Virus record (IMG/VR): IMGVR_UViG_3300049796_000007
Span: 1 to 42,399 of that record
Origin: a virus
DNA length: 42,399 nt
Direction: 5' to 3' (one strand)
Under the pieces are notes generated by a model. That model did not search any database, had not been told where the DNA came from, and was given only the letters and a program-made list of their open reading frames with translations. Position 1 is the first letter of the stretch, and every line of letters starts with the position of its first letter. This document shows, piece after piece, positions 1 to 42,399 of this stretch. A program made the position numbers and the translations under genes.

Positions 1-1
1 C

Positions 2-151
2 GACGTGGTGCGCATCGGCTGCGGGTTGGCGGGCTATGACGATCACCAGATAGCGCCGCTGTTCCGTGGTGCGCCCGAGAACGTCAATCTGCCGTTCGGC
101 TGGCGTGAGATCATCGCCCCGCCGTCCCCCAGCGGGCAGCCCGATGCGTGA
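2..151 (+). CDS. C-terminal fragment of an A1S_2505-like phage protein (5' truncated)
   Basis: The frame is open from the left edge to a TGA at 149-151, giving 49 residues. It contains the run RIGCGLAGY, then IAPLF, AP.NV.LP and a final W. I recognise this pattern (IGCGLAGY..eIAPlF..AP.NV.LP) as the C-terminus of the phage non-structural family annotated A1S_2505-like, whose function is unknown. The start lies outside the window. It converges on the repressor gene at 153-398, with the two stop codons one base apart. It is most likely the last gene of a rightward early operon, possibly a continuation of the one leaving the right end of the window if the genome is circular. The family call is moderate because only the tail is visible. 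Confidence 0.7.
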   Translation, partial: DVVRIGCGLAGYDDHQIAPLFRGAPENVNLPFGWREIIAPPSPSGQPDA

Positions 152-152
152 G

Positions 153-398
153 CTAGCGACGGCGGGGGGCGCGATGGGGCTTCTTCTTCGCGGGCGTCCG
201 CAGCTCGAACAGCGGGCCGGGGTCGTCCAAGTCGAGCGCGTCACAGAGGCCGTCAAGGTGGGAGCGTTTCAGGCACGTCCACTCATCGGCGGCGAGGCGG
301 TAGGCCAGGGAGCGGCTGACGCGGCCCCCGGAACGCGTGGCCAGTTCGGCGGGCGTCCAGCGTCGGGCGGCCAAGAGGGTGGCGATGGCGAGTTTCAT
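153..398 (-). CDS. Cro/C1-type HTH repressor, left switch
   Basis: An 81-residue protein with a compact helix-turn-helix at about residues 3-55: LLAARRWTPAELATRSG, then VSRSLAYRLA, then LDGLCDALDLDDPGPLFE. This spacing is typical of the short Cro/C1 (HTH_26-like) DNA-binding fold. There is no oligomerisation or peptidase domain, only a basic tail (KKKPHRAPRRR). I chose the ATG at 398 over the in-frame GTG at 416 because the GTG lies inside the inferred promoter. With the -10 at 407-412, transcription would begin only about two bases before the ATG, so the message is probably leaderless, as with cI of lambda transcribed from PRM. An operator-like half-site (401-413) covers that -10, suggesting autoregulation. 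It is divergent from the early operon starting at 485 and is a candidate master repressor or Cro. Confidence 0.8.
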   Translation of the reverse strand: MKLAIATLLAARRWTPAELATRSGGRVSRSLAYRLAADEWTCLKRSHLDGLCDALDLDDPGPLFELRTPAKKKPHRAPRRR

Positions 399-400
399 GA

Positions 401-413
401 GTCCCCAATATTG
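401..413. promoter_or_regulatory. Operator-like half-site over the repressor promoter
   Basis: GTCCCCAATATTG shares the GTCCC(C/G)A..TATT core with the full palindromes at 447-463 and 6391-6410, but its right arm (CACCG) is degenerate. It sits exactly on the inferred leftward -10 (407-412), where bound repressor would block its own transcription. Confidence 0.5.
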
Positions 414-435
414 CACCGAAACCCGCTCTTGACAA
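407..435 (-). promoter_or_regulatory. Leftward promoter of the repressor gene
   Basis: Read on the minus strand there is TTGTCA (435-430), a 17-base spacer and AATATT (412-407). That is five of six matches to the -35 and four of six to the -10 consensus at ideal spacing. Its -35 overlaps the TTGACA of the rightward promoter base for base (shared positions 430-434), so the two promoters are back to back and probably compete for polymerase. Confidence 0.55.
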
Positions 436-457
436 GGGGCTGTACAGTCCCGATATT
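429..457 (+). promoter_or_regulatory. Rightward early promoter
   Basis: A perfect TTGACA (429-434), a 17-base spacer and GATATT (452-457) precede the first early gene, which starts at 485. Transcription should start near 464. The -10 lies inside the palindrome at 447-463, the expected arrangement for repression by the divergent HTH protein. Confidence 0.7.
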
Positions 458-463
458 AGGGAC
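447..463. promoter_or_regulatory. Palindromic operator, GTCCC-7-GGGAC
   Basis: GTCCCGATATTAGGGAC has perfect 5-base arms around an AT-rich centre and overlaps the -10 of the rightward promoter. The same half-site recurs at 401 and, as a longer palindrome, at 6391-6410, which supports it being a repressor site rather than chance symmetry. Confidence 0.65.
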
Positions 464-484
464 ATCACTAACAGGCGCCGCGCG

Positions 485-733
485 ATGAAAGTTCGCATCA
501 CTTTCGACTTAACCACGTCCACCCGCAAGGCGATTGCCGGGCGTGTCGTTGGATACGGGGCTCGTCCGGCAAGCCACGATCGGTGCAGGCAGGTGATCGA
601 AGGGCTCGTCCGTGCCGACTTGGAGGTGATCGTGGCTGAGTACGACGCGGAGCACGCGTGCGCGAATTGCGGATGCCGTGAGCACTTGCCGAAACGGTGC
701 GGTACCTGCGAGTGCGTTTGGGGGAGGGCCTGA
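485..733 (+). CDS. Small protein with C-terminal zinc-ribbon-like cysteines
   Basis: First gene of the early operon, 82 residues. The N-terminal half (about 1-55) looks like an alpha/beta fold with no motif I recognise. The last 25 residues carry CANCGC and RCGTCEC, six cysteines spaced like a zinc ribbon or knuckle. There is no good Shine-Dalgarno; the ATG follows the inferred transcription start by about 20 bases. The next gene begins three bases after its stop. Its position directly behind the repressed promoter makes it an immediate-early gene, where phages often encode small host-interacting or regulatory proteins, but nothing in the sequence fixes a function. Confidence 0.6.
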   Translation: MKVRITFDLTTSTRKAIAGRVVGYGARPASHDRCRQVIEGLVRADLEVIVAEYDAEHACANCGCREHLPKRCGTCECVWGRA

Positions 734-736
734 CCA

Positions 737-988
737 ATGGCGAAGCGGGGAGGCGTAGTGGTTGTTGGGAAAACGGTGCGCGGGTTTGCGCTCATGACGT
801 TTGTTGATCGGGACGGGGAGCCGTGTTCGCTCCAGCGCTCGTCGGTCGCGACAGAAGATCTTATCAGGTTCGGCACGGACAACGAGAAAGCACGGATGCA
901 TCTCACGCCGGAGATGGTTGCTGCGCTTTTGCCGGCGCTCAAGAGGTTTGCGAAGAAGGGGAGACTCCCGTGCGAGGAGGAGGACTGA
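737..988 (+). CDS. Conserved phage hypothetical protein (ECSLQ/RMHL family)
   Basis: An 83-residue protein with the order GFALMTFVDRDGEPCSLQ, then SSVATEDLIRFG, then ARMHLTPEMVAALLPALKRF. I recognise this layout (F.D..G..CSLQ.SS.AT, then RMHL....VAALLP.L.RF..TG) as a very widespread small protein of tailed-phage early regions with no established function. A good Shine-Dalgarno (GGGGGAGGG, 719-727) precedes the ATG. It follows the first early gene by three bases and is followed three bases after its stop by another small early gene. Confidence 0.75.
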   Translation: MAKRGGVVVVGKTVRGFALMTFVDRDGEPCSLQRSSVATEDLIRFGTDNEKARMHLTPEMVAALLPALKRFAKKGRLPCEEED

Positions 989-991
989 CCG

Positions 992-1243
992 ATGCCGAAG
1001 AAAGGGAAGACTCGCGTCCGCTATGTGATCGCCGCACATCCGATCCAACAGGCGATTTTCCATATGGTGCAGGGGAAGGGGATTGACACGCTGTCGCTGC
1101 GCGGCATCGCGGTCGCTATCGGATTGGACCCGGTCTATCCGCAACAGATCAAGCATCATCTCACGGTCATGATGAAGTACGGTTTTTTAGATGTGGTCGA
1201 AGGGAAGTATCGGGTTGGCTCACTCTTGAAGAAGAAGCAATGA
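992..1243 (+). CDS. Small winged-helix-like phage hypothetical protein
   Basis: 83 residues. After a basic N-terminus come HPIQQAIFHMVQ, SLRGIAVAIGLDP, then QQIKHHLTVMMKYGFLDVVEGKYRVG. This reads as two helices, a recognition-like helix and a short beta wing, the expected order for a winged helix. I have seen similar proteins (IA..IG.....Q.VKHHL..M.KYGFL) in other phage early operons without an assigned role. A strong GGAGGAGGA (975-983) precedes the ATG. The stop overlaps the start of the next gene (ATGA). DNA binding is an inference from predicted structure only. Confidence 0.65.
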   Translation: MPKKGKTRVRYVIAAHPIQQAIFHMVQGKGIDTLSLRGIAVAIGLDPVYPQQIKHHLTVMMKYGFLDVVEGKYRVGSLLKKKQ

Positions 1244-1455
1244 TCTACTGCGCGGTGTGCGGATCAAGGGTCGGTGTCACCGGCCCGTGTGGAACCTGCA
1301 AGCGCAACGAACGCTGCGCCAATCAAGTTCTACAGGGCCTCGTCGCCTTTATCGGCAGCGGGCATATCACCCGTGGGCACTTCCCAAAGACGCTGACGGA
1401 GTTGTCCGACGACTGCTGCGAGTACGTCGCCGCGCTCAGCCGTGTGCGGGTATGA
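1240..1455 (+). CDS. Small cysteine-rich protein
   Basis: 71 residues. The first 27 carry CAVC, CGTC and a further C (MIYCAVCGSR, GPCGTCKRNERC), a zinc-ribbon-like arrangement. The rest is helical with a CC pair and no recognised domain. It overlaps both neighbours by the ATGA mode, so it is translationally coupled within the early operon. Function unknown. Confidence 0.55.
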   Translation: MIYCAVCGSRVGVTGPCGTCKRNERCANQVLQGLVAFIGSGHITRGHFPKTLTELSDDCCEYVAALSRVRV

Positions 1456-1700
1456 CAAAGGCTGGCACGGAACCGCCGATGCACACGCTGCGCTGCTGCG
1501 AGCACTGTGGACATGTGCGCTACGTCCTCGACGGCGCGTGGCTCCGCTGGTACCGCCAATCTATCGGCTGTGGATTGCGCGAGCTGTCGCGCCGGAGTGG
1601 CCTCTCGGCTGCCTATCTTTCGGACGTGGAACGCGGGAACCGGCCAGTCACGTACCGCGTGCAGTGCGCCTATGTACCCACACCCAAGCAAAGGAAGTAG
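1452..1700 (+). CDS. Zinc-knuckle plus XRE-type HTH protein
   Basis: 82 residues. A CCEHCGHVRYV knuckle at about residues 15-25 is followed by a clear helix-turn-helix, LRELSRRSGLSAAYLSDVERGNRPVT (about 43-68), the Cro/C1 signature with the ERGNR turn. The product probably binds DNA and may regulate phage or host promoters. It is the second HTH protein under the left switch and could serve as an early Cro-like or transcription factor, but no binding site can be assigned. The start overlaps the upstream stop (ATGA). Confidence 0.7.
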   Translation: MTKAGTEPPMHTLRCCEHCGHVRYVLDGAWLRWYRQSIGCGLRELSRRSGLSAAYLSDVERGNRPVTYRVQCAYVPTPKQRK

Positions 1701-1707
1701 GCCCCGT

Positions 1708-2256
1708 ATGAGCAAGTTTCACAAAACCTCCGTCGAGATCGACGCCGTGCAGTACACGGGCCGCAACATCACTGAGATCATGGCGTTTGTGGAGACCGAC
1801 GCCACGGAATACGAGGAAGATTTCCGCGGCACCTTTCTCGTCCTGACGACGTCCGATGGCAACGTGAGGCTCAATCGTAACGACTGGCTTGTGCGCGGCC
1901 TTCGCGCGTTTCCCGATAGCCGCGTGGATTTCGGACTGTACTCGATGCCGCCGTGGGCATTCGCCGCGCAGTACGTGCCATCCTGCTCAGGCATACCGCA
2001 CACCCCCGGCCCTGCCATCGTTCCCGCCCCTTCTTCGAAAGGCGACACGGGTATGAGCGCTCTGGACGTATCGGTGCGCCTCACTGCCGACCAGGTGGCG
2101 GCAGGGTGTTGGCTATGCGCGTGCTGGTCGGTGCGCATGGTGTGGGACTGTTGCATGGCCTGCGGCGAGACGGTGGATTCCCGCCTCACCCCTGAGCGCC
2201 GCGCGCAATTCGCCGCCCTCTCCGAGAGGCCAGCCGACAACACCATAAAGGAGTAG
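1708..2256 (+). CDS. Phage protein with N-terminal VEIDAVQYTG/GDW-like domain and Cys-rich tail
   Basis: 182 residues. Residues 1-85 match a common phage pattern: K..VEIDAVQYTG, a region where FLVLTTSDGNVRLNRNDWLVRG aligns with the usual e.G.....GD.iirG, then a terminal Y. The second half starts at an internal Met (MSALDVSVRLTADQVAAGC) and has five cysteines (CWLCACW, CCMACG), so it may be an independent domain or a gene fused in frame. I place the start at the ATG at 1708 because the upstream frame is antisense-type composition. Function unknown. Confidence 0.6.
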   Translation: MSKFHKTSVEIDAVQYTGRNITEIMAFVETDATEYEEDFRGTFLVLTTSDGNVRLNRNDWLVRGLRAFPDSRVDFGLYSMPPWAFAAQYVPSCSGIPHTPGPAIVPAPSSKGDTGMSALDVSVRLTADQVAAGCWLCACWSVRMVWDCCMACGETVDSRLTPERRAQFAALSERPADNTIKE

Positions 2257-2262
2257 AGCACC

Positions 2263-2532
2263 ATGCCGACCATGCGCGCCAAGATGTACGTCACGTCCGT
2301 CGAAGGGACCGCAGAGTATCAGACGCTCAAGCTCGCCTGCGTGGTGAGCCCCGCGAAGCCCTACGGTCCGAACGGGGAGAACGAGGACAACACGTTCTCC
2401 CGCTACACGCCATACGGGGAGGCGAGTTACACGATCAGCAACCCGGCGCTGCTCGGGCAGTTCAAGAAGGGCGACACGTTCTACGTGGACTTCACGCCCG
2501 CCGCCCCCTCTCCTGGGGGCGCCCCGGCATGA
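2263..2532 (+). CDS. Small conserved phage protein, copy A (paralogue at 7449)
   Basis: 89 residues, beta-rich: MRAKMYVTSV, then ENEDNTFSRYTP, ISNPALLGQFKKGDTFYVDFTPA. It is clearly homologous to the product of 7449-7703; both keep MRAK, EDNT, RYTP, I.NPALLGQFK.G..FYVDF. I recognise this as a recurrent phage hypothetical whose core ends in G..fY.DFTPA. Role unknown. The Pro/Ala tail is absent from the other copy. The stop overlaps the start of the next gene (ATGA). Confidence 0.7.
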   Translation: MPTMRAKMYVTSVEGTAEYQTLKLACVVSPAKPYGPNGENEDNTFSRYTPYGEASYTISNPALLGQFKKGDTFYVDFTPAAPSPGGAPA

Positions 2533-2969
2533 GCGACGAGACGGTGAGGGTAGGGAGCCGGTTGTGGAAGTGGGACGAAAACCGCCGCGTGTACGCGAGG
2601 AGTGCGGAAAGGCGGTCGTTCGGATCGCCGATCTACGCCGAGCATTTCGTGGAGGTCGAGGTCGTGGCGGAGACGGGGCGGTCGTGGATCGTCGCCAGCC
2701 CCGGCCGTTCCGCGCCGGTGCCGCCGTTCACAGCAGAGTCGCTGCGCGGGACCTACGCGAAAGTGGGCAAGGATCTTCTGCGGGAGCGGGTCGGTCGTTA
2801 CGGCCACACGGTGTACTTCACCGATGCACAGAAAGCGGCGATGATCTGGACGAAAACGCACAGTCGCAAGATTGTCGAATTGGTCGAGCGGTGCCGCGAC
2901 GTCGCCACCCTGCGCGCCATCGCGGCCCTCGTTGGCTACGACACGGGGCCGTCGGGAGGCTCCCCGTGA
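2529..2969 (+). CDS. Hypothetical early protein
   Basis: 146 residues. The N-terminal half is beta-rich (VRVGSRLWKWDENRRVY, FVEVEVVAETGRSWIV) and the C-terminal half helical (AQKAAMIWTKTHSRKIVELVERC). I do not recognise a family. It is coupled on both sides (ATGA upstream, GTGA downstream) inside the early operon, and its codon use resembles that of its neighbours. Confidence 0.6.
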   Translation: MSDETVRVGSRLWKWDENRRVYARSAERRSFGSPIYAEHFVEVEVVAETGRSWIVASPGRSAPVPPFTAESLRGTYAKVGKDLLRERVGRYGHTVYFTDAQKAAMIWTKTHSRKIVELVERCRDVATLRAIAALVGYDTGPSGGSP

Positions 2970-3202
2970 CCGCGCGCGAGCGGCAGGCGGCATTCCCGTT
3001 TTGCGAGCACTGCGGCGGCGAAGTGTTCACGCCGTGTAACTCGCCGATGGTCCTCGTGCGCTACCTGACGAGCTACTACGGACCCCGTCGCCTCCTGCTC
3101 GCGTGCCCCGCGTTCGTGCGGGACCATCCGACAGAGTTCGTACCGTTCTCGCTATTCACCTCAGAGTCCCCGACCGAGAGAGGCCATAACCATGAGCACT
3201 GA
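2966..3202 (+). CDS. Small cysteine-containing early protein
   Basis: 78 residues, starting at the GTG that overlaps the upstream stop (GTGA). CEHCGG near residue 14 and a CN plus a C further on suggest a zinc-binding fold. The middle (VLVRYLTSYYGPRRLLLACPAF) has no recognised motif. The next gene's ATG at 3192 lies 11 bases inside this one. Function unknown. Confidence 0.5.
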   Translation: MTARERQAAFPFCEHCGGEVFTPCNSPMVLVRYLTSYYGPRRLLLACPAFVRDHPTEFVPFSLFTSESPTERGHNHEH

Positions 3203-3386
3203 GACGTGCGAAGTTGTGACGCGGTGGGAGGGGCACGTCATTGCCGAGTCGTGCGGCAAGCCCGCCACGCATCGCTATGCGGCGATGGGCGGTGGCTTCA
3301 TGCACCTTTGCGCCGACCATGCTGAGCCGCACAAGAAGTACGCCGAGCCGATTTCGTCCCCCACCCCGGAGCAGCGAGAGGCATGA
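3192..3386 (+). CDS. Small zinc-finger-like protein (MHLCADHA)
   Basis: 64 residues with C6, C21 (CGKPATHRYA) and MHLCADHA. This matches the C.G.pA.....LC..H layout of small treble-clef-like phage and bacterial proteins and suggests one metal site. Short spacing and overlaps place it in the same operon as its neighbours. The role is unknown; reading frame and start are reasonably certain. Confidence 0.55.
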   Translation: MSTETCEVVTRWEGHVIAESCGKPATHRYAAMGGGFMHLCADHAEPHKKYAEPISSPTPEQREA

Positions 3387-3652
3387 GCAGCGAGACGAAG
3401 TTGATCCCCGCGGATCGCAAGCAGTGTCAGTCCGAGAAGCCGAATCCGGCCTACGGGCCGTTCAAGATGGGTGGGAGTCCCCATCGCTACGTGCGATGCG
3501 AGAACGCGCCGAGGTGGATCGCCGTGGAGACGAAGCCCGCGTCGGACGGACTGATGGGCACCATGTCACTGTGTGACGAGTGCAAGGCCGTGTGCAAGGT
3601 GGATCGCCCCGACATCGAGTACCGGAAGATTCGGAGGCGTGCCCATGCCTAG
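3383..3652 (+). CDS. Small cysteine-containing early protein
   Basis: 89 residues. Cysteines occur as C15 (RKQCQ), C39 (RCENAPRW) and LCDECKAVC, consistent with a zinc site built from separated knuckles and resembling the layout of the protein just upstream (C..pA..., then LC). The two may be diverged relatives. The ATG overlaps the upstream stop (ATGA). Function unknown. Confidence 0.55.
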   Translation: MSSETKLIPADRKQCQSEKPNPAYGPFKMGGSPHRYVRCENAPRWIAVETKPASDGLMGTMSLCDECKAVCKVDRPDIEYRKIRRRAHA

Positions 3653-4211
3653 CCCCTCCTCCGCTCCCCTGGCGCTGGACGCCGAGACCCGCGCCCGGTT
3701 GAAGGTGCTCGCTGAGCAAGCCACGCCGGGTCCGTGGCGGTCGGATTCGCCATCGCACCCGTTGTGGAACGCGCCGGTTGTGTCTACCGAGAGCGGTGCG
3801 TTTGTCGCTCGGTGTGCGACCGACGCGCAGTTTGATGGGATGGCTGACGCCGCGTACATCGCCGCGCTCTCGCCCTCTGTGGTGCTCGCGCTCCTCCGCG
3901 ACAGCGCCCGCCCGATCTTCGCGGAGATCGCAGCGGAGCGTGTGCGCCAAGATAAGCAATGGGGCGCGATGCACGATGATGAGCATGTTGCGTCCGACTG
4001 GTACGCGTTTCGTAACCGCTTCGAGCATCGTGCGCTCACCAGCATGGCGTACATGAATCCCAACATCCAGCGTGAAAACGTCGTCAAGATCGCCGCGCTC
4101 GCCGTCGCTCAGATCGAATCGCTTGACCGCCAGGCCGAGTTCAACCGCGCTACGCCACCCGTTGCCACCACCGCCGCCGCCCCTCTCCCGGAGAGCCGAG
4201 ATGCCTGCTAG
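3645..4211 (+). CDS. Ea22-like protein with ERxRQ..WG C-terminal domain
   Basis: 188 residues. Residues 10-90 have the features of phage Ea22-like proteins: a helical start, ATPGPWRSD, and a D..YIAALSPSVVLALL segment. Residues 98-165 contain EIAAERVRQDKQWGAMHDDEH, the ER.RQ..kWG...D.H motif seen in many phage accessory proteins. GGAGG at 3633-3637 supports the ATG at 3645. The C-terminal 25 residues are low-complexity (Thr, Ala, Pro). Ea22 of lambda is an accessory gene of the delayed-early region; no biochemical function is established for this family. The early position fits. Confidence 0.65.
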   Translation: MPSPSSAPLALDAETRARLKVLAEQATPGPWRSDSPSHPLWNAPVVSTESGAFVARCATDAQFDGMADAAYIAALSPSVVLALLRDSARPIFAEIAAERVRQDKQWGAMHDDEHVASDWYAFRNRFEHRALTSMAYMNPNIQRENVVKIAALAVAQIESLDRQAEFNRATPPVATTAAAPLPESRDAC

Positions 4212-4482
4212 GTCCACCGGAGAGCTGGAGACGGTCGTCGCGCTGGAATCCCAGCTCACCGCCGAGCGCCTGGCCCGAGAGACCGCCGAGCGAGCGCGAG
4301 AGGAGCTGCGGGATACGGCCGAGAACCTGCTCCGCACATGGGCGACAAATCCGGTAGACAGCCCTCGCGTCTATGAGGCCATCAAGCGTCTCCGCAACGC
4401 CGTCCGTCCCCCCGAGGGACAGCCAACTCCTAATTCGGTTTCAGTTAGTAGTTCGCGAGGAGTTCCCGAGGGCCACCCGTGA
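4201..4482 (+). CDS. Small coiled-coil protein
   Basis: 93 residues. Residues 8-50 are strongly helical with heptad-like Leu/Ala spacing (LETVVALESQLTAERLARE, then TAERAREELRDTAENLL), so a coiled coil is likely. The last 25 residues are disordered Ser/Pro/Gly. The start overlaps the upstream stop by 11 bases and the end overlaps the VRR-NUC gene (GTGA). Function unknown; it may multimerise or bind the Ea22-like product, which is only a neighbour-based guess. Confidence 0.55.
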   Translation: MPARSTGELETVVALESQLTAERLARETAERAREELRDTAENLLRTWATNPVDSPRVYEAIKRLRNAVRPPEGQPTPNSVSVSSSRGVPEGHP

Positions 4483-5012
4483 GCATGCTCCCCGCCCTGT
4501 CGGACGCGGAGCTGCAACGTCGGTATGAGGCGCAGCAGGCGGCGAAGCGGCCGGTCGTCGCGGCGGTTGTCGAGCCCACAGCGCCTCGTCGCAAGCGCGC
4601 CTCCCGCGATCGCGGCCCGACTGAGCACGAGCTCCAATGCGCCTTCTTCGCCCGCGTGAACGACCCGGCGGAGCAGGCGAAGCGACCGGCCCTCGCGCTC
4701 GTCCACGCGGTGCCGAACGGCGGGAAGCGCTCGTGGTCTGTGGCCGTCAAGCTCAAGGCCGAAGGGGTGAAGCCTGGCGTGCCGGATATCCATGCGCCCC
4801 TCGCTCGGGGCGGCTACTTCGGCCTCTGGATCGAGATGAAGCGCCCCGGCGAGACGACGACGCCCGCACAGGGCGATTGGCTCTGGACGCTCGCGAAGGA
4901 AGGCTACAAAACAGCGCTCCACACGACCGCCGAGGGCGCGTGGGCGGAGTTGTGCGCCTATCTGGACAGCCCCCGCACCGACGTGCTCGCCCCCCTTACC
5001 TCACAGGAGTAG
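4479..5012 (+). CDS. VRR-NUC domain nuclease
   Basis: 177 residues from a GTG overlapping the previous stop. After a basic N-terminus (about 1-46), residues 49-150 form a VRR-NUC fold of the PD-(D/E)xK superfamily: E49/E51 in EHELQCAFF, the PNGGKRS turn at 79-85, GVPDIHAP with D103, and WIEMKRPG with E119 and K121, followed by Q131..WL..L...GY. All metal and catalytic positions look intact. Phage VRR-NUC proteins usually are about 90-130 residues, so this one carries an extra basic N-terminus. It probably cleaves branched or flap DNA during replication or recombination, or processes packaging intermediates. Confidence 0.85.
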   Translation: MSMLPALSDAELQRRYEAQQAAKRPVVAAVVEPTAPRRKRASRDRGPTEHELQCAFFARVNDPAEQAKRPALALVHAVPNGGKRSWSVAVKLKAEGVKPGVPDIHAPLARGGYFGLWIEMKRPGETTTPAQGDWLWTLAKEGYKTALHTTAEGAWAELCAYLDSPRTDVLAPLTSQE

Positions 5013-5021
5013 ACCGGACCC

Positions 5022-5279
5022 ATGACAGACGATCTTAACCAGCCCGCCTCCACCGCAGCCGCGCCTTACACGGGCACCATTTACCCGCCCACGCCCGGCA
5101 ACATGATCGAAGTCGGCGCCGTCGTCGCCCTGAAAAGCGCACCGTATGCTCGCATGACCGTGGAGCGCATTGAGGGGGGCGCCGCGGACTGCGTGTGGTT
5201 CGCGGGTTCTGAGGTCGCAGGATGGGGCGAGTTATGCCACGCCACGGTCCAACTCACTGTACTGCGGCTCGCCCCGTGA
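5022..5279 (+). CDS. DUF2158-like (YodC-type) small protein
   Basis: 85 residues. The core EVGAVVALKSAPYARMTVERI, then CVWF, resembles the small SH3-like DUF2158/YodC proteins (G..V.LKSGgp.MTV......v.C.WF). The N-terminal 25 residues are Pro/Ala-rich and probably disordered. The biochemical role of the family is not known. It sits between the VRR-NUC and HNH genes in the early operon. Confidence 0.6.
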   Translation: MTDDLNQPASTAAAPYTGTIYPPTPGNMIEVGAVVALKSAPYARMTVERIEGGAADCVWFAGSEVAGWGELCHATVQLTVLRLAP

Positions 5280-5301
5280 CCGCCTGGAGGAGACACGAAC
5301 G

Positions 5302-5559
5302 GTGAGGACGCGCCGCCGCCGCACGCCCTACACCGCGATCGGCATCCGCCGTGTGCGCTGCGCGTACCGCGGCTGCCGGCGGACGGGCTACGCGCAGTGG
5401 GCCATCGCCGGCGAGTACAGCGTGGCGTGTTGGATCCACGATGTCGAGCTGCACACGGTCCTGCTCGAGGTGCTCGGCGACCGCGAGAAGGCCCGGAAGA
5501 TCGCCGCCTACTCCGCCGCCGTCATCCGGACGATCAACCAGCAGCGGCGCAGAAGGTAA
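5302..5559 (+). CDS. Basic cysteine-containing protein
   Basis: 85 residues with many arginines (pI clearly high). The metal-ligand pattern is VRCAYRGCRRTGYAQW, then VACWIHDVELH: C, C, then C and two His. This suggests one zinc site followed by a helical C-terminus. GGAGGAGA (5286-5293) at nine bases decides for the GTG at 5302. Basic charge hints at nucleic-acid binding, which is an inference only. Confidence 0.55.
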   Translation: MRTRRRRTPYTAIGIRRVRCAYRGCRRTGYAQWAIAGEYSVACWIHDVELHTVLLEVLGDREKARKIAAYSAAVIRTINQQRRRR

Positions 5560-5587
5560 GCGAACGGCGATCCGTGCTAAGTGCTAT

Positions 5588-5597
5588 ATTGTACAAT
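5588..5597. promoter_or_regulatory. AT-rich palindrome and possible -10 before the HTH-HNH gene
   Basis: ATTGTACAAT is a perfect 10-base palindrome in one of the few AT-rich patches of the window (5577-5608). It contains TACAAT (5592-5597), a five-of-six -10 match, placed so that transcription would begin about two bases before the ATG at 5606. I see no -35 match, so an activator or a weak promoter is possible. Confidence 0.35.
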
Positions 5598-5605
5598 CAC
5601 TTACA

Positions 5606-6154
5606 ATGTCTTGGCGAATGAACGAACTGTGGAGGATGCTAGACGATCCGGACACCGATCCCGTGTTGCTGCGTGTGTATCGGTGGCTGTTGCAGTGGCC
5701 AGAAGCGCACGCCTTCGCGACGATGCTGGACCCAGCGGAAGTCGCGCGCGCGACAGGGCTATCCGCTGATGCCATCGACGGCGCGCTGCGCGAACTGGCC
5801 GAGAGCGGGCGCCTCACCATTCACGAGACGCGCGCCGATGGCGTGATGTGGTTCACGCTCGCCCTCAACGTCGCCACGGTTCTAGAGAGGCGGCCGGCGC
5901 TCATCGTTGAGCGGACTCCGAAGCCGCCCCGCGAACAGACGCGCGCCATCACGCTGAACTTGCGGTGGGCGATCCTCGAACGAGACGGCCACAAGTGCCG
6001 CTCATGCGGCGCGACGGTCGACGACGGCGCGAGGCTGGAGATCGACCACATCAAGCCGTTCTCGAAAGGCGGACTCACCACACCGGGCAACCTTCAAGTT
6101 CTTTGCTACGATTGCAATGCCGGGAAGCGCGACCGGTGGATAGAGCTCGCGTGA
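5606..6154 (+). CDS. HNH endonuclease with N-terminal winged-helix-like domain
   Basis: 182 residues. Residues 1-95 are helical and end like a winged helix (DPAEVARATGLSADAIDGAL, ELAESGRLTIHETR), probably a DNA-recognition domain. Residues 110-180 form a zinc-bound HNH domain: RWAILERDGHKCRSCGA, LEIDHIKPFSKGG, NLQVLCYDCNAGKRDRW, with both CxxC pairs, the DH pair and the Asn/Lys of the final helix intact. The ATG at 5606 lacks a Shine-Dalgarno; a second ATG at 5618 is possible. The stop overlaps the next gene (GTGA). It could be a free-standing homing-type nuclease, a host-degrading or exclusion nuclease, or part of a two-gene unit with the coupled LuxR-like HTH. Confidence 0.8.
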   Translation: MSWRMNELWRMLDDPDTDPVLLRVYRWLLQWPEAHAFATMLDPAEVARATGLSADAIDGALRELAESGRLTIHETRADGVMWFTLALNVATVLERRPALIVERTPKPPREQTRAITLNLRWAILERDGHKCRSCGATVDDGARLEIDHIKPFSKGGLTTPGNLQVLCYDCNAGKRDRWIELA

Positions 6155-6384
6155 CACACCTCTCGCAACGCGAGCTCGACGTGGGTCGCCTTGTGGCTCA
6201 GGACCTCACTGATAAGCTGATTGGTGATATCCTCGGCATCAGTGTGCACACCGTACAGGAGTATCTTGACCGGATTGGCAGGAAGATCGGTGTCGGCAAA
6301 GGCAGGCGTTCTCGTCGTCGTATCATTGCGCGGTGGATGGAGCAGCACGACCCACACCAGCGCTCCGCATCTTCGGTAGGGTAA
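6151..6384 (+). CDS. LuxR/GerE-type HTH protein, copy 1
   Basis: 77 residues: LSQRELDVGRLVAQDLTDKL, IGDILGISVHTVQEYLDRIG, then a basic tail. This is a stand-alone LuxR-type (GerE) DNA-binding domain, with the L(T/S).RE.....A.G....IA..L.is..TV....... pattern and no receiver or autoinducer domain. It starts at a GTG coupled to the HNH stop. A second stand-alone GerE protein is coupled to the terminase gene at 9397. Its stop (6382-6384) lies inside the large hairpin that surrounds the operator at 6391. Likely a late-gene transcription factor or co-regulator, by inference from position. Confidence 0.75.
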   Translation: MTHLSQRELDVGRLVAQDLTDKLIGDILGISVHTVQEYLDRIGRKIGVGKGRRSRRRIIARWMEQHDPHQRSASSVG

Positions 6385-6436
6385 CGGTACTGTCCCCACT
6401 ATTGGGGACACGACGGCAGTACCGCCGTGCCCTACC
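6375..6436. repeat. Nested inverted repeat between early and packaging genes
   Basis: Three concentric arm pairs lie around one centre: GGTAGGG (6375-6381) with CCCTACC (6430-6436), CGGTACTG (6385-6392) with CAGTACCG (6417-6424), and TGTCCCC (6391-6397) with GGGGACA (6404-6410). As RNA, the outer arms could form a long stem-loop acting as a terminator or processing site; as DNA, the inner one is operator-like. There is no T-tract, so classic intrinsic termination is unproven. Confidence 0.55.
6391..6410. promoter_or_regulatory. Second full operator-like palindrome, before the packaging genes
   Basis: TGTCCCCACTATTGGGGACA has perfect 7-base arms. It shares the GTCCC arms and the TATT centre with the site in the left switch (447-463), 6 kb away. 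I see no consensus -35 beside it, so it could be an operator for a weak promoter, a roadblock, or a looping partner of the left switch. Confidence 0.55.
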
Positions 6437-6444
6437 CTGCCAGG

Positions 6445-6927
6445 GTGCCCACTCGCCCCCTGCGCATCTGCTCCCACGCTGGTTGCCCCAACACCACGGA
6501 CCGTGGGCCGTGCGCCCAGCACCGGCACCAGCGTGAGCGCACTCGGCCTTCCGCAGCGAAGCGTGGCTACGGGGCCAAGTGGCGGCGCGAGAGCGGTGAG
6601 TACTTAGCCCAGCATCCGCGCTGCGAGTGCGCTGCGCACACGGGCAAGCCTGACGCACCCCGCTCCACCACGGTCGACCACATCGTGCCCCACAAGGGCA
6701 ACCAGCGCCTCTTCTGGAGCCGCCGAAACTGGTGCGCCATGGCGAAAGTGTGCCACGACGCCAAGACGGCGAGCCAGGATGGCGGATTCGGCAACCAACC
6801 GCGCGATGTGAGCTCCAGTGGCTCTGGGGGGGGGCAGGAAATCTTTCAGGCCCCCCCCCAGCCGAGACCGCGCGGTGCGCTGATTTTTCAGCGTACGCTT
6901 CCCGGCCAAGAGCCTCTCCGAGCCTGA
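6445..6927 (+). CDS. HNH endonuclease adjacent to terminase
   Basis: 160 residues from GTG 6445; a GTG at 6427 is in frame but lies in the hairpin arm. It has an N-terminal zinc knuckle (LRICSHAGCP, then GPCAQH), then YGAKWRRESGEYLAQHPRCEC, VDHIVPHKGNQRLFW, NWCAMAKVCHDAKTASQDGGFG. This is the HNH family found beside phage terminases, exemplified by HK97 gp74, which is required for cos cleavage and packaging with TerL. Catalytic DH (VDHI), N and H (CHDAKT) are present. The conserved part ends near 6795; the last 45 residues are read through the G9/C9 hairpin and are Gly/Pro/Gln-rich, so they are probably a non-conserved tail. Confidence 0.85.
   Translation: MPTRPLRICSHAGCPNTTDRGPCAQHRHQRERTRPSAAKRGYGAKWRRESGEYLAQHPRCECAAHTGKPDAPRSTTVDHIVPHKGNQRLFWSRRNWCAMAKVCHDAKTASQDGGFGNQPRDVSSSGSGGGQEIFQAPPQPRPRGALIFQRTLPGQEPLRA
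6824..6861. repeat. G9/C9 inverted repeat in the HNH-TerS junction, candidate packaging site
   Basis: CTGGGGGGGGG (6824-6834) and CCCCCCCCCAG (6851-6861) are perfect 11-base arms separated by 16 bases that themselves hold CAGGAAATC and TTTCAGG. The element lies in the unconserved tail of the HNH gene, just before the small terminase, where cos sites and TerS-binding sites usually lie. Use as a packaging site is inference from place and shape; an RNA hairpin or terminator is the alternative. Confidence 0.45.
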
Positions 6928-6934
6928 CGCGTAC

Positions 6935-7396
6935 ATGCCGCAACCGCTGAAGCCGCCTGGCATGCGCCAGCGTCGGAACCGCGAATCGACGCGTGCGCTC
7001 TTGCCGACCGAAGAGCAGGCAGCGGACGGGGCCGTTCCTGAGCTCCCTGCGCTGCCGAAGAAGGAAAAGTGGCACAGGATGGTTCGGCAGTGGTGGCGTT
7101 CGGTTTGGAAGTCCCCGATGGCGAGCGAATACCTGGCGGCCGACACGGAAGCGTTGTTCATGCTGGCCCGGCTCCATCAGGACTTCTGGACCGCCTTGGA
7201 CTCGAAGGGGCGTCAGGCTGCGGCCGCGGAGATCCGGCAGCAGGGGGTGCGGTTCGGGCTCTCGCCCATCGACCGCCGCCGGCTGCAGTGGGAGGTCGAG
7301 AAGGGTGATCAGGCGGTGGAACGGACGACGACCCGACGCCAGCGCAAGGAGACGAGTGGGAAGGACCCGCGTGACGTGCTCAAGGTGGTGGGATGA
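6935..7396 (+). CDS. Terminase small subunit
   Basis: 153 residues with the layout RRN at 14, LP, then LPKKEKWHRMVRQWWRSVWK, SPMASEYLAADTEALFMLA, EIRQQGVRFGLSPIDRRRLQW. I recognise this as the TerS type found in many high-GC phages (W....WW..VW.SPM...Y...D...L..LA, then EIR....FGLtP..RRrLqW). It should form a ring that recognises the packaging site and loads TerL. It lies between the HNH nuclease and the large subunit, the usual place. Confidence 0.85.
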   Translation: MPQPLKPPGMRQRRNRESTRALLPTEEQAADGAVPELPALPKKEKWHRMVRQWWRSVWKSPMASEYLAADTEALFMLARLHQDFWTALDSKGRQAAAAEIRQQGVRFGLSPIDRRRLQWEVEKGDQAVERTTTRRQRKETSGKDPRDVLKVVG

Positions 7397-7448
7397 GCAC
7401 GGACGTCGGAACACATAGGGCCACACTCAACCCGAGGATGCACCAGTC

Positions 7449-7703
7449 ATGCGAACCATGCGCGCGAAGCTGAACGTCAATTCCGTGACGCCCGCCGGCG
7501 ATCCGGTCATGCAGGAGACCCTGTCGATGACGGCGGTCACAGGGAAGGAGCCGTTCGGCGCCGCCGGCGAGAGCGAGGACAACACGTACGCTCGCTACAC
7601 ACCGATGGCGAGCCTGAGCATGACGATCAACAACCCTGCGCTGCTCGGCCAGTTCAAGGCGGGCCAGAAGTTCTACGTGGACTTCATCCCGGCAGACGAG
7701 TAG
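7449..7703 (+). CDS. Small conserved phage protein, copy B (paralogue at 2263)
   Basis: 84 residues: MRTMRAKLNVNSV, ESEDNTYARYTPMASLSMTI, NNPALLGQFKAGQKFYVDF. By eye about half of the positions match the product of 2263-2532. This copy lies between TerS and TerL and lacks the Pro/Ala tail of copy A. No function is established for this family; presence of one copy in the early and one in the packaging operon suggests that the product is wanted at two times or has split into two roles. Confidence 0.7.
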   Translation: MRTMRAKLNVNSVTPAGDPVMQETLSMTAVTGKEPFGAAGESEDNTYARYTPMASLSMTINNPALLGQFKAGQKFYVDFIPADE

Positions 7704-7723
7704 CGCGTGGCGCTCGCAGAACG

Positions 7724-9400
7724 ATGAGCACCTTCATGCTGCCGGCGCCCGATGCGGAACCGTGGCCGACACTCGGGCTGGATGTTTGTGAGTTCATAGA
7801 AAGCCACCTATGCCACGGACCGGGTGATTTGCTCGGTGAGGCCGTCGAGTTGGACGATGAGCAGCGCGGGTGGATATGTAAAATGTACGAGATTCACCCG
7901 GAGACGCTGCAGCGCCGGAAGCGTCGCGTCGTCGTGAACGAGCGGAACCCGGAGGCCGGGAAACGCCGATTCCAGCGGTGCGCGTTGTCGCTCCGGAAGG
8001 GCTCGAATAAGACGGAGTTCGCCGCGTGGATCGCCGCGGTTGAGCTGCACCACGAGGGTCCGGTGCGGTGCGCCGGGTTCACGACGCGGCGCGGGGTGCG
8101 CGTGCCCGTGGGGCGCGCGGTGACCGATCCCTACATCCCGATGATTTCGTACACCGAGGAGCAGACGGAGGAGCTCGCGTATGGCGCCCTCCGTCGCATC
8201 CTGGAGAAGTGCAGCGTCGGGAGCGACTTCGACATCGGGCTCGAGCGCATCATGCGCCGGTCCGGCGACGGGAAGGCTGAGGCGGTCTCGGCGTCACCCA
8301 ACGCCCGCGACGGCGCCCGCACTACACATGAGCACGCTGATGAAACCCACAGGTTTACCCTGGACTCGCTCAAGCGCGCCTGGTCGGTCATGCTGGCGAA
8401 CCTCGCAAAGCGTCCTCTGGCCGACCCGTGGGCGCTCGAGACGACCACCGCGCCCGAGCCTGGCGCCCTGTCGGTGGCCGAGAACACGATGGAGTACGCG
8501 CGACAGATCGCGGAGAAGGGGACCGGAGACCGCGCGCACCTCTTCTTCTTCCACCGCCAGGCGTCCGACACGCACAACCTCGAGACCGAGGAGGGGCTGC
8601 GAGCTGCCGTGGTCGAGGCATCGGGCCCGTACATCAGCAAGTGGAGCGCGATCGACCGGATCGCGGCGTCGTTTCGTGAGCCTGACGCGGACCTGGCCTA
8701 TCTCGAGCGGGTGTGGCTCAACCGGCCTGTCCAGGCGTCCGGCATCGCCTTCGACATCGCCCGCTGGCGCGAGCTCGCGCGGCCGTGGGTTCCCGTGCCC
8801 AGCGGGTCGGCGATCACGCTGGGCTTCGACGGCTCGCGCTACGACGACGCCACGGCGTTGGTCGCGACGGCGGTCAGTTCTGGTTTCCAGTGGCCGCTCG
8901 GCATCTGGGCGCACTCCGGTCTGCCGAATTGGGAGGTACCCGTCGCGGAAGTCGACGGGGCTGTCTCGGACGCCTTCGAGCGGTACGCCGTGGTGCGCAT
9001 GTACTGCGACCCGCCGAAGTGGGAAAGCTGGGTCTCGACGTGGGCGGGCCGGTACGGCGACTCGCGCGTGGTCGAGTGGTGGACGAACCGGCGCAAGCCG
9101 ATGGCCTATGCGCTCCGGTCGTTCATCACGGCGATGGCGGCCGGCGAGATCACGCACAACGGCGACCCGGTGCTCGCCTCGCACATCGCCAACGCGCGGC
9201 GGCTGTATACCAACCTCGTCGATGAGCAGGGCGTGCGACTCTGGATCTTACGCAAGGAGCGGCCGGACAGCCCGAACAAGATCGACGCCGCGATGGCCGC
9301 GAACCTGTCCTGGGAAGCGCGGAACGACGCCGTCGCGGCTGGCGAAGGGGATGTGCCGGAGCCGAGCCTGCATTTCTTGTCGTTTTCCGGGGGGCGGTGA
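7724..9400 (+). CDS. terL: Terminase large subunit
   Basis: 558 residues, normal for TerL. The ATPase domain has a variant Walker A, LSLRKGSNKTEFAAW (K96, T97); the RKGxxKTE form, with Asn where most P-loops have Gly, occurs in a known subset of terminases. A long charged stretch (residues 185-215) interrupts the ATPase region. The C-terminal RNase H-like nuclease keeps three acidic residues: D369 (GFDGSRYDDA), D429 (YCDPPKWES) and D521 (KIDAAMA). It powers DNA entry through the portal and cuts concatemers. The gene ends in a GTGA overlap with a LuxR-type HTH gene. Confidence 0.93.
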   Translation: MSTFMLPAPDAEPWPTLGLDVCEFIESHLCHGPGDLLGEAVELDDEQRGWICKMYEIHPETLQRRKRRVVVNERNPEAGKRRFQRCALSLRKGSNKTEFAAWIAAVELHHEGPVRCAGFTTRRGVRVPVGRAVTDPYIPMISYTEEQTEELAYGALRRILEKCSVGSDFDIGLERIMRRSGDGKAEAVSASPNARDGARTTHEHADETHRFTLDSLKRAWSVMLANLAKRPLADPWALETTTAPEPGALSVAENTMEYARQIAEKGTGDRAHLFFFHRQASDTHNLETEEGLRAAVVEASGPYISKWSAIDRIAASFREPDADLAYLERVWLNRPVQASGIAFDIARWRELARPWVPVPSGSAITLGFDGSRYDDATALVATAVSSGFQWPLGIWAHSGLPNWEVPVAEVDGAVSDAFERYAVVRMYCDPPKWESWVSTWAGRYGDSRVVEWWTNRRKPMAYALRSFITAMAAGEITHNGDPVLASHIANARRLYTNLVDEQGVRLWILRKERPDSPNKIDAAMAANLSWEARNDAVAAGEGDVPEPSLHFLSFSGGR

Positions 9401-9615
9401 GCGGCATGATCGAACTCACGCCGCGGCAGTCGCAAGTCGTCGAGCGGGTGGCCCACGGGCTGCCCGACAAGCGGATCGCCGCGGAACTGCGCATCTCCGT
9501 CCGAACGGTCCACCGACACGTGCAGGACGCCGCGGCCCATCTCCCCGGCGGGTCGAGTCCACGGCACCGGCTCACGCTGTTCTTCTTCAACGTCGCCGAC
9601 GACCCATCTGGGTAG
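9397..9615 (+). CDS. LuxR/GerE-type HTH protein, copy 2
   Basis: 72 residues: LTPRQSQVVERVAHGLPDKR, IAAELRISVRTVHRHVQDAA, then a Phe-rich end (LTLFFFN). This is a complete stand-alone GerE domain whose R.SV.TV recognition helix resembles copy 1 at 6151. It starts at the GTG overlapping the TerL stop, so it is translated together with terminase. It could regulate the capsid operon that begins 47 bases downstream or a host regulon; neither can be decided from sequence. Confidence 0.75.
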   Translation: MSGMIELTPRQSQVVERVAHGLPDKRIAAELRISVRTVHRHVQDAAAHLPGGSSPRHRLTLFFFNVADDPSG

Positions 9616-9662
9616 TTTTACCACGTATACGCGGCCGAGCTCGCGTCCTACGCTTCGGTTCC

Positions 9663-11582
9663 ATGGACCGAGCTGTCGGACTTCTGGAGATCCGCGCGGT
9701 CGATGCGGCGGAGCGCACGTTCGAGGGCATCGCCAACTCCGCGACCGTCGATACCTACGAGACCAGCATCGAGCCGGCTGGCGCGTCGTACAAGCTGCCG
9801 CTCCCGCTGTTCTTCCACACCGCCGGCAAGCACGATCACGGGAAGCCGATCGGCTCGATCGTCGCGACCGAGGTCCGGAACGGCATGCGCTGGGTCCGCG
9901 CGCACGTCCCGACCATCGCGGACGACGGCACGCCAGGCGGCCGCTCGGTGAAGGACCGCGTCGATTCTGCGTGGGCGGACATCAAGAACGGCCTCGTCCG
10001 CGGCCTGTCGATCGACTTCATCCCGATTGAGCCGAGGAACCCTGGTCGTGGCTCGCGCATCACGCGCTGGAGCTGGCACGGGCTCACGGTGACACCCATC
10101 CCGTCGAATATCGACGCGACCATCCTCACAGTGCGTTCCGCCTTCGCCTCGTCTGGCGTGGCTCCAAGCCCCGGCGTCTCGGGCACCCCCAACAACCTGA
10201 GACACGGCAAAATGACCATCAAAGAACAGATCACGCAGCACGAGAACAGTCGTGCGGCGAAGGTCGCGCAGCGAGACGCGCTCCTCGCGAAGTCCGGCGA
10301 CGAGGGCCGCACGCTGGACGAGACCGAGCAGGAGACGTTCGACACGCTCGACACCGAGATCCGCAGCATCGACGGGCATCTCGTCCGACTCGCCAGCGCG
10401 CAGAAGGACATCGAGAAGCGCGCGGTTGCCGTCAACGGCGACGGAAGCAAGAAGGCGGCAGAGTCGCGCGCCGGCGTGCCCGTGGTCGTCAAGTCGCGCG
10501 AACTGGAGCCCGGTATCGGGTTCGCCCGCCACTGTATGGCCCTGGCCGTCTGCAAGGGCAACAACTTCGAAGCGGCTGAGTACGCGAAGCGTACCTGGGG
10601 AGATCAGGCCAACGAGCTCGTCGTCGGGCTTCGGGAAGGCATGATGGGCCTGATGAATCGCGCCGCTGTCGCGCCCGGAACCACCGTGCAGGCGACCTTC
10701 GCGGCACCGCTCGTCATCACGAACTACATCACCGATATGCTGGCGCTGCTCAGGGCCGAGCAGCTGATCAGCAAGATCCAAGGTCTTCGCCACGTTCCGT
10801 TCAACGTGTCGATGCCGGCGCAGACGGCGGGCGGGACGTACAAGTGGGTCGGCCAGGGCAAGCTCAAGCCCGTCACGAACGCGCAGTACGCGTCGGTCAC
10901 GCTCAGCTTCGCCAAGGCGTCGGGCATCATCGTGCTGACCGAGGAGCTGGTCAGACTTTCGTCGCCGTCGGCTGAAGCCGCGGTTCGGGACGAGTTGGTC
11001 AAGGGCATCGTGGCGTTCCTCGATGCGCAGTTCGTGGACTCCACGGTCGCGGCGGTGGCGAACGTCAACCCGGCGTCGATCACGAACGGTGTCACTGGCA
11101 CGGCTGCGTCGGCGGCCACGATGGCCGCGGCCCGAACCGACATCGCGGCGCGTATCACCGCCTTCGCGACGGCGACCTACCCGCTCAACGAGCTCGTCAT
11201 CCTGATGAGCGAGTCGCAGGCGTTTGCGCTCGGCCTCGGCCTCAACGCTGTCGGTTCGCCGCTGTTCCCCGGCCTGACCGTCTCTGGCGGCACGCTCCTG
11301 GGGATCCCGGTTGTCACCAGCCAAGCGGTTGGCGCCCAGATCGTGATCGCCCATGCCCCGTCCATTCTGCTCGCGGACGAGAGCGGCATCGAGGTCGACA
11401 TCTCGCGCGAAGCGTCGGTCTATCTGGATTCGGCGCCGACCGATCCACCCGACGCGACGGCCGTGCTGACATCGCTCTGGCAGGCGAATCTCGTCGGCCT
11501 CCGGGTCGAGCGGTACATCACGTGGGGCAAGGCGCGGTCGACCGCTGTCGATCGCATCACCGGCGTTGCCTACGCACCGTAA
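9663..11582 (+). CDS. Fused prohead protease and HK97-type major capsid protein
   Basis: 639 residues from ATG 9663; the same frame is open far upstream, but only as an antisense-like read through terL. Residues 1-160 are an HK97-type (U35/S78) prohead protease, with H52 (FFHTAGKHDHG, PIG) and S116 (LVRGLSIDF) as catalytic residues. Residues about 184-255 are a charged helical segment typical of the scaffolding delta domain. Residues about 270-639 are the HK97 coat fold (P..F..PLVIT, MPAQTAGGTYKWVGQG, ITLSFAK-like SVTLSFAKASGIIVLTEEL, SPLFPGL, GIPVV, VGLRVERY). Protease and capsid are usually separate genes; fusion is known in some phages and implies self-processing during head assembly. Confidence 0.92.
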   Translation: MDRAVGLLEIRAVDAAERTFEGIANSATVDTYETSIEPAGASYKLPLPLFFHTAGKHDHGKPIGSIVATEVRNGMRWVRAHVPTIADDGTPGGRSVKDRVDSAWADIKNGLVRGLSIDFIPIEPRNPGRGSRITRWSWHGLTVTPIPSNIDATILTVRSAFASSGVAPSPGVSGTPNNLRHGKMTIKEQITQHENSRAAKVAQRDALLAKSGDEGRTLDETEQETFDTLDTEIRSIDGHLVRLASAQKDIEKRAVAVNGDGSKKAAESRAGVPVVVKSRELEPGIGFARHCMALAVCKGNNFEAAEYAKRTWGDQANELVVGLREGMMGLMNRAAVAPGTTVQATFAAPLVITNYITDMLALLRAEQLISKIQGLRHVPFNVSMPAQTAGGTYKWVGQGKLKPVTNAQYASVTLSFAKASGIIVLTEELVRLSSPSAEAAVRDELVKGIVAFLDAQFVDSTVAAVANVNPASITNGVTGTAASAATMAAARTDIAARITAFATATYPLNELVILMSESQAFALGLGLNAVGSPLFPGLTVSGGTLLGIPVVTSQAVGAQIVIAHAPSILLADESGIEVDISREASVYLDSAPTDPPDATAVLTSLWQANLVGLRVERYITWGKARSTAVDRITGVAYAP

Positions 11583-11594
11583 CCGAATCGAGGC

Positions 11595-11637
11595 GGGTCG
11601 GCTCTCACTTCCCGAAATGGGTGGGGGTCCGACCCGA
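11595..11637. repeat. Inverted repeat downstream of the capsid gene
   Basis: CGGGTCGG (11595-11602) and CCGACCCG (11630-11637) are perfect 8-base arms around 27 bases, in the 83-base gap after the capsid gene. It might damp transcription or stabilise the capsid message; no T-tract follows. Confidence 0.35.
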
Positions 11638-11665
11638 CTTCACTTCCTCTTGGAGGGCTCCACCG

Positions 11666-11866
11666 ATGGCAGCGAAGAAAACAGCAGGAGACAAGGCCGC
11701 AGACAAGGCAGCGGCGAAGGCCGCAGCGGACGAGCAGGCCGCGGCCGCCAAGGAGTCGGCGAAGGAGGTCGAGCAGACCAAGACGCCGAACGTCTATCGC
11801 GCCGACATGGGCGAGTCGCTTCCTCCGCAGGCGCCGCCCCCGACCGCGACCGACAAGCATCCGTGA
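11666..11866 (+). CDS. Ala/Lys-rich small protein
   Basis: 66 residues. Residues 2-40 are nearly all Ala, Lys, Asp and Glu (KKTAGDKAADKAAAKAAA and so on), a probable single charged helix; the rest is Pro-rich. GGAGGG (11652-11657) fixes the ATG at 11666. Such short Ala/Lys proteins often follow capsid genes, but no function is known. The stop overlaps the glycosyltransferase start (GTGA). Confidence 0.6.
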   Translation: MAAKKTAGDKAADKAAAKAAADEQAAAAKESAKEVEQTKTPNVYRADMGESLPPQAPPPTATDKHP

Positions 11867-12459
11867 AGCTCGCGATCGCGGTGCCGGCGCACGACCACGT
11901 GTCTGCCTACTTCGCGAACGACCTGGCACGGCTGTACGCGGCGACGTGTGCGGCCGTGCCCATGGTCACCCTCGCGATGATGGTCGGCACGTTCGTCCAC
12001 CACGCCCGCGAGAAGCTGTTGCACGATGTGACGAGCCTCTGGGGTGCGACGCACATCCTGTGGCTCGATGCGGACATGACCTTCCCGCCCGATACCGCAC
12101 TCCGGCTGTTGGCGCACGATCGGGCGGTCGCCGCCGCGAACTACGTCACGCGGGTCGCACCCTATCGGCCGACAGCGACCCGCGATGGCCAGCACGTCTC
12201 GAGCATGGGTGCGACGGGACTCGAGGACGTCGATCACGTCGGGATGGGCGTATTCCTGATGAAGACGACGGTCGTTCAGGACCTTCCGCGCCCGCGCTTC
12301 TGGTATTCGACGCCCACCGAAACGGAGGACGTGTACTTCTGCCGGCTGCTCCGCGCGGCTGGCACCACGATCTGCATCGACCACGATCTGTCGAAGGACG
12401 TCGGTCATGTTGGCCAGCACACCTACCGCGAGATGAGCCGCGCACTGGTGGCCGTCTGA
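11863..12459 (+). CDS. GT-A-type glycosyltransferase-like protein
   Basis: 198 residues: KLAIAVPAHDHVS at the N-terminus, a VHHAREKLLHDV helix, then THILWLDADMTFPPDTALRLL with the DAD metal/nucleotide-sugar motif, later HVGMGVFLMKT, TETEDVYFCRLLRAAG (the acidic ED of the acceptor site) and a C-terminal VGHVG. This order is that of family-2-like GT-A enzymes. It is coupled to the upstream Ala/Lys-rich gene (GTGA) and to a small gene (TGATG), between capsid and portal, so it is expressed with head genes. A role in glycosylating virion proteins or a phage-modified surface sugar is plausible; the substrate is unknown. Confidence 0.8.
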   Translation: MKLAIAVPAHDHVSAYFANDLARLYAATCAAVPMVTLAMMVGTFVHHAREKLLHDVTSLWGATHILWLDADMTFPPDTALRLLAHDRAVAAANYVTRVAPYRPTATRDGQHVSSMGATGLEDVDHVGMGVFLMKTTVVQDLPRPRFWYSTPTETEDVYFCRLLRAAGTTICIDHDLSKDVGHVGQHTYREMSRALVAV

Positions 12460-12674
12460 TGGGCGCAAATGGTGAGATCACGCTTACTACGGGAGAATTA
12501 GCGACGGTTGAGTTTCGCCCCGGCGATACGGCCGTGCTCATGTTCCCGAACGCAATCACCGTCGAGCGAGCCGAGGCGATTCATGAGATTTGGCGGCGTT
12601 TTCGTCCCGACATCAAGTGCATCGTCTTGCACGACGGCGCGCGCCTCGGTGTGATCCGGGCGGTGGAAGAATGA
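12459..12674 (+). CDS. Small hypothetical protein in the glycosyltransferase-methyltransferase unit
   Basis: 71 residues (ITLTTGELATVEFRPGDTAV, LMFPNAITVERAEAIHEIW, RFRPDIKCIVLHDGARLGVI). It looks like a compact alpha/beta domain of alternating strands and helices, and I know no family. It overlaps the upstream stop by one base and the downstream start by ATGA, so the three genes form one translational unit. Confidence 0.65.
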   Translation: MGANGEITLTTGELATVEFRPGDTAVLMFPNAITVERAEAIHEIWRRFRPDIKCIVLHDGARLGVIRAVEE

Positions 12675-13282
12675 CCGCGCTCATGGTCGAACCGGCGGCC
12701 GAGAGAATCCCCGGCTGGTTCCACCACGGCGCCACGATCCTAGCGCTGATCGAACAGCATCGCCCACGTGTCTGCGTCGAGCTCGGGACCTGGCAGGGCG
12801 CGTCCGCGATTCCGGTCGGTCGCTCGATCGCACGGTGGGGCGGCACGCTCACCTGCGTGGATACCTGGTCGGGCGAGTTGAACGAGGACGGTGGCTCGCT
12901 CCCAGGCAAAGCCCCGGTCATGCTCTTGAGCTGCGCGCGGCGCATCGTCGAAGCCGGGGTCGGTGCGCATGTCCGCCTCATCCCCGCGATGACTGGTGAC
13001 GTGGCGAAGGTCTGGTCTGAACCGATCGACTTCCTCTACATCGACGCGGATCACAGCTACGACGGTGTCACGGCGGACCTCGACGCCTGGGTGCCGCACG
13101 TGAAGCCCGGCGGCCTGGTCGTGGGGGACGACTACGACAACGCGATCTATCCCGGCGTGAAGCGCGCGTGGGACGAGTACGAGAGCGCGCACGGCCTCAC
13201 CCTCACCCGCTTCCAGTCCGATCCCCCTGCCGCGCAGGGCGTGCAGCTGATCTACGGGCGGACGCAGGGGTGGAAGGTATGA
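12671..13282 (+). CDS. Class I SAM-dependent methyltransferase
   Basis: 203 residues, Methyltransf_24-like. Motif I is VCVELGTWQGASAIPV (E and the G.W.G.S loop binding SAM); motif II-like region is LTCVDTWSG; then PIDFLYIDADHSYDGVTADL and VKPGGLVVGDDYDN, the IDADHSY signature and the acidic D of the family. The C-terminus is GVQLIYGR. Proteins of this type often methylate sugars or small molecules and are found next to glycosyltransferases. Here it is coupled to a small gene after the GT, which suggests that the two enzymes act on the same glycan or protein acceptor; this is inference. Confidence 0.85.
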   Translation: MTALMVEPAAERIPGWFHHGATILALIEQHRPRVCVELGTWQGASAIPVGRSIARWGGTLTCVDTWSGELNEDGGSLPGKAPVMLLSCARRIVEAGVGAHVRLIPAMTGDVAKVWSEPIDFLYIDADHSYDGVTADLDAWVPHVKPGGLVVGDDYDNAIYPGVKRAWDEYESAHGLTLTRFQSDPPAAQGVQLIYGRTQGWKV

Positions 13283-13455
13283 AGATCCGAGCGAAAGCGA
13301 ACGGCGACGTCATCGACGTGAGTGACGCGACCGCTGCGGAACTGATCGAGGCGGGCATTTACGAGCGAGTGGTCGATCCGGCGACGTCCACGAAGGTGGA
13401 ACCGCTGTCGACCACGGACATGCCACCGCTCGTCAAGAAAGGGAAATCGAAGTGA
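13279..13455 (+). CDS. Small protein preceding the portal
   Basis: 58 residues: MKIRAKANGDVIDVSDATAA, ELIEAGIYERVVD, then a Lys-rich end. The N-terminal strand-turn-helix layout (V.DV....A..LI..G.YE.V) is common in small phage proteins beside portals and in connector-region genes. No function is known. It overlaps the methyltransferase stop (ATGA) and the portal start (GTGA). Confidence 0.65.
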   Translation: MKIRAKANGDVIDVSDATAAELIEAGIYERVVDPATSTKVEPLSTTDMPPLVKKGKSK

Positions 13456-15356
13456 GACTGCCCTTCGGGTTGCTCCTGACGCGCGCCCCCGCCGGCCTCC
13501 AGGCGGTCCACGACAACCGGGGCGGCTGGTGGCCGATGATCCACGAGCCGTTCACGGGCGCGTGGCAGCGGAACCAGGAGTGGACGACCGACACGGTGCT
13601 TGCGCACCACGCGGTCTATGCGTGCGTCACCCGCATCGCGCAGGACATCGGGAAGCTCCGGCCCAAGCTGATGGAGCAGGACGATCACGGCATCTGGTCC
13701 GAGATCGAGAACGCCGCCCACTCCCCCGCGCTGCGCCGGCCCAACCGATTCCAGAACCACATCCAGTTCAAGGAGTCGTGGGCGATCAGCAAGCTGACGC
13801 GCGGGAACACCTACGTGCTCATGGAACGGGACGGCCGCGGCGTGCCGAGCGCCTTCTATGTGCTCGACCCGTCGCGCGTGACCGTGCTGGTGGCGCCGGA
13901 TGGCGCGGTGTTCTACGAGCTCCGGCAGGACAATCTGGCGGGGCTCGAGGAGGACCGGCTGGCCGTGCCGGCCTCCGAGATCATCCACGACCGGATGAAC
14001 TGTCTCTACCATCCGCTCGTCGGCACGTCGCCGATCTTCGCGTGTGGCACCGCGGCGAACATGGGGCTCCAGATCCAGACGAACAGCTCCGCGTTCTTCG
14101 GCAACGGGTCCAACCCGAGCGGCATCCTGTCGAGCCCCACCGTGATCACGGTCGAGAAGGCCACGGAACTGAGCGACCTCTGGAACGCGCGTTTTGGCAA
14201 GGACAAGTCCGGTGGCGTCGCGGTGCTGGGCAACGGGATGAAGTTCGAGGCCATGCGCATGACGGCCGTGGACTCCCAGACCATCCAGCAGCTCGGGTGG
14301 ACGTCGGAAACCGTCTGCTCGACGTTCCACGTGCCGCCCTGGAAGGTGGGCATCGGCGAGCAGCCCGCGTACACCAAGCCCGAGATCGCGAACCAGGCCT
14401 ACTACTCCGACTGTCTCCAGAGCCACATCGAGCAGTGGGAACTGTGCATGGACGAGGCGTTCGACTTCGCGACCTCGTCCACGGAAGGGCGTTGGCTCGG
14501 CGTGGAGCTGGATCTCACCGGCCTGTTCCGCATGGATCAGGGCGGCCAGATCACGTCGCTCTCGGAAGCGGTCAAGGGTTCGCTGCTCACCGTGAACGAC
14601 GCGCGTAAGCGCATGGACGAGAAGCCCGTCGACGGCGGCGATTCCATCTGGATGCAGCAGCAGAACTATTCGCTGGAAGCCCTCGCCGAGCGCGACCGGA
14701 ACGACCCGTTCAAGACGCCGGATCATCCGGCGCCCGCGTTGCCGGCGCCCGAGCCGCAGAAGCAACTCGCGGCCGGTGAGCCAGCGGCAGTAGCGGAAGA
14801 CCGTTCGACGGCGCTGGTCTGGCTCGTCCGCGAGATGGACAAGACATTCGCGTCGATCACGGAGAGCACCAACGACCTCCGCGGCGAACTTGGGGCGTTC
14901 CGCACGGAGATGCGCGCGCGCGCCGTTCCCGAACCCGAGCCGCTTCCCGCTGTGCTGGCATCGGTCGGGCCGGAGGACGATGACTCGCCAGACCTCTGGG
15001 ACGGCTGGTTCGCGCGGGACGCGCTGGCGCTCGTTCGTGAAGCGCAGGCCAGCCAGAGCCGCGTCGCTGAGGATGCTAAGAGTCAGCGCTTCGATGACTT
15101 ATCGGCGTCGACTCGAGCCGCGATCGAAACGCTGACCGCCACGGTTCACACACTGGCCGCGCGCGACACGGTCGTCCACGTGGCGGCTCCGCAGGTGCAC
15201 ATCGCTCCGACAGCGGTGCACGTGGCCACGCCTGACGTGCATGTCGCGCTGACGATGCAGCCGGAACCGGGCAAGACAGTGACCCGATCCTCGAAGGTGA
15301 TCCGCGACGGCGTTGGTGCGCTCATCGGCGTCGAAACGACCGAGGCGAAAGAGTAA
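13452..15356 (+). CDS. Portal protein, HK97 type
   Basis: 634 residues. Residues 1-440 are an HK97-family portal: VYACVTRIAQDIGKL, a LLRRPNR-like ALRRPNRFQNH, GNTYVLMERDGRG, LDPSRVTVLV, EIIHDRMN, GTSPIFACG, the SNPSGILSSP loop, the LGNGMKFEAM segment, and VPPWKVGIGE. This is about 200 residues longer than the usual 400-450: residues 440-634 add a charged helical region and a low-complexity C-terminus with VHVAAPQVHIAPTAVHVATP, a short VH(V/I)A.P repeat. It forms the dodecameric channel where DNA enters and to which connector proteins bind. It lies after the capsid and the GT/MTase unit; portals usually precede protease and capsid. Confidence 0.92.
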   Translation: MRLPFGLLLTRAPAGLQAVHDNRGGWWPMIHEPFTGAWQRNQEWTTDTVLAHHAVYACVTRIAQDIGKLRPKLMEQDDHGIWSEIENAAHSPALRRPNRFQNHIQFKESWAISKLTRGNTYVLMERDGRGVPSAFYVLDPSRVTVLVAPDGAVFYELRQDNLAGLEEDRLAVPASEIIHDRMNCLYHPLVGTSPIFACGTAANMGLQIQTNSSAFFGNGSNPSGILSSPTVITVEKATELSDLWNARFGKDKSGGVAVLGNGMKFEAMRMTAVDSQTIQQLGWTSETVCSTFHVPPWKVGIGEQPAYTKPEIANQAYYSDCLQSHIEQWELCMDEAFDFATSSTEGRWLGVELDLTGLFRMDQGGQITSLSEAVKGSLLTVNDARKRMDEKPVDGGDSIWMQQQNYSLEALAERDRNDPFKTPDHPAPALPAPEPQKQLAAGEPAAVAEDRSTALVWLVREMDKTFASITESTNDLRGELGAFRTEMRARAVPEPEPLPAVLASVGPEDDDSPDLWDGWFARDALALVREAQASQSRVAEDAKSQRFDDLSASTRAAIETLTATVHTLAARDTVVHVAAPQVHIAPTAVHVATPDVHVALTMQPEPGKTVTRSSKVIRDGVGALIGVETTEAKE

Positions 15357-15357
15357 A

Positions 15358-15789
15358 ATGGCATCCTTCACCTTCAATCGTGGCGCGAATAGCATCAATG
15401 ACGGGTCGGTCGATCTACTGACCGGCACGATCAAGGTCATGCTCGTGACCGTCGTGCCGAACCAGGACGATGACAACCTGTCGGCGTTCACGGAACTGAA
15501 TGTCGGCGGGTACGCGCCTGGCTTCGCAGGCGCAGGACGCAAGACGCTCGCGAGCAAGACGGTCACGGTCGATGACACGCTGAACCGCTCCGCATTCGAC
15601 GCAGCAGACCCAAGCGCGTGGACCTTGGCTGTTGGCGGGACGGTCGTCGGTGCCGTGGCCTACGACCACCTGACGAGCGATGCGTTAAGCACGCCGCTGT
15701 TCTTCCTCGACACGGGGAGCATCCCGACGAACGGCTCCACCTTCACGCTCCAGTTCCACGCTGATGGAATTGGCTACACCCAGCAGTGA
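15358..15789 (+). CDS. Putative virion structural protein
   Basis: 143 residues, beta-rich: FTFNRGANSINDGSVDLLTG, IKVMLVTVVPNQDDDNLSAF, then WTLAVGGTVVGAVAYDHLTS and STFTLQFHADGIGY at the end. This layout (kvmL.....nqd.d...........g.gy) is common in phage structural regions, where such proteins are annotated as virion or hypothetical proteins. It immediately follows the portal and begins a block of likely head-decoration or fibre genes. The exact role is unknown. Confidence 0.6.
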   Translation: MASFTFNRGANSINDGSVDLLTGTIKVMLVTVVPNQDDDNLSAFTELNVGGYAPGFAGAGRKTLASKTVTVDDTLNRSAFDAADPSAWTLAVGGTVVGAVAYDHLTSDALSTPLFFLDTGSIPTNGSTFTLQFHADGIGYTQQ

Positions 15790-15797
15790 ACTGACCT

Positions 15798-16064
15798 ATG
15801 GCACTCCTCACCCCCGAACGCGTCTACGTCGACGGCAACGCGCACCGTGTCGCGCTGTATCGCGTGCTGAACGCCAACTCGCTCGACACCGTGGACGTTG
15901 GAGGCGATTTCCGGAAGATCATCTCGATGCGCACGATGCAGGTCTCGACCGCGCTCGCCGACTTCGCGGTCACGCCCTCCGCAGCCGGCACGGTGATCAC
16001 GCTGACCGCCGCGAACCTGGCCGGCGACGCCGTGATGATCCTCGTCTCTGGCGGGGCCGCGTAG
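15798..16064 (+). CDS. Putative small virion protein
   Basis: 88 residues, composed of short strands and turns (ERVYVDGNAHRVALYRVLNA, NSLDTVDVGGDFRKI, VTPSAAGTVITLTAAN). The composition is rich in Ala, Thr and Val as in phage surface proteins. I do not recognise a family. It ends in a TAGTG junction with the next gene. Confidence 0.6.
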   Translation: MALLTPERVYVDGNAHRVALYRVLNANSLDTVDVGGDFRKIISMRTMQVSTALADFAVTPSAAGTVITLTAANLAGDAVMILVSGGAA

Positions 16065-16354
16065 TGGCGACCACCGGCGTGGCCACCGTGGACTTCGGCG
16101 CGTTCCCCGGCTCGTCCGACGCGACGACCGTCGTTACCGGCCAGGCGGGGATTCTCGGCACCTCCTACGCCGAGGCGTGGCTCACGCCAATCGCGACCGC
16201 CGACCATTCCGAGGACGAGCACATGGTCGAGCAGATCGACGTGTTCGTGGCCGCTCTCGTGGCCGCGACGGGGTTCACCATCCGCGCGTTCAGCAGGAGC
16301 CGCGGCGACACCCGCCTCTACGGGCTGTTCTCTGTCGCGTGGGTGTGGACATGA
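16064..16354 (+). CDS. Phage structural protein, ADHSxDEH family
   Basis: 96 residues from a GTG at the upstream stop. The features ATVDFGAFPGSSDATTVVTG, AEAWLTPIATADHSEDEH and GFTIRAF with a terminal VAWVWT are those of a recurring small phage protein (pG..da...v.gq......eAw..p..TaDHs.DEH....i.......g.gFti.......l.G...vaWvW). It is found in structural modules, but its place in the particle is not established. Confidence 0.7.
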   Translation: MATTGVATVDFGAFPGSSDATTVVTGQAGILGTSYAEAWLTPIATADHSEDEHMVEQIDVFVAALVAATGFTIRAFSRSRGDTRLYGLFSVAWVWT

Positions 16355-16370
16355 TCGACGCGGGGGGCTC

Positions 16371-16979
16371 ATGCCAACCGTAAGTCGGCCGTATGACCAC
16401 GGCGCGTTCGGCGCCTACCTGTATGGCGGGTTCACCGGCATCCTGCCCGCCGCGCTCGGTGCCAACTCGGAGATCTTCCAGTTCCGGTGGACCGACGCCA
16501 CGCGGGTGTGCGTCATCAACGAGATATTCCTCTCCGCGGCCGTCTCAACGACGTTCTTCGCGGCCGGCGTGCCGGTCCAGATCGACCTCGTGAAGGCGAC
16601 TGGCTGGAGCGCAGCCGGATCGGGGGGCACGCGCATCACGCCAGCTGCGCTCTTGAAGCGCCGCACGTCGATGGGCTCGACGCTCGTGGCGGCGAGCGAC
16701 ATCGGGATCGCCACGACGGGCGCGCTCACCGTCGGAACGAAGACCCTGGAAACGGTCTCGCTGGCGACGCTGCTCGCAGCCGGCCCGATCACCGCCTCGC
16801 TCAACGGCACCATCTTCCCGCCGGGCACGATCCTGTGGCGGGCGGAGGTCGCGAATAACCAGCACCCGCTCGTGTTGGTCGCCAACGAGGGCTTCGTCAT
16901 CCGCAGTGTCGCCGTGCCGGCGACGGGCACCTGGACAGCCGCCATTTCGGTCGACTGGGCCGAGGGGACCGGGTACTGA
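16371..16979 (+). CDS. Putative virion protein, tandem paralogue 1
   Basis: 202 residues. Landmarks: FQFRWTDATRVCVINEIFLS, VQIDLVKATGW, ALLKRRTSMGSTLVAASDI, LWRAEVANNQHPLVLVANEG, FVIRSVAVPATG. The same landmarks in the same order occur in the next gene's product (RWTDPTRLCVI, VVARGW, LKKRSSMGPTLFAAGDI, HPIILVQNEG). The two are therefore tandem duplicates that have diverged. They are beta-rich and probably form part of a decoration or head fibre, given the place after the portal. Confidence 0.65.
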   Translation: MPTVSRPYDHGAFGAYLYGGFTGILPAALGANSEIFQFRWTDATRVCVINEIFLSAAVSTTFFAAGVPVQIDLVKATGWSAAGSGGTRITPAALLKRRTSMGSTLVAASDIGIATTGALTVGTKTLETVSLATLLAAGPITASLNGTIFPPGTILWRAEVANNQHPLVLVANEGFVIRSVAVPATGTWTAAISVDWAEGTGY

Positions 16980-16980
16980 T

Positions 16981-17643
16981 ATGCCCATCCAGATTCAGGG
17001 CAACGGCGGCGCGGTCGCGGAGGTCGATGGCACTGGGTACCGGGCGCTCCGCATAACACAGCGCCCGATCGAGGCACTTGGGCACTACGAGCTGGAGCTC
17101 ACCACCGGTGGCTACGGCGGCCTCGCGGTTGGCGCGCCACTCTTTACGATGCGATGGACCGACCCGACGCGGCTCTGCGTCATCTACCAGAGTCGGGTCT
17201 CTGTGCAGACGACCGCCCCGTTCGCCGTGTCGCAAATCACGTCGCGCGAACTCGTGGTCGCGCGAGGGTGGACGGTTTCCGATACCGGCGGCGGGGCCGT
17301 GGTGCTGACGGGGAATGCGCTCAAGAAGCGGTCGAGCATGGGGCCGACCCTCTTCGCCGCTGGTGACATTCGATTCCACTCGGGCGCCATCACGCCTGGC
17401 ACGCGGACTGTCGAAGCGAACGTCGTCGGGCAAGCGCTCGGCTGGTCGGAAGGCGGCTTCGAGGCGAAGCTCGGCATGGACATCAGCCGCGCCGATCTCT
17501 TGACCGATCCCGGCGGGCACGACCACCCGATCATCCTCGTGCAGAACGAGGGCGTCATCATGCAGGTGGGCACGTTGATGGGCACCGGCGGCGTGCAGAA
17601 GACGACGATCAAGATGGTGTGGGCTGAGGTGGCGACGTACTGA
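16981..17643 (+). CDS. Putative virion protein, tandem paralogue 2
   Basis: 220 residues, homologous to the preceding protein: TMRWTDPTRLCVIYQSRVS, ELVVARGWTVSDTGG, NALKKRSSMGPTLFAAGDI, DHPIILVQNEGVIMQ. The first 45 residues and the segment around 150-175 differ, so the two may have different partners. It begins two bases after the upstream stop and ends two bases before the repeat-protein gene. Confidence 0.65.
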   Translation: MPIQIQGNGGAVAEVDGTGYRALRITQRPIEALGHYELELTTGGYGGLAVGAPLFTMRWTDPTRLCVIYQSRVSVQTTAPFAVSQITSRELVVARGWTVSDTGGGAVVLTGNALKKRSSMGPTLFAAGDIRFHSGAITPGTRTVEANVVGQALGWSEGGFEAKLGMDISRADLLTDPGGHDHPIILVQNEGVIMQVGTLMGTGGVQKTTIKMVWAEVATY

Positions 17644-17644
17644 T

Positions 17645-18553
17645 ATGAGTCTCCTTCTCGCACTCCAGAGCGGCGCGTCGCCGCAGACCGGGACACCGGG
17701 GTCTGCAATCCGCTCGTGGGTCGTGCCGGCTGCAGCGATTCTCCTCGGCGCGGTCACAGCACAGCCAGCGTCCGCGACTCGCCAGTGGACGAACCCGACG
17801 CCATCGGTTGCGGTTGGTGGCGTTACAGCGACCCCGCTGCCCGCGACGCGCGCGTGGACGACTCCTGCCGCCAGTGTGGCGCTGGGCGGCGTCACGATCG
17901 CGCCAGCGCCAGCCGTGCGGACGTGGACGACCCCGACGCCCTCCGTCGAGCTCGGCGCGGTGGCGGCCTCGCCGCTCGCCGCTGCACGCACCTGGGCGGT
18001 CCCCACGGCCACGATGGCCCTGGGGCCGGTCAGTGCCTTGCCAGCGCCTGCGGTCGCCACGTGGACCGTTCCGGGGGCGACGTTCGGTTCAGCGGGCGAC
18101 ACCGCGTCACCCGATCCCGCGGCACGTGCGTGGATCGTTCCATCGGCCAGTGTTGCACTCGGCGACGTCACCGTCACGACAAGCCCAGCTGTCCGCTCCT
18201 GGATCGCGCTGGGTGCCACGTTCGGCGAACCAGTCGTCACGCCGCCCTCGGGTGGCGGTGGCGGTGTCCTGCGCTATCCGAAGCGCCCCGGCTTCCAGAT
18301 CACGGTCATACCACCGCCGGCCATCTGGGATTGGGTGGTCCCGCGCGCGCGTGTGGTGCTGGGCGACATCCGGGCAGTTCCCGACTCGGCGCGGCGCCAG
18401 TGGGCCGTTCCTGACGCGGCGACGCTGCTCGGAGCACTGCAGCCGGCGCTCGAGCCGGCATCACGACGCTGGGTCACGCTCTCGCCGGATGTGCTCACGG
18501 CGCCTGATCCCGACGAAGAACTGTTGCTCCTCCTCCTCGCGGACGGACCATGA
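17645..18553 (+). CDS. Tandem 23-residue-repeat protein
   Basis: 302 residues built from about ten or eleven copies of a 23-residue unit with consensus (T/A/V)RxWxxPxAxVxLGxVxAxPxPA. Examples are TRAWTTPAASVALGGVTIAP and ARTWAVPTATMALGPVSALP. Copies 1-7 are contiguous. A Gly-rich insert with VLRYPKRPGFQIT separates them from copies around VVPRARVVLG and AVPDAATLLG. The end is acidic and Leu-rich (DPDEELLLLLLADGP). The even period and the conserved Trp suggest stacked beta turns, but I know no characterised family. Its site in the virion-surface block suggests a fibre or linker. Confidence 0.7.
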   Translation: MSLLLALQSGASPQTGTPGSAIRSWVVPAAAILLGAVTAQPASATRQWTNPTPSVAVGGVTATPLPATRAWTTPAASVALGGVTIAPAPAVRTWTTPTPSVELGAVAASPLAAARTWAVPTATMALGPVSALPAPAVATWTVPGATFGSAGDTASPDPAARAWIVPSASVALGDVTVTTSPAVRSWIALGATFGEPVVTPPSGGGGGVLRYPKRPGFQITVIPPPAIWDWVVPRARVVLGDIRAVPDSARRQWAVPDAATLLGALQPALEPASRRWVTLSPDVLTAPDPDEELLLLLLADGP

Positions 18554-19146
18554 CTGAATCCACCTATGCCGCGATGCGGGCGTACATCGACGTCGCCGTC
18601 GAGCTGCAAGTCGAGAAGTTGCGCGGCGAGATCCGCGCGGCGGTGCCCACGACGCGCGCTGCAGAGGCAGGTCCTGCTCTACCCGGTAAGGACGGGAAGA
18701 ATGGTGACAACGGCAAGGACGGTGTTGGCATCGCCGCAGTCAGCATCCGAGGTGCAGACCTCGTCGTGAGTCTCACCAACGGCACTGAGCAGAACGTCGG
18801 GCGCGTCGTGGGCGAGAAAGGCGAACACGGCCTAGCGTCTACCGTGCCAGGACCGAAGGGCGACCCATCAACCGTCCCCGGGCCGAAAGGCGAACGCGGC
18901 GCGGACGGCATCGCGACCGCGTCCGAGCTCGACGCGCGGATCGAGGCGCGATTCTCGGAACTCCAGGTGCGGACCTTCGCGGACGTGTATCAGGGCGTGT
19001 TTGAGCCCGACAAGGCATACACGCGCGGGCTGCTCGCGACATGGGGCGGCTCGCTGTGGCTGTCGTTGACCGAGACGCGATCGAAGCCCGGCGAGAATGG
19101 CGACTGGAAGCTCATCGTCAAGAAAGGGTCGGACGGCAGAAAATGA
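18550..19146 (+). CDS. Collagen-like protein with C-terminal carbohydrate-binding-like domain
   Basis: 198 residues: a helical N-terminus (1-35), then a Gly-X-Y run GKDGKNGDNGKDGVG, a small beta segment (IAAVSIRGADLVVSLTNGTE), and a second collagen-like part (GEKGEHG, then GPKGDPS, GPKGERGADG). Residues 140-198 read YQGVFEPDKAYTRGLLATWG, GSLWLSLTETRSKPGENGDW, the Y..g..Y..Gdlvt..gslW.a...t...PG..gdWkl layout of small CBM5/12-like domains in phage proteins. A trimeric fibre that binds a glycan is likely. It overlaps its upstream neighbour by ATGA. Confidence 0.8.
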   Translation: MTESTYAAMRAYIDVAVELQVEKLRGEIRAAVPTTRAAEAGPALPGKDGKNGDNGKDGVGIAAVSIRGADLVVSLTNGTEQNVGRVVGEKGEHGLASTVPGPKGDPSTVPGPKGERGADGIATASELDARIEARFSELQVRTFADVYQGVFEPDKAYTRGLLATWGGSLWLSLTETRSKPGENGDWKLIVKKGSDGRK

Positions 19147-19736
19147 GTGATCTCGTGACGCTCGCAGAGCAGAAAGCGTATCTGGGCGATGCGCCGGCGT
19201 CGGCCGATGACGCGATCATCCAAGCGCTCCTCGACGACGCGGAGGCGCTGTTCGAGAGCGCGACCCTGCGCGCGCCCGGATCGTACACGGCGGCGGCGTT
19301 GGCGCGGACCGAAGTCCTCGACGGCACGGGCTCAACACGCCTCTATCTCACCTATCCGATCGCCGCCATCACCTCGATCAAGCTCGGCTACGATCCCGCC
19401 GCGCCGACCGAAACACTCAGCCCCACCAATAAAGCCGTCGTGGTCTACGGGGTGGGCTCGCGCATCATCACGCGCACCGACGGCGGGAAGTTCGGGACCG
19501 TGCGGCAGGCGCGCTACGTCCAGGTGGTGTACGATCACCAGGGCGACCTGCCCGCGGACGCACGGCTGGCGATCAAGTCGGTGGCTGCCGTTGCGTATCG
19601 CCGGCGCGGGTCTGAGGACGTGAAGTCCGAAACCGAGGGCAACTTCTACAGCCACACGATGGTCGAGGACGTCGCGGCCTCCGATCCGTTCTGGAAGATG
19701 GCGGTCGTGGCGAACACGCCTGTGGTGATCGCGTGA
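19143..19736 (+). CDS. Head-tail connector (gp6-like adaptor)
   Basis: 197 residues. It begins DLVTLAEQKAYLG, then DDAIIQALLDDAEALFESAT; later YLTYPIAAITSIKLG, QVVYDHQGDLPADARLAIK and VAYRRRG. The alpha-helical start with L..A...LG......D..I..LI..A...I and the YPI..I.si segment are typical of HK97 gp6/SPP1 gp15-type adaptors that dock on the portal. The start is the ATG overlapping the upstream stop. Gene order (adaptor, stopper, tail completion, terminator) supports the call. Confidence 0.8.
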   Translation: MSDLVTLAEQKAYLGDAPASADDAIIQALLDDAEALFESATLRAPGSYTAAALARTEVLDGTGSTRLYLTYPIAAITSIKLGYDPAAPTETLSPTNKAVVVYGVGSRIITRTDGGKFGTVRQARYVQVVYDHQGDLPADARLAIKSVAAVAYRRRGSEDVKSETEGNFYSHTMVEDVAASDPFWKMAVVANTPVVIA

Positions 19737-20074
19737 GCAGCCGCGGATTGGCCGCCCGCAAAGGCGCCCCGGTGACGTTCACCCAGACGACGCCCGGCGT
19801 CTATGACGGCACGACGGGCCAGTGGTCCGATGACGTCACGGTGACGGTGGAGGGGTATGCCATGCAGATCTCAGGCAACCCGGACCTCTACACGCAGCTC
19901 GGCCTGATCGAGTCCGCGAATCCGACGCTCTCGTTCACGCCGAAGACGCTTGGCGTGGTGCCAGCGCTCGGGATGACGGTCGTGTGGGGCGGTGACACGC
20001 TGACGGTGAAGAACATCAATCCATTGGCGAAGGCTGGCATTGCCACGAAGGCGCATATCGTGGTGTCACGATGA
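19733..20074 (+). CDS. Head-tail stopper-like protein
   Basis: 113 residues, beta-barrel-like: APVTFTQTTPGVYDGTTGQW, VTVEGYAMQISGNPDLYTQL, TLSFTPKTLGVVPALGMTVV, then WGGDTLTVKNINPLAKAG. The pattern P.....G...v.w.G..y.V..i.p........ is that of head-tail stopper/joining proteins. It sits exactly between adaptor and tail-completion genes. Start is GTG 19733, coupled to the previous stop. Confidence 0.7.
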   Translation: MSSRGLAARKGAPVTFTQTTPGVYDGTTGQWSDDVTVTVEGYAMQISGNPDLYTQLGLIESANPTLSFTPKTLGVVPALGMTVVWGGDTLTVKNINPLAKAGIATKAHIVVSR

Positions 20075-20442
20075 GCTTCGCCTCCGACCTCGCCCAATTC
20101 GCAGCAAAGACCGAGCAGCGGGCGCGCGCGGTGCACCAGGGCGCCGCGCTGATGGTGCAAGAATCCATCGTCGAGGGGTCGGCGGTGACGGGCGCACCGC
20201 CGCTGCCCATCGCGCACGGCAACTTCCAGTACGCGGGGTTCCTGCGCAACTCGGTCACGCTCACCTATCCAGACGCGGACACCGCCATCATCGCCACGCC
20301 TGCGTACTTCGCGAAGGACGTGGAGGACAATCCGCGCGGCGTGCGCTACGAGGAGGGCGGCGCACATGGGTGGAAGCTCACGATCGCCGCGTTCGGCCGC
20401 ATCGTGGGTGTGGTTGCGCGGCGCATCGCGGGATACGGCTGA
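20071..20442 (+). CDS. Tail completion / neck protein, HK97 gp10-like
   Basis: 123 residues: helical N-terminus (DLAQFAAKTEQRARAVHQGA, LMVQESIVEGS), then GNFQYAGFLRNSVTLTYP, PAYFAKDVEDNPRGVRYEEG. The mid-section with a G.LR.S and a Y...vE.n....RYe.GG.....l..A corresponds to the minor-tail/neck proteins that join tube to connector. Position between stopper and tail terminator agrees. It overlaps both neighbours. Confidence 0.75.
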   Translation: MSFASDLAQFAAKTEQRARAVHQGAALMVQESIVEGSAVTGAPPLPIAHGNFQYAGFLRNSVTLTYPDADTAIIATPAYFAKDVEDNPRGVRYEEGGAHGWKLTIAAFGRIVGVVARRIAGYG

Positions 20443-21152
20443 TGGTGAGCCACCTCGCCGTCCAGAGGGCCTGTCGCACTCGGCTCGGTACGCTCGCCGT
20501 CTGCACGACGGGCGCGACGTCGCTCGCTGCGACCGCCACCGGCTACGCGCGCGCGGCTGGGTCGTTCGTCACTGACGGGTTCGAGGTCGGGCTCGAGGTC
20601 CGTGGCGCCGGGTTCGTGAACGCCATCAACAACGGCGTCGGCGTCGTCACGCGCGTAGCCCCGCTTGCGCTCACGGTCTCGCTGTTCGTCGCGACGTATG
20701 CTAGCGGTGTCCGCACGGTGACCCGTCCCGCCACAGTCGCCGAAGCAGCAGCAGGGGGCCGCACGCTCTCCGTGGGCCTGCCGTCCTTCGCGGCGTGGGA
20801 AAACGTTGGCTTCGTCCCGGAAACGGGGATCCCATACTGGGACGAGCAGTACGTCCGCGGCCCGGCGCTGCTCGGCACGATCGGCCCGAACGGCCGGATC
20901 ACGGCGGAACCCATGTACCTGCCGCGGATCAACGTCCAGAGCGACACGAGCGTGGAGGCGGCCAGTCGGTACGCGGACGCGATGGTCAACGTGTTCCCGC
21001 CGGGCGACAAGATCGTGCTCGCGAGCGGGGACGTGATCGAGGTCCGGGCCGATCCCGCGCCCTACGGCGGGCAACTGCTTTCGAACGGCAACGGGTTCTC
21101 CGGGCTGCTCGTCACGGTACCCCTGCGAGTCAGGTCGATCAACACGATATAA
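20442..21152 (+). CDS. Tail terminator-like protein with inserted NNG module
   Basis: 236 residues from ATG 20442 (TGATG junction). Residues 98-236 have tail terminator features: LSVGLPSFAAWENVGFVPET, IPYWDEQYVRGPALLG, IGPNGRITAEPMYLPRINVQ, ADAMVNVFPPGDKIV, then VTVPLRVRS at the end. Residues 25-90 are an added beta module, SLAATATGYARAAGSFVTDG, FEVGLEVRGAGF, NNGVGVVTRV, resembling the modules in the neighbouring tail tube protein. The C-terminal domain caps the tail tube and meets the head. Confidence 0.75.
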   Translation: MVSHLAVQRACRTRLGTLAVCTTGATSLAATATGYARAAGSFVTDGFEVGLEVRGAGFVNAINNGVGVVTRVAPLALTVSLFVATYASGVRTVTRPATVAEAAAGGRTLSVGLPSFAAWENVGFVPETGIPYWDEQYVRGPALLGTIGPNGRITAEPMYLPRINVQSDTSVEAASRYADAMVNVFPPGDKIVLASGDVIEVRADPAPYGGQLLSNGNGFSGLLVTVPLRVRSINTI

Positions 21153-21165
21153 GCGGCCGAGCCGC

Positions 21166-21174
21166 GGAGGTGGG
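21166..21174 (+). promoter_or_regulatory. Strong ribosome-binding site that decides a TTG start
   Basis: GGAGGTGGG at 21166-21174 lies two bases from the TTG at 21177 (counting the run) and about five from its core GGAGG. There is no ATG or GTG nearby in frame, so it fixes TTG as the start of the tail tube gene. Confidence 0.6.
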
Positions 21175-21176
21175 TT

Positions 21177-22676
21177 TTGAGCGACGCAAACAGGACCAAG
21201 ATCGGCTACTCCCAGCGGGAGACGACGTACAACGTGATCCCGACGAATCCGGCGATCCGGAATCTCCGCATCACAGGCGGCGGGCTCACGATCGATCCGC
21301 AGTTCGCCGAGTCGAAGGAGCTGCGCTCGGACCGCATGCCGGGCGAACCGATCCTCGTCGGGGTCGACGTAGGCGGCTCGCTGCCGATCGAGTGGTCGTG
21401 GCGGAACGCCGATGATCTCATCGAGGACGCCGTGCAATCGCTTTGGGTCCGGACGCCGGTGCGGGATAACAACGGCGTGGCGGATTCGGAGATCACCGAC
21501 GTCACCGTGACGACCGGCGTCTACACGTTCCTGACGACGGGCGCCGGGAATACGGACTACCACTTCGGCGCCTTCGCGATCGGGCACCTCGTGCGGGCGT
21601 CGGGATTCGGCGCCGCCGCGAACAACGGGCTCTTTCGGGCCACCGCGACGTCGGCCACATCGGTCACGCTCGGCAACGTGTCGGTCGCTGATGCGGCGCC
21701 GGCAGCGGCGGCCCGCCTCAAGGTGGTCGGATTCCGTGGCGTCGCGGGTGACATCACCGCGACGGCGACGGGGCTCGCCGCGACGGCGCTTGCCCTCAAC
21801 ACGCTCGGCCTGGTGCAAGGCCAGTGGCTCAAGGTTGGCGGGTCGGTCGCGGGCGAGCAGTTCGCCACGGCGGCCAACAACGGGTGGGCGCGGATCAACG
21901 GCACCATCACCGCCACGGCGATCCCGCTCGACAATCTGCCCATCGGCTGGACGGTGGACGCTGGCGCCGCGAAGACGATCACCGTCTACATCGGCGACGT
22001 CCTCAAGAACGGCGTGACTGAATCCACGCGGACCTACGAACAGCAGTACCCGGACCTCCTGGTGCCGGAGTACGACTACCTGCCGGGGATGGCGGTCGAC
22101 GAGCTCACGATCTCCGTCAAGGCCCGCCAGCCGATCGAGGCCAGCGCCAAGTTCATGGGCGGTGGGGTGAGCAGCATGAACGGCACCGTGCGGGCGGCCG
22201 GCGCCACCGACGTGGTGGCCCCGACGAACGACGTGATGAGCGCGTCGGCGAACGTGGGCGTCGTCTCCGAGAATGGGCTCGCCCTGTCCGCGGCGGTGAC
22301 GAGCTTCGACCTCACGCTCAAGAACAGCAAGCGCCGCCGCGATGTGGTGGGCTCGCTCTACAATGCGGACGACGCGTCGGGCGCGTTCCGGTGCGAGGCG
22401 AAGATCAGCATGTACTACAACAGCAACGTGATCCGGACGAAGATTCTGGCCCGGACGCCGAGTTCCTTCGCGACGCGCATCGTCGACGCATCGGCCCCGG
22501 TCAATAGCCGGGCCTACGTCGTCGACATGCCGCGCATCATCTACAACGGCGGCGGCAACGTGAACGTCCCCGGCATCGACACCGACCGCACGCTGGACCC
22601 GACCTTCACCGCGCACGCCCACGCCGTGCTCGGCTACTCGTTCTCGATGCAGCGCTTGGAGGAATACTTCCCGTAA
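21177..22676 (+). CDS. Major tail tube protein
   Basis: 499 residues, unusually long. The N-terminus RTKIGYSQRETTYNVIPTNP, LRITGGGLTIDP, SKELRSDRMPGEPILVGVDV, GGSLPIEWSW is the classic phage tail tube beginning (e.TtyG..p......lr.t...l......s.eir.dr......g). Residues about 120-290 hold two inserted beta modules with AIGHLVRASGF/AANNG and LVQGQWLKVGG/AANNGWARI, each probably facing outward. The C-terminal part (VDELTISVKARQPIEASAKF, LTLKNSKRRRDVVGSLYNAD) completes the tube fold. The start is TTG with a strong ribosome-binding site. It polymerises as rings around the tape measure. Confidence 0.85.
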   Translation: MSDANRTKIGYSQRETTYNVIPTNPAIRNLRITGGGLTIDPQFAESKELRSDRMPGEPILVGVDVGGSLPIEWSWRNADDLIEDAVQSLWVRTPVRDNNGVADSEITDVTVTTGVYTFLTTGAGNTDYHFGAFAIGHLVRASGFGAAANNGLFRATATSATSVTLGNVSVADAAPAAAARLKVVGFRGVAGDITATATGLAATALALNTLGLVQGQWLKVGGSVAGEQFATAANNGWARINGTITATAIPLDNLPIGWTVDAGAAKTITVYIGDVLKNGVTESTRTYEQQYPDLLVPEYDYLPGMAVDELTISVKARQPIEASAKFMGGGVSSMNGTVRAAGATDVVAPTNDVMSASANVGVVSENGLALSAAVTSFDLTLKNSKRRRDVVGSLYNADDASGAFRCEAKISMYYNSNVIRTKILARTPSSFATRIVDASAPVNSRAYVVDMPRIIYNGGGNVNVPGIDTDRTLDPTFTAHAHAVLGYSFSMQRLEEYFP

Positions 22677-22693
22677 GCCCCCTGTTCAGCGTG

Positions 22694-22740
22694 TCCCGTC
22701 GTGCGAGGTGCTGGCCCGGACTCGACGCACCACGGCGGGA
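22694..22740. repeat. Imperfect hairpin after the tail tube gene
   Basis: TCCCG (22694-22698) with CGGGA (22736-22740) and GTGCG (22701-22705) with CGCAC (22726-22730) form a bulged stem in the 106-base gap after the tail tube gene. It could partly terminate or protect the highly expressed tube message, reducing the amount of the chaperones that follow. Confidence 0.35.
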
Positions 22741-22782
22741 TGCGCTGGACAACCCTACCACCAGCACAGGAGTGCGCCTGCC

Positions 22783-23253
22783 ATGCCCAGCATTTCCCAA
22801 ATCTCGAAAGGCCAGTCGGACGCGAAGCTCAAGGAAGCCGGCGTCTGGGCTACGATCATCGTACCCGACGTGGTCGACCCGTTGAAGCTCAAGCTCCGCT
22901 CCGCGGCATCGAACGCGGTCCGCATGTGGGAGATCAAGCGGTACCGCGAGCAGCGCAACTACTACCTGAACGACAACCTGCCGCCGATCGAAGTGATCGA
23001 CCAGAACGAGATCGACAAGCTGGCCGACGTGATGGTCATGGACTGGAACGTCACCGACGACGCCGGGGCTCCGTCACCCTGCGACGCTGATGCGGTTCGG
23101 GCCATGATGACAATCTGGCCCGACGTCCGACGGGACGCGCTGGCCGAGGCGGCGAAGCACGCGAACTATCGCCACGCTGAGGTGGCCGTGATCGCAAAAA
23201 ACTCCGTACGGCCATCGTCGACTCATTCCGTCACGGTGGCCGAGGGAGCGTGA
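22783..23253 (+). CDS. Tail assembly chaperone, short form (gpG-like)
   Basis: 156 residues from ATG 22783: ISKGQSDAKLKEAGVWATII, VVDPLKLKLRSAASNAVRMW, then NDNLPPIEVIDQNEID and MVMDWNVTD. It lies between the tube and tape-measure genes, the constant place of gpG-type chaperones. A canonical slippery heptamer near its end gives a longer form. Without frameshift, translation continues to the stop at 23251-23253. The chaperone coats the tape measure during tail assembly and is not expected in the finished particle. Confidence 0.8.
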   Translation: MPSISQISKGQSDAKLKEAGVWATIIVPDVVDPLKLKLRSAASNAVRMWEIKRYREQRNYYLNDNLPPIEVIDQNEIDKLADVMVMDWNVTDDAGAPSPCDADAVRAMMTIWPDVRRDALAEAAKHANYRHAEVAVIAKNSVRPSSTHSVTVAEGA

Positions 23254-23546
23254 TCGCCGCCGCGCTGGCCGAGCAAGGGCTGGACGTGCCCGCGGATCTG
23301 CACCCGGATGATGTCTGGCCGGTGGCAGCGCCGTACCGGGACGCGTTCACCGTTCTCTCGGCTGGCCGGCGGCAGGGGTTCGGTGCGTGGGAAGCGTTGG
23401 CCTACAGCGAGATCGTCGCGTACGCGCACGAGAACGGGTACGCGGACTCGATCACGGAGCTCGAGGAGTTCGTCGCGCTCGTGCAGGGGCAGGACCACGC
23501 GTTCCTCGAAGAGTCGGCGAAACGGGCGAAGGTAAGGACGCGCTGA
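22783..23546 (+). CDS. Tail assembly chaperone, -1 frameshift product (gpGT-like)
   Basis: Slippage by -1 on A AAA AAC (23196-23202) joins codons 1-140 of the short form to the frame 23202-23546, giving 254 residues. The joined part begins LRTAIVDSFRHGGRGSVIAA and continues through HPDDVWPVAAPYRDAFTVLS, GRRQGFGAWEALAYSEIVAY to the stop. The downstream frame has only an internal GTG at 23250, so I take the frameshift as its real way of expression. In lambda the G/GT ratio controls tail assembly. The stop overlaps the tape-measure ATG (TGATG). Confidence 0.8.
23196..23242 (+). promoter_or_regulatory. Programmed -1 frameshift signal
   Basis: The heptamer A AAA AAC (23196-23202) is in the correct X XXY YYZ phase (codons GCA AAA AAC). 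Six bases later CGGCCA (23209-23214) can pair with TGGCCG (23237-23242), a stem at the usual stimulatory distance. The -1 frame is then open to 23546. Confidence 0.8.
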
Positions 23547-25996
23547 TGGGCGCTCCATCGCTCGCACAGCTCGGGATCGTGATCGAGAACGGGCAGGTCA
23601 TCAAGGCCACCGCCTCGCTCGACGCGATGACGTTCGCAGGGGCAAAGACGGAGGCAGCCACCCAGCGCCTCACGCGCCGGATGGCGCTGGCTGAGATCGA
23701 AGCGCGGCGCATGGACGCCGCGATGGGGTCGATGCACCCGACCGTCGCGAAGCTCGGCGCCGCGTTCGGGGCGTTCTCGGCGCTCGCCGTGGTCGGGTTC
23801 ATCGGGCACAAAACAATCGAGGAGACGATCGCGGCACAGAACGCGATGGCGCAACTGGAGGCGGCGGTCACGTCGACCGGGGGAGCCGCCGGTCGGACGG
23901 TCGAGCAGTTGGACGAACTCTCCAAGCAGTTGCAGAAGGAGACGACGTTCTCGGATGAGGCGGTGAAGGGCGCCGAGAAGATGCTGCTGACGTTCGACAA
24001 GATCCGCGGGGTCGAGTTCGACCGGGCGACGAAGGCCGTCACCGATTTGGCGGCGCGTATGGGCGGCGACCTCGAGGGTGCGGCGGTCCGCGTAGGCAAG
24101 GCGTTGCAGGACCCAGAGCACGGGCTGGCCGCGCTCCGCAAGACGGGCGTGTCGTTCTCGGCCGCGCAGATCGACGTCATCAAGAAACTGTACGAGACGG
24201 GTCAGGTGGCCGAAGGGCAGCGAATCATCCTGAAAGAGCTGGAGCACCAGTACGGCGGCTCGGCTGCGGCTGCTCGTGATACGCTGGGCGGCGCGCTCTC
24301 TGGGCTCAAGAACGCATGGGGCGATCTGTTCGAGGTGACGAAGGGTGGATCGCAGGGCATGGTGCAAGCGTTGAACGCGATCACGAACGCGCTGGAGAAG
24401 ATGGGCCCGGTGATGGACAAGTTCGTCCGAGACACCGTCATCCTGTTCCGGACGCTGTCGATTGATCTCTCAAAAGGCCCGGCCAACTTTCTGGAGGAAC
24501 GCAGAAAGATCATCGCCGAGGCCAACGCTGCGGCCAAGGTTGGGCCGGCGCTCGGTGGGGTGGGCGGGCTCGGGCCGGTCGAGACACAGGCGCAGATCGA
24601 TGCCGCGAAGAAGCAGCACGAGGCGAACATCGACCTGATCCGGGACGCCGAGCAGATGGCCGAGATCGCCGGGCTGGACGCCAAAGTGCAGGAGCGGGCG
24701 CGGATCGAATATGAGGCGATCAACAAGGCCATCCTCGCGCGGCGGGCCGCGGAGTCAAATCCCGCGCTCGCCAAAAGACTGGACGAGACGCTCGCGGCGA
24801 TCGAGAAGGAGAAGGGGCTCAAGCTCCTCGGGTTCGACAGCAACTTGTTGCGTGACGAGTTGAAGGGGGCGAAGGCGGACATCGAGCAGTTCATGGCGTC
24901 GGTCACGGCGGACGGTCTCAAGTCGTGGCGAGTGTTCTTCGACAGCCTGGACGACCTCGTCGGGAAGCTCATGGCGCGCCTGAAGACGCTCGGCCAGGAA
25001 GGCGGGTCGAAGTACAAGGCCCTCGGCGCCATTGGGATTGCGATTGCTGGCGGCACGGCGGGGTACCAGACCGCCCAATCGCTCTACTCCACGTCGCACG
25101 GCGCGGCCGGCAACTACGCGCGCGGCGCGCTCGGGGGCGCCGCATCGGGGGCGCTCACGGGGGCGATGATGGGCGCCGCGCTTGGTCCGATCGGCGCCGC
25201 CGCCGGGGCCGCGATCGGTGGCATCGCGGGGTTCGTCGGTGGCCTTATCGGCACCGGCAAGGCGGCCAAGGAGGCCGCGAAGCAGATGGCGGACGCACAG
25301 CAAGCGCTCGCGCTGAGCATGGCGTCTCTGCGCGCCACCGTGAGGGGCGAGACGCTGGACCAAGGACTCGCCCTGATCGCGGCCGATCGCGAGGCGCGCC
25401 GGAAGCAGATCGAAGACGCGTTCCCCGGTGGTGGGTCAGGTTCCGAGCAGGTGCGCAAGCGCAACGCGGCACTCAACGAAATGAACGCGCTTGAGGACGA
25501 GCGCATCCGACAGCTCCGTGAGGACTACGCACTCCAGCAGGCCCGCCAGTACGACGATCTCCGGGTCCGGGATCTGGCCGCCCAAGGGCGGGATGCCGAA
25601 GCGCGCGCGCTGGCGTTGCAGTTGACGCAGGAGCGCGAGCGGCAGGCCATGGTCAAGTCGTTCGGCGAGACGATCGACCCGACCGAAGCCGCGACGCTCG
25701 CGCTGCTGGATCAGGTGCAGGCGCAGGAGAAGTTGAAGGCGGCGACGGACGCAGCGAACGGCTCGGCGCTCAACATGGTGCAGGGCTACAAACTCCAGGC
25801 GACCATTTTCGGCGCGATGACGGCCCGGACGGCCCCGAATCCGCTGTCGCCGGCCGTGCTGAGTCGCGTGCCGTCGGGCGATCTCGCGGTCACCGTCATG
25901 ATGCCGAGCGGGGAAGTCCTCGGGAAGGTCGTCATCAAGGACTTCGCGCGACGGCAACGGCTCGGCGATTCGGAACTGAGCACGGTGCTGTCGTGA
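23546..25996 (+). CDS. Tail tape measure protein
   Basis: 816 residues. It is helix-rich with AVTSTGGAAGRTVEQLDELS, QLQKETTFSDEAVKGAEKML, GKALQDPEHGLAALRKTGVS, the region that many long-tail tape measures share. Residues about 490-575 are a Gly/Ala-rich membrane-like stretch (AIGIAIAGGTAGYQTAQSLY, GAMMGAALGPIGAAAGAAIG), then coiled coil, and the end is beta-like. At about 0.15 nm per residue this length implies a tail near 120 nm. It is the ruler for tube growth and may form a channel for DNA entry. Confidence 0.9.
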   Translation: MGAPSLAQLGIVIENGQVIKATASLDAMTFAGAKTEAATQRLTRRMALAEIEARRMDAAMGSMHPTVAKLGAAFGAFSALAVVGFIGHKTIEETIAAQNAMAQLEAAVTSTGGAAGRTVEQLDELSKQLQKETTFSDEAVKGAEKMLLTFDKIRGVEFDRATKAVTDLAARMGGDLEGAAVRVGKALQDPEHGLAALRKTGVSFSAAQIDVIKKLYETGQVAEGQRIILKELEHQYGGSAAAARDTLGGALSGLKNAWGDLFEVTKGGSQGMVQALNAITNALEKMGPVMDKFVRDTVILFRTLSIDLSKGPANFLEERRKIIAEANAAAKVGPALGGVGGLGPVETQAQIDAAKKQHEANIDLIRDAEQMAEIAGLDAKVQERARIEYEAINKAILARRAAESNPALAKRLDETLAAIEKEKGLKLLGFDSNLLRDELKGAKADIEQFMASVTADGLKSWRVFFDSLDDLVGKLMARLKTLGQEGGSKYKALGAIGIAIAGGTAGYQTAQSLYSTSHGAAGNYARGALGGAASGALTGAMMGAALGPIGAAAGAAIGGIAGFVGGLIGTGKAAKEAAKQMADAQQALALSMASLRATVRGETLDQGLALIAADREARRKQIEDAFPGGGSGSEQVRKRNAALNEMNALEDERIRQLREDYALQQARQYDDLRVRDLAAQGRDAEARALALQLTQERERQAMVKSFGETIDPTEAATLALLDQVQAQEKLKAATDAANGSALNMVQGYKLQATIFGAMTARTAPNPLSPAVLSRVPSGDLAVTVMMPSGEVLGKVVIKDFARRQRLGDSELSTVLS

Positions 25997-28900
25997 GAGC
26001 CTTACTCAGCGGCGAACTGGCGCAGGCTCAGAGCTACAGCAGCGATTACCACATCCGCTTAGAGGTCCAGAACGGATCGGGCACATGGATAGACGTCGGC
26101 GCTGCGCTCGGCCGGAAGTGGATCGTCAACGCGTCGTGGGGCGAGACGGTTGACTCGAAGGTCATGCAGGCGACGTTCACACTGTGGCCGGAAATGGGCG
26201 GCAATTCGCTCTCCCCGCTGATGACGGCCAGTGTGCTCAACCGGGATGATCTCGGCGCCTACGCGCCGCTGCTCAACATCGGGCGGCTGGTGCGGGCCTC
26301 GGTCGCGACAATGCCGCACCTCGTGCCGCTCGACGTCGCCAAGTACCGCAAGTTCTTCGACGGCCGGATCGACAACGTGCAGCAGGCGGACTCGCTGGAG
26401 GGCGTGGGGCCGATCACGATTCCCTGCTCCGATCTGGGCGGCTGGCTGATGGACCTCCAGATCGAGTCGTCGGGCATTCAGTACGGCACGACGCCCGTGG
26501 GGACCGCGCTCGAAACGGTGCTCCAGAACGTGATCACCGCCAACATCCCCGTCGGCGAGCCAGCCGTCACGCTCTTCAAGCAGTCCACGTCGAACTTCGC
26601 CGTCACCAACTGGGCGCAGGGCGACACGAAGCTCCTGGACGCGCTCTCTACGCTTGTCCTCGACTCGACGGGCGAGGATATCCGGTACCGCTACGACGCG
26701 GCGCATGTCTCGCGGCTCACATGGTTCAACCCGGACCGCGCACGGGTCACGGTGGACGCGACCTTCGCGCCGGGGTATACGCTCCGCTCGCTCGACGTCG
26801 CCTTGGCGAATATCCGGAATGCGGGGGAGATGCCGTATGTGGGCGGGAAGGCGGCGGCCACGTCGCCGGGGTCTATCCTCAACTTCCGTCGCCGCTTCTT
26901 CCGGCTGCCGGCGAGCGACATGGTCACAACGGCCGGTGATGCGCAGAAGGTGATCGACGCGGTGGTGAACGACCTGGGCTTCCCACCGGGTGAAGCGGCG
27001 GCCGAGATCCCCTTCTTCTGGCCGGTGCAGCTCTACGATCGCTACACGTTCGCGGCGAACAGTCGGCAGTACGACACGGACCAGACGTTTGCCGTGATGG
27101 GCTACCAGCACACGATCGCGCATGGGCAGGGGTCGACGACGCTGACCCTGACGGCGCGGATCGTGGGCGCATTCTCGGAATGGCTCACGCGGCTCGCCCT
27201 CCCGCCCGAAGTCCCGCAGCTCGTTGATTTCGATTGGAGCGATACGCCGACAGCGCGCACCTTTGTGTGGACGCGCAACGCCGCGACCGCCGCGATCTGG
27301 GTCTACGACACGCTGGTCGCGGTGGGCGGCGGCTCTGGGTGGCCGGTCGAGGGACAGGTGCCCAACGGCAATCCTGCCGTCCTGACGACCGGTACAGACA
27401 GCTACGTCGCCACGATCCCACCGGCTGGCTTCCAGCGGTTCGTGCAAATGGAACCGCGGACGGATCGTGGCGTCGTCGGCAATATCCGCCGCTCCGTCGT
27501 GGACGCCGCCCCGCTCGGGCTCATGTACAACCAGACGGTTGCGCAGATCACCGCGACGACGGCGACGACGATCGCGGTGACGGTGACGGCCACCGCGACC
27601 TCTGGCAGTCCCACCGTGCAGCTCGTCGCCGTGACGGGGAGCGCGACGCTCTTGTCTGGTCCGGCGATCGGCGTTGCCTCGCCGAGCGGCACGGTGTGGG
27701 TGTTCACCCGCGGTGCTGCGCTCGGTGGCTCTGGGCAGGCGCAGTTCCGGGCGATCGCCGCGGACAACGTGAGCGACGACGACCTCGTGGAGATCCCCGA
27801 ACAGGGGCGGGATACGGTCTACCTTGCCTCGCGCGCGCGCGTCACCGCGACGACCGCCACGACGGTGACCGCACGCTATGCGGTGGCTGATCCGTACCCC
27901 CCGGGCGGCGCCAGCGTGACGGTGACCTACCAGGACGCCGGGTCTGGGGGCGTATCACCGGCGAGCGGCGGAACGATCACGCCGGCCGCCACCCTGACGG
28001 AAGCGGCGGGAACGTTCATCGACTACACGATCACCCGGCCCGCGTTCGCGGTGGGCACGGCCCGGGTGACGTTCACGGCGAGCGCGGCGAATCGGGTAAC
28101 AGACTCCGACGCGGTTGATGTACCGGCCCTGGATCGCGATACGGTGGAGCTGCTCTGCCGGGCGAAGGTGCAGAGCACGAGTGCCACGCAGGTCGTCGCC
28201 CGCATCGCCGTGGCCGATCCGGTCTCGGGTGGCTCGGGCAACGTCACGGTGACCTATACCGGCGTGGGGGTTGGGACGATCGCGCCCGCCTCGCCGCAAA
28301 CGCTCACGTCGGCCGGGATCACGAGCGACATCGACACGACCGCGACGGTGGACATCACCATCGACCGGGCCGCGTTCCTCGCTGGGATGGGGCGCGTGAC
28401 GTTCACCGCCACGAGAACAGGTCGTGCGCCATCGACCGATTCGGTGGACGTGCCGTCAAAGGACCGGGATACGCAATCCGTGTCCGTGCGGCTGCTCCGG
28501 GTGAGCGAGACGGCGACGCAGATCGTGGTGCGGTTGGAAGCGATCACGCCGAACGCGGGCGACACCTGTACGGTCGCCTATGACGCGGCCGGGCTCACCG
28601 TCTCGCCGTCGAGTGGCGGCACGTTCACGTCCACGACTTCGTTCGGCACGACCGCGCACATCGACTACACGATCACGAAGGACACGCGTGGCGGCTCGCC
28701 GCGTCGGGTGGCGTTCACCGTCTCGGCCCCGGGCTACATCGACGGCACAGACGGGGTGGACGTCACGCCGGTCGCCTCGCTCGACCGGGCGAAAATGCAC
28801 ATCGGCGGCGGGCCGCAGACCATCGCGAATAACACGCCGACCCGCCTCGATTTCGACGTGGAGGATTTTGACGTCGGCGCAGGGATCGCTGATACCACGA

Positions 28901-29205
28901 GCGACCGAATCACCATCCCAGCTGACCATCTCGGCTTGTGGGTGCTGCACCTCACCGTGCGGTGGGACACGTCCGCTGTCGGCTACCGGAAAGCTCGTCT
29001 CCAGGACAGCAGCGGATCGGTCGTTGGTGAGAGCATCGTCCCCGGTGCCCCCACCATCGACACGCAACAGCACTTGTGGGCATTCGTGAACGACCCTGCC
29101 GCGGGCGAGTGGTACGAATCGTTTGTGCAGCAGACGAGCGGCGGGAACTTGAACGCGAACAACAACCAACCCCAAACGGCGGTCGAGGCGTTCAGGATAT
29201 GGTGA
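25993..29205 (+). CDS. Large tail tip/fibre protein with four Ig-like repeats and C1q-like end
   Basis: 1070 residues from GTG 25993. Residues 1-400 resemble distal tail or baseplate hub proteins (WIDVGAALGRKWIVNASWGE, RKFFDGRIDNVQQADSLEGV and a Tal-like fold order). Four repeats of about 100-110 residues then begin near 511, 609, 718 and 828, with shared features ATTATTVTARYAVADP, VTVTY, SPASGGT, IDYTITR, RVTFTAS and an RDT junction. Residues 935-1070 (MHIGGGPQTIANNTPTRLDF, LGLWVLHLTVRWDTS) match the jelly-roll of C1q/TNF-like phage domains. Probably the tail tip, with the repeats as a stalk and the C-terminus as host-binding head. Confidence 0.8.
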   Translation: MRALLSGELAQAQSYSSDYHIRLEVQNGSGTWIDVGAALGRKWIVNASWGETVDSKVMQATFTLWPEMGGNSLSPLMTASVLNRDDLGAYAPLLNIGRLVRASVATMPHLVPLDVAKYRKFFDGRIDNVQQADSLEGVGPITIPCSDLGGWLMDLQIESSGIQYGTTPVGTALETVLQNVITANIPVGEPAVTLFKQSTSNFAVTNWAQGDTKLLDALSTLVLDSTGEDIRYRYDAAHVSRLTWFNPDRARVTVDATFAPGYTLRSLDVALANIRNAGEMPYVGGKAAATSPGSILNFRRRFFRLPASDMVTTAGDAQKVIDAVVNDLGFPPGEAAAEIPFFWPVQLYDRYTFAANSRQYDTDQTFAVMGYQHTIAHGQGSTTLTLTARIVGAFSEWLTRLALPPEVPQLVDFDWSDTPTARTFVWTRNAATAAIWVYDTLVAVGGGSGWPVEGQVPNGNPAVLTTGTDSYVATIPPAGFQRFVQMEPRTDRGVVGNIRRSVVDAAPLGLMYNQTVAQITATTATTIAVTVTATATSGSPTVQLVAVTGSATLLSGPAIGVASPSGTVWVFTRGAALGGSGQAQFRAIAADNVSDDDLVEIPEQGRDTVYLASRARVTATTATTVTARYAVADPYPPGGASVTVTYQDAGSGGVSPASGGTITPAATLTEAAGTFIDYTITRPAFAVGTARVTFTASAANRVTDSDAVDVPALDRDTVELLCRAKVQSTSATQVVARIAVADPVSGGSGNVTVTYTGVGVGTIAPASPQTLTSAGITSDIDTTATVDITIDRAAFLAGMGRVTFTATRTGRAPSTDSVDVPSKDRDTQSVSVRLLRVSETATQIVVRLEAITPNAGDTCTVAYDAAGLTVSPSSGGTFTSTTSFGTTAHIDYTITKDTRGGSPRRVAFTVSAPGYIDGTDGVDVTPVASLDRAKMHIGGGPQTIANNTPTRLDFDVEDFDVGAGIADTTSDRITIPADHLGLWVLHLTVRWDTSAVGYRKARLQDSSGSVVGESIVPGAPTIDTQQHLWAFVNDPAAGEWYESFVQQTSGGNLNANNNQPQTAVEAFRIW

Positions 29206-29207
29206 CG

Positions 29208-29798
29208 CTAGGCGTGGTTACACGACGCCGTATCGGTGAGCGTGCGCTCGGCGAAGGTGGCCGTGCCACTGCCGGTCCAGTCCCACGCCCACTTGATCGG
29301 GTCGTTGGGTGTGAGGCCGTGGCCGGCCACGAACTGCGGCGAGTCCCATGCGTCGGTCGGTGTGATGGTGAGGATGATATAGCCCGCGGCGGGATTGTGG
29401 TTCCCCGCGTACCATCGCGCGACGATCGAATCCGTTGCGGTGGACGGTTGCAGCACTTCATTGATCGTGTCGCCGATCGCGAAGGGCGCAATGAGGCGCT
29501 GCCCGATCGAATCAGCGCCCGCGGCGATGCACATGAGCGGATGGTTGAACCGCGCATCCGTGATTGTGTAGGTGCCCTGTGGCGCGAGGCCGTTCTGGTT
29601 CACCTGCGGGCCAGAGAGGAGCGCGAACACGCGCCAACTCGCCCGGCCTGCCTTTGTCGTCGTGTCCAGATGGTTGAGCACGCGGATCGTGATGTACGGG
29701 TCCAGCGCAGGCGCCTTCGTGCCAGGCTGCGTCGAGCTACCACTGCACGCGGCCGCCAGAACGAGGGCGCCGCCGAGAGTCATCAGTCTTCGTTGCAT
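29208..29798 (-). CDS. Phage-encoded lipoprotein 1 (cargo)
   Basis: 196 residues. Residues 1-18 are a lipoprotein signal: two arginines, a hydrophobic run (LMTLGGALVLAAAC), Cys18, then SGSSTQPG. The mature part is mixed alpha/beta with ITIRVLNHLDTTTKAGRASW, RVFALLSGPQ, ARFNHPLMC and AWDWTGSGTATF, and ends TASCNHA; I know no family. It runs against all neighbours and its stop lies two bases from that of the tail gene. Such opposite-strand genes in a late module are usually morons, expressed in the lysogen. Function might be superinfection exclusion or a surface change. An upstream ATG at 29825 is less likely. Confidence 0.7.
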   Translation of the reverse strand: MQRRLMTLGGALVLAAACSGSSTQPGTKAPALDPYITIRVLNHLDTTTKAGRASWRVFALLSGPQVNQNGLAPQGTYTITDARFNHPLMCIAAGADSIGQRLIAPFAIGDTINEVLQPSTATDSIVARWYAGNHNPAAGYIILTITPTDAWDSPQFVAGHGLTPNDPIKWAWDWTGSGTATFAERTLTDTASCNHA

Positions 29799-29896
29799 CT
29801 GCTGCCTTGTGGAAGGGGTGTCCATGCAATCTATCGGACGACTCAGCCCCCCGTGTGGCAACCGATGGCCGCCAATCTGGCAGAGCGCCAGACGCC

Positions 29897-30316
29897 ATGA
29901 CGACCCTGCCCTCCTCCGGGACCCACTGGATCGAGCCGGCCGCCTCTGGCGTGGCGACCGTCGCGCGGCCGGTCCTCCTGACCGAGACGAGCGCGGGCGT
30001 GTTCGAGTTCGACGCACTCACTGGCACGCCTGCCGAGATCGTTGAGGAGTCACCCGATGTCTTTCGGATCATTCCCGCCAGCGCCTTCGCGTCGTTCGTG
30101 GAATCGCCCGCCGGGGTGTTCACGCCCACGCCAGGGACGAGCAACGCGACGCCGATCGTGGAAGGACCGGCGGGCACTTTTCAACTGATCCCAGGCGGCA
30201 TCAGTAACGCGCAGCTCGTGCAGACGAGCCCCGGCGTGTACGAGATCATCCCCGACTCCGCTCGGCGCGCGCGCGCCTACCGGCTCGGCGCGTCCAACAA
30301 CACCGTCCTCTACTGA
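29897..30316 (+). CDS. Tail-associated hypothetical protein with short internal repeats
   Basis: 139 residues. A recurring unit ends in a bulky residue and Pro: SAGVFEFDAL, SPDVFRIIP, SPAGVFTPTPG, GPAGTFQLIPG, SPGVYEIIPD, spaced by 20-25 residues. This points to a small repeated beta fold, perhaps a linker or chaperone of the fibre that follows. The C-terminus is YRLGASNNTVLY. I do not recognise a family. Confidence 0.6.
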   Translation: MTTLPSSGTHWIEPAASGVATVARPVLLTETSAGVFEFDALTGTPAEIVEESPDVFRIIPASAFASFVESPAGVFTPTPGTSNATPIVEGPAGTFQLIPGGISNAQLVQTSPGVYEIIPDSARRARAYRLGASNNTVLY

Positions 30317-30324
30317 GATACGAC

Positions 30325-30807
30325 ATGGCCACGGACCTCAAGCTCGAGCAAGTCATCTTCCCTGCCACGCAAGTCCCATCGAGCGACCCCAACACGCTCG
30401 ACGACTACGAGGAGGGCACCTGGACGCCGGTGCTCGGCGGCGACGGGGGCGCCTCGGGCCAGACGTATCTGATCCAGAAAGGGTCCTATACGAAGATAGG
30501 CCGCCAAGTGACCGCCATCTTCGCGGTCAAATTGTCGGTGCGCGGCACCCTGACCGGGACAATCGCGGCGATTACTGGCCTGCCATTCGTAGCGGGGGCC
30601 GGACTGCCGATCGCCGCCGTGTGCATCGGCTACGCCACCGGCTTCGCGTCGAACATCCAAACCATCGCCGGCTATCTCGACGCGGGCACGTCCGTCGTCA
30701 TCCTGAACGGCAGCGCGACCACAGGCACGTCGCCGCTGCTGGAGCTGGCGCCGGCCGTGATCGCGGCCTCCACGTTCATCGTCGGGTCCGTCACCTACTT
30801 CGTCTAG
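30325..30807 (+). CDS. Distal tail fibre / receptor-binding-like protein
   Basis: 160 residues. The start FPATQVPSSDPNTLDDYEEG with TWTPVLGGDGG, then YLIQKGSYTKIGRQVTAIF, GTLTGTIAAITGLPF, is a well-known receptor-binding-type module (DYEEGTWTP...G........G.YtKiGr.V.....v......g..tG...I.GLPF) seen at the C-terminus of many tail fibres and spikes. Here it stands alone as a short gene with only 25 residues ahead of it, so it is probably an accessory tip or the separate end of a split fibre. Confidence 0.8.
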   Translation: MATDLKLEQVIFPATQVPSSDPNTLDDYEEGTWTPVLGGDGGASGQTYLIQKGSYTKIGRQVTAIFAVKLSVRGTLTGTIAAITGLPFVAGAGLPIAAVCIGYATGFASNIQTIAGYLDAGTSVVILNGSATTGTSPLLELAPAVIAASTFIVGSVTYFV

Positions 30808-30840
30808 CGTCCGATGCCTACGCTCGTCCGTCGCGCCGAC

Positions 30841-31029
30841 CTACTGCGCTCCCAGCCGCGCTACGCGCACTTCCGTTTCGCCCGCATCGGTGCGGGTGAT
30901 GATCGACAAGGCAATGCCGGGATATTGGAGGGCGACCCACGGCAGGGCGCGGGCGAGTGCCGCGTCGCTCGGGTACATCTTGTCGCCGTCCGGCGTGCGG
31001 ATGAGGTAGTCGGGAGGGGATGCTGGCAT
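30841..31029 (-). CDS. Small leftward hypothetical protein
   Basis: 62 residues: PPDYLIRTPDGDKMYPSDAA, LARALPWVALQYPGIALSII, TRTDAGETEVR. The composition is more protein-like than the rightward frames here. It fills an otherwise gene-free 260-base gap between the fibre and the lysis cassette. No family or signal is recognised. It may be a small cargo gene. Confidence is limited by length. Confidence 0.45.
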   Translation of the reverse strand: MPASPPDYLIRTPDGDKMYPSDAALARALPWVALQYPGIALSIITRTDAGETEVRVARLGAQ

Positions 31030-31067
31030 CGTTCGCTGTGTCCTGCTGCACGGGTGATGGGGGAACG

Positions 31068-31481
31068 ATGGTCGACCGCGACCCCGCTTGTCCAGTGGCG
31101 GGCCGGGGAGCGCGCGCGGTGATCACCGATCCGCAGACGGTGGCCTCGGCGCTCGCGCCCGTGCGCGATGTCATCCGGGACGTGATGATCACCCTCATCA
31201 CGCTCGCCGCCATCTGGACGGCGCGGATGGTCTTCAAACTCCGCGACACGACGCGCGACCTCTGCACGGAGCTGTACGGCCGGAACAACACCAACGGGGT
31301 CAAAACCATGGTGGCGGAGCACCAGCGGCGGCTCACGCTGATCGAGGGGCGCAACACCGGGCTCGACGCCGTCGCGGCCGCCCAGCGCGATCTCTACGAA
31401 GGCGAGGAACGGCGGCACAACCAGCGCCGATTCGGCGACGAGATCCGCGATGCGATCAACCCCACGAAGAGGGACCCATGA
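31068..31481 (+). CDS. Membrane-anchored coiled-coil protein, lysis region
   Basis: 137 residues from ATG 31068 with GGGGGAA just upstream; the ATG at 31020 has its purines too near, and a GTG at 31119 is also possible. One transmembrane segment (VMITLITLAAIWTARMVF, about residues 40-58) is followed by a long charged helix (TMVAEHQRRLTLIEG, QRDLYEGEERRHNQRRFGDE). This type is frequent just before phage holins. It may be an antiholin or a lysis accessory. It is followed directly by the holin-like gene. Confidence 0.6.
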   Translation: MVDRDPACPVAGRGARAVITDPQTVASALAPVRDVIRDVMITLITLAAIWTARMVFKLRDTTRDLCTELYGRNNTNGVKTMVAEHQRRLTLIEGRNTGLDAVAAAQRDLYEGEERRHNQRRFGDEIRDAINPTKRDP

Positions 31482-31804
31482 AAGCCTGGCTCATTGATTT
31501 CCCTGGAACCAACGCGGGCCACGCGGCGGCCATCCTGCTGATTCTCGTCACCGGCCTCACGGTGGTCGTGCGCCTCGCACTCGGGCTCCCGTTTCCCGAC
31601 GGGTATGGCGAATGGATTTGGGCGCTCGTCGCGCTCGCAGGGGTGAACGTCGCCGGCATGGGGATCAAACGCCTCACGGACACCAGCTACAAGGCGGCCG
31701 GCACCAGCCCGGTCACCATCGACGCCCCCGCAGTGACCACTATCACGACGACCGCCGGCGCAACGGCTGCGTCCGACAGCATCGACCCTGGAGACAAGCT
31801 ATGA
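31478..31804 (+). CDS. Holin-like membrane protein
   Basis: 108 residues with two transmembrane segments: AAAILLILVTGLTVVVRLAL (about 16-36) and WIWALVALAGVNVAGMGI (about 47-65), separated by a short polar turn; the tail of 40 residues is Thr/Ala-rich. Two close segments plus a hydrophilic tail directly upstream of the endolysin are typical of class II holins. It would permeabilise the inner membrane at lysis time. The gene overlaps the endolysin start (ATGA). Confidence 0.65.
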   Translation: MKAWLIDFPGTNAGHAAAILLILVTGLTVVVRLALGLPFPDGYGEWIWALVALAGVNVAGMGIKRLTDTSYKAAGTSPVTIDAPAVTTITTTAGATAASDSIDPGDKL

Positions 31805-32463
31805 ATATCGGCCCCCTGCCGGATTCGGCGCGCGGATTCGACGCGAACCAAGTCATCACGCGCGAGCACGCGCGCGCGGCCTTCCAGGCGGGCTATCAAT
31901 TCGCCGTGCGCTACGTGCGCCGCCGGCCGTTCAATCCGCAAGACTTGACGGCGGGCGAGGTGGTCACGCTGCTGGACGCGGGGCTCGGACTCATGATCGT
32001 GCAGCACGTCGCCGCGGAGAATCGGTGGATCCCCGCTGCGACGCTCGGCACGGCATACGGCGCGACGGCGGCGAGCGAGTGCCAGAAGGTCGGCATCCCG
32101 GCTGGCGTGACGGTGTGGTGCGACCTGGAAGGTGTCGCGCCTGGCACCACGGCGCCGGCCGTGATCGCGTATTGCAACAACTGGCACGCCGAGGTGGCGG
32201 CCGCAGACTACCAGCCAGGGCTCTACGTGGGCTGGCACTGCGGGCTCTCGGCGGTACAGCTCTACCGCAATCTCCGATTCTCGCGGTACTGGAGCGGCTA
32301 CAATCTCGACGCTGACAAGATGCCGGCGGTCCGCGGCGTCTGCATGCGCCAGTTCACCGCGAAGGAGTCGGATCTGATCAACGGGTTCACGACGCAGACG
32401 ATGGACGTGGACGTCATCCACGCCGACGCGGCCGGCGGCACGCCGTCGTTGCTGCTCCCATGA
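31801..32463 (+). CDS. Endolysin with glycoside-hydrolase-like DUF1906 domain
   Basis: 220 residues covering one Rv2525c-like (DUF1906, GH25-like TIM barrel) domain: ARGFDANQVI at the start, FAVRYVRRRP, VTLLDAGLGLMIVQHVAAEN, VWCDLEGVAPGTTAP with D-x-E, YCNNWHAEV, GLYVGWHCG, YWSGYN and VDVDVIHAD at the end. The Asp/Glu residues expected at the barrel mouth are present. It should cleave the glycan strands of peptidoglycan. It has no signal peptide, so it needs the holin. Coupled to the holin and to the spanin-like gene. Confidence 0.85.
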   Translation: MNIGPLPDSARGFDANQVITREHARAAFQAGYQFAVRYVRRRPFNPQDLTAGEVVTLLDAGLGLMIVQHVAAENRWIPAATLGTAYGATAASECQKVGIPAGVTVWCDLEGVAPGTTAPAVIAYCNNWHAEVAAADYQPGLYVGWHCGLSAVQLYRNLRFSRYWSGYNLDADKMPAVRGVCMRQFTAKESDLINGFTTQTMDVDVIHADAAGGTPSLLLP

Positions 32464-32984
32464 CGCTCGCCGGGAAGGCCATCGCCGGCGCGTTCATCGC
32501 GCTCCTCCTCCTGCTGGGGCTGAGCGAGTGGCGGCTCGTGAGTCGCGACCGGACGATCCGCGCGCTCGAGCTCGCGCCGCAGAAGGCCGCCGCGGCGGCG
32601 GCCCAGGCAAAGGTCGATACGGTGACGGTGCGCCTCGCCGCCGCGGAGCGCGTCGTCACCCACGTGCTCACCCAGGTGCTCACGGATACCCTCGTACTGC
32701 GCCCCCTGACGCGCCAGGACACGGCGACCGCCCTGGCCCAGCTCCCTACCCTGGCCGCAGCTCACGACTCCCTTCAGGCGGCCTGCAGCGCGTTCGTGGT
32801 GAGCTGTGGCGAGTTCCGCGTGGCCGCCGAGCAACGAGACACCGCGCGGCTGGCCGTGATCGCGGGGCTCGAGCGCCAGCTCCACGCCGCGGAGCCGGGA
32901 CGGCTCGAGACGATCTACAACCGGGTGAAGCTGCCGCTGGCCTTTGCCGGTGGGCTGTACCTCGGGTCGCGGTTCCGGCCGTGA
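32460..32984 (+). CDS. Spanin-like (Rz-type) membrane protein
   Basis: 174 residues. One N-terminal membrane anchor (IAGAFIALLLLLGLSEW, about 8-24) and a long helical region (TIRALELAPQKAAAAAAQAK, AERVVTHVLTQVL), a pair of cysteines (ACSAF, SCGEF) and RDTARLAVIAGLERQL, and then another hydrophobic segment near the end (LPLAFAGGLYLGS). The layout is that of an inner-membrane spanin subunit, although the second hydrophobic stretch is atypical. No separate outer-membrane lipoprotein partner is seen inside or overlapping it. It implies a Gram-negative-type envelope. Confidence 0.6.
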   Translation: MTLAGKAIAGAFIALLLLLGLSEWRLVSRDRTIRALELAPQKAAAAAAQAKVDTVTVRLAAAERVVTHVLTQVLTDTLVLRPLTRQDTATALAQLPTLAAAHDSLQAACSAFVVSCGEFRVAAEQRDTARLAVIAGLERQLHAAEPGRLETIYNRVKLPLAFAGGLYLGSRFRP

Positions 32985-33012
32985 CCCTTACTCTCCCTCG
33001 AGGACTCTGACC

Positions 33013-33165
33013 ATGGACCCCATCCTGCTCGTGATCATCATCATCGTGCTGCTCTGGGCCGGCGGCTTCGCGTTCGGCGTCGGCGGTGGGCTCATTCACC
33101 TGCTGCTCGTGCTCGCGCTGATCGTACTGGTGTACCGGCTGCTCACGGGCCGGCGCGTGCTGTAA
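33013..33165 (+). CDS. Lmo0937/DUF5670-like small membrane protein
   Basis: 50 residues with two transmembrane segments: ILLVIIIIVLLWAGGFAFGV and GGLIHLLLVLALIVLVYRLL. The GG.iH.LLvlAlIvl.yrLl layout is that of the Lmo0937 (DUF5670) family of bacterial membrane proteins, whose function is not established. Placed after the lysis genes it may be an antiholin, or a host-derived stress gene. Its last 23 bases overlap, tail to tail, the formyltransferase gene. Start ATG 33013 is preceded by GAGGAC. Confidence 0.65.
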   Translation: MDPILLVIIIIVLLWAGGFAFGVGGGLIHLLLVLALIVLVYRLLTGRRVL

Positions 33166-33910
33166 GGTGAATTGTGGCCTCGACACACTGGCCGTCTACG
33201 ACAATCCGCAGCGGTGCGAGGCGCGACCACGTGCGTGCGCGGAGCAGGTCATAGAGTGCTCGTGCCTCGGGATGCTCGTCCAGCGAATAGTGCGCGGTCG
33301 TCTCCATGTCCCGGATGCGGTGGATGGAGCCCGCATCCCGTTGCGCCACCCCCGGCCAGCGCGCCAGCGTCTCGGTCGGCCAGGCGTCACGGAGCAACGC
33401 GACTTCGGCGTCTTCCAACTTCTGATAGAGGGTGGCTGCGGTGTCCCATGGGTCGACGGTCACCTCGCGCTGGACCAGGATCGGGCCGGCGTCCACACGG
33501 GGCACCATGCCATGCAATGTCACGCCAACGGGCGTGCGTTCGATCAGCGGCCAGACATTGGTGTGGACGCCCTTACCCCATGGGAGGAGCGCCGCGTGCA
33601 GGTTCACGGCCCGGCCGTCCACCGCATCCAAGAGTTCGCGACCCAGCAGGTGGCCGAAGTGAACGCACAACAGCCACGGGGCGTCGCGCGCCTGCACGCG
33701 GGCGAAGAGCGCCGCTTCGCACGAGGCGGACCACTCGCACACGGGTACGCCGACCTCGTCACACAGGCCGCGGATGGTGGCAGCGTCGCGTTGCCGATCG
33801 GTGGTGTTCAGGATGACACCGACCGGGGCGTAGTTGCGTGCAATCACGTCGGTCAGAAATCGGACCGCGACGAGTCCGTTCCCGAACAAGAGATAGGGCG
33901 GCCCCGTCAT
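33143..33910 (-). CDS. Formyltransferase-family enzyme (cargo)
   Basis: 255 residues. The fold is that of 10-formyl-THF-dependent formyltransferases: a Rossmann start (LLFGNGLVAVRFLTDVI), FGHLLGRELLD, the catalytic N103 and H105 in VNLHAALLPWGKG, W and VGVTLHGM, then D140 in PRVDAGPILVQ. All three catalytic residues remain. It is shorter than Fmt (about 315) and lacks its full C-terminal tRNA-binding barrel; the end HYSLDEHPEARALYDLLRAR resembles sugar N-formyltransferases. It probably formylates an amino-sugar nucleotide or another amine, giving altered surface polysaccharide. Encoded leftward beside lipoprotein 2. Confidence 0.8.
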   Translation of the reverse strand: MTGPPYLLFGNGLVAVRFLTDVIARNYAPVGVILNTTDRQRDAATIRGLCDEVGVPVCEWSASCEAALFARVQARDAPWLLCVHFGHLLGRELLDAVDGRAVNLHAALLPWGKGVHTNVWPLIERTPVGVTLHGMVPRVDAGPILVQREVTVDPWDTAATLYQKLEDAEVALLRDAWPTETLARWPGVAQRDAGSIHRIRDMETTAHYSLDEHPEARALYDLLRARTWSRLAPLRIVVDGQCVEATIHLTARAGP

Positions 33911-33993
33911 GGTCCTGCCTCATCAGGTTGTGTGCTCTGGTGTCGTTCGCGGCACCACGTCGCGCCGCTGCGGGTGCTATGAACCGTGGCGCG

Positions 33994-34365
33994 CTACCGG
34001 CGATTCATGGTGATCACATCGCCGGTGAAGCCGGAGCCAGTCAGCGACCCGAGAATGGAAGCCGGGAAGACTTGGCCCGCGAGATTGAACGGTTGGGCCG
34101 ATCCGGATGAGAACGTGGCATTGACGTTCCCGATCGGTCCGGCGGTATAGGTGCCCGTGATCGTGAGCGCGCGGGTGCCCGTCGGCGTGTTGCTGATCGT
34201 GCCGCTCCCGTTGACGGAACCTGCATTCTCGGAGAGCGTCATGTCGAGCGTCTGCGTGCTGATCGTACCAACCCAGCGTCCAGCGATAGAGACGTTGGGC
34301 GCGGTGCTGTCTTTCCCGCAGGCCACGAGCATGAGGGCCAGCAGTACGCATTGGAGCCGTCGCAT
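33994..34365 (-). CDS. Phage-encoded lipoprotein 2, Gemmatimonadota-like (cargo)
   Basis: 123 residues. The signal MRRLQCVLLALMLVAC ends at Cys16, and the mature protein starts CGKDSTAP. I associate this style of lipoprotein start with Gemmatimonadota. The rest is all-beta: SIAGRWVGTISTQTLDMTLS, VNGSGTISNTPTGTRALTI, GNVNATFSSG, a lipocalin-like or small barrel layout found in many short host lipoproteins. GAGGAGGAA (about five bases before the ATG) is a strong ribosome-binding site. It lies upstream of the formyltransferase on the same strand with an 83-base gap, so they may share a message. Confidence 0.75.
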   Translation of the reverse strand: MRRLQCVLLALMLVACGKDSTAPNVSIAGRWVGTISTQTLDMTLSENAGSVNGSGTISNTPTGTRALTITGTYTAGPIGNVNATFSSGSAQPFNLAGQVFPASILGSLTGSGFTGDVITMNRR

Positions 34366-34578
34366 TCATTCCTCCTCAGTGTTGGGACCGATTCGCGGCA
34401 CACCGTGCGCCGCTAAGGATTCTCTCAGGCTTCGCAATCGGTGTGACCGGGGCTCGTGCACGCCCGGTCCCTCTTGTCCTTGCGCTCGCCTCGCCGCTCG
34501 GCGACGTTGGCGCATCCGGAGATAGGCACCGAGGCTGGGGCTGTCCGGGGTCGGCAAGTAGATCGCATGAGGCTTCAC
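34366..34578 (-). CDS. Doubtful Arg-rich small reading frame before lipoprotein 2
   Basis: 70 codons from a GTG at 34578, ending in a TGA directly abutting the lipoprotein ATG (TGAATG), with the lipoprotein ribosome-binding site inside its end. The product is Arg-rich with no motif (YLPTPDSPSLGAYLRMRQRR). Third-position GC is lower than in clear genes here. It could be a leader peptide or simply the untranslated leader of the cargo message. Confidence 0.25.
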   Translation of the reverse strand: MKPHAIYLPTPDSPSLGAYLRMRQRRRAARRAQGQEGPGVHEPRSHRLRSLRESLAAHGVPRIGPNTEEE

Positions 34579-34580
34579 TC

Positions 34581-34934
34581 ATGAATCTCGGCCCGTTCGT
34601 GCCGTATCGGCCCCCGCTCTCCATCCCGTTCATCCTCGCGACCGGACGCGGCGTGCACAGCGAGCGGCTGGCCCCATCGGGTGAGACGATCTACTACGCC
34701 ATCACGACCGCGGGCGGGCTCCTGAATGCGGAGATTCGTCGTCGCATGGAAGACGAGACCGAGGCGATGATCGTGCGCGACATGTGGCGCGACCTGGACC
34801 GGCAAGACGCGACGGTTACTCACCTGCCGCTCTGCCTCTACGTGGACGGCCGCCGGCAACCCGACGCCGCTCGGCCAGTGCTGCATCATCAAGCGCCGCC
34901 TGGGCCTCAATGGAGGGCCGCTCGGCGTCGGTGA
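34581..34934 (+). CDS. Hypothetical protein converging on the right repressor
   Basis: 117 residues: LGPFVPYRPPLSIPFILATG, SETIYYAITTAGGL-like, IRRRMEDETEAMIVRDMWRD, LPLCLYVDGRRQPDAARP. I know no family. The last 118 bases overlap, on the opposite strand, the C-terminal end of the repressor gene, and this part (HHQAPPGPQWRAARRR) is low-quality protein. Either the gene really overlaps or its end is a recent extension. It is the only rightward gene between cargo and right switch. Confidence 0.5.
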   Translation: MNLGPFVPYRPPLSIPFILATGRGVHSERLAPSGETIYYAITTAGGLLNAEIRRRMEDETEAMIVRDMWRDLDRQDATVTHLPLCLYVDGRRQPDAARPVLHHQAPPGPQWRAARRR

Positions 34935-35190
34935 AGTGGTGATGGGTCGTCGGGTTGAGCTCCGCAACGACGCCATACCGCAGGTACGCCGGGGTCACGC
35001 CAAAGAACTTGGCGAGCTTCTGGACGGCGGCCTCGTTCGGGATGCGCTCACCACGCTCCCAGCGCGAATAGGCCGTCACGGAGACGCCGATGGCGTCCGC
35101 GATCTCCTTCTGTTCAATGTCGCGCCGCGCCCGGACAGCCATTTCCCGGCGCGCCTGCGCGATGCCTTCGCTAAGTAGTTGCCAGGCCAT
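34816..35190 (-). CDS. XRE/C1-type repressor, right switch
   Basis: 124 residues. Residues 8-72 are a canonical Cro/C1 domain: IAQARREMAVRARRDIEQKE, IADAIGVSVTAYSRWERGER, IPNEAAVQKLAKFFGVTPAYLRYG. The WERGER turn and L...F.V...YL.YG end are typical of phage repressors. The C-terminal half has no LexA-type peptidase and is a charged tail (DAERPSIEAQAALDDAALAE, then RRGRAAGE), so induction cannot use autocleavage. It is divergent from the excisionase/MerR-like gene at 35314, with a promoter-containing gap of 123 bases. It is unlike the left repressor in sequence. Confidence 0.85.
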   Translation of the reverse strand: MAWQLLSEGIAQARREMAVRARRDIEQKEIADAIGVSVTAYSRWERGERIPNEAAVQKLAKFFGVTPAYLRYGVVAELNPTTHHHFTDAERPSIEAQAALDDAALAERRRVAGGRPRRGRAAGE

Positions 35191-35228
35191 CGCTTACCCG
35201 CTGTGCCACGTGAAACGACAAATTGGCC

Positions 35229-35252
35229 ATTGACAGAACCAGAACGGTCAAT
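35229..35252. promoter_or_regulatory. Inverted repeat ATTGAC-12-GTCAAT in the right switch
   Basis: ATTGAC (35229-35234) and GTCAAT (35247-35252) are perfect 6-base arms. They cover the -35 and most of the spacer of the rightward promoter, a suitable operator for the divergent repressor. It does not resemble the GTCCC operators of the left switch. Confidence 0.5.
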
Positions 35253-35257
35253 AGATT
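35230..35257 (+). promoter_or_regulatory. Rightward promoter of the second early operon
   Basis: Perfect TTGACA (35230-35235), a 16-base spacer and TAGATT (35252-35257, four of six). Transcription would begin near 35264, about 50 bases ahead of the first gene. Confidence 0.5.
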
Positions 35258-35313
35258 GCTACCTGTTGTTGTGACACTAACAAGACAGACACCAACCAAC
35301 GGAAGCTACCGAG

Positions 35314-35526
35314 ATGCCCACGGTCCGCAAGGAGATCAAGATGGAGCGCGAGGACGAGTGGATGACGCTGCAAGCTGCGGCTGATGCGCTGGGCGTCACC
35401 CGCACGACCGCCCTCGCGCTGATCGTGAAGGGCGACTTAGTTGGCCAGCACATCGCGAAGCGGACAGTCGTCCGCCGCGACACGGTGAACGCGCTGGTCG
35501 CTGCGCGCGCCGCCGTCGTCGCCTAG
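35314..35526 (+). CDS. Excisionase/MerR-like helix-turn-helix protein
   Basis: 70 residues. The core EWMTLQAAADALGVTRTTAL, ALIVKGDLVGQHIAKRTVVR is the HTH_17 (excisionase/MerR-like) pattern: (l)t..eAA..LGVsr.t...li..G.l......kr.rvr..d...l. It may act as a recombination directionality factor or as a Cro-like regulator of the operon. No integrase is visible in the window, so I do not call it Xis. It is the first gene to the right of the second switch. Confidence 0.75.
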   Translation: MPTVRKEIKMEREDEWMTLQAAADALGVTRTTALALIVKGDLVGQHIAKRTVVRRDTVNALVAARAAVVA

Positions 35527-35558
35527 CCCCCCCATCCGAACACTCACGAGGACTCCCC

Positions 35559-36068
35559 ATGCTCACAAGGCAAGCTCACCCCGCGAAGCTGGCACTTCGC
35601 CTAATGCGTGGCCCATCCGAGGCGGAATCGCGACTCAATGCACTCCGCGTCGCCTTCATCGACCTCTGCACCGGCGCCAAGCGCCTCCCGGACCTGTGGT
35701 ACGGACTGACCGAGCGGCATCGCTCGATCTCGTTCCCGTTCGAGCGCGAGCGGATGTGGGTGCACAAGGCCATCAAGCTCGGCGCGACGACGCCCGCCCA
35801 GGTCGTGCAGTGGCGCTTGGCGCAGTTGGCCGACGACCTCGCGCAGTTCCCGGGTGACGTACGGATCAGCGACGTGTGCTACGTCCAGTACGCCGCCGAG
35901 CATGCCGAAGCGCTGGAAGCTGCAGCGACGGCGCGCGCGTTCCCAACCCGCGAGAACCGCGACACGGCCATCCGAGAGATCGGCGAATCGAATACGGCAG
36001 CGCGGGCGTTCAGCGGGGTGCTCGCGAGCGGAGATTTTGTGAGACCCATGAGCTGTGCCGGCCGATGA
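35559..36068 (+). CDS. Hypothetical protein of the second early operon
   Basis: 169 residues, mostly helical: AESRLNALRVAFIDLCTGAK, WYGLTERHRSISFPFERERM, THRU a central VVQWRLAQLADDLAQFPGDV, YAAEHAEALEAAATARAFPT. The helix-rich, hydrophilic make-up and lack of Cys pairs distinguish it from the small zinc-like proteins. No family recognised. It overlaps the following gene (ATGA). Confidence 0.55.
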   Translation: MLTRQAHPAKLALRLMRGPSEAESRLNALRVAFIDLCTGAKRLPDLWYGLTERHRSISFPFERERMWVHKAIKLGATTPAQVVQWRLAQLADDLAQFPGDVRISDVCYVQYAAEHAEALEAAATARAFPTRENRDTAIREIGESNTAARAFSGVLASGDFVRPMSCAGR

Positions 36069-36274
36069 ACGCGACAATACAGAACGACCTCGGCGCGTCG
36101 CTCCGGAGTGCCATCAGCTTGAGCCGCGAGTGCGGCTACGACGAAGTCACCGTCTACCAGCTCCAGAGACCGAGCTCCTATATCGCGCAGGAAACTACTG
36201 ACGACCCACCGGTCGGCGGCCGCCCCCTCTGCATCGTCGTGGCGGCGTTGGACGAAGCGGCACTACTCGCATGA
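36065..36274 (+). CDS. Small hypothetical protein
   Basis: 69 residues (LGASLRSAISLSRECGYDEV, TVYQLQRPSSYIAQET, GGRPLCIVVAALDEAAL). Alternating helix and strand suggest a compact alpha/beta fold, but no family is recognised. Coupled on both sides by ATGA overlaps. Confidence 0.5.
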   Translation: MNATIQNDLGASLRSAISLSRECGYDEVTVYQLQRPSSYIAQETTDDPPVGGRPLCIVVAALDEAALLA

Positions 36275-36405
36275 GCGCGCTCATGAAGAAGGTGTGCTGT
36301 TACTGCCAGGCGATCATCCGCCCCGGCGCGGCCTATCCTGTGTCGCACGGGGTGTGTGACGCCTGCGCGCCGCGACTGATGGCGGAAGCCAAGGCGATCG
36401 GCTGA
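36271..36405 (+). CDS. 44-residue zinc-ribbon-like protein
   Basis: A very short gene, ATG at 36271, stop at 36403-36405. It has CCYC near residue 9 and HGVCDAC near residue 27 (ligand pattern C..C, then C..C with a His), preceded by KK and followed by a helix (RLMAEAKAIG). Small zinc ribbons of this kind are common phage early proteins (CxYC...i.....vSHG.C..C). Start overlaps the upstream stop, and its stop overlaps the next ATG (TGATG). Confidence 0.65.
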   Translation: MSALMKKVCCYCQAIIRPGAAYPVSHGVCDACAPRLMAEAKAIG

Positions 36406-36541
36406 TGCTCTGCACCGTCGCGCTCTGGCTCTGGGTCGTCCTCGTCGCCGCCCCATCCTGGCCTGGGGATGGGTCACGATTGGCGCCTGGGACCGCGCGC
36501 AGGACGAACTGGAGCGACGACGGAACAGCAGGAAGCCCTAG
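36405..36541 (+). pseudogene. Small membrane protein gene with an apparent one-base deletion
   Basis: From ATG 36405, the frame encodes MLCTVALWLWVVLVAAP, a membrane anchor, then drifts into Arg/Ser/Pro-rich sequence. If one C is added to the CCCC run at 36451-36454, the frame continues as ILAWGWVTIGAWDRAQDELE, then RRRNSRKP and a TAG at 36539-36541. The restored 45-residue protein, a single membrane helix plus a charged tail, looks natural. Either the gene is broken in this genome or the run was miscounted in sequencing. As it stands, the literal frame ends at 36626. Confidence 0.5.
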
Positions 36542-36551
36542 ACGCACGAAA

Positions 36552-36574
36552 CCCCGAGGCTTGGCACCACGGGG
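36552..36574. repeat. Short hairpin in the early operon
   Basis: CCCCGAGG (36552-36559) and CCACGGGG (36567-36574) pair except for one A-A mismatch, with a 7-base loop. No T-tract follows, so this may be a weak terminator or a processing site in the 88-base gap before 36630. Confidence 0.4.
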
Positions 36575-36629
36575 CTCCGCATCCGAACAGCTCACGAGTC
36601 TCACGAACCCGCACCGGAAGGACTAACAC

Positions 36630-36980
36630 ATGGCACACCGTAACGCAATGCGCGCCTCCGCTAATACCACGCTCGTCCACCGCATCGGCGCCATCGCCCG
36701 CGAGAAGGCCGCGCTCCAGGCCCGCTGCGATACGATCGAGCGCGCGGCCAACGGCGACGCGACCGCCGTGCACATCGCCCTCGTGCTCGGCAGCGCGCTC
36801 CTGGAGCCCACGCTCCGGATCGCGAACCTGCTGGAAACGCAGGGCCGCGTCCCGGTCGTCCGGTGGGCGCGCGACGAGAACCTGCACATCATCGGGCTCG
36901 AGCTGGCCGTCGTGCAGACGGTCGAGGAGCAGGCGGCGAGCGCCACGGCGCCGAGCGACGAGATGCAGGTGCTCGCGTGA
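36630..36980 (+). CDS. Hypothetical helical protein
   Basis: 116 residues: NTTLVHRIGAIAREKAALQA, RCDTIERAANGDATAVHIAL, VLGSALLEPTLRIANLLETQ and RDENLHIIGLELAVVQTVEE. Mainly helical, possibly coiled coil at both ends. GGAAGGAC before the ATG is a good ribosome-binding site. No family recognised. Coupled to the next gene (GTGA). Confidence 0.55.
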   Translation: MAHRNAMRASANTTLVHRIGAIAREKAALQARCDTIERAANGDATAVHIALVLGSALLEPTLRIANLLETQGRVPVVRWARDENLHIIGLELAVVQTVEEQAASATAPSDEMQVLA

Positions 36981-37222
36981 GCGCGCCCGAGTGCACCTTC
37001 CCCGGCCCGCCGATCGCGCCGGGCGATCTGCGCCGGCAGCTCGCGTTCCAATCTCGCGTGAACGTGCTGCTCGTGGGCCGCGTGCGCCCGGCGGGCCAGG
37101 GCGTGCTGTCGCGCGAAGAGATGGAAGCGATGTCCTGGTACTACCAGGCGGGCGGCACGCCGGAGTCCTTTGCCGAGATCATCCTGGAGCGCGATGCGAA
37201 GCGCGCGAAGGCGAGCGTCTGA
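36977..37222 (+). CDS. Small hypothetical protein
   Basis: 81 residues from the coupled GTG: FPGPPIAPGDLRRQLAFQSR, GQGVLSREEMEAMSWYYQAG, GTPESFAEIILERDAKRAK. The C-terminal helix is charged. No motif is recognised. Its stop overlaps the next ATG (TGATG). Confidence 0.5.
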   Translation: MSAPECTFPGPPIAPGDLRRQLAFQSRVNVLLVGRVRPAGQGVLSREEMEAMSWYYQAGGTPESFAEIILERDAKRAKASV

Positions 37223-37854
37223 TGACGACCGCCACGAAGAAGCGCGCCACGAAGCGAGTGCAGGCGCCGGCGGCGATCAGCACGACCTACATGCTCCGCA
37301 CCTGCAACGCGGATCTGACGTCGTATGAGGGGTTCCAGTGGCCCGCGTCGGGGCCAGTGGAGTGCTCGGACTGGTCGGCGGTCGCTGAGTGCGGCAACGG
37401 GCTGCACGGGCTGCTCATGGGCGTCGGGGACGGCTCGCTGCTGAACTGGAGCGAGGACGCGAAGTGGCTCGTGGTCGCCGTCGACGCCGCCGCGGTCGTC
37501 GCGATCGACAGCGCGAAGGTGAAGGTCCCACGCGGCGACGTGGTGTATTGCGGCGAGCGAGGTGGTGCCATCGCGCGGCTCTTGGAGTTGGGGGCCGATC
37601 CAGCGCTCATCGTTTGCGGCACCGCGACGGCTGGTTGGAGCGGCACCGCGACGGCTGGTGCACGCGGCACCGCGACGGCTGGTGACAGCGGCACCGCGCA
37701 ATCCGGAACGCTCGGCGTGGTGATGCTTACCTATTGGGACAGCATCGCGGGACGTCGTCGCATCGTGATCGGCTACGTCGGCGAGGATGGCATCGAGGCG
37801 AACACGTGGTATCGCGCGACGGATGATGGGAAGCTGGTGAAGGTGGCATCATGA
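37222..37854 (+). CDS. Phage protein with octapeptide repeats (DUF7666-like)
   Basis: 210 residues. The N-terminal part (YMLRTCNADLTSYEGFQWPA, GPVECSDW, CGNGLHGLLMG) matches a family of phage proteins in which F.(w/y).vG..v....W......CG.GlH is followed by repeats. Residues 133-160 have GTATAG repeats of eight residues (GTATAGWS, GTATAGAR, GTATAGDS, GTAQSG), related to the ..A.tSG.. repeats of that family. After the repeats comes a small beta domain (RRIVIGYVGEDGIEANTWYR). Function unknown. Repeat number might vary because the DNA units are nearly identical. Confidence 0.65.
   Translation: MTTATKKRATKRVQAPAAISTTYMLRTCNADLTSYEGFQWPASGPVECSDWSAVAECGNGLHGLLMGVGDGSLLNWSEDAKWLVVAVDAAAVVAIDSAKVKVPRGDVVYCGERGGAIARLLELGADPALIVCGTATAGWSGTATAGARGTATAGDSGTAQSGTLGVVMLTYWDSIAGRRRIVIGYVGEDGIEANTWYRATDDGKLVKVAS
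37618..37707 (+). repeat. 24-base tandem repeat within the DUF7666-like gene
   Basis: Units begin at 37618, 37642 and 37666, each with the same 18-base core GGCACCGCGACGGCTGGT and a variable 6-base end; a fourth, at 37690, keeps only the first nine bases. The in-frame 24-base period can expand or contract by slippage without breaking the gene. Confidence 0.85.
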
Positions 37855-38174
37855 GCGCACACGAGAACCGTGTGGCCATCGCGATCCGCATGCTTGAGCC
37901 GCTCCGGTTTGAGTATGAGACGCTGCCACTGTACGAGCACCTCGTGCGCTACCGCGACGAGGGCCATCCGGTGGGCGACTTCCTGACCGCGCTGCTCTCG
38001 AATGATCTCGTGGCCGCGTGCGGGCACGCCGACGACACGAACCTCTGGCTCCTGCCGATCTACGTCGCGTTCCTCTACAACGAGATGCCGGGGACTGCGT
38101 GGCTGAGCCGCGAAGCGGTGGCTGCGTGGCTCGCCATGCACCGGACGCGCCGTGCGCAGGAGGCAAGCGTATGA
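37851..38174 (+). CDS. Conserved phage hypothetical protein (GDFLTALLSNDL family)
   Basis: 107 residues. The central YEHLVRYRDEGHPVGDFLTA, LLSNDLVAACGHADDTN and YVAFLYNEMPGTAW follow a conserved pattern (L..Y...G.P.G.FL.AvL.NDL..a...AD..N...l..i..flyne.P...wGS) that I know from many phages and prophages, with no assigned function. It is coupled to both neighbours by ATGA or nearly so. Confidence 0.7.
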   Translation: MSAHENRVAIAIRMLEPLRFEYETLPLYEHLVRYRDEGHPVGDFLTALLSNDLVAACGHADDTNLWLLPIYVAFLYNEMPGTAWLSREAVAAWLAMHRTRRAQEASV

Positions 38175-38608
38175 GCGCCGCCCTGACGCCCGCCGTGACG
38201 CGCCTCGCGGAGATCCTCGTCGCACTCTCGCGGTCCGCGACCGACGCGTTCTACGCCGACAACTACGGCGTGACCATGGGGCACCTTGAGGCGATGCAGC
38301 CGCTGCACGAGGAGCTGGCCGAGATCGTCGGCGCGCTCGGCCGCTACCTCACCGCGCAGGAGGATGACGTGCGCGGCCTCCTGGAGCAGGGCTACGCCGA
38401 CGCCCGCATGATCACCGCGCTCAGCGTCCAGGTCGCAACGTACGAGCGGGAGCGCGCCCTCCTGTTTGACAAGCTGTTCAACGCGCTCGGCCATGTGAGC
38501 GAGTGCTACCGCACCGTGAGCAAGCCGCCGGCCGTGGCGGCGAGTTCGTCCTACCTCATCACCGCCCACACGCCGCGCACCGTCGCGGCAGGGAGCAACG
38601 TCTCATGA
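38171..38608 (+). CDS. Hypothetical helical protein upstream of recT
   Basis: 145 residues, helical to about 115: LAEILVALSRSATDAFYADN, MQPLHEELAEIVGALGRYLT, DVRGLLEQGYADARMITALS; then a low-complexity Ser/Ala/Thr end. A coiled coil is likely. It directly precedes recT with an ATGA overlap, so it may be a recombination accessory, a guess from context only. Confidence 0.55.
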   Translation: MSAALTPAVTRLAEILVALSRSATDAFYADNYGVTMGHLEAMQPLHEELAEIVGALGRYLTAQEDDVRGLLEQGYADARMITALSVQVATYERERALLFDKLFNALGHVSECYRTVSKPPAVAASSSYLITAHTPRTVAAGSNVS

Positions 38609-39534
38609 CCGCAGCCGTCCGCACCGAACAACGAACAGGCGTCGTCCGCACCGTGGGCGATACCGATGTGCCGGCCACGATCGCCACGCACGCCGCGACG
38701 CAAGCGATCATCGCGCCGCTCCTGCCGGCGGGTGTCACCTTCGACCAGGTCGCGGCCCAGGTCCGGCTCGCGCTCGCGAAGGACGTGCGCGGCGACCTCA
38801 AGAAGTGCACGGTGGGGAGCGTCATCCTTGCCGTCGCGAAGATCTGCGGGTGGGGGCTGGAGGTCGGCGTCACCGCGCACCTCGTGCCGTTCGGCGATCA
38901 GTGCACCGCGCTCCGCGACTACACCGGCGACATCCAGCTCGCCATCGAGTCGGGCATGGTGCGCCACGTCGAGGCGTACGTGCTCTATGCCAACGAGCTC
39001 TTCAAGATCATCCGTGGCACCGAGTCGAGCATCCAGCATCACCCGATTCAGGACCAGAAGGGGCGCGGTGCGATGGTGGGCGTGTACGCGATGATCTACC
39101 TCCGCGGTGCCCACGGCTACCCCGTCGTCGAGCACATGACGACCGAGGAGGTGGATGCCATCCGCCAGCAGTACAGCAAGCAGTGGAAGCAGGGCCCGGT
39201 CCCGCGCTGGTACATGAAAAAGACCGTCATCCGCCAGGGGCTCAAGCTCATTCCGAAGACGCCCAAGCTGCTCGCGCTGCTGGCCAAGTTCGATGCCGAC
39301 GAGCGGATCGACACGGGCGCGCTCGACGCGGCGCTCGCGGCCGACGACACTCTGGCGCTGTCATCGGGCGGGCGCGTGGCCGACGTGCCGGCGCAGGCCG
39401 GGCCGAAGGCGTTGGCCGCCGTGGGATACGGCGACCCGGTGCTGGCCCGGCCGCTCACCGACGCGGAGGAGCTGGCGCTCGACGACCGTTCCCGCGAGCG
39501 CGGGGATGGGCTCGACGCCCTTCGGGCGGGGTAA
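38605..39534 (+). CDS. recT: RecT-type single-strand annealing protein
   Basis: 309 residues. The RecT core runs from about 35 to 235: LPAGVTFDQVAAQVRLALAK, CTVGSVILAVAKICGWGLEV, HLVPFGDQCTALRDYTGDIQ, LAIESGMVRHVEAYVLYANE, GVYAMIYLRGAHGYPVVEHM, WYMKKTVIRQGLKLIPKT. The last 70 residues are acidic and probably disordered, a common C-terminal interaction tail. RecT anneals complementary strands and pairs with an exonuclease; here the SbcD-like nuclease follows at once. Start is ATG 38605, coupled to the preceding gene. Confidence 0.92.
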   Translation: MTAAVRTEQRTGVVRTVGDTDVPATIATHAATQAIIAPLLPAGVTFDQVAAQVRLALAKDVRGDLKKCTVGSVILAVAKICGWGLEVGVTAHLVPFGDQCTALRDYTGDIQLAIESGMVRHVEAYVLYANELFKIIRGTESSIQHHPIQDQKGRGAMVGVYAMIYLRGAHGYPVVEHMTTEEVDAIRQQYSKQWKQGPVPRWYMKKTVIRQGLKLIPKTPKLLALLAKFDADERIDTGALDAALAADDTLALSSGGRVADVPAQAGPKALAAVGYGDPVLARPLTDAEELALDDRSRERGDGLDALRAG

Positions 39535-39539
39535 CCGGC

Positions 39540-40832
39540 ATGCGACTGGTTCACACGAGCGACCTACATTTAGGGTTCAGGCAGTACGACCGCCTGACGC
39601 CGGACGGGATCAACGTCCGCGAGTCCGACGTCATGCGGTCGTTCGACCAGGTGATCGCGCAGACGATCGCCCTGGCGCCCGAGCTGCTGCTGGTCGCGGG
39701 CGACGTCTTCCACCGGGCGCATCCGTCCAACCTGGCGATCGTGCACGCGTACCGCGGCCTGGCACGGTTGCGCGCGGCGCTGCCGCAGATCGAGGTCGTC
39801 GTGGTCGCCGGCAATCACGACGACCCGAAAAGCGTCGAGAAGGGCTCGATTCTGCGCCTGTACGCGCAGCTCGGCGTGCATGTCGTGGACGGCCCGGCGC
39901 AGGTGCTCGACTTCCCGCACCTGGACCTGTCGGTGCTCGCGGTCCCGGACAATCAGCACGAGCGGCCCGTGCTCCGGCCATCGGGCGGGCGGCGCTACAA
40001 CGTGCTCCTCCTGCACGGCGAGACGGGCGGGATCGCGCACGCCTGGGGGAAGGAGGACGGGATCCCCACCGATGCGCTCCACGCGCCGGAGTGGGACTAC
40101 ATCGCGCTCGGCCACTATCACGTGTATCACCAGGTCGCGCCGAACGCCTGGTACGCGGGGGCGATCGACTACGCCACGACGAACGCGTGGGGCGAGTTGG
40201 CGGCGGAAGCCGCGGCGGGGCTCGCGGGCAAGGGCATCGTGGAGCGCGACCTGGCCACCGGCGCGCACACGTTTCACCCGCTCCCGCGCTCGCGCGTGTT
40301 CGTCGATCTCCAGCCGATCGACGCGCACGCGATGACGCCGGCCCAGGTCACCGAGGCGATCGCGCTCGAGGTCGATCTCATCGAGGGCGGGATCGACGAC
40401 AAGTGCATCCGGCTCGTCATCAACGACCTCGAGCGACCGGCCATTCATGCGCTCGACCAGCGGATGCTCCGCCGGTACCGGCGGCAGGCGCTCCACTTCC
40501 ACCTGGACCCTCGCGCGCCGGCGCGCATCCGGACTGCGTCGGGCGTCTACGATGCGATCGGGCGCCGGCGGCCGCTCGAGCAGATGCTCGCCGAGTCGCT
40601 GCGGAACCACCTGCTGCCGCCCGACATCGAGCGCGAGGCCCTCGTCGCGCTGGGGCTGCAGTACCTCGCGGAGGCGACTGACGCGGCGCCCGCGGTCATG
40701 CCCACCGCCGAGGAGAAGGCCGCGATGTTGGCGTTCGCGCAGGCGGAGCTGGCGCAGGCGGCCGACGCCGATCCGTACGCCGCCAGCATCGCGGACGCCG
40801 AGCGCGCGAGCGCCTCGCGGCGGAGCGCGTAG
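39540..40832 (+). CDS. SbcD/Mre11-like metallophosphoesterase nuclease
   Basis: 430 residues with all metallophosphoesterase motifs: D8 and H10 in SDLHLG, D55 in AGDVFHRAHPSN, N92-H93 in GNHDDP, H159 in LLLHGETGG, H192 and H194 in LGHYHVYH. After residue 250 there is the usual capping domain, then an Ala/Glu-rich helical tail. SbcD works with the ATPase SbcC; no SbcC-like gene is seen in the window. Next to recT it most likely supplies the nuclease of a Red-like annealing system, or it uses the host's SbcC. The stop of recT lies five bases upstream. Confidence 0.9.
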   Translation: MRLVHTSDLHLGFRQYDRLTPDGINVRESDVMRSFDQVIAQTIALAPELLLVAGDVFHRAHPSNLAIVHAYRGLARLRAALPQIEVVVVAGNHDDPKSVEKGSILRLYAQLGVHVVDGPAQVLDFPHLDLSVLAVPDNQHERPVLRPSGGRRYNVLLLHGETGGIAHAWGKEDGIPTDALHAPEWDYIALGHYHVYHQVAPNAWYAGAIDYATTNAWGELAAEAAAGLAGKGIVERDLATGAHTFHPLPRSRVFVDLQPIDAHAMTPAQVTEAIALEVDLIEGGIDDKCIRLVINDLERPAIHALDQRMLRRYRRQALHFHLDPRAPARIRTASGVYDAIGRRRPLEQMLAESLRNHLLPPDIEREALVALGLQYLAEATDAAPAVMPTAEEKAAMLAFAQAELAQAADADPYAASIADAERASASRRSA

Positions 40833-40834
40833 CG

Positions 40835-41056
40835 ATGAAAGCGACCATCGAAAGCACCGAGCAGCTCATCACCATCAACGGGATCCCGGCGCGTGTCTGG
40901 ACGGGCACGACCGAGCGCGGCATCCCGATCCAGCTCGCGATCACCCGCATCGCCGTGCACCGGGACGAGGACTGCGCGCAGTTCGAGGCTGAGCTCCAGG
41001 AAACACACGTGCCCGTGCCGGAGCGGCCCGCCTTCTCGCTCCGGATGATTCTATGA
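40835..41056 (+). CDS. Small conserved-looking protein after the nuclease
   Basis: 73 residues: ITINGIPARVWTGTTERGIP, IQLAITRIAVHRDEDCAQFE, AELQETHVPVPERPAF. A beta-rich N-terminus with the phrase iNG.p.RvW.G.T..G......v.rIav is found in small phage proteins of recombination/replication operons. Function unknown. It overlaps the following gene by ATGA. Confidence 0.6.
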   Translation: MKATIESTEQLITINGIPARVWTGTTERGIPIQLAITRIAVHRDEDCAQFEAELQETHVPVPERPAFSLRMIL

Positions 41057-41283
41057 CCCTCGCCGCGGCCGAGAGCCTCGCGCTCATGGGACAGCCGCTC
41101 GCCTGGGACGGCTACGGCCGCCAGCCGCTACGCGACGTCCCCGATCCCGTGCTCCGCAAGGCGCGCGGCTTCTTCTCGCGCGTCGAGCAGATGAGTCCCC
41201 GCGTCAAGGAGCAGATCGAGGCGATCACCGTCGTCCTCGAGGACCGCGAAGCCCGCAGCCCGCAGCACTCCCTCAGCCTGTAG
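41053..41283 (+). CDS. Small hypothetical protein
   Basis: 76 residues (MTLAAAESLALMGQPLAWDG, YGRQPLRDVPDPVLRKARGF, FSRVEQMSPRVKEQIEAITV). Two amphipathic helices appear likely. No motif recognised. It is translationally coupled to the preceding gene and ends about 30 bases before the next. Confidence 0.5.
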   Translation: MTLAAAESLALMGQPLAWDGYGRQPLRDVPDPVLRKARGFFSRVEQMSPRVKEQIEAITVVLEDREARSPQHSLSL

Positions 41284-41314
41284 CCACGTTGTAGCCACAC
41301 TCACCGAGACCCGC

Positions 41315-41848
41315 ATGGCCACCGATAACGGCACCCTGCTCGACGAGCCGACCACCGCGCCGAAGAAGCCGGAGCCGGTCGCGCTCCGCTCCGTCCACGA
41401 CTACACGCTCACCGAGCGCGCGCTCGTGGCGCACGTGGCCGACTTGAAGGCGCTGGCGAAGAAGAACAGCGACGGCGGCTACCCGAAGGAGGCGCGCGCC
41501 GTCCAGGCCGACGCGGACGCCATCGAGCACCACGTGCTCCCGCAGTTTCGGGCGCAGCGCGAGCTGCCGCTCGTGAGCCACGCCGACCTGGAGAAGGAAG
41601 TGCGCGGCGCGCTCTCGATCCTCGTGTCGCGCGGATTCGAGGGGCTCGCGGGCACGAAGATCATCGTCACGCCGGAGAACGTGGCGGGGCGGAAGACGTC
41701 GCTCCTGGACGCGCTCACGCAGCGGGTGACGCTCTACGCGAAGGAGCTGGCCGACAACGCGTTCAATCAGGGCGTTGCGGCGCGGGCGCAGTCGGCGGAA
41801 GCGCTCGCGGTGGGCGCCATCAGCACGCTCCGGGCGTCGGGGGACTGA
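41315..41848 (+). CDS. Hypothetical helical protein
   Basis: 177 residues. After a disordered start (LLDEPTTAPKKPEPV), the protein is helical: YTLTERALVAHVADLKALAK, GGYPKEARAVQADADAIEHH, VLPQFRAQRELPLV, then LLDALTQRVTLYAKELADNA. The structure suggests an alpha-helical scaffold. It belongs to the recombination operon and overlaps the following gene by TGATG. No family is recognised. Confidence 0.5.
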   Translation: MATDNGTLLDEPTTAPKKPEPVALRSVHDYTLTERALVAHVADLKALAKKNSDGGYPKEARAVQADADAIEHHVLPQFRAQRELPLVSHADLEKEVRGALSILVSRGFEGLAGTKIIVTPENVAGRKTSLLDALTQRVTLYAKELADNAFNQGVAARAQSAEALAVGAISTLRASGD

Positions 41849-42399
41849 TGGCGAAGCCCGCGTATCGGTACACGCAACTGCCCCGCGTCTGGCCTGGCAA
41901 GCAGCGCCCCGTCGGGTTCCACCGCACGGCGGGACGCTTCAAGGTGACCACGTGGAGCCCGATTGAGAACTTCCTCGCGAAGGAGCTCGGGTATCTCGGC
42001 GCCAAGGACGTGGTGGTTGCCATCGACATGCCCAACCCGTCGCAGTGGAACATGCAGGGCGCGCCGCGGGCCGACGCGCGCGCGGCCTCGCCGGCGGTGA
42101 TCGTCGCGTTCACCAGCAAGGACGGCGTGCGGCTCACCTTCCCGTGCGACACGTACAGCGATTGGCAGACGAACGTGTACGCCATCGCGAAGTCACTGGA
42201 GGCGTTGCGCGCAGTCGATCGCTACGGCGTCACGCAGGGCGACCAGCAGTATGTCGGGTTTAAGGCACTGCCGCCGGGCGGTGGCACGTCCACGATGACA
42301 CCGGAGAATGCCGCGGCGATTCTCGCGGAGTTCTCCGATCTGCCCGCGCACGTTATCCTGGCTGAGGCATCCGTCGCGGCCGTCGCCATCAAGATCGCG
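41848..42399 (+). CDS. DnaJ-like (J-domain-associated) phage protein, 3' truncated
   Basis: At least 184 residues, running off the window. Seen: YRYTQLPRVWPGKQRPVGFH, FLAKELGYLGAKDVVVAIDM, AVIVAFTSKDGVRLTFPCDT, YSDWQTNVYAIAKSLEALRA, VDRYGVTQGDQQYVGFKALP. I recognise the phrase (A.. I...LealR.vdRYGv....qQY.GF.aLp) as belonging to a family often annotated as J-domain-containing in phage and plasmid genomes; the proper J domain would lie in the missing C-terminus. If correct, the product may recruit host DnaK. The domain call is provisional. Confidence 0.6.
   Translation, partial: MAKPAYRYTQLPRVWPGKQRPVGFHRTAGRFKVTTWSPIENFLAKELGYLGAKDVVVAIDMPNPSQWNMQGAPRADARAASPAVIVAFTSKDGVRLTFPCDTYSDWQTNVYAIAKSLEALRAVDRYGVTQGDQQYVGFKALPPGGGTSTMTPENAAAILAEFSDLPAHVILAEASVAAVAIKIA

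Follow-up and report, generated by a model that had tools for sequence, protein, structure and literature searches.

The intergenic region at positions 399-484 of the phage DNA analysed here (the window, 42,399 nucleotides) is probably the control region of a small divergent regulatory module, which would work as a self-limiting repressor of an early operon. The parts of the module are two promoters, two related operator-like sequences and one 81-aa protein, P0001 (Table 1), and it is most likely, judging from the sequence, that P0001 is a strong repressor of the early promoter and a weak one of its own. As had been predicted, the HTH gene is divergent from the early operon: HTH_26 is found on 153-398, a run of rightward genes starts at 485, and the control region lies between them, which is the layout of the CI/Cro type.

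Table 1. Features of the two regulatory regions and of neighbouring genes in the window
Feature	Position	Strand	Description
Rightward (early) promoter, -35	429-434	+	TTGACA
Rightward promoter, -10	452-457	+	GATATT; 17-bp spacer from -35
Leftward (repressor) promoter, -35	435-430	-	TTGTCA
Leftward promoter, -10	412-407	-	AATATT; 17-bp spacer; extended -10 TG ahead
Putative strong operator OR	447-463		GTCCCGATATTAGGGAC; covers rightward -10; 6/8 dyad pairs; binding predicted
Putative weak operator OL	401-417		Degenerate mirror copy, 12/17; covers leftward -10; binding predicted
Predicted repressor P0001	153-398 (incl. stop codon)	-	81-aa Cro/C1-type HTH protein; Pfam HTH_26
First rightward gene	485-733	+	82 aa; conserved MKVRITFDL N-terminus, Cys-rich tail; four phage relatives
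Protein of rightward operon	992-1243		Sub-threshold LexA-type winged-helix match
Second DNA-binding candidate	1452-1700	+	82 aa; HTH_31; fifth gene of rightward run
GerE/LuxR-type HTH protein	5965-6384	+	Downstream
HTH_3 protein	34816-35190	-	124 aa; weakly P22 c2 repressor-like, 32.5% over 83 aa
Promoter TTGACA-16-TAGATT	35230-35257	+	Between HTH_3 and HTH_17 genes; only other strong rightward promoter of the window
HTH_17 protein	35314-35526	+	70 aa; faces HTH_3 gene

The coordinates and letters given for the promoter region in the original prediction were correct on rechecking, and so were its overlapping -35 boxes, its 17-base spacers and the mutual exclusion of the two promoters. Scored as sigma-70-type promoters, a consensus which may not be that of the host's sigma factor, the rightward promoter TTGACA-17-GATATT (429-457, +) agrees with 10 of 12 consensus positions and the leftward promoter TTGTCA-17-TGCAATATT (435-407, -) with 9 of 12; the latter also bears an extended -10 TG, visible in TGCAATATT and missed at first, which strengthens the weaker promoter of the pair. 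Five bases (430-434), inside the 7-mer TTGACAA, are common to both -35 hexamers, and with their core elements overlapping the two belong to the class of overlapping divergent promoters. Because the -35 boxes overlap, RNA polymerase cannot occupy both promoters simultaneously, as has been stated for overlapping promoters (PMC4207663). Rightward transcription is expected to start at about A464, with a leader of about 21 nt, and leftward transcription at about 400, so that the predicted starts lie back-to-back some 64 bp apart. The leftward ATG (398-396) begins 9 nt past the -10 and about 2 nt from the predicted start; the leaderless repressor message of the original prediction would thus be near-leaderless, its leader being none or about 2-3 bases.

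Such a pair is rare in this DNA, which has 67% GC. When at most one mismatch in the -35 and two in the -10 are allowed, the 42.4-kb window holds two rightward promoters (429 and 35230) and one leftward, and two of these three form the pair; 429-457 is one of the two best promoters on the + strand and 435-407 the best on the - strand. Both of the strong rightward promoters adjoin a leftward HTH gene. A shared--35 pair with five mismatches or fewer in total occurs once in the window, and one this good was obtained in 1 of 20,000 dinucleotide shuffles of the 86-bp region.

The prediction that operator-like sites lie over both -10 boxes also held, at 447-463 and 401-417, and in both promoters the -10 box is followed by one base and then GGGAC. 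In the window, 447-463 is the sole occurrence of GTCCC-N7-GGGAC. When 401-417 is aligned with the reverse complement of 447-463, 12 of the 17 positions agree, and the two sequences lie in exact mirror register about base 432; a half-site had been proposed at 401-413, and while the sequence is indeed related, it is better described as a degenerate full-length copy of 17 bp with one good half. The mirror-register sites are related sequences at both promoters, and binding of the 81-aa regulator to them is a prediction. Only three of eight self-dyad pairs are found in 401-417, which counts against our preferred reading. Since the window has four further places that match at 12/17 or near it, one of which is counted double because its registers overlap, it is the placement of 401-417 and not its match score that carries weight. 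Three GTCCC/GGGAC motifs fall in the 86 bp where 0.17 are expected (Poisson P 7e-4, for a motif picked post hoc), and one other triple of equal density is present in the window, starting at 41088. Moreover, inverted repeats with 5-bp arms and 3-9 bp spacing appear in 28% of the shuffles of the region (1123/4000), so the palindrome alone is weak evidence, and the placement of the putative operators matters more than the palindrome by itself. A candidate for a third operator at 6392-6409 (GTCCCCACTATTGGGGAC) was rejected, because a very stable RNA hairpin has its tip there. This nested hairpin (6360-6450; -48.1 kcal/mol, z -4.3) lies between the LuxR-type HTH gene and an HNH endonuclease gene, and no Rfam family matched it.

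DNA binding by P0001 is suggested by its membership of the HTH_26 family (E 2.3e-5; 25 bits against a cut-off of 22, and 24.5 bits in the genome search), and no second domain was recognised in the protein. Two observations count against the preferred reading: no relatives of P0001 were found among viral contigs, genome contigs, annotated phages and plasmids, and its structure model has modest confidence (pLDDT 68). This model gave no significant fold match, and the models of P0001 and of the 485-733 product are too weak to indicate a fold partner or a dimer interface. As for the mechanism, we propose that the 81-aa protein would bind as a dimer, first at the 447-463 palindrome, which would shut the early promoter and incidentally free the leftward promoter of its competitor; at a higher concentration of P0001 the degenerate site 401-417 would be occupied as well, and its own synthesis would be limited. 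The outcome would be a buffered, self-limiting repressor of the operon starting at 485.

Such a role has to be weighed against a double-negative switch of the CI/Cro kind, with the protein encoded by 485-733 or by 1452-1700 as the repressor of the leftward promoter. We regard this as unlikely. The HTH_31 domain on 1452-1700 speaks for it, as does the fact that temperate phages commonly have a repressor gene facing away from that of a second DNA-binding protein (PMC4557955); however, the HTH_31 gene is the fifth in the run and not the first, the product of 485-733 has no recognised domain and its model, a predicted helix-helix structure, matches no fold, DNA-binding folds included, and no second type of operator was recognised in 399-484. 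The four relatives of 485-733 (L003-L006) are in other contexts, two of them (L003 and L005) in ordinary gene runs of the same direction, and no shared promoter was seen beside any of the four, L006 having no more than 40 bases upstream. For 737-985 no relatives were found, and none of the early genes tested is shared by any of the 59 terminase-related loci. The record is that of a tailed phage, with genes for terminase, capsid, portal, tape measure and RecT; it begins and ends within genes (1-150 and 41849-42399).

A second divergent pair of regulators is located at 34816-35526, and a spaced inverted repeat, ATTGAC-N12-GTCAAT (35229-35252), lies over the promoter between them. No GTCCC motif was found between 34471 and 36489, so the GTCCC type of operator is not common to the two modules. 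With two regulator modules in the record, the one at 399-484 need not be the main immunity region, and it may serve as a secondary or operon-specific control rather than as the sole lysis-lysogeny switch.

The original prediction had pointed to related phages for the same arrangement. Among its terminase relatives there is none: no shared--35 pair was found, even with six mismatches allowed, in the 59 terminase-related phage contigs, which total 624,539 bases. The layout was met elsewhere by scanning for an idealised geometry (ATTATA N15-17 TTGACAA N15-17 TATAAT), which gave at least 120 stretches against 23 in all for a control with a scrambled middle. Among the 120 matches listed, 18 are between divergent ORFs, whereas 22 of the 23 controls are inside an ORF as defined by a simple ORF caller; 34 '++' and 44 '--' contexts are also among the matches listed, so much of the excess comes from strong one-way promoters, among them those of one repeated contig family with a similar leftward protein of about 155-180 aa. 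At one locus (L056) the match lies between two HTH_3 genes, with the same layout and an unrelated sequence. The scan suggests that other phage contigs also have the shared--35 layout, in this one instance with an HTH gene on either side.

In L008, L015, L021 and some dozens of comparable loci, a consensus shared--35 pair is located about 25 bp upstream of a leftward gene for a protein of about 155-180 aa, which we presume to resemble the T4-like late sigma factor gp55, and the rightward promoter aims into the 3' end of the neighbour gene, as if making antisense RNA. The exact promoter-operator pattern of 399-484 was not found in viral contigs. The looser pattern TTGACA-N10-13-GTCCC-N7-GGGAC gave 21 stretches elsewhere, most of them inside ORFs. 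The best of these belong to another GC-rich phage (L150, L152, L160 and L168), where TTGACA-17-GATAAT has its -10 within a perfect GTCCCGATAATCGGGAC palindrome; they are flanked by terminase and portal-like genes, a divergent repressor being absent, and as a related switch they are suggestive at most. Apart from these, three GC-rich contigs (L155, L159 and L165) are dense in GTCCC, with 98 in 12.4 kb, 53 in 4.9 kb and 29 in 1.2 kb, some of them over a TTGACA-led promoter-like site, which looks like a dispersed family of repressor sites or repeats.

It is also conceivable that a single promoter of the pair is functional, the other being a by-product of pseudo-symmetry which gives low-level divergent RNA without regulatory meaning. 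Symmetrical elements often let bacterial promoters transcribe in both directions (PMC12825309), and many matches of the idealised geometry lie elsewhere than between divergent genes. We nevertheless consider this improbable, for here both directions run straight into an ORF, and on the leftward side the -10 is extended and the start codon falls at the expected transcription start.

The arrangement had further been predicted to be bistable even without a second regulator, and in this form the claim was not supported. Further regulators do exist in the record, namely the HTH_31 protein, the GerE/LuxR-type protein and the HTH pair at 34816-35526. Moreover, a repressor that closes both promoters is a negative feedback, and exclusion turns it into a net positive one only if the early promoter is blocked at a lower repressor concentration than the repressor's own. 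In an equilibrium occupancy model, which leaves out noise, initiation kinetics and activation of the leftward promoter, no bistability was obtained in 360 parameter sets without exclusion, nor in 90 sets where the promoters excluded each other and the operators were equal; when exclusion was combined with a 10-1000 times weaker self-operator, 27 of 270 sets were bistable, over a range of synthesis rates of at most about 2.2-fold. Exclusion alone is therefore insufficient for bistability, and according to the model exclusion together with operator asymmetry could suffice, narrowly. A true lysis-lysogeny switch with a single regulator, in which exclusion and a weak self-operator make the net feedback of the repressor positive, has this regime in its favour, and the asymmetry is in the needed direction, the better palindrome being at the early promoter; PMC4207663 cites Bendtsen et al. 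for overlapping promoters being switch-like, given unequal activity and a very different action of the regulator. However, the regime is narrow and in the grid shown requires a binding weight of the early promoter of at least about 30, other candidate regulators are present, and no tyrosine or serine recombinase (PF00589, PF00239) that could be the integrase was matched in the record, possibly a fragment; we hold such a switch to be improbable. In a cited study (of E. ...), promoter exclusion is consequential only at high occupancy. Still less probable is a one-protein switch in which shared--35 exclusion and unequal mirror operators make the autorepressor bistable as a secondary immunity module beside the P22 c2-like region. 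As a self-limiting repressor module, 399-484 nevertheless offers a very small natural test case for whether polymerase competition alone gives a regulator positive feedback on itself, and as the layout seems to recur in other phage contigs this question can be asked more widely.

The finding by itself fits known regulatory design: as a compact control that turns genes on or off it belongs to a general kind already known, as overlapping divergent promoters with an autoregulated repressor have been described before, and in open-access text we did not find a published phage with the exact shared--35, mirror-operator layout. In the Bacillus plasmid pLS20 (PMC4207663), the divergent promoters Pr and Pc overlap and cannot be used by polymerase jointly, and one regulator, Rco, acts as repressor of the main promoter and, once at a high level, restrains its own, as we propose for P0001. 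However, in pLS20 the -10 of one promoter is believed to double as the -35 of the other and vice versa, whereas here the -35 boxes overlap; activation is required there for the regulator's promoter; and the regulator, a tetramer, brings multi-site operators together by DNA looping, while the phage has one putative 17-bp site per promoter, with no looping partner found for the sites in 399-484. Mycobacteriophage BPs (PMC4557955) likewise has a small repressor divergent from the early promoter (Prep and PR), a palindromic operator at PR and a related, half-matching sequence over the start of the repressor promoter, but its promoters are not described with a common -35, its repressor is likely a tetramer and the repressor gene carries attP. 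Repressor and early gene are divergent too in lambda (PRM/PR) and in the telomere phage PY54 (cI/cro), and the cI message is leaderless in both, in PY54 by RACE and in lambda as stated in the same paper (PMC4488713). Lambda differs in its three operators, its competitor Cro and the activation of PRM by CI; the phage has two putative sites, lacks a recognised Cro and shows no activator site beside the leftward -35. Finally, the bidirectional promoter PacrA/acrR of E. coli (PMC12825309) resembles the module in its pseudo-symmetric DNA, which allows two orientations of polymerase, and in having an auto-repressor gene on one side; the E. coli bidirectional promoters have a common -10, and it is because the phage has a common -35 instead that its transcription runs back-to-back.
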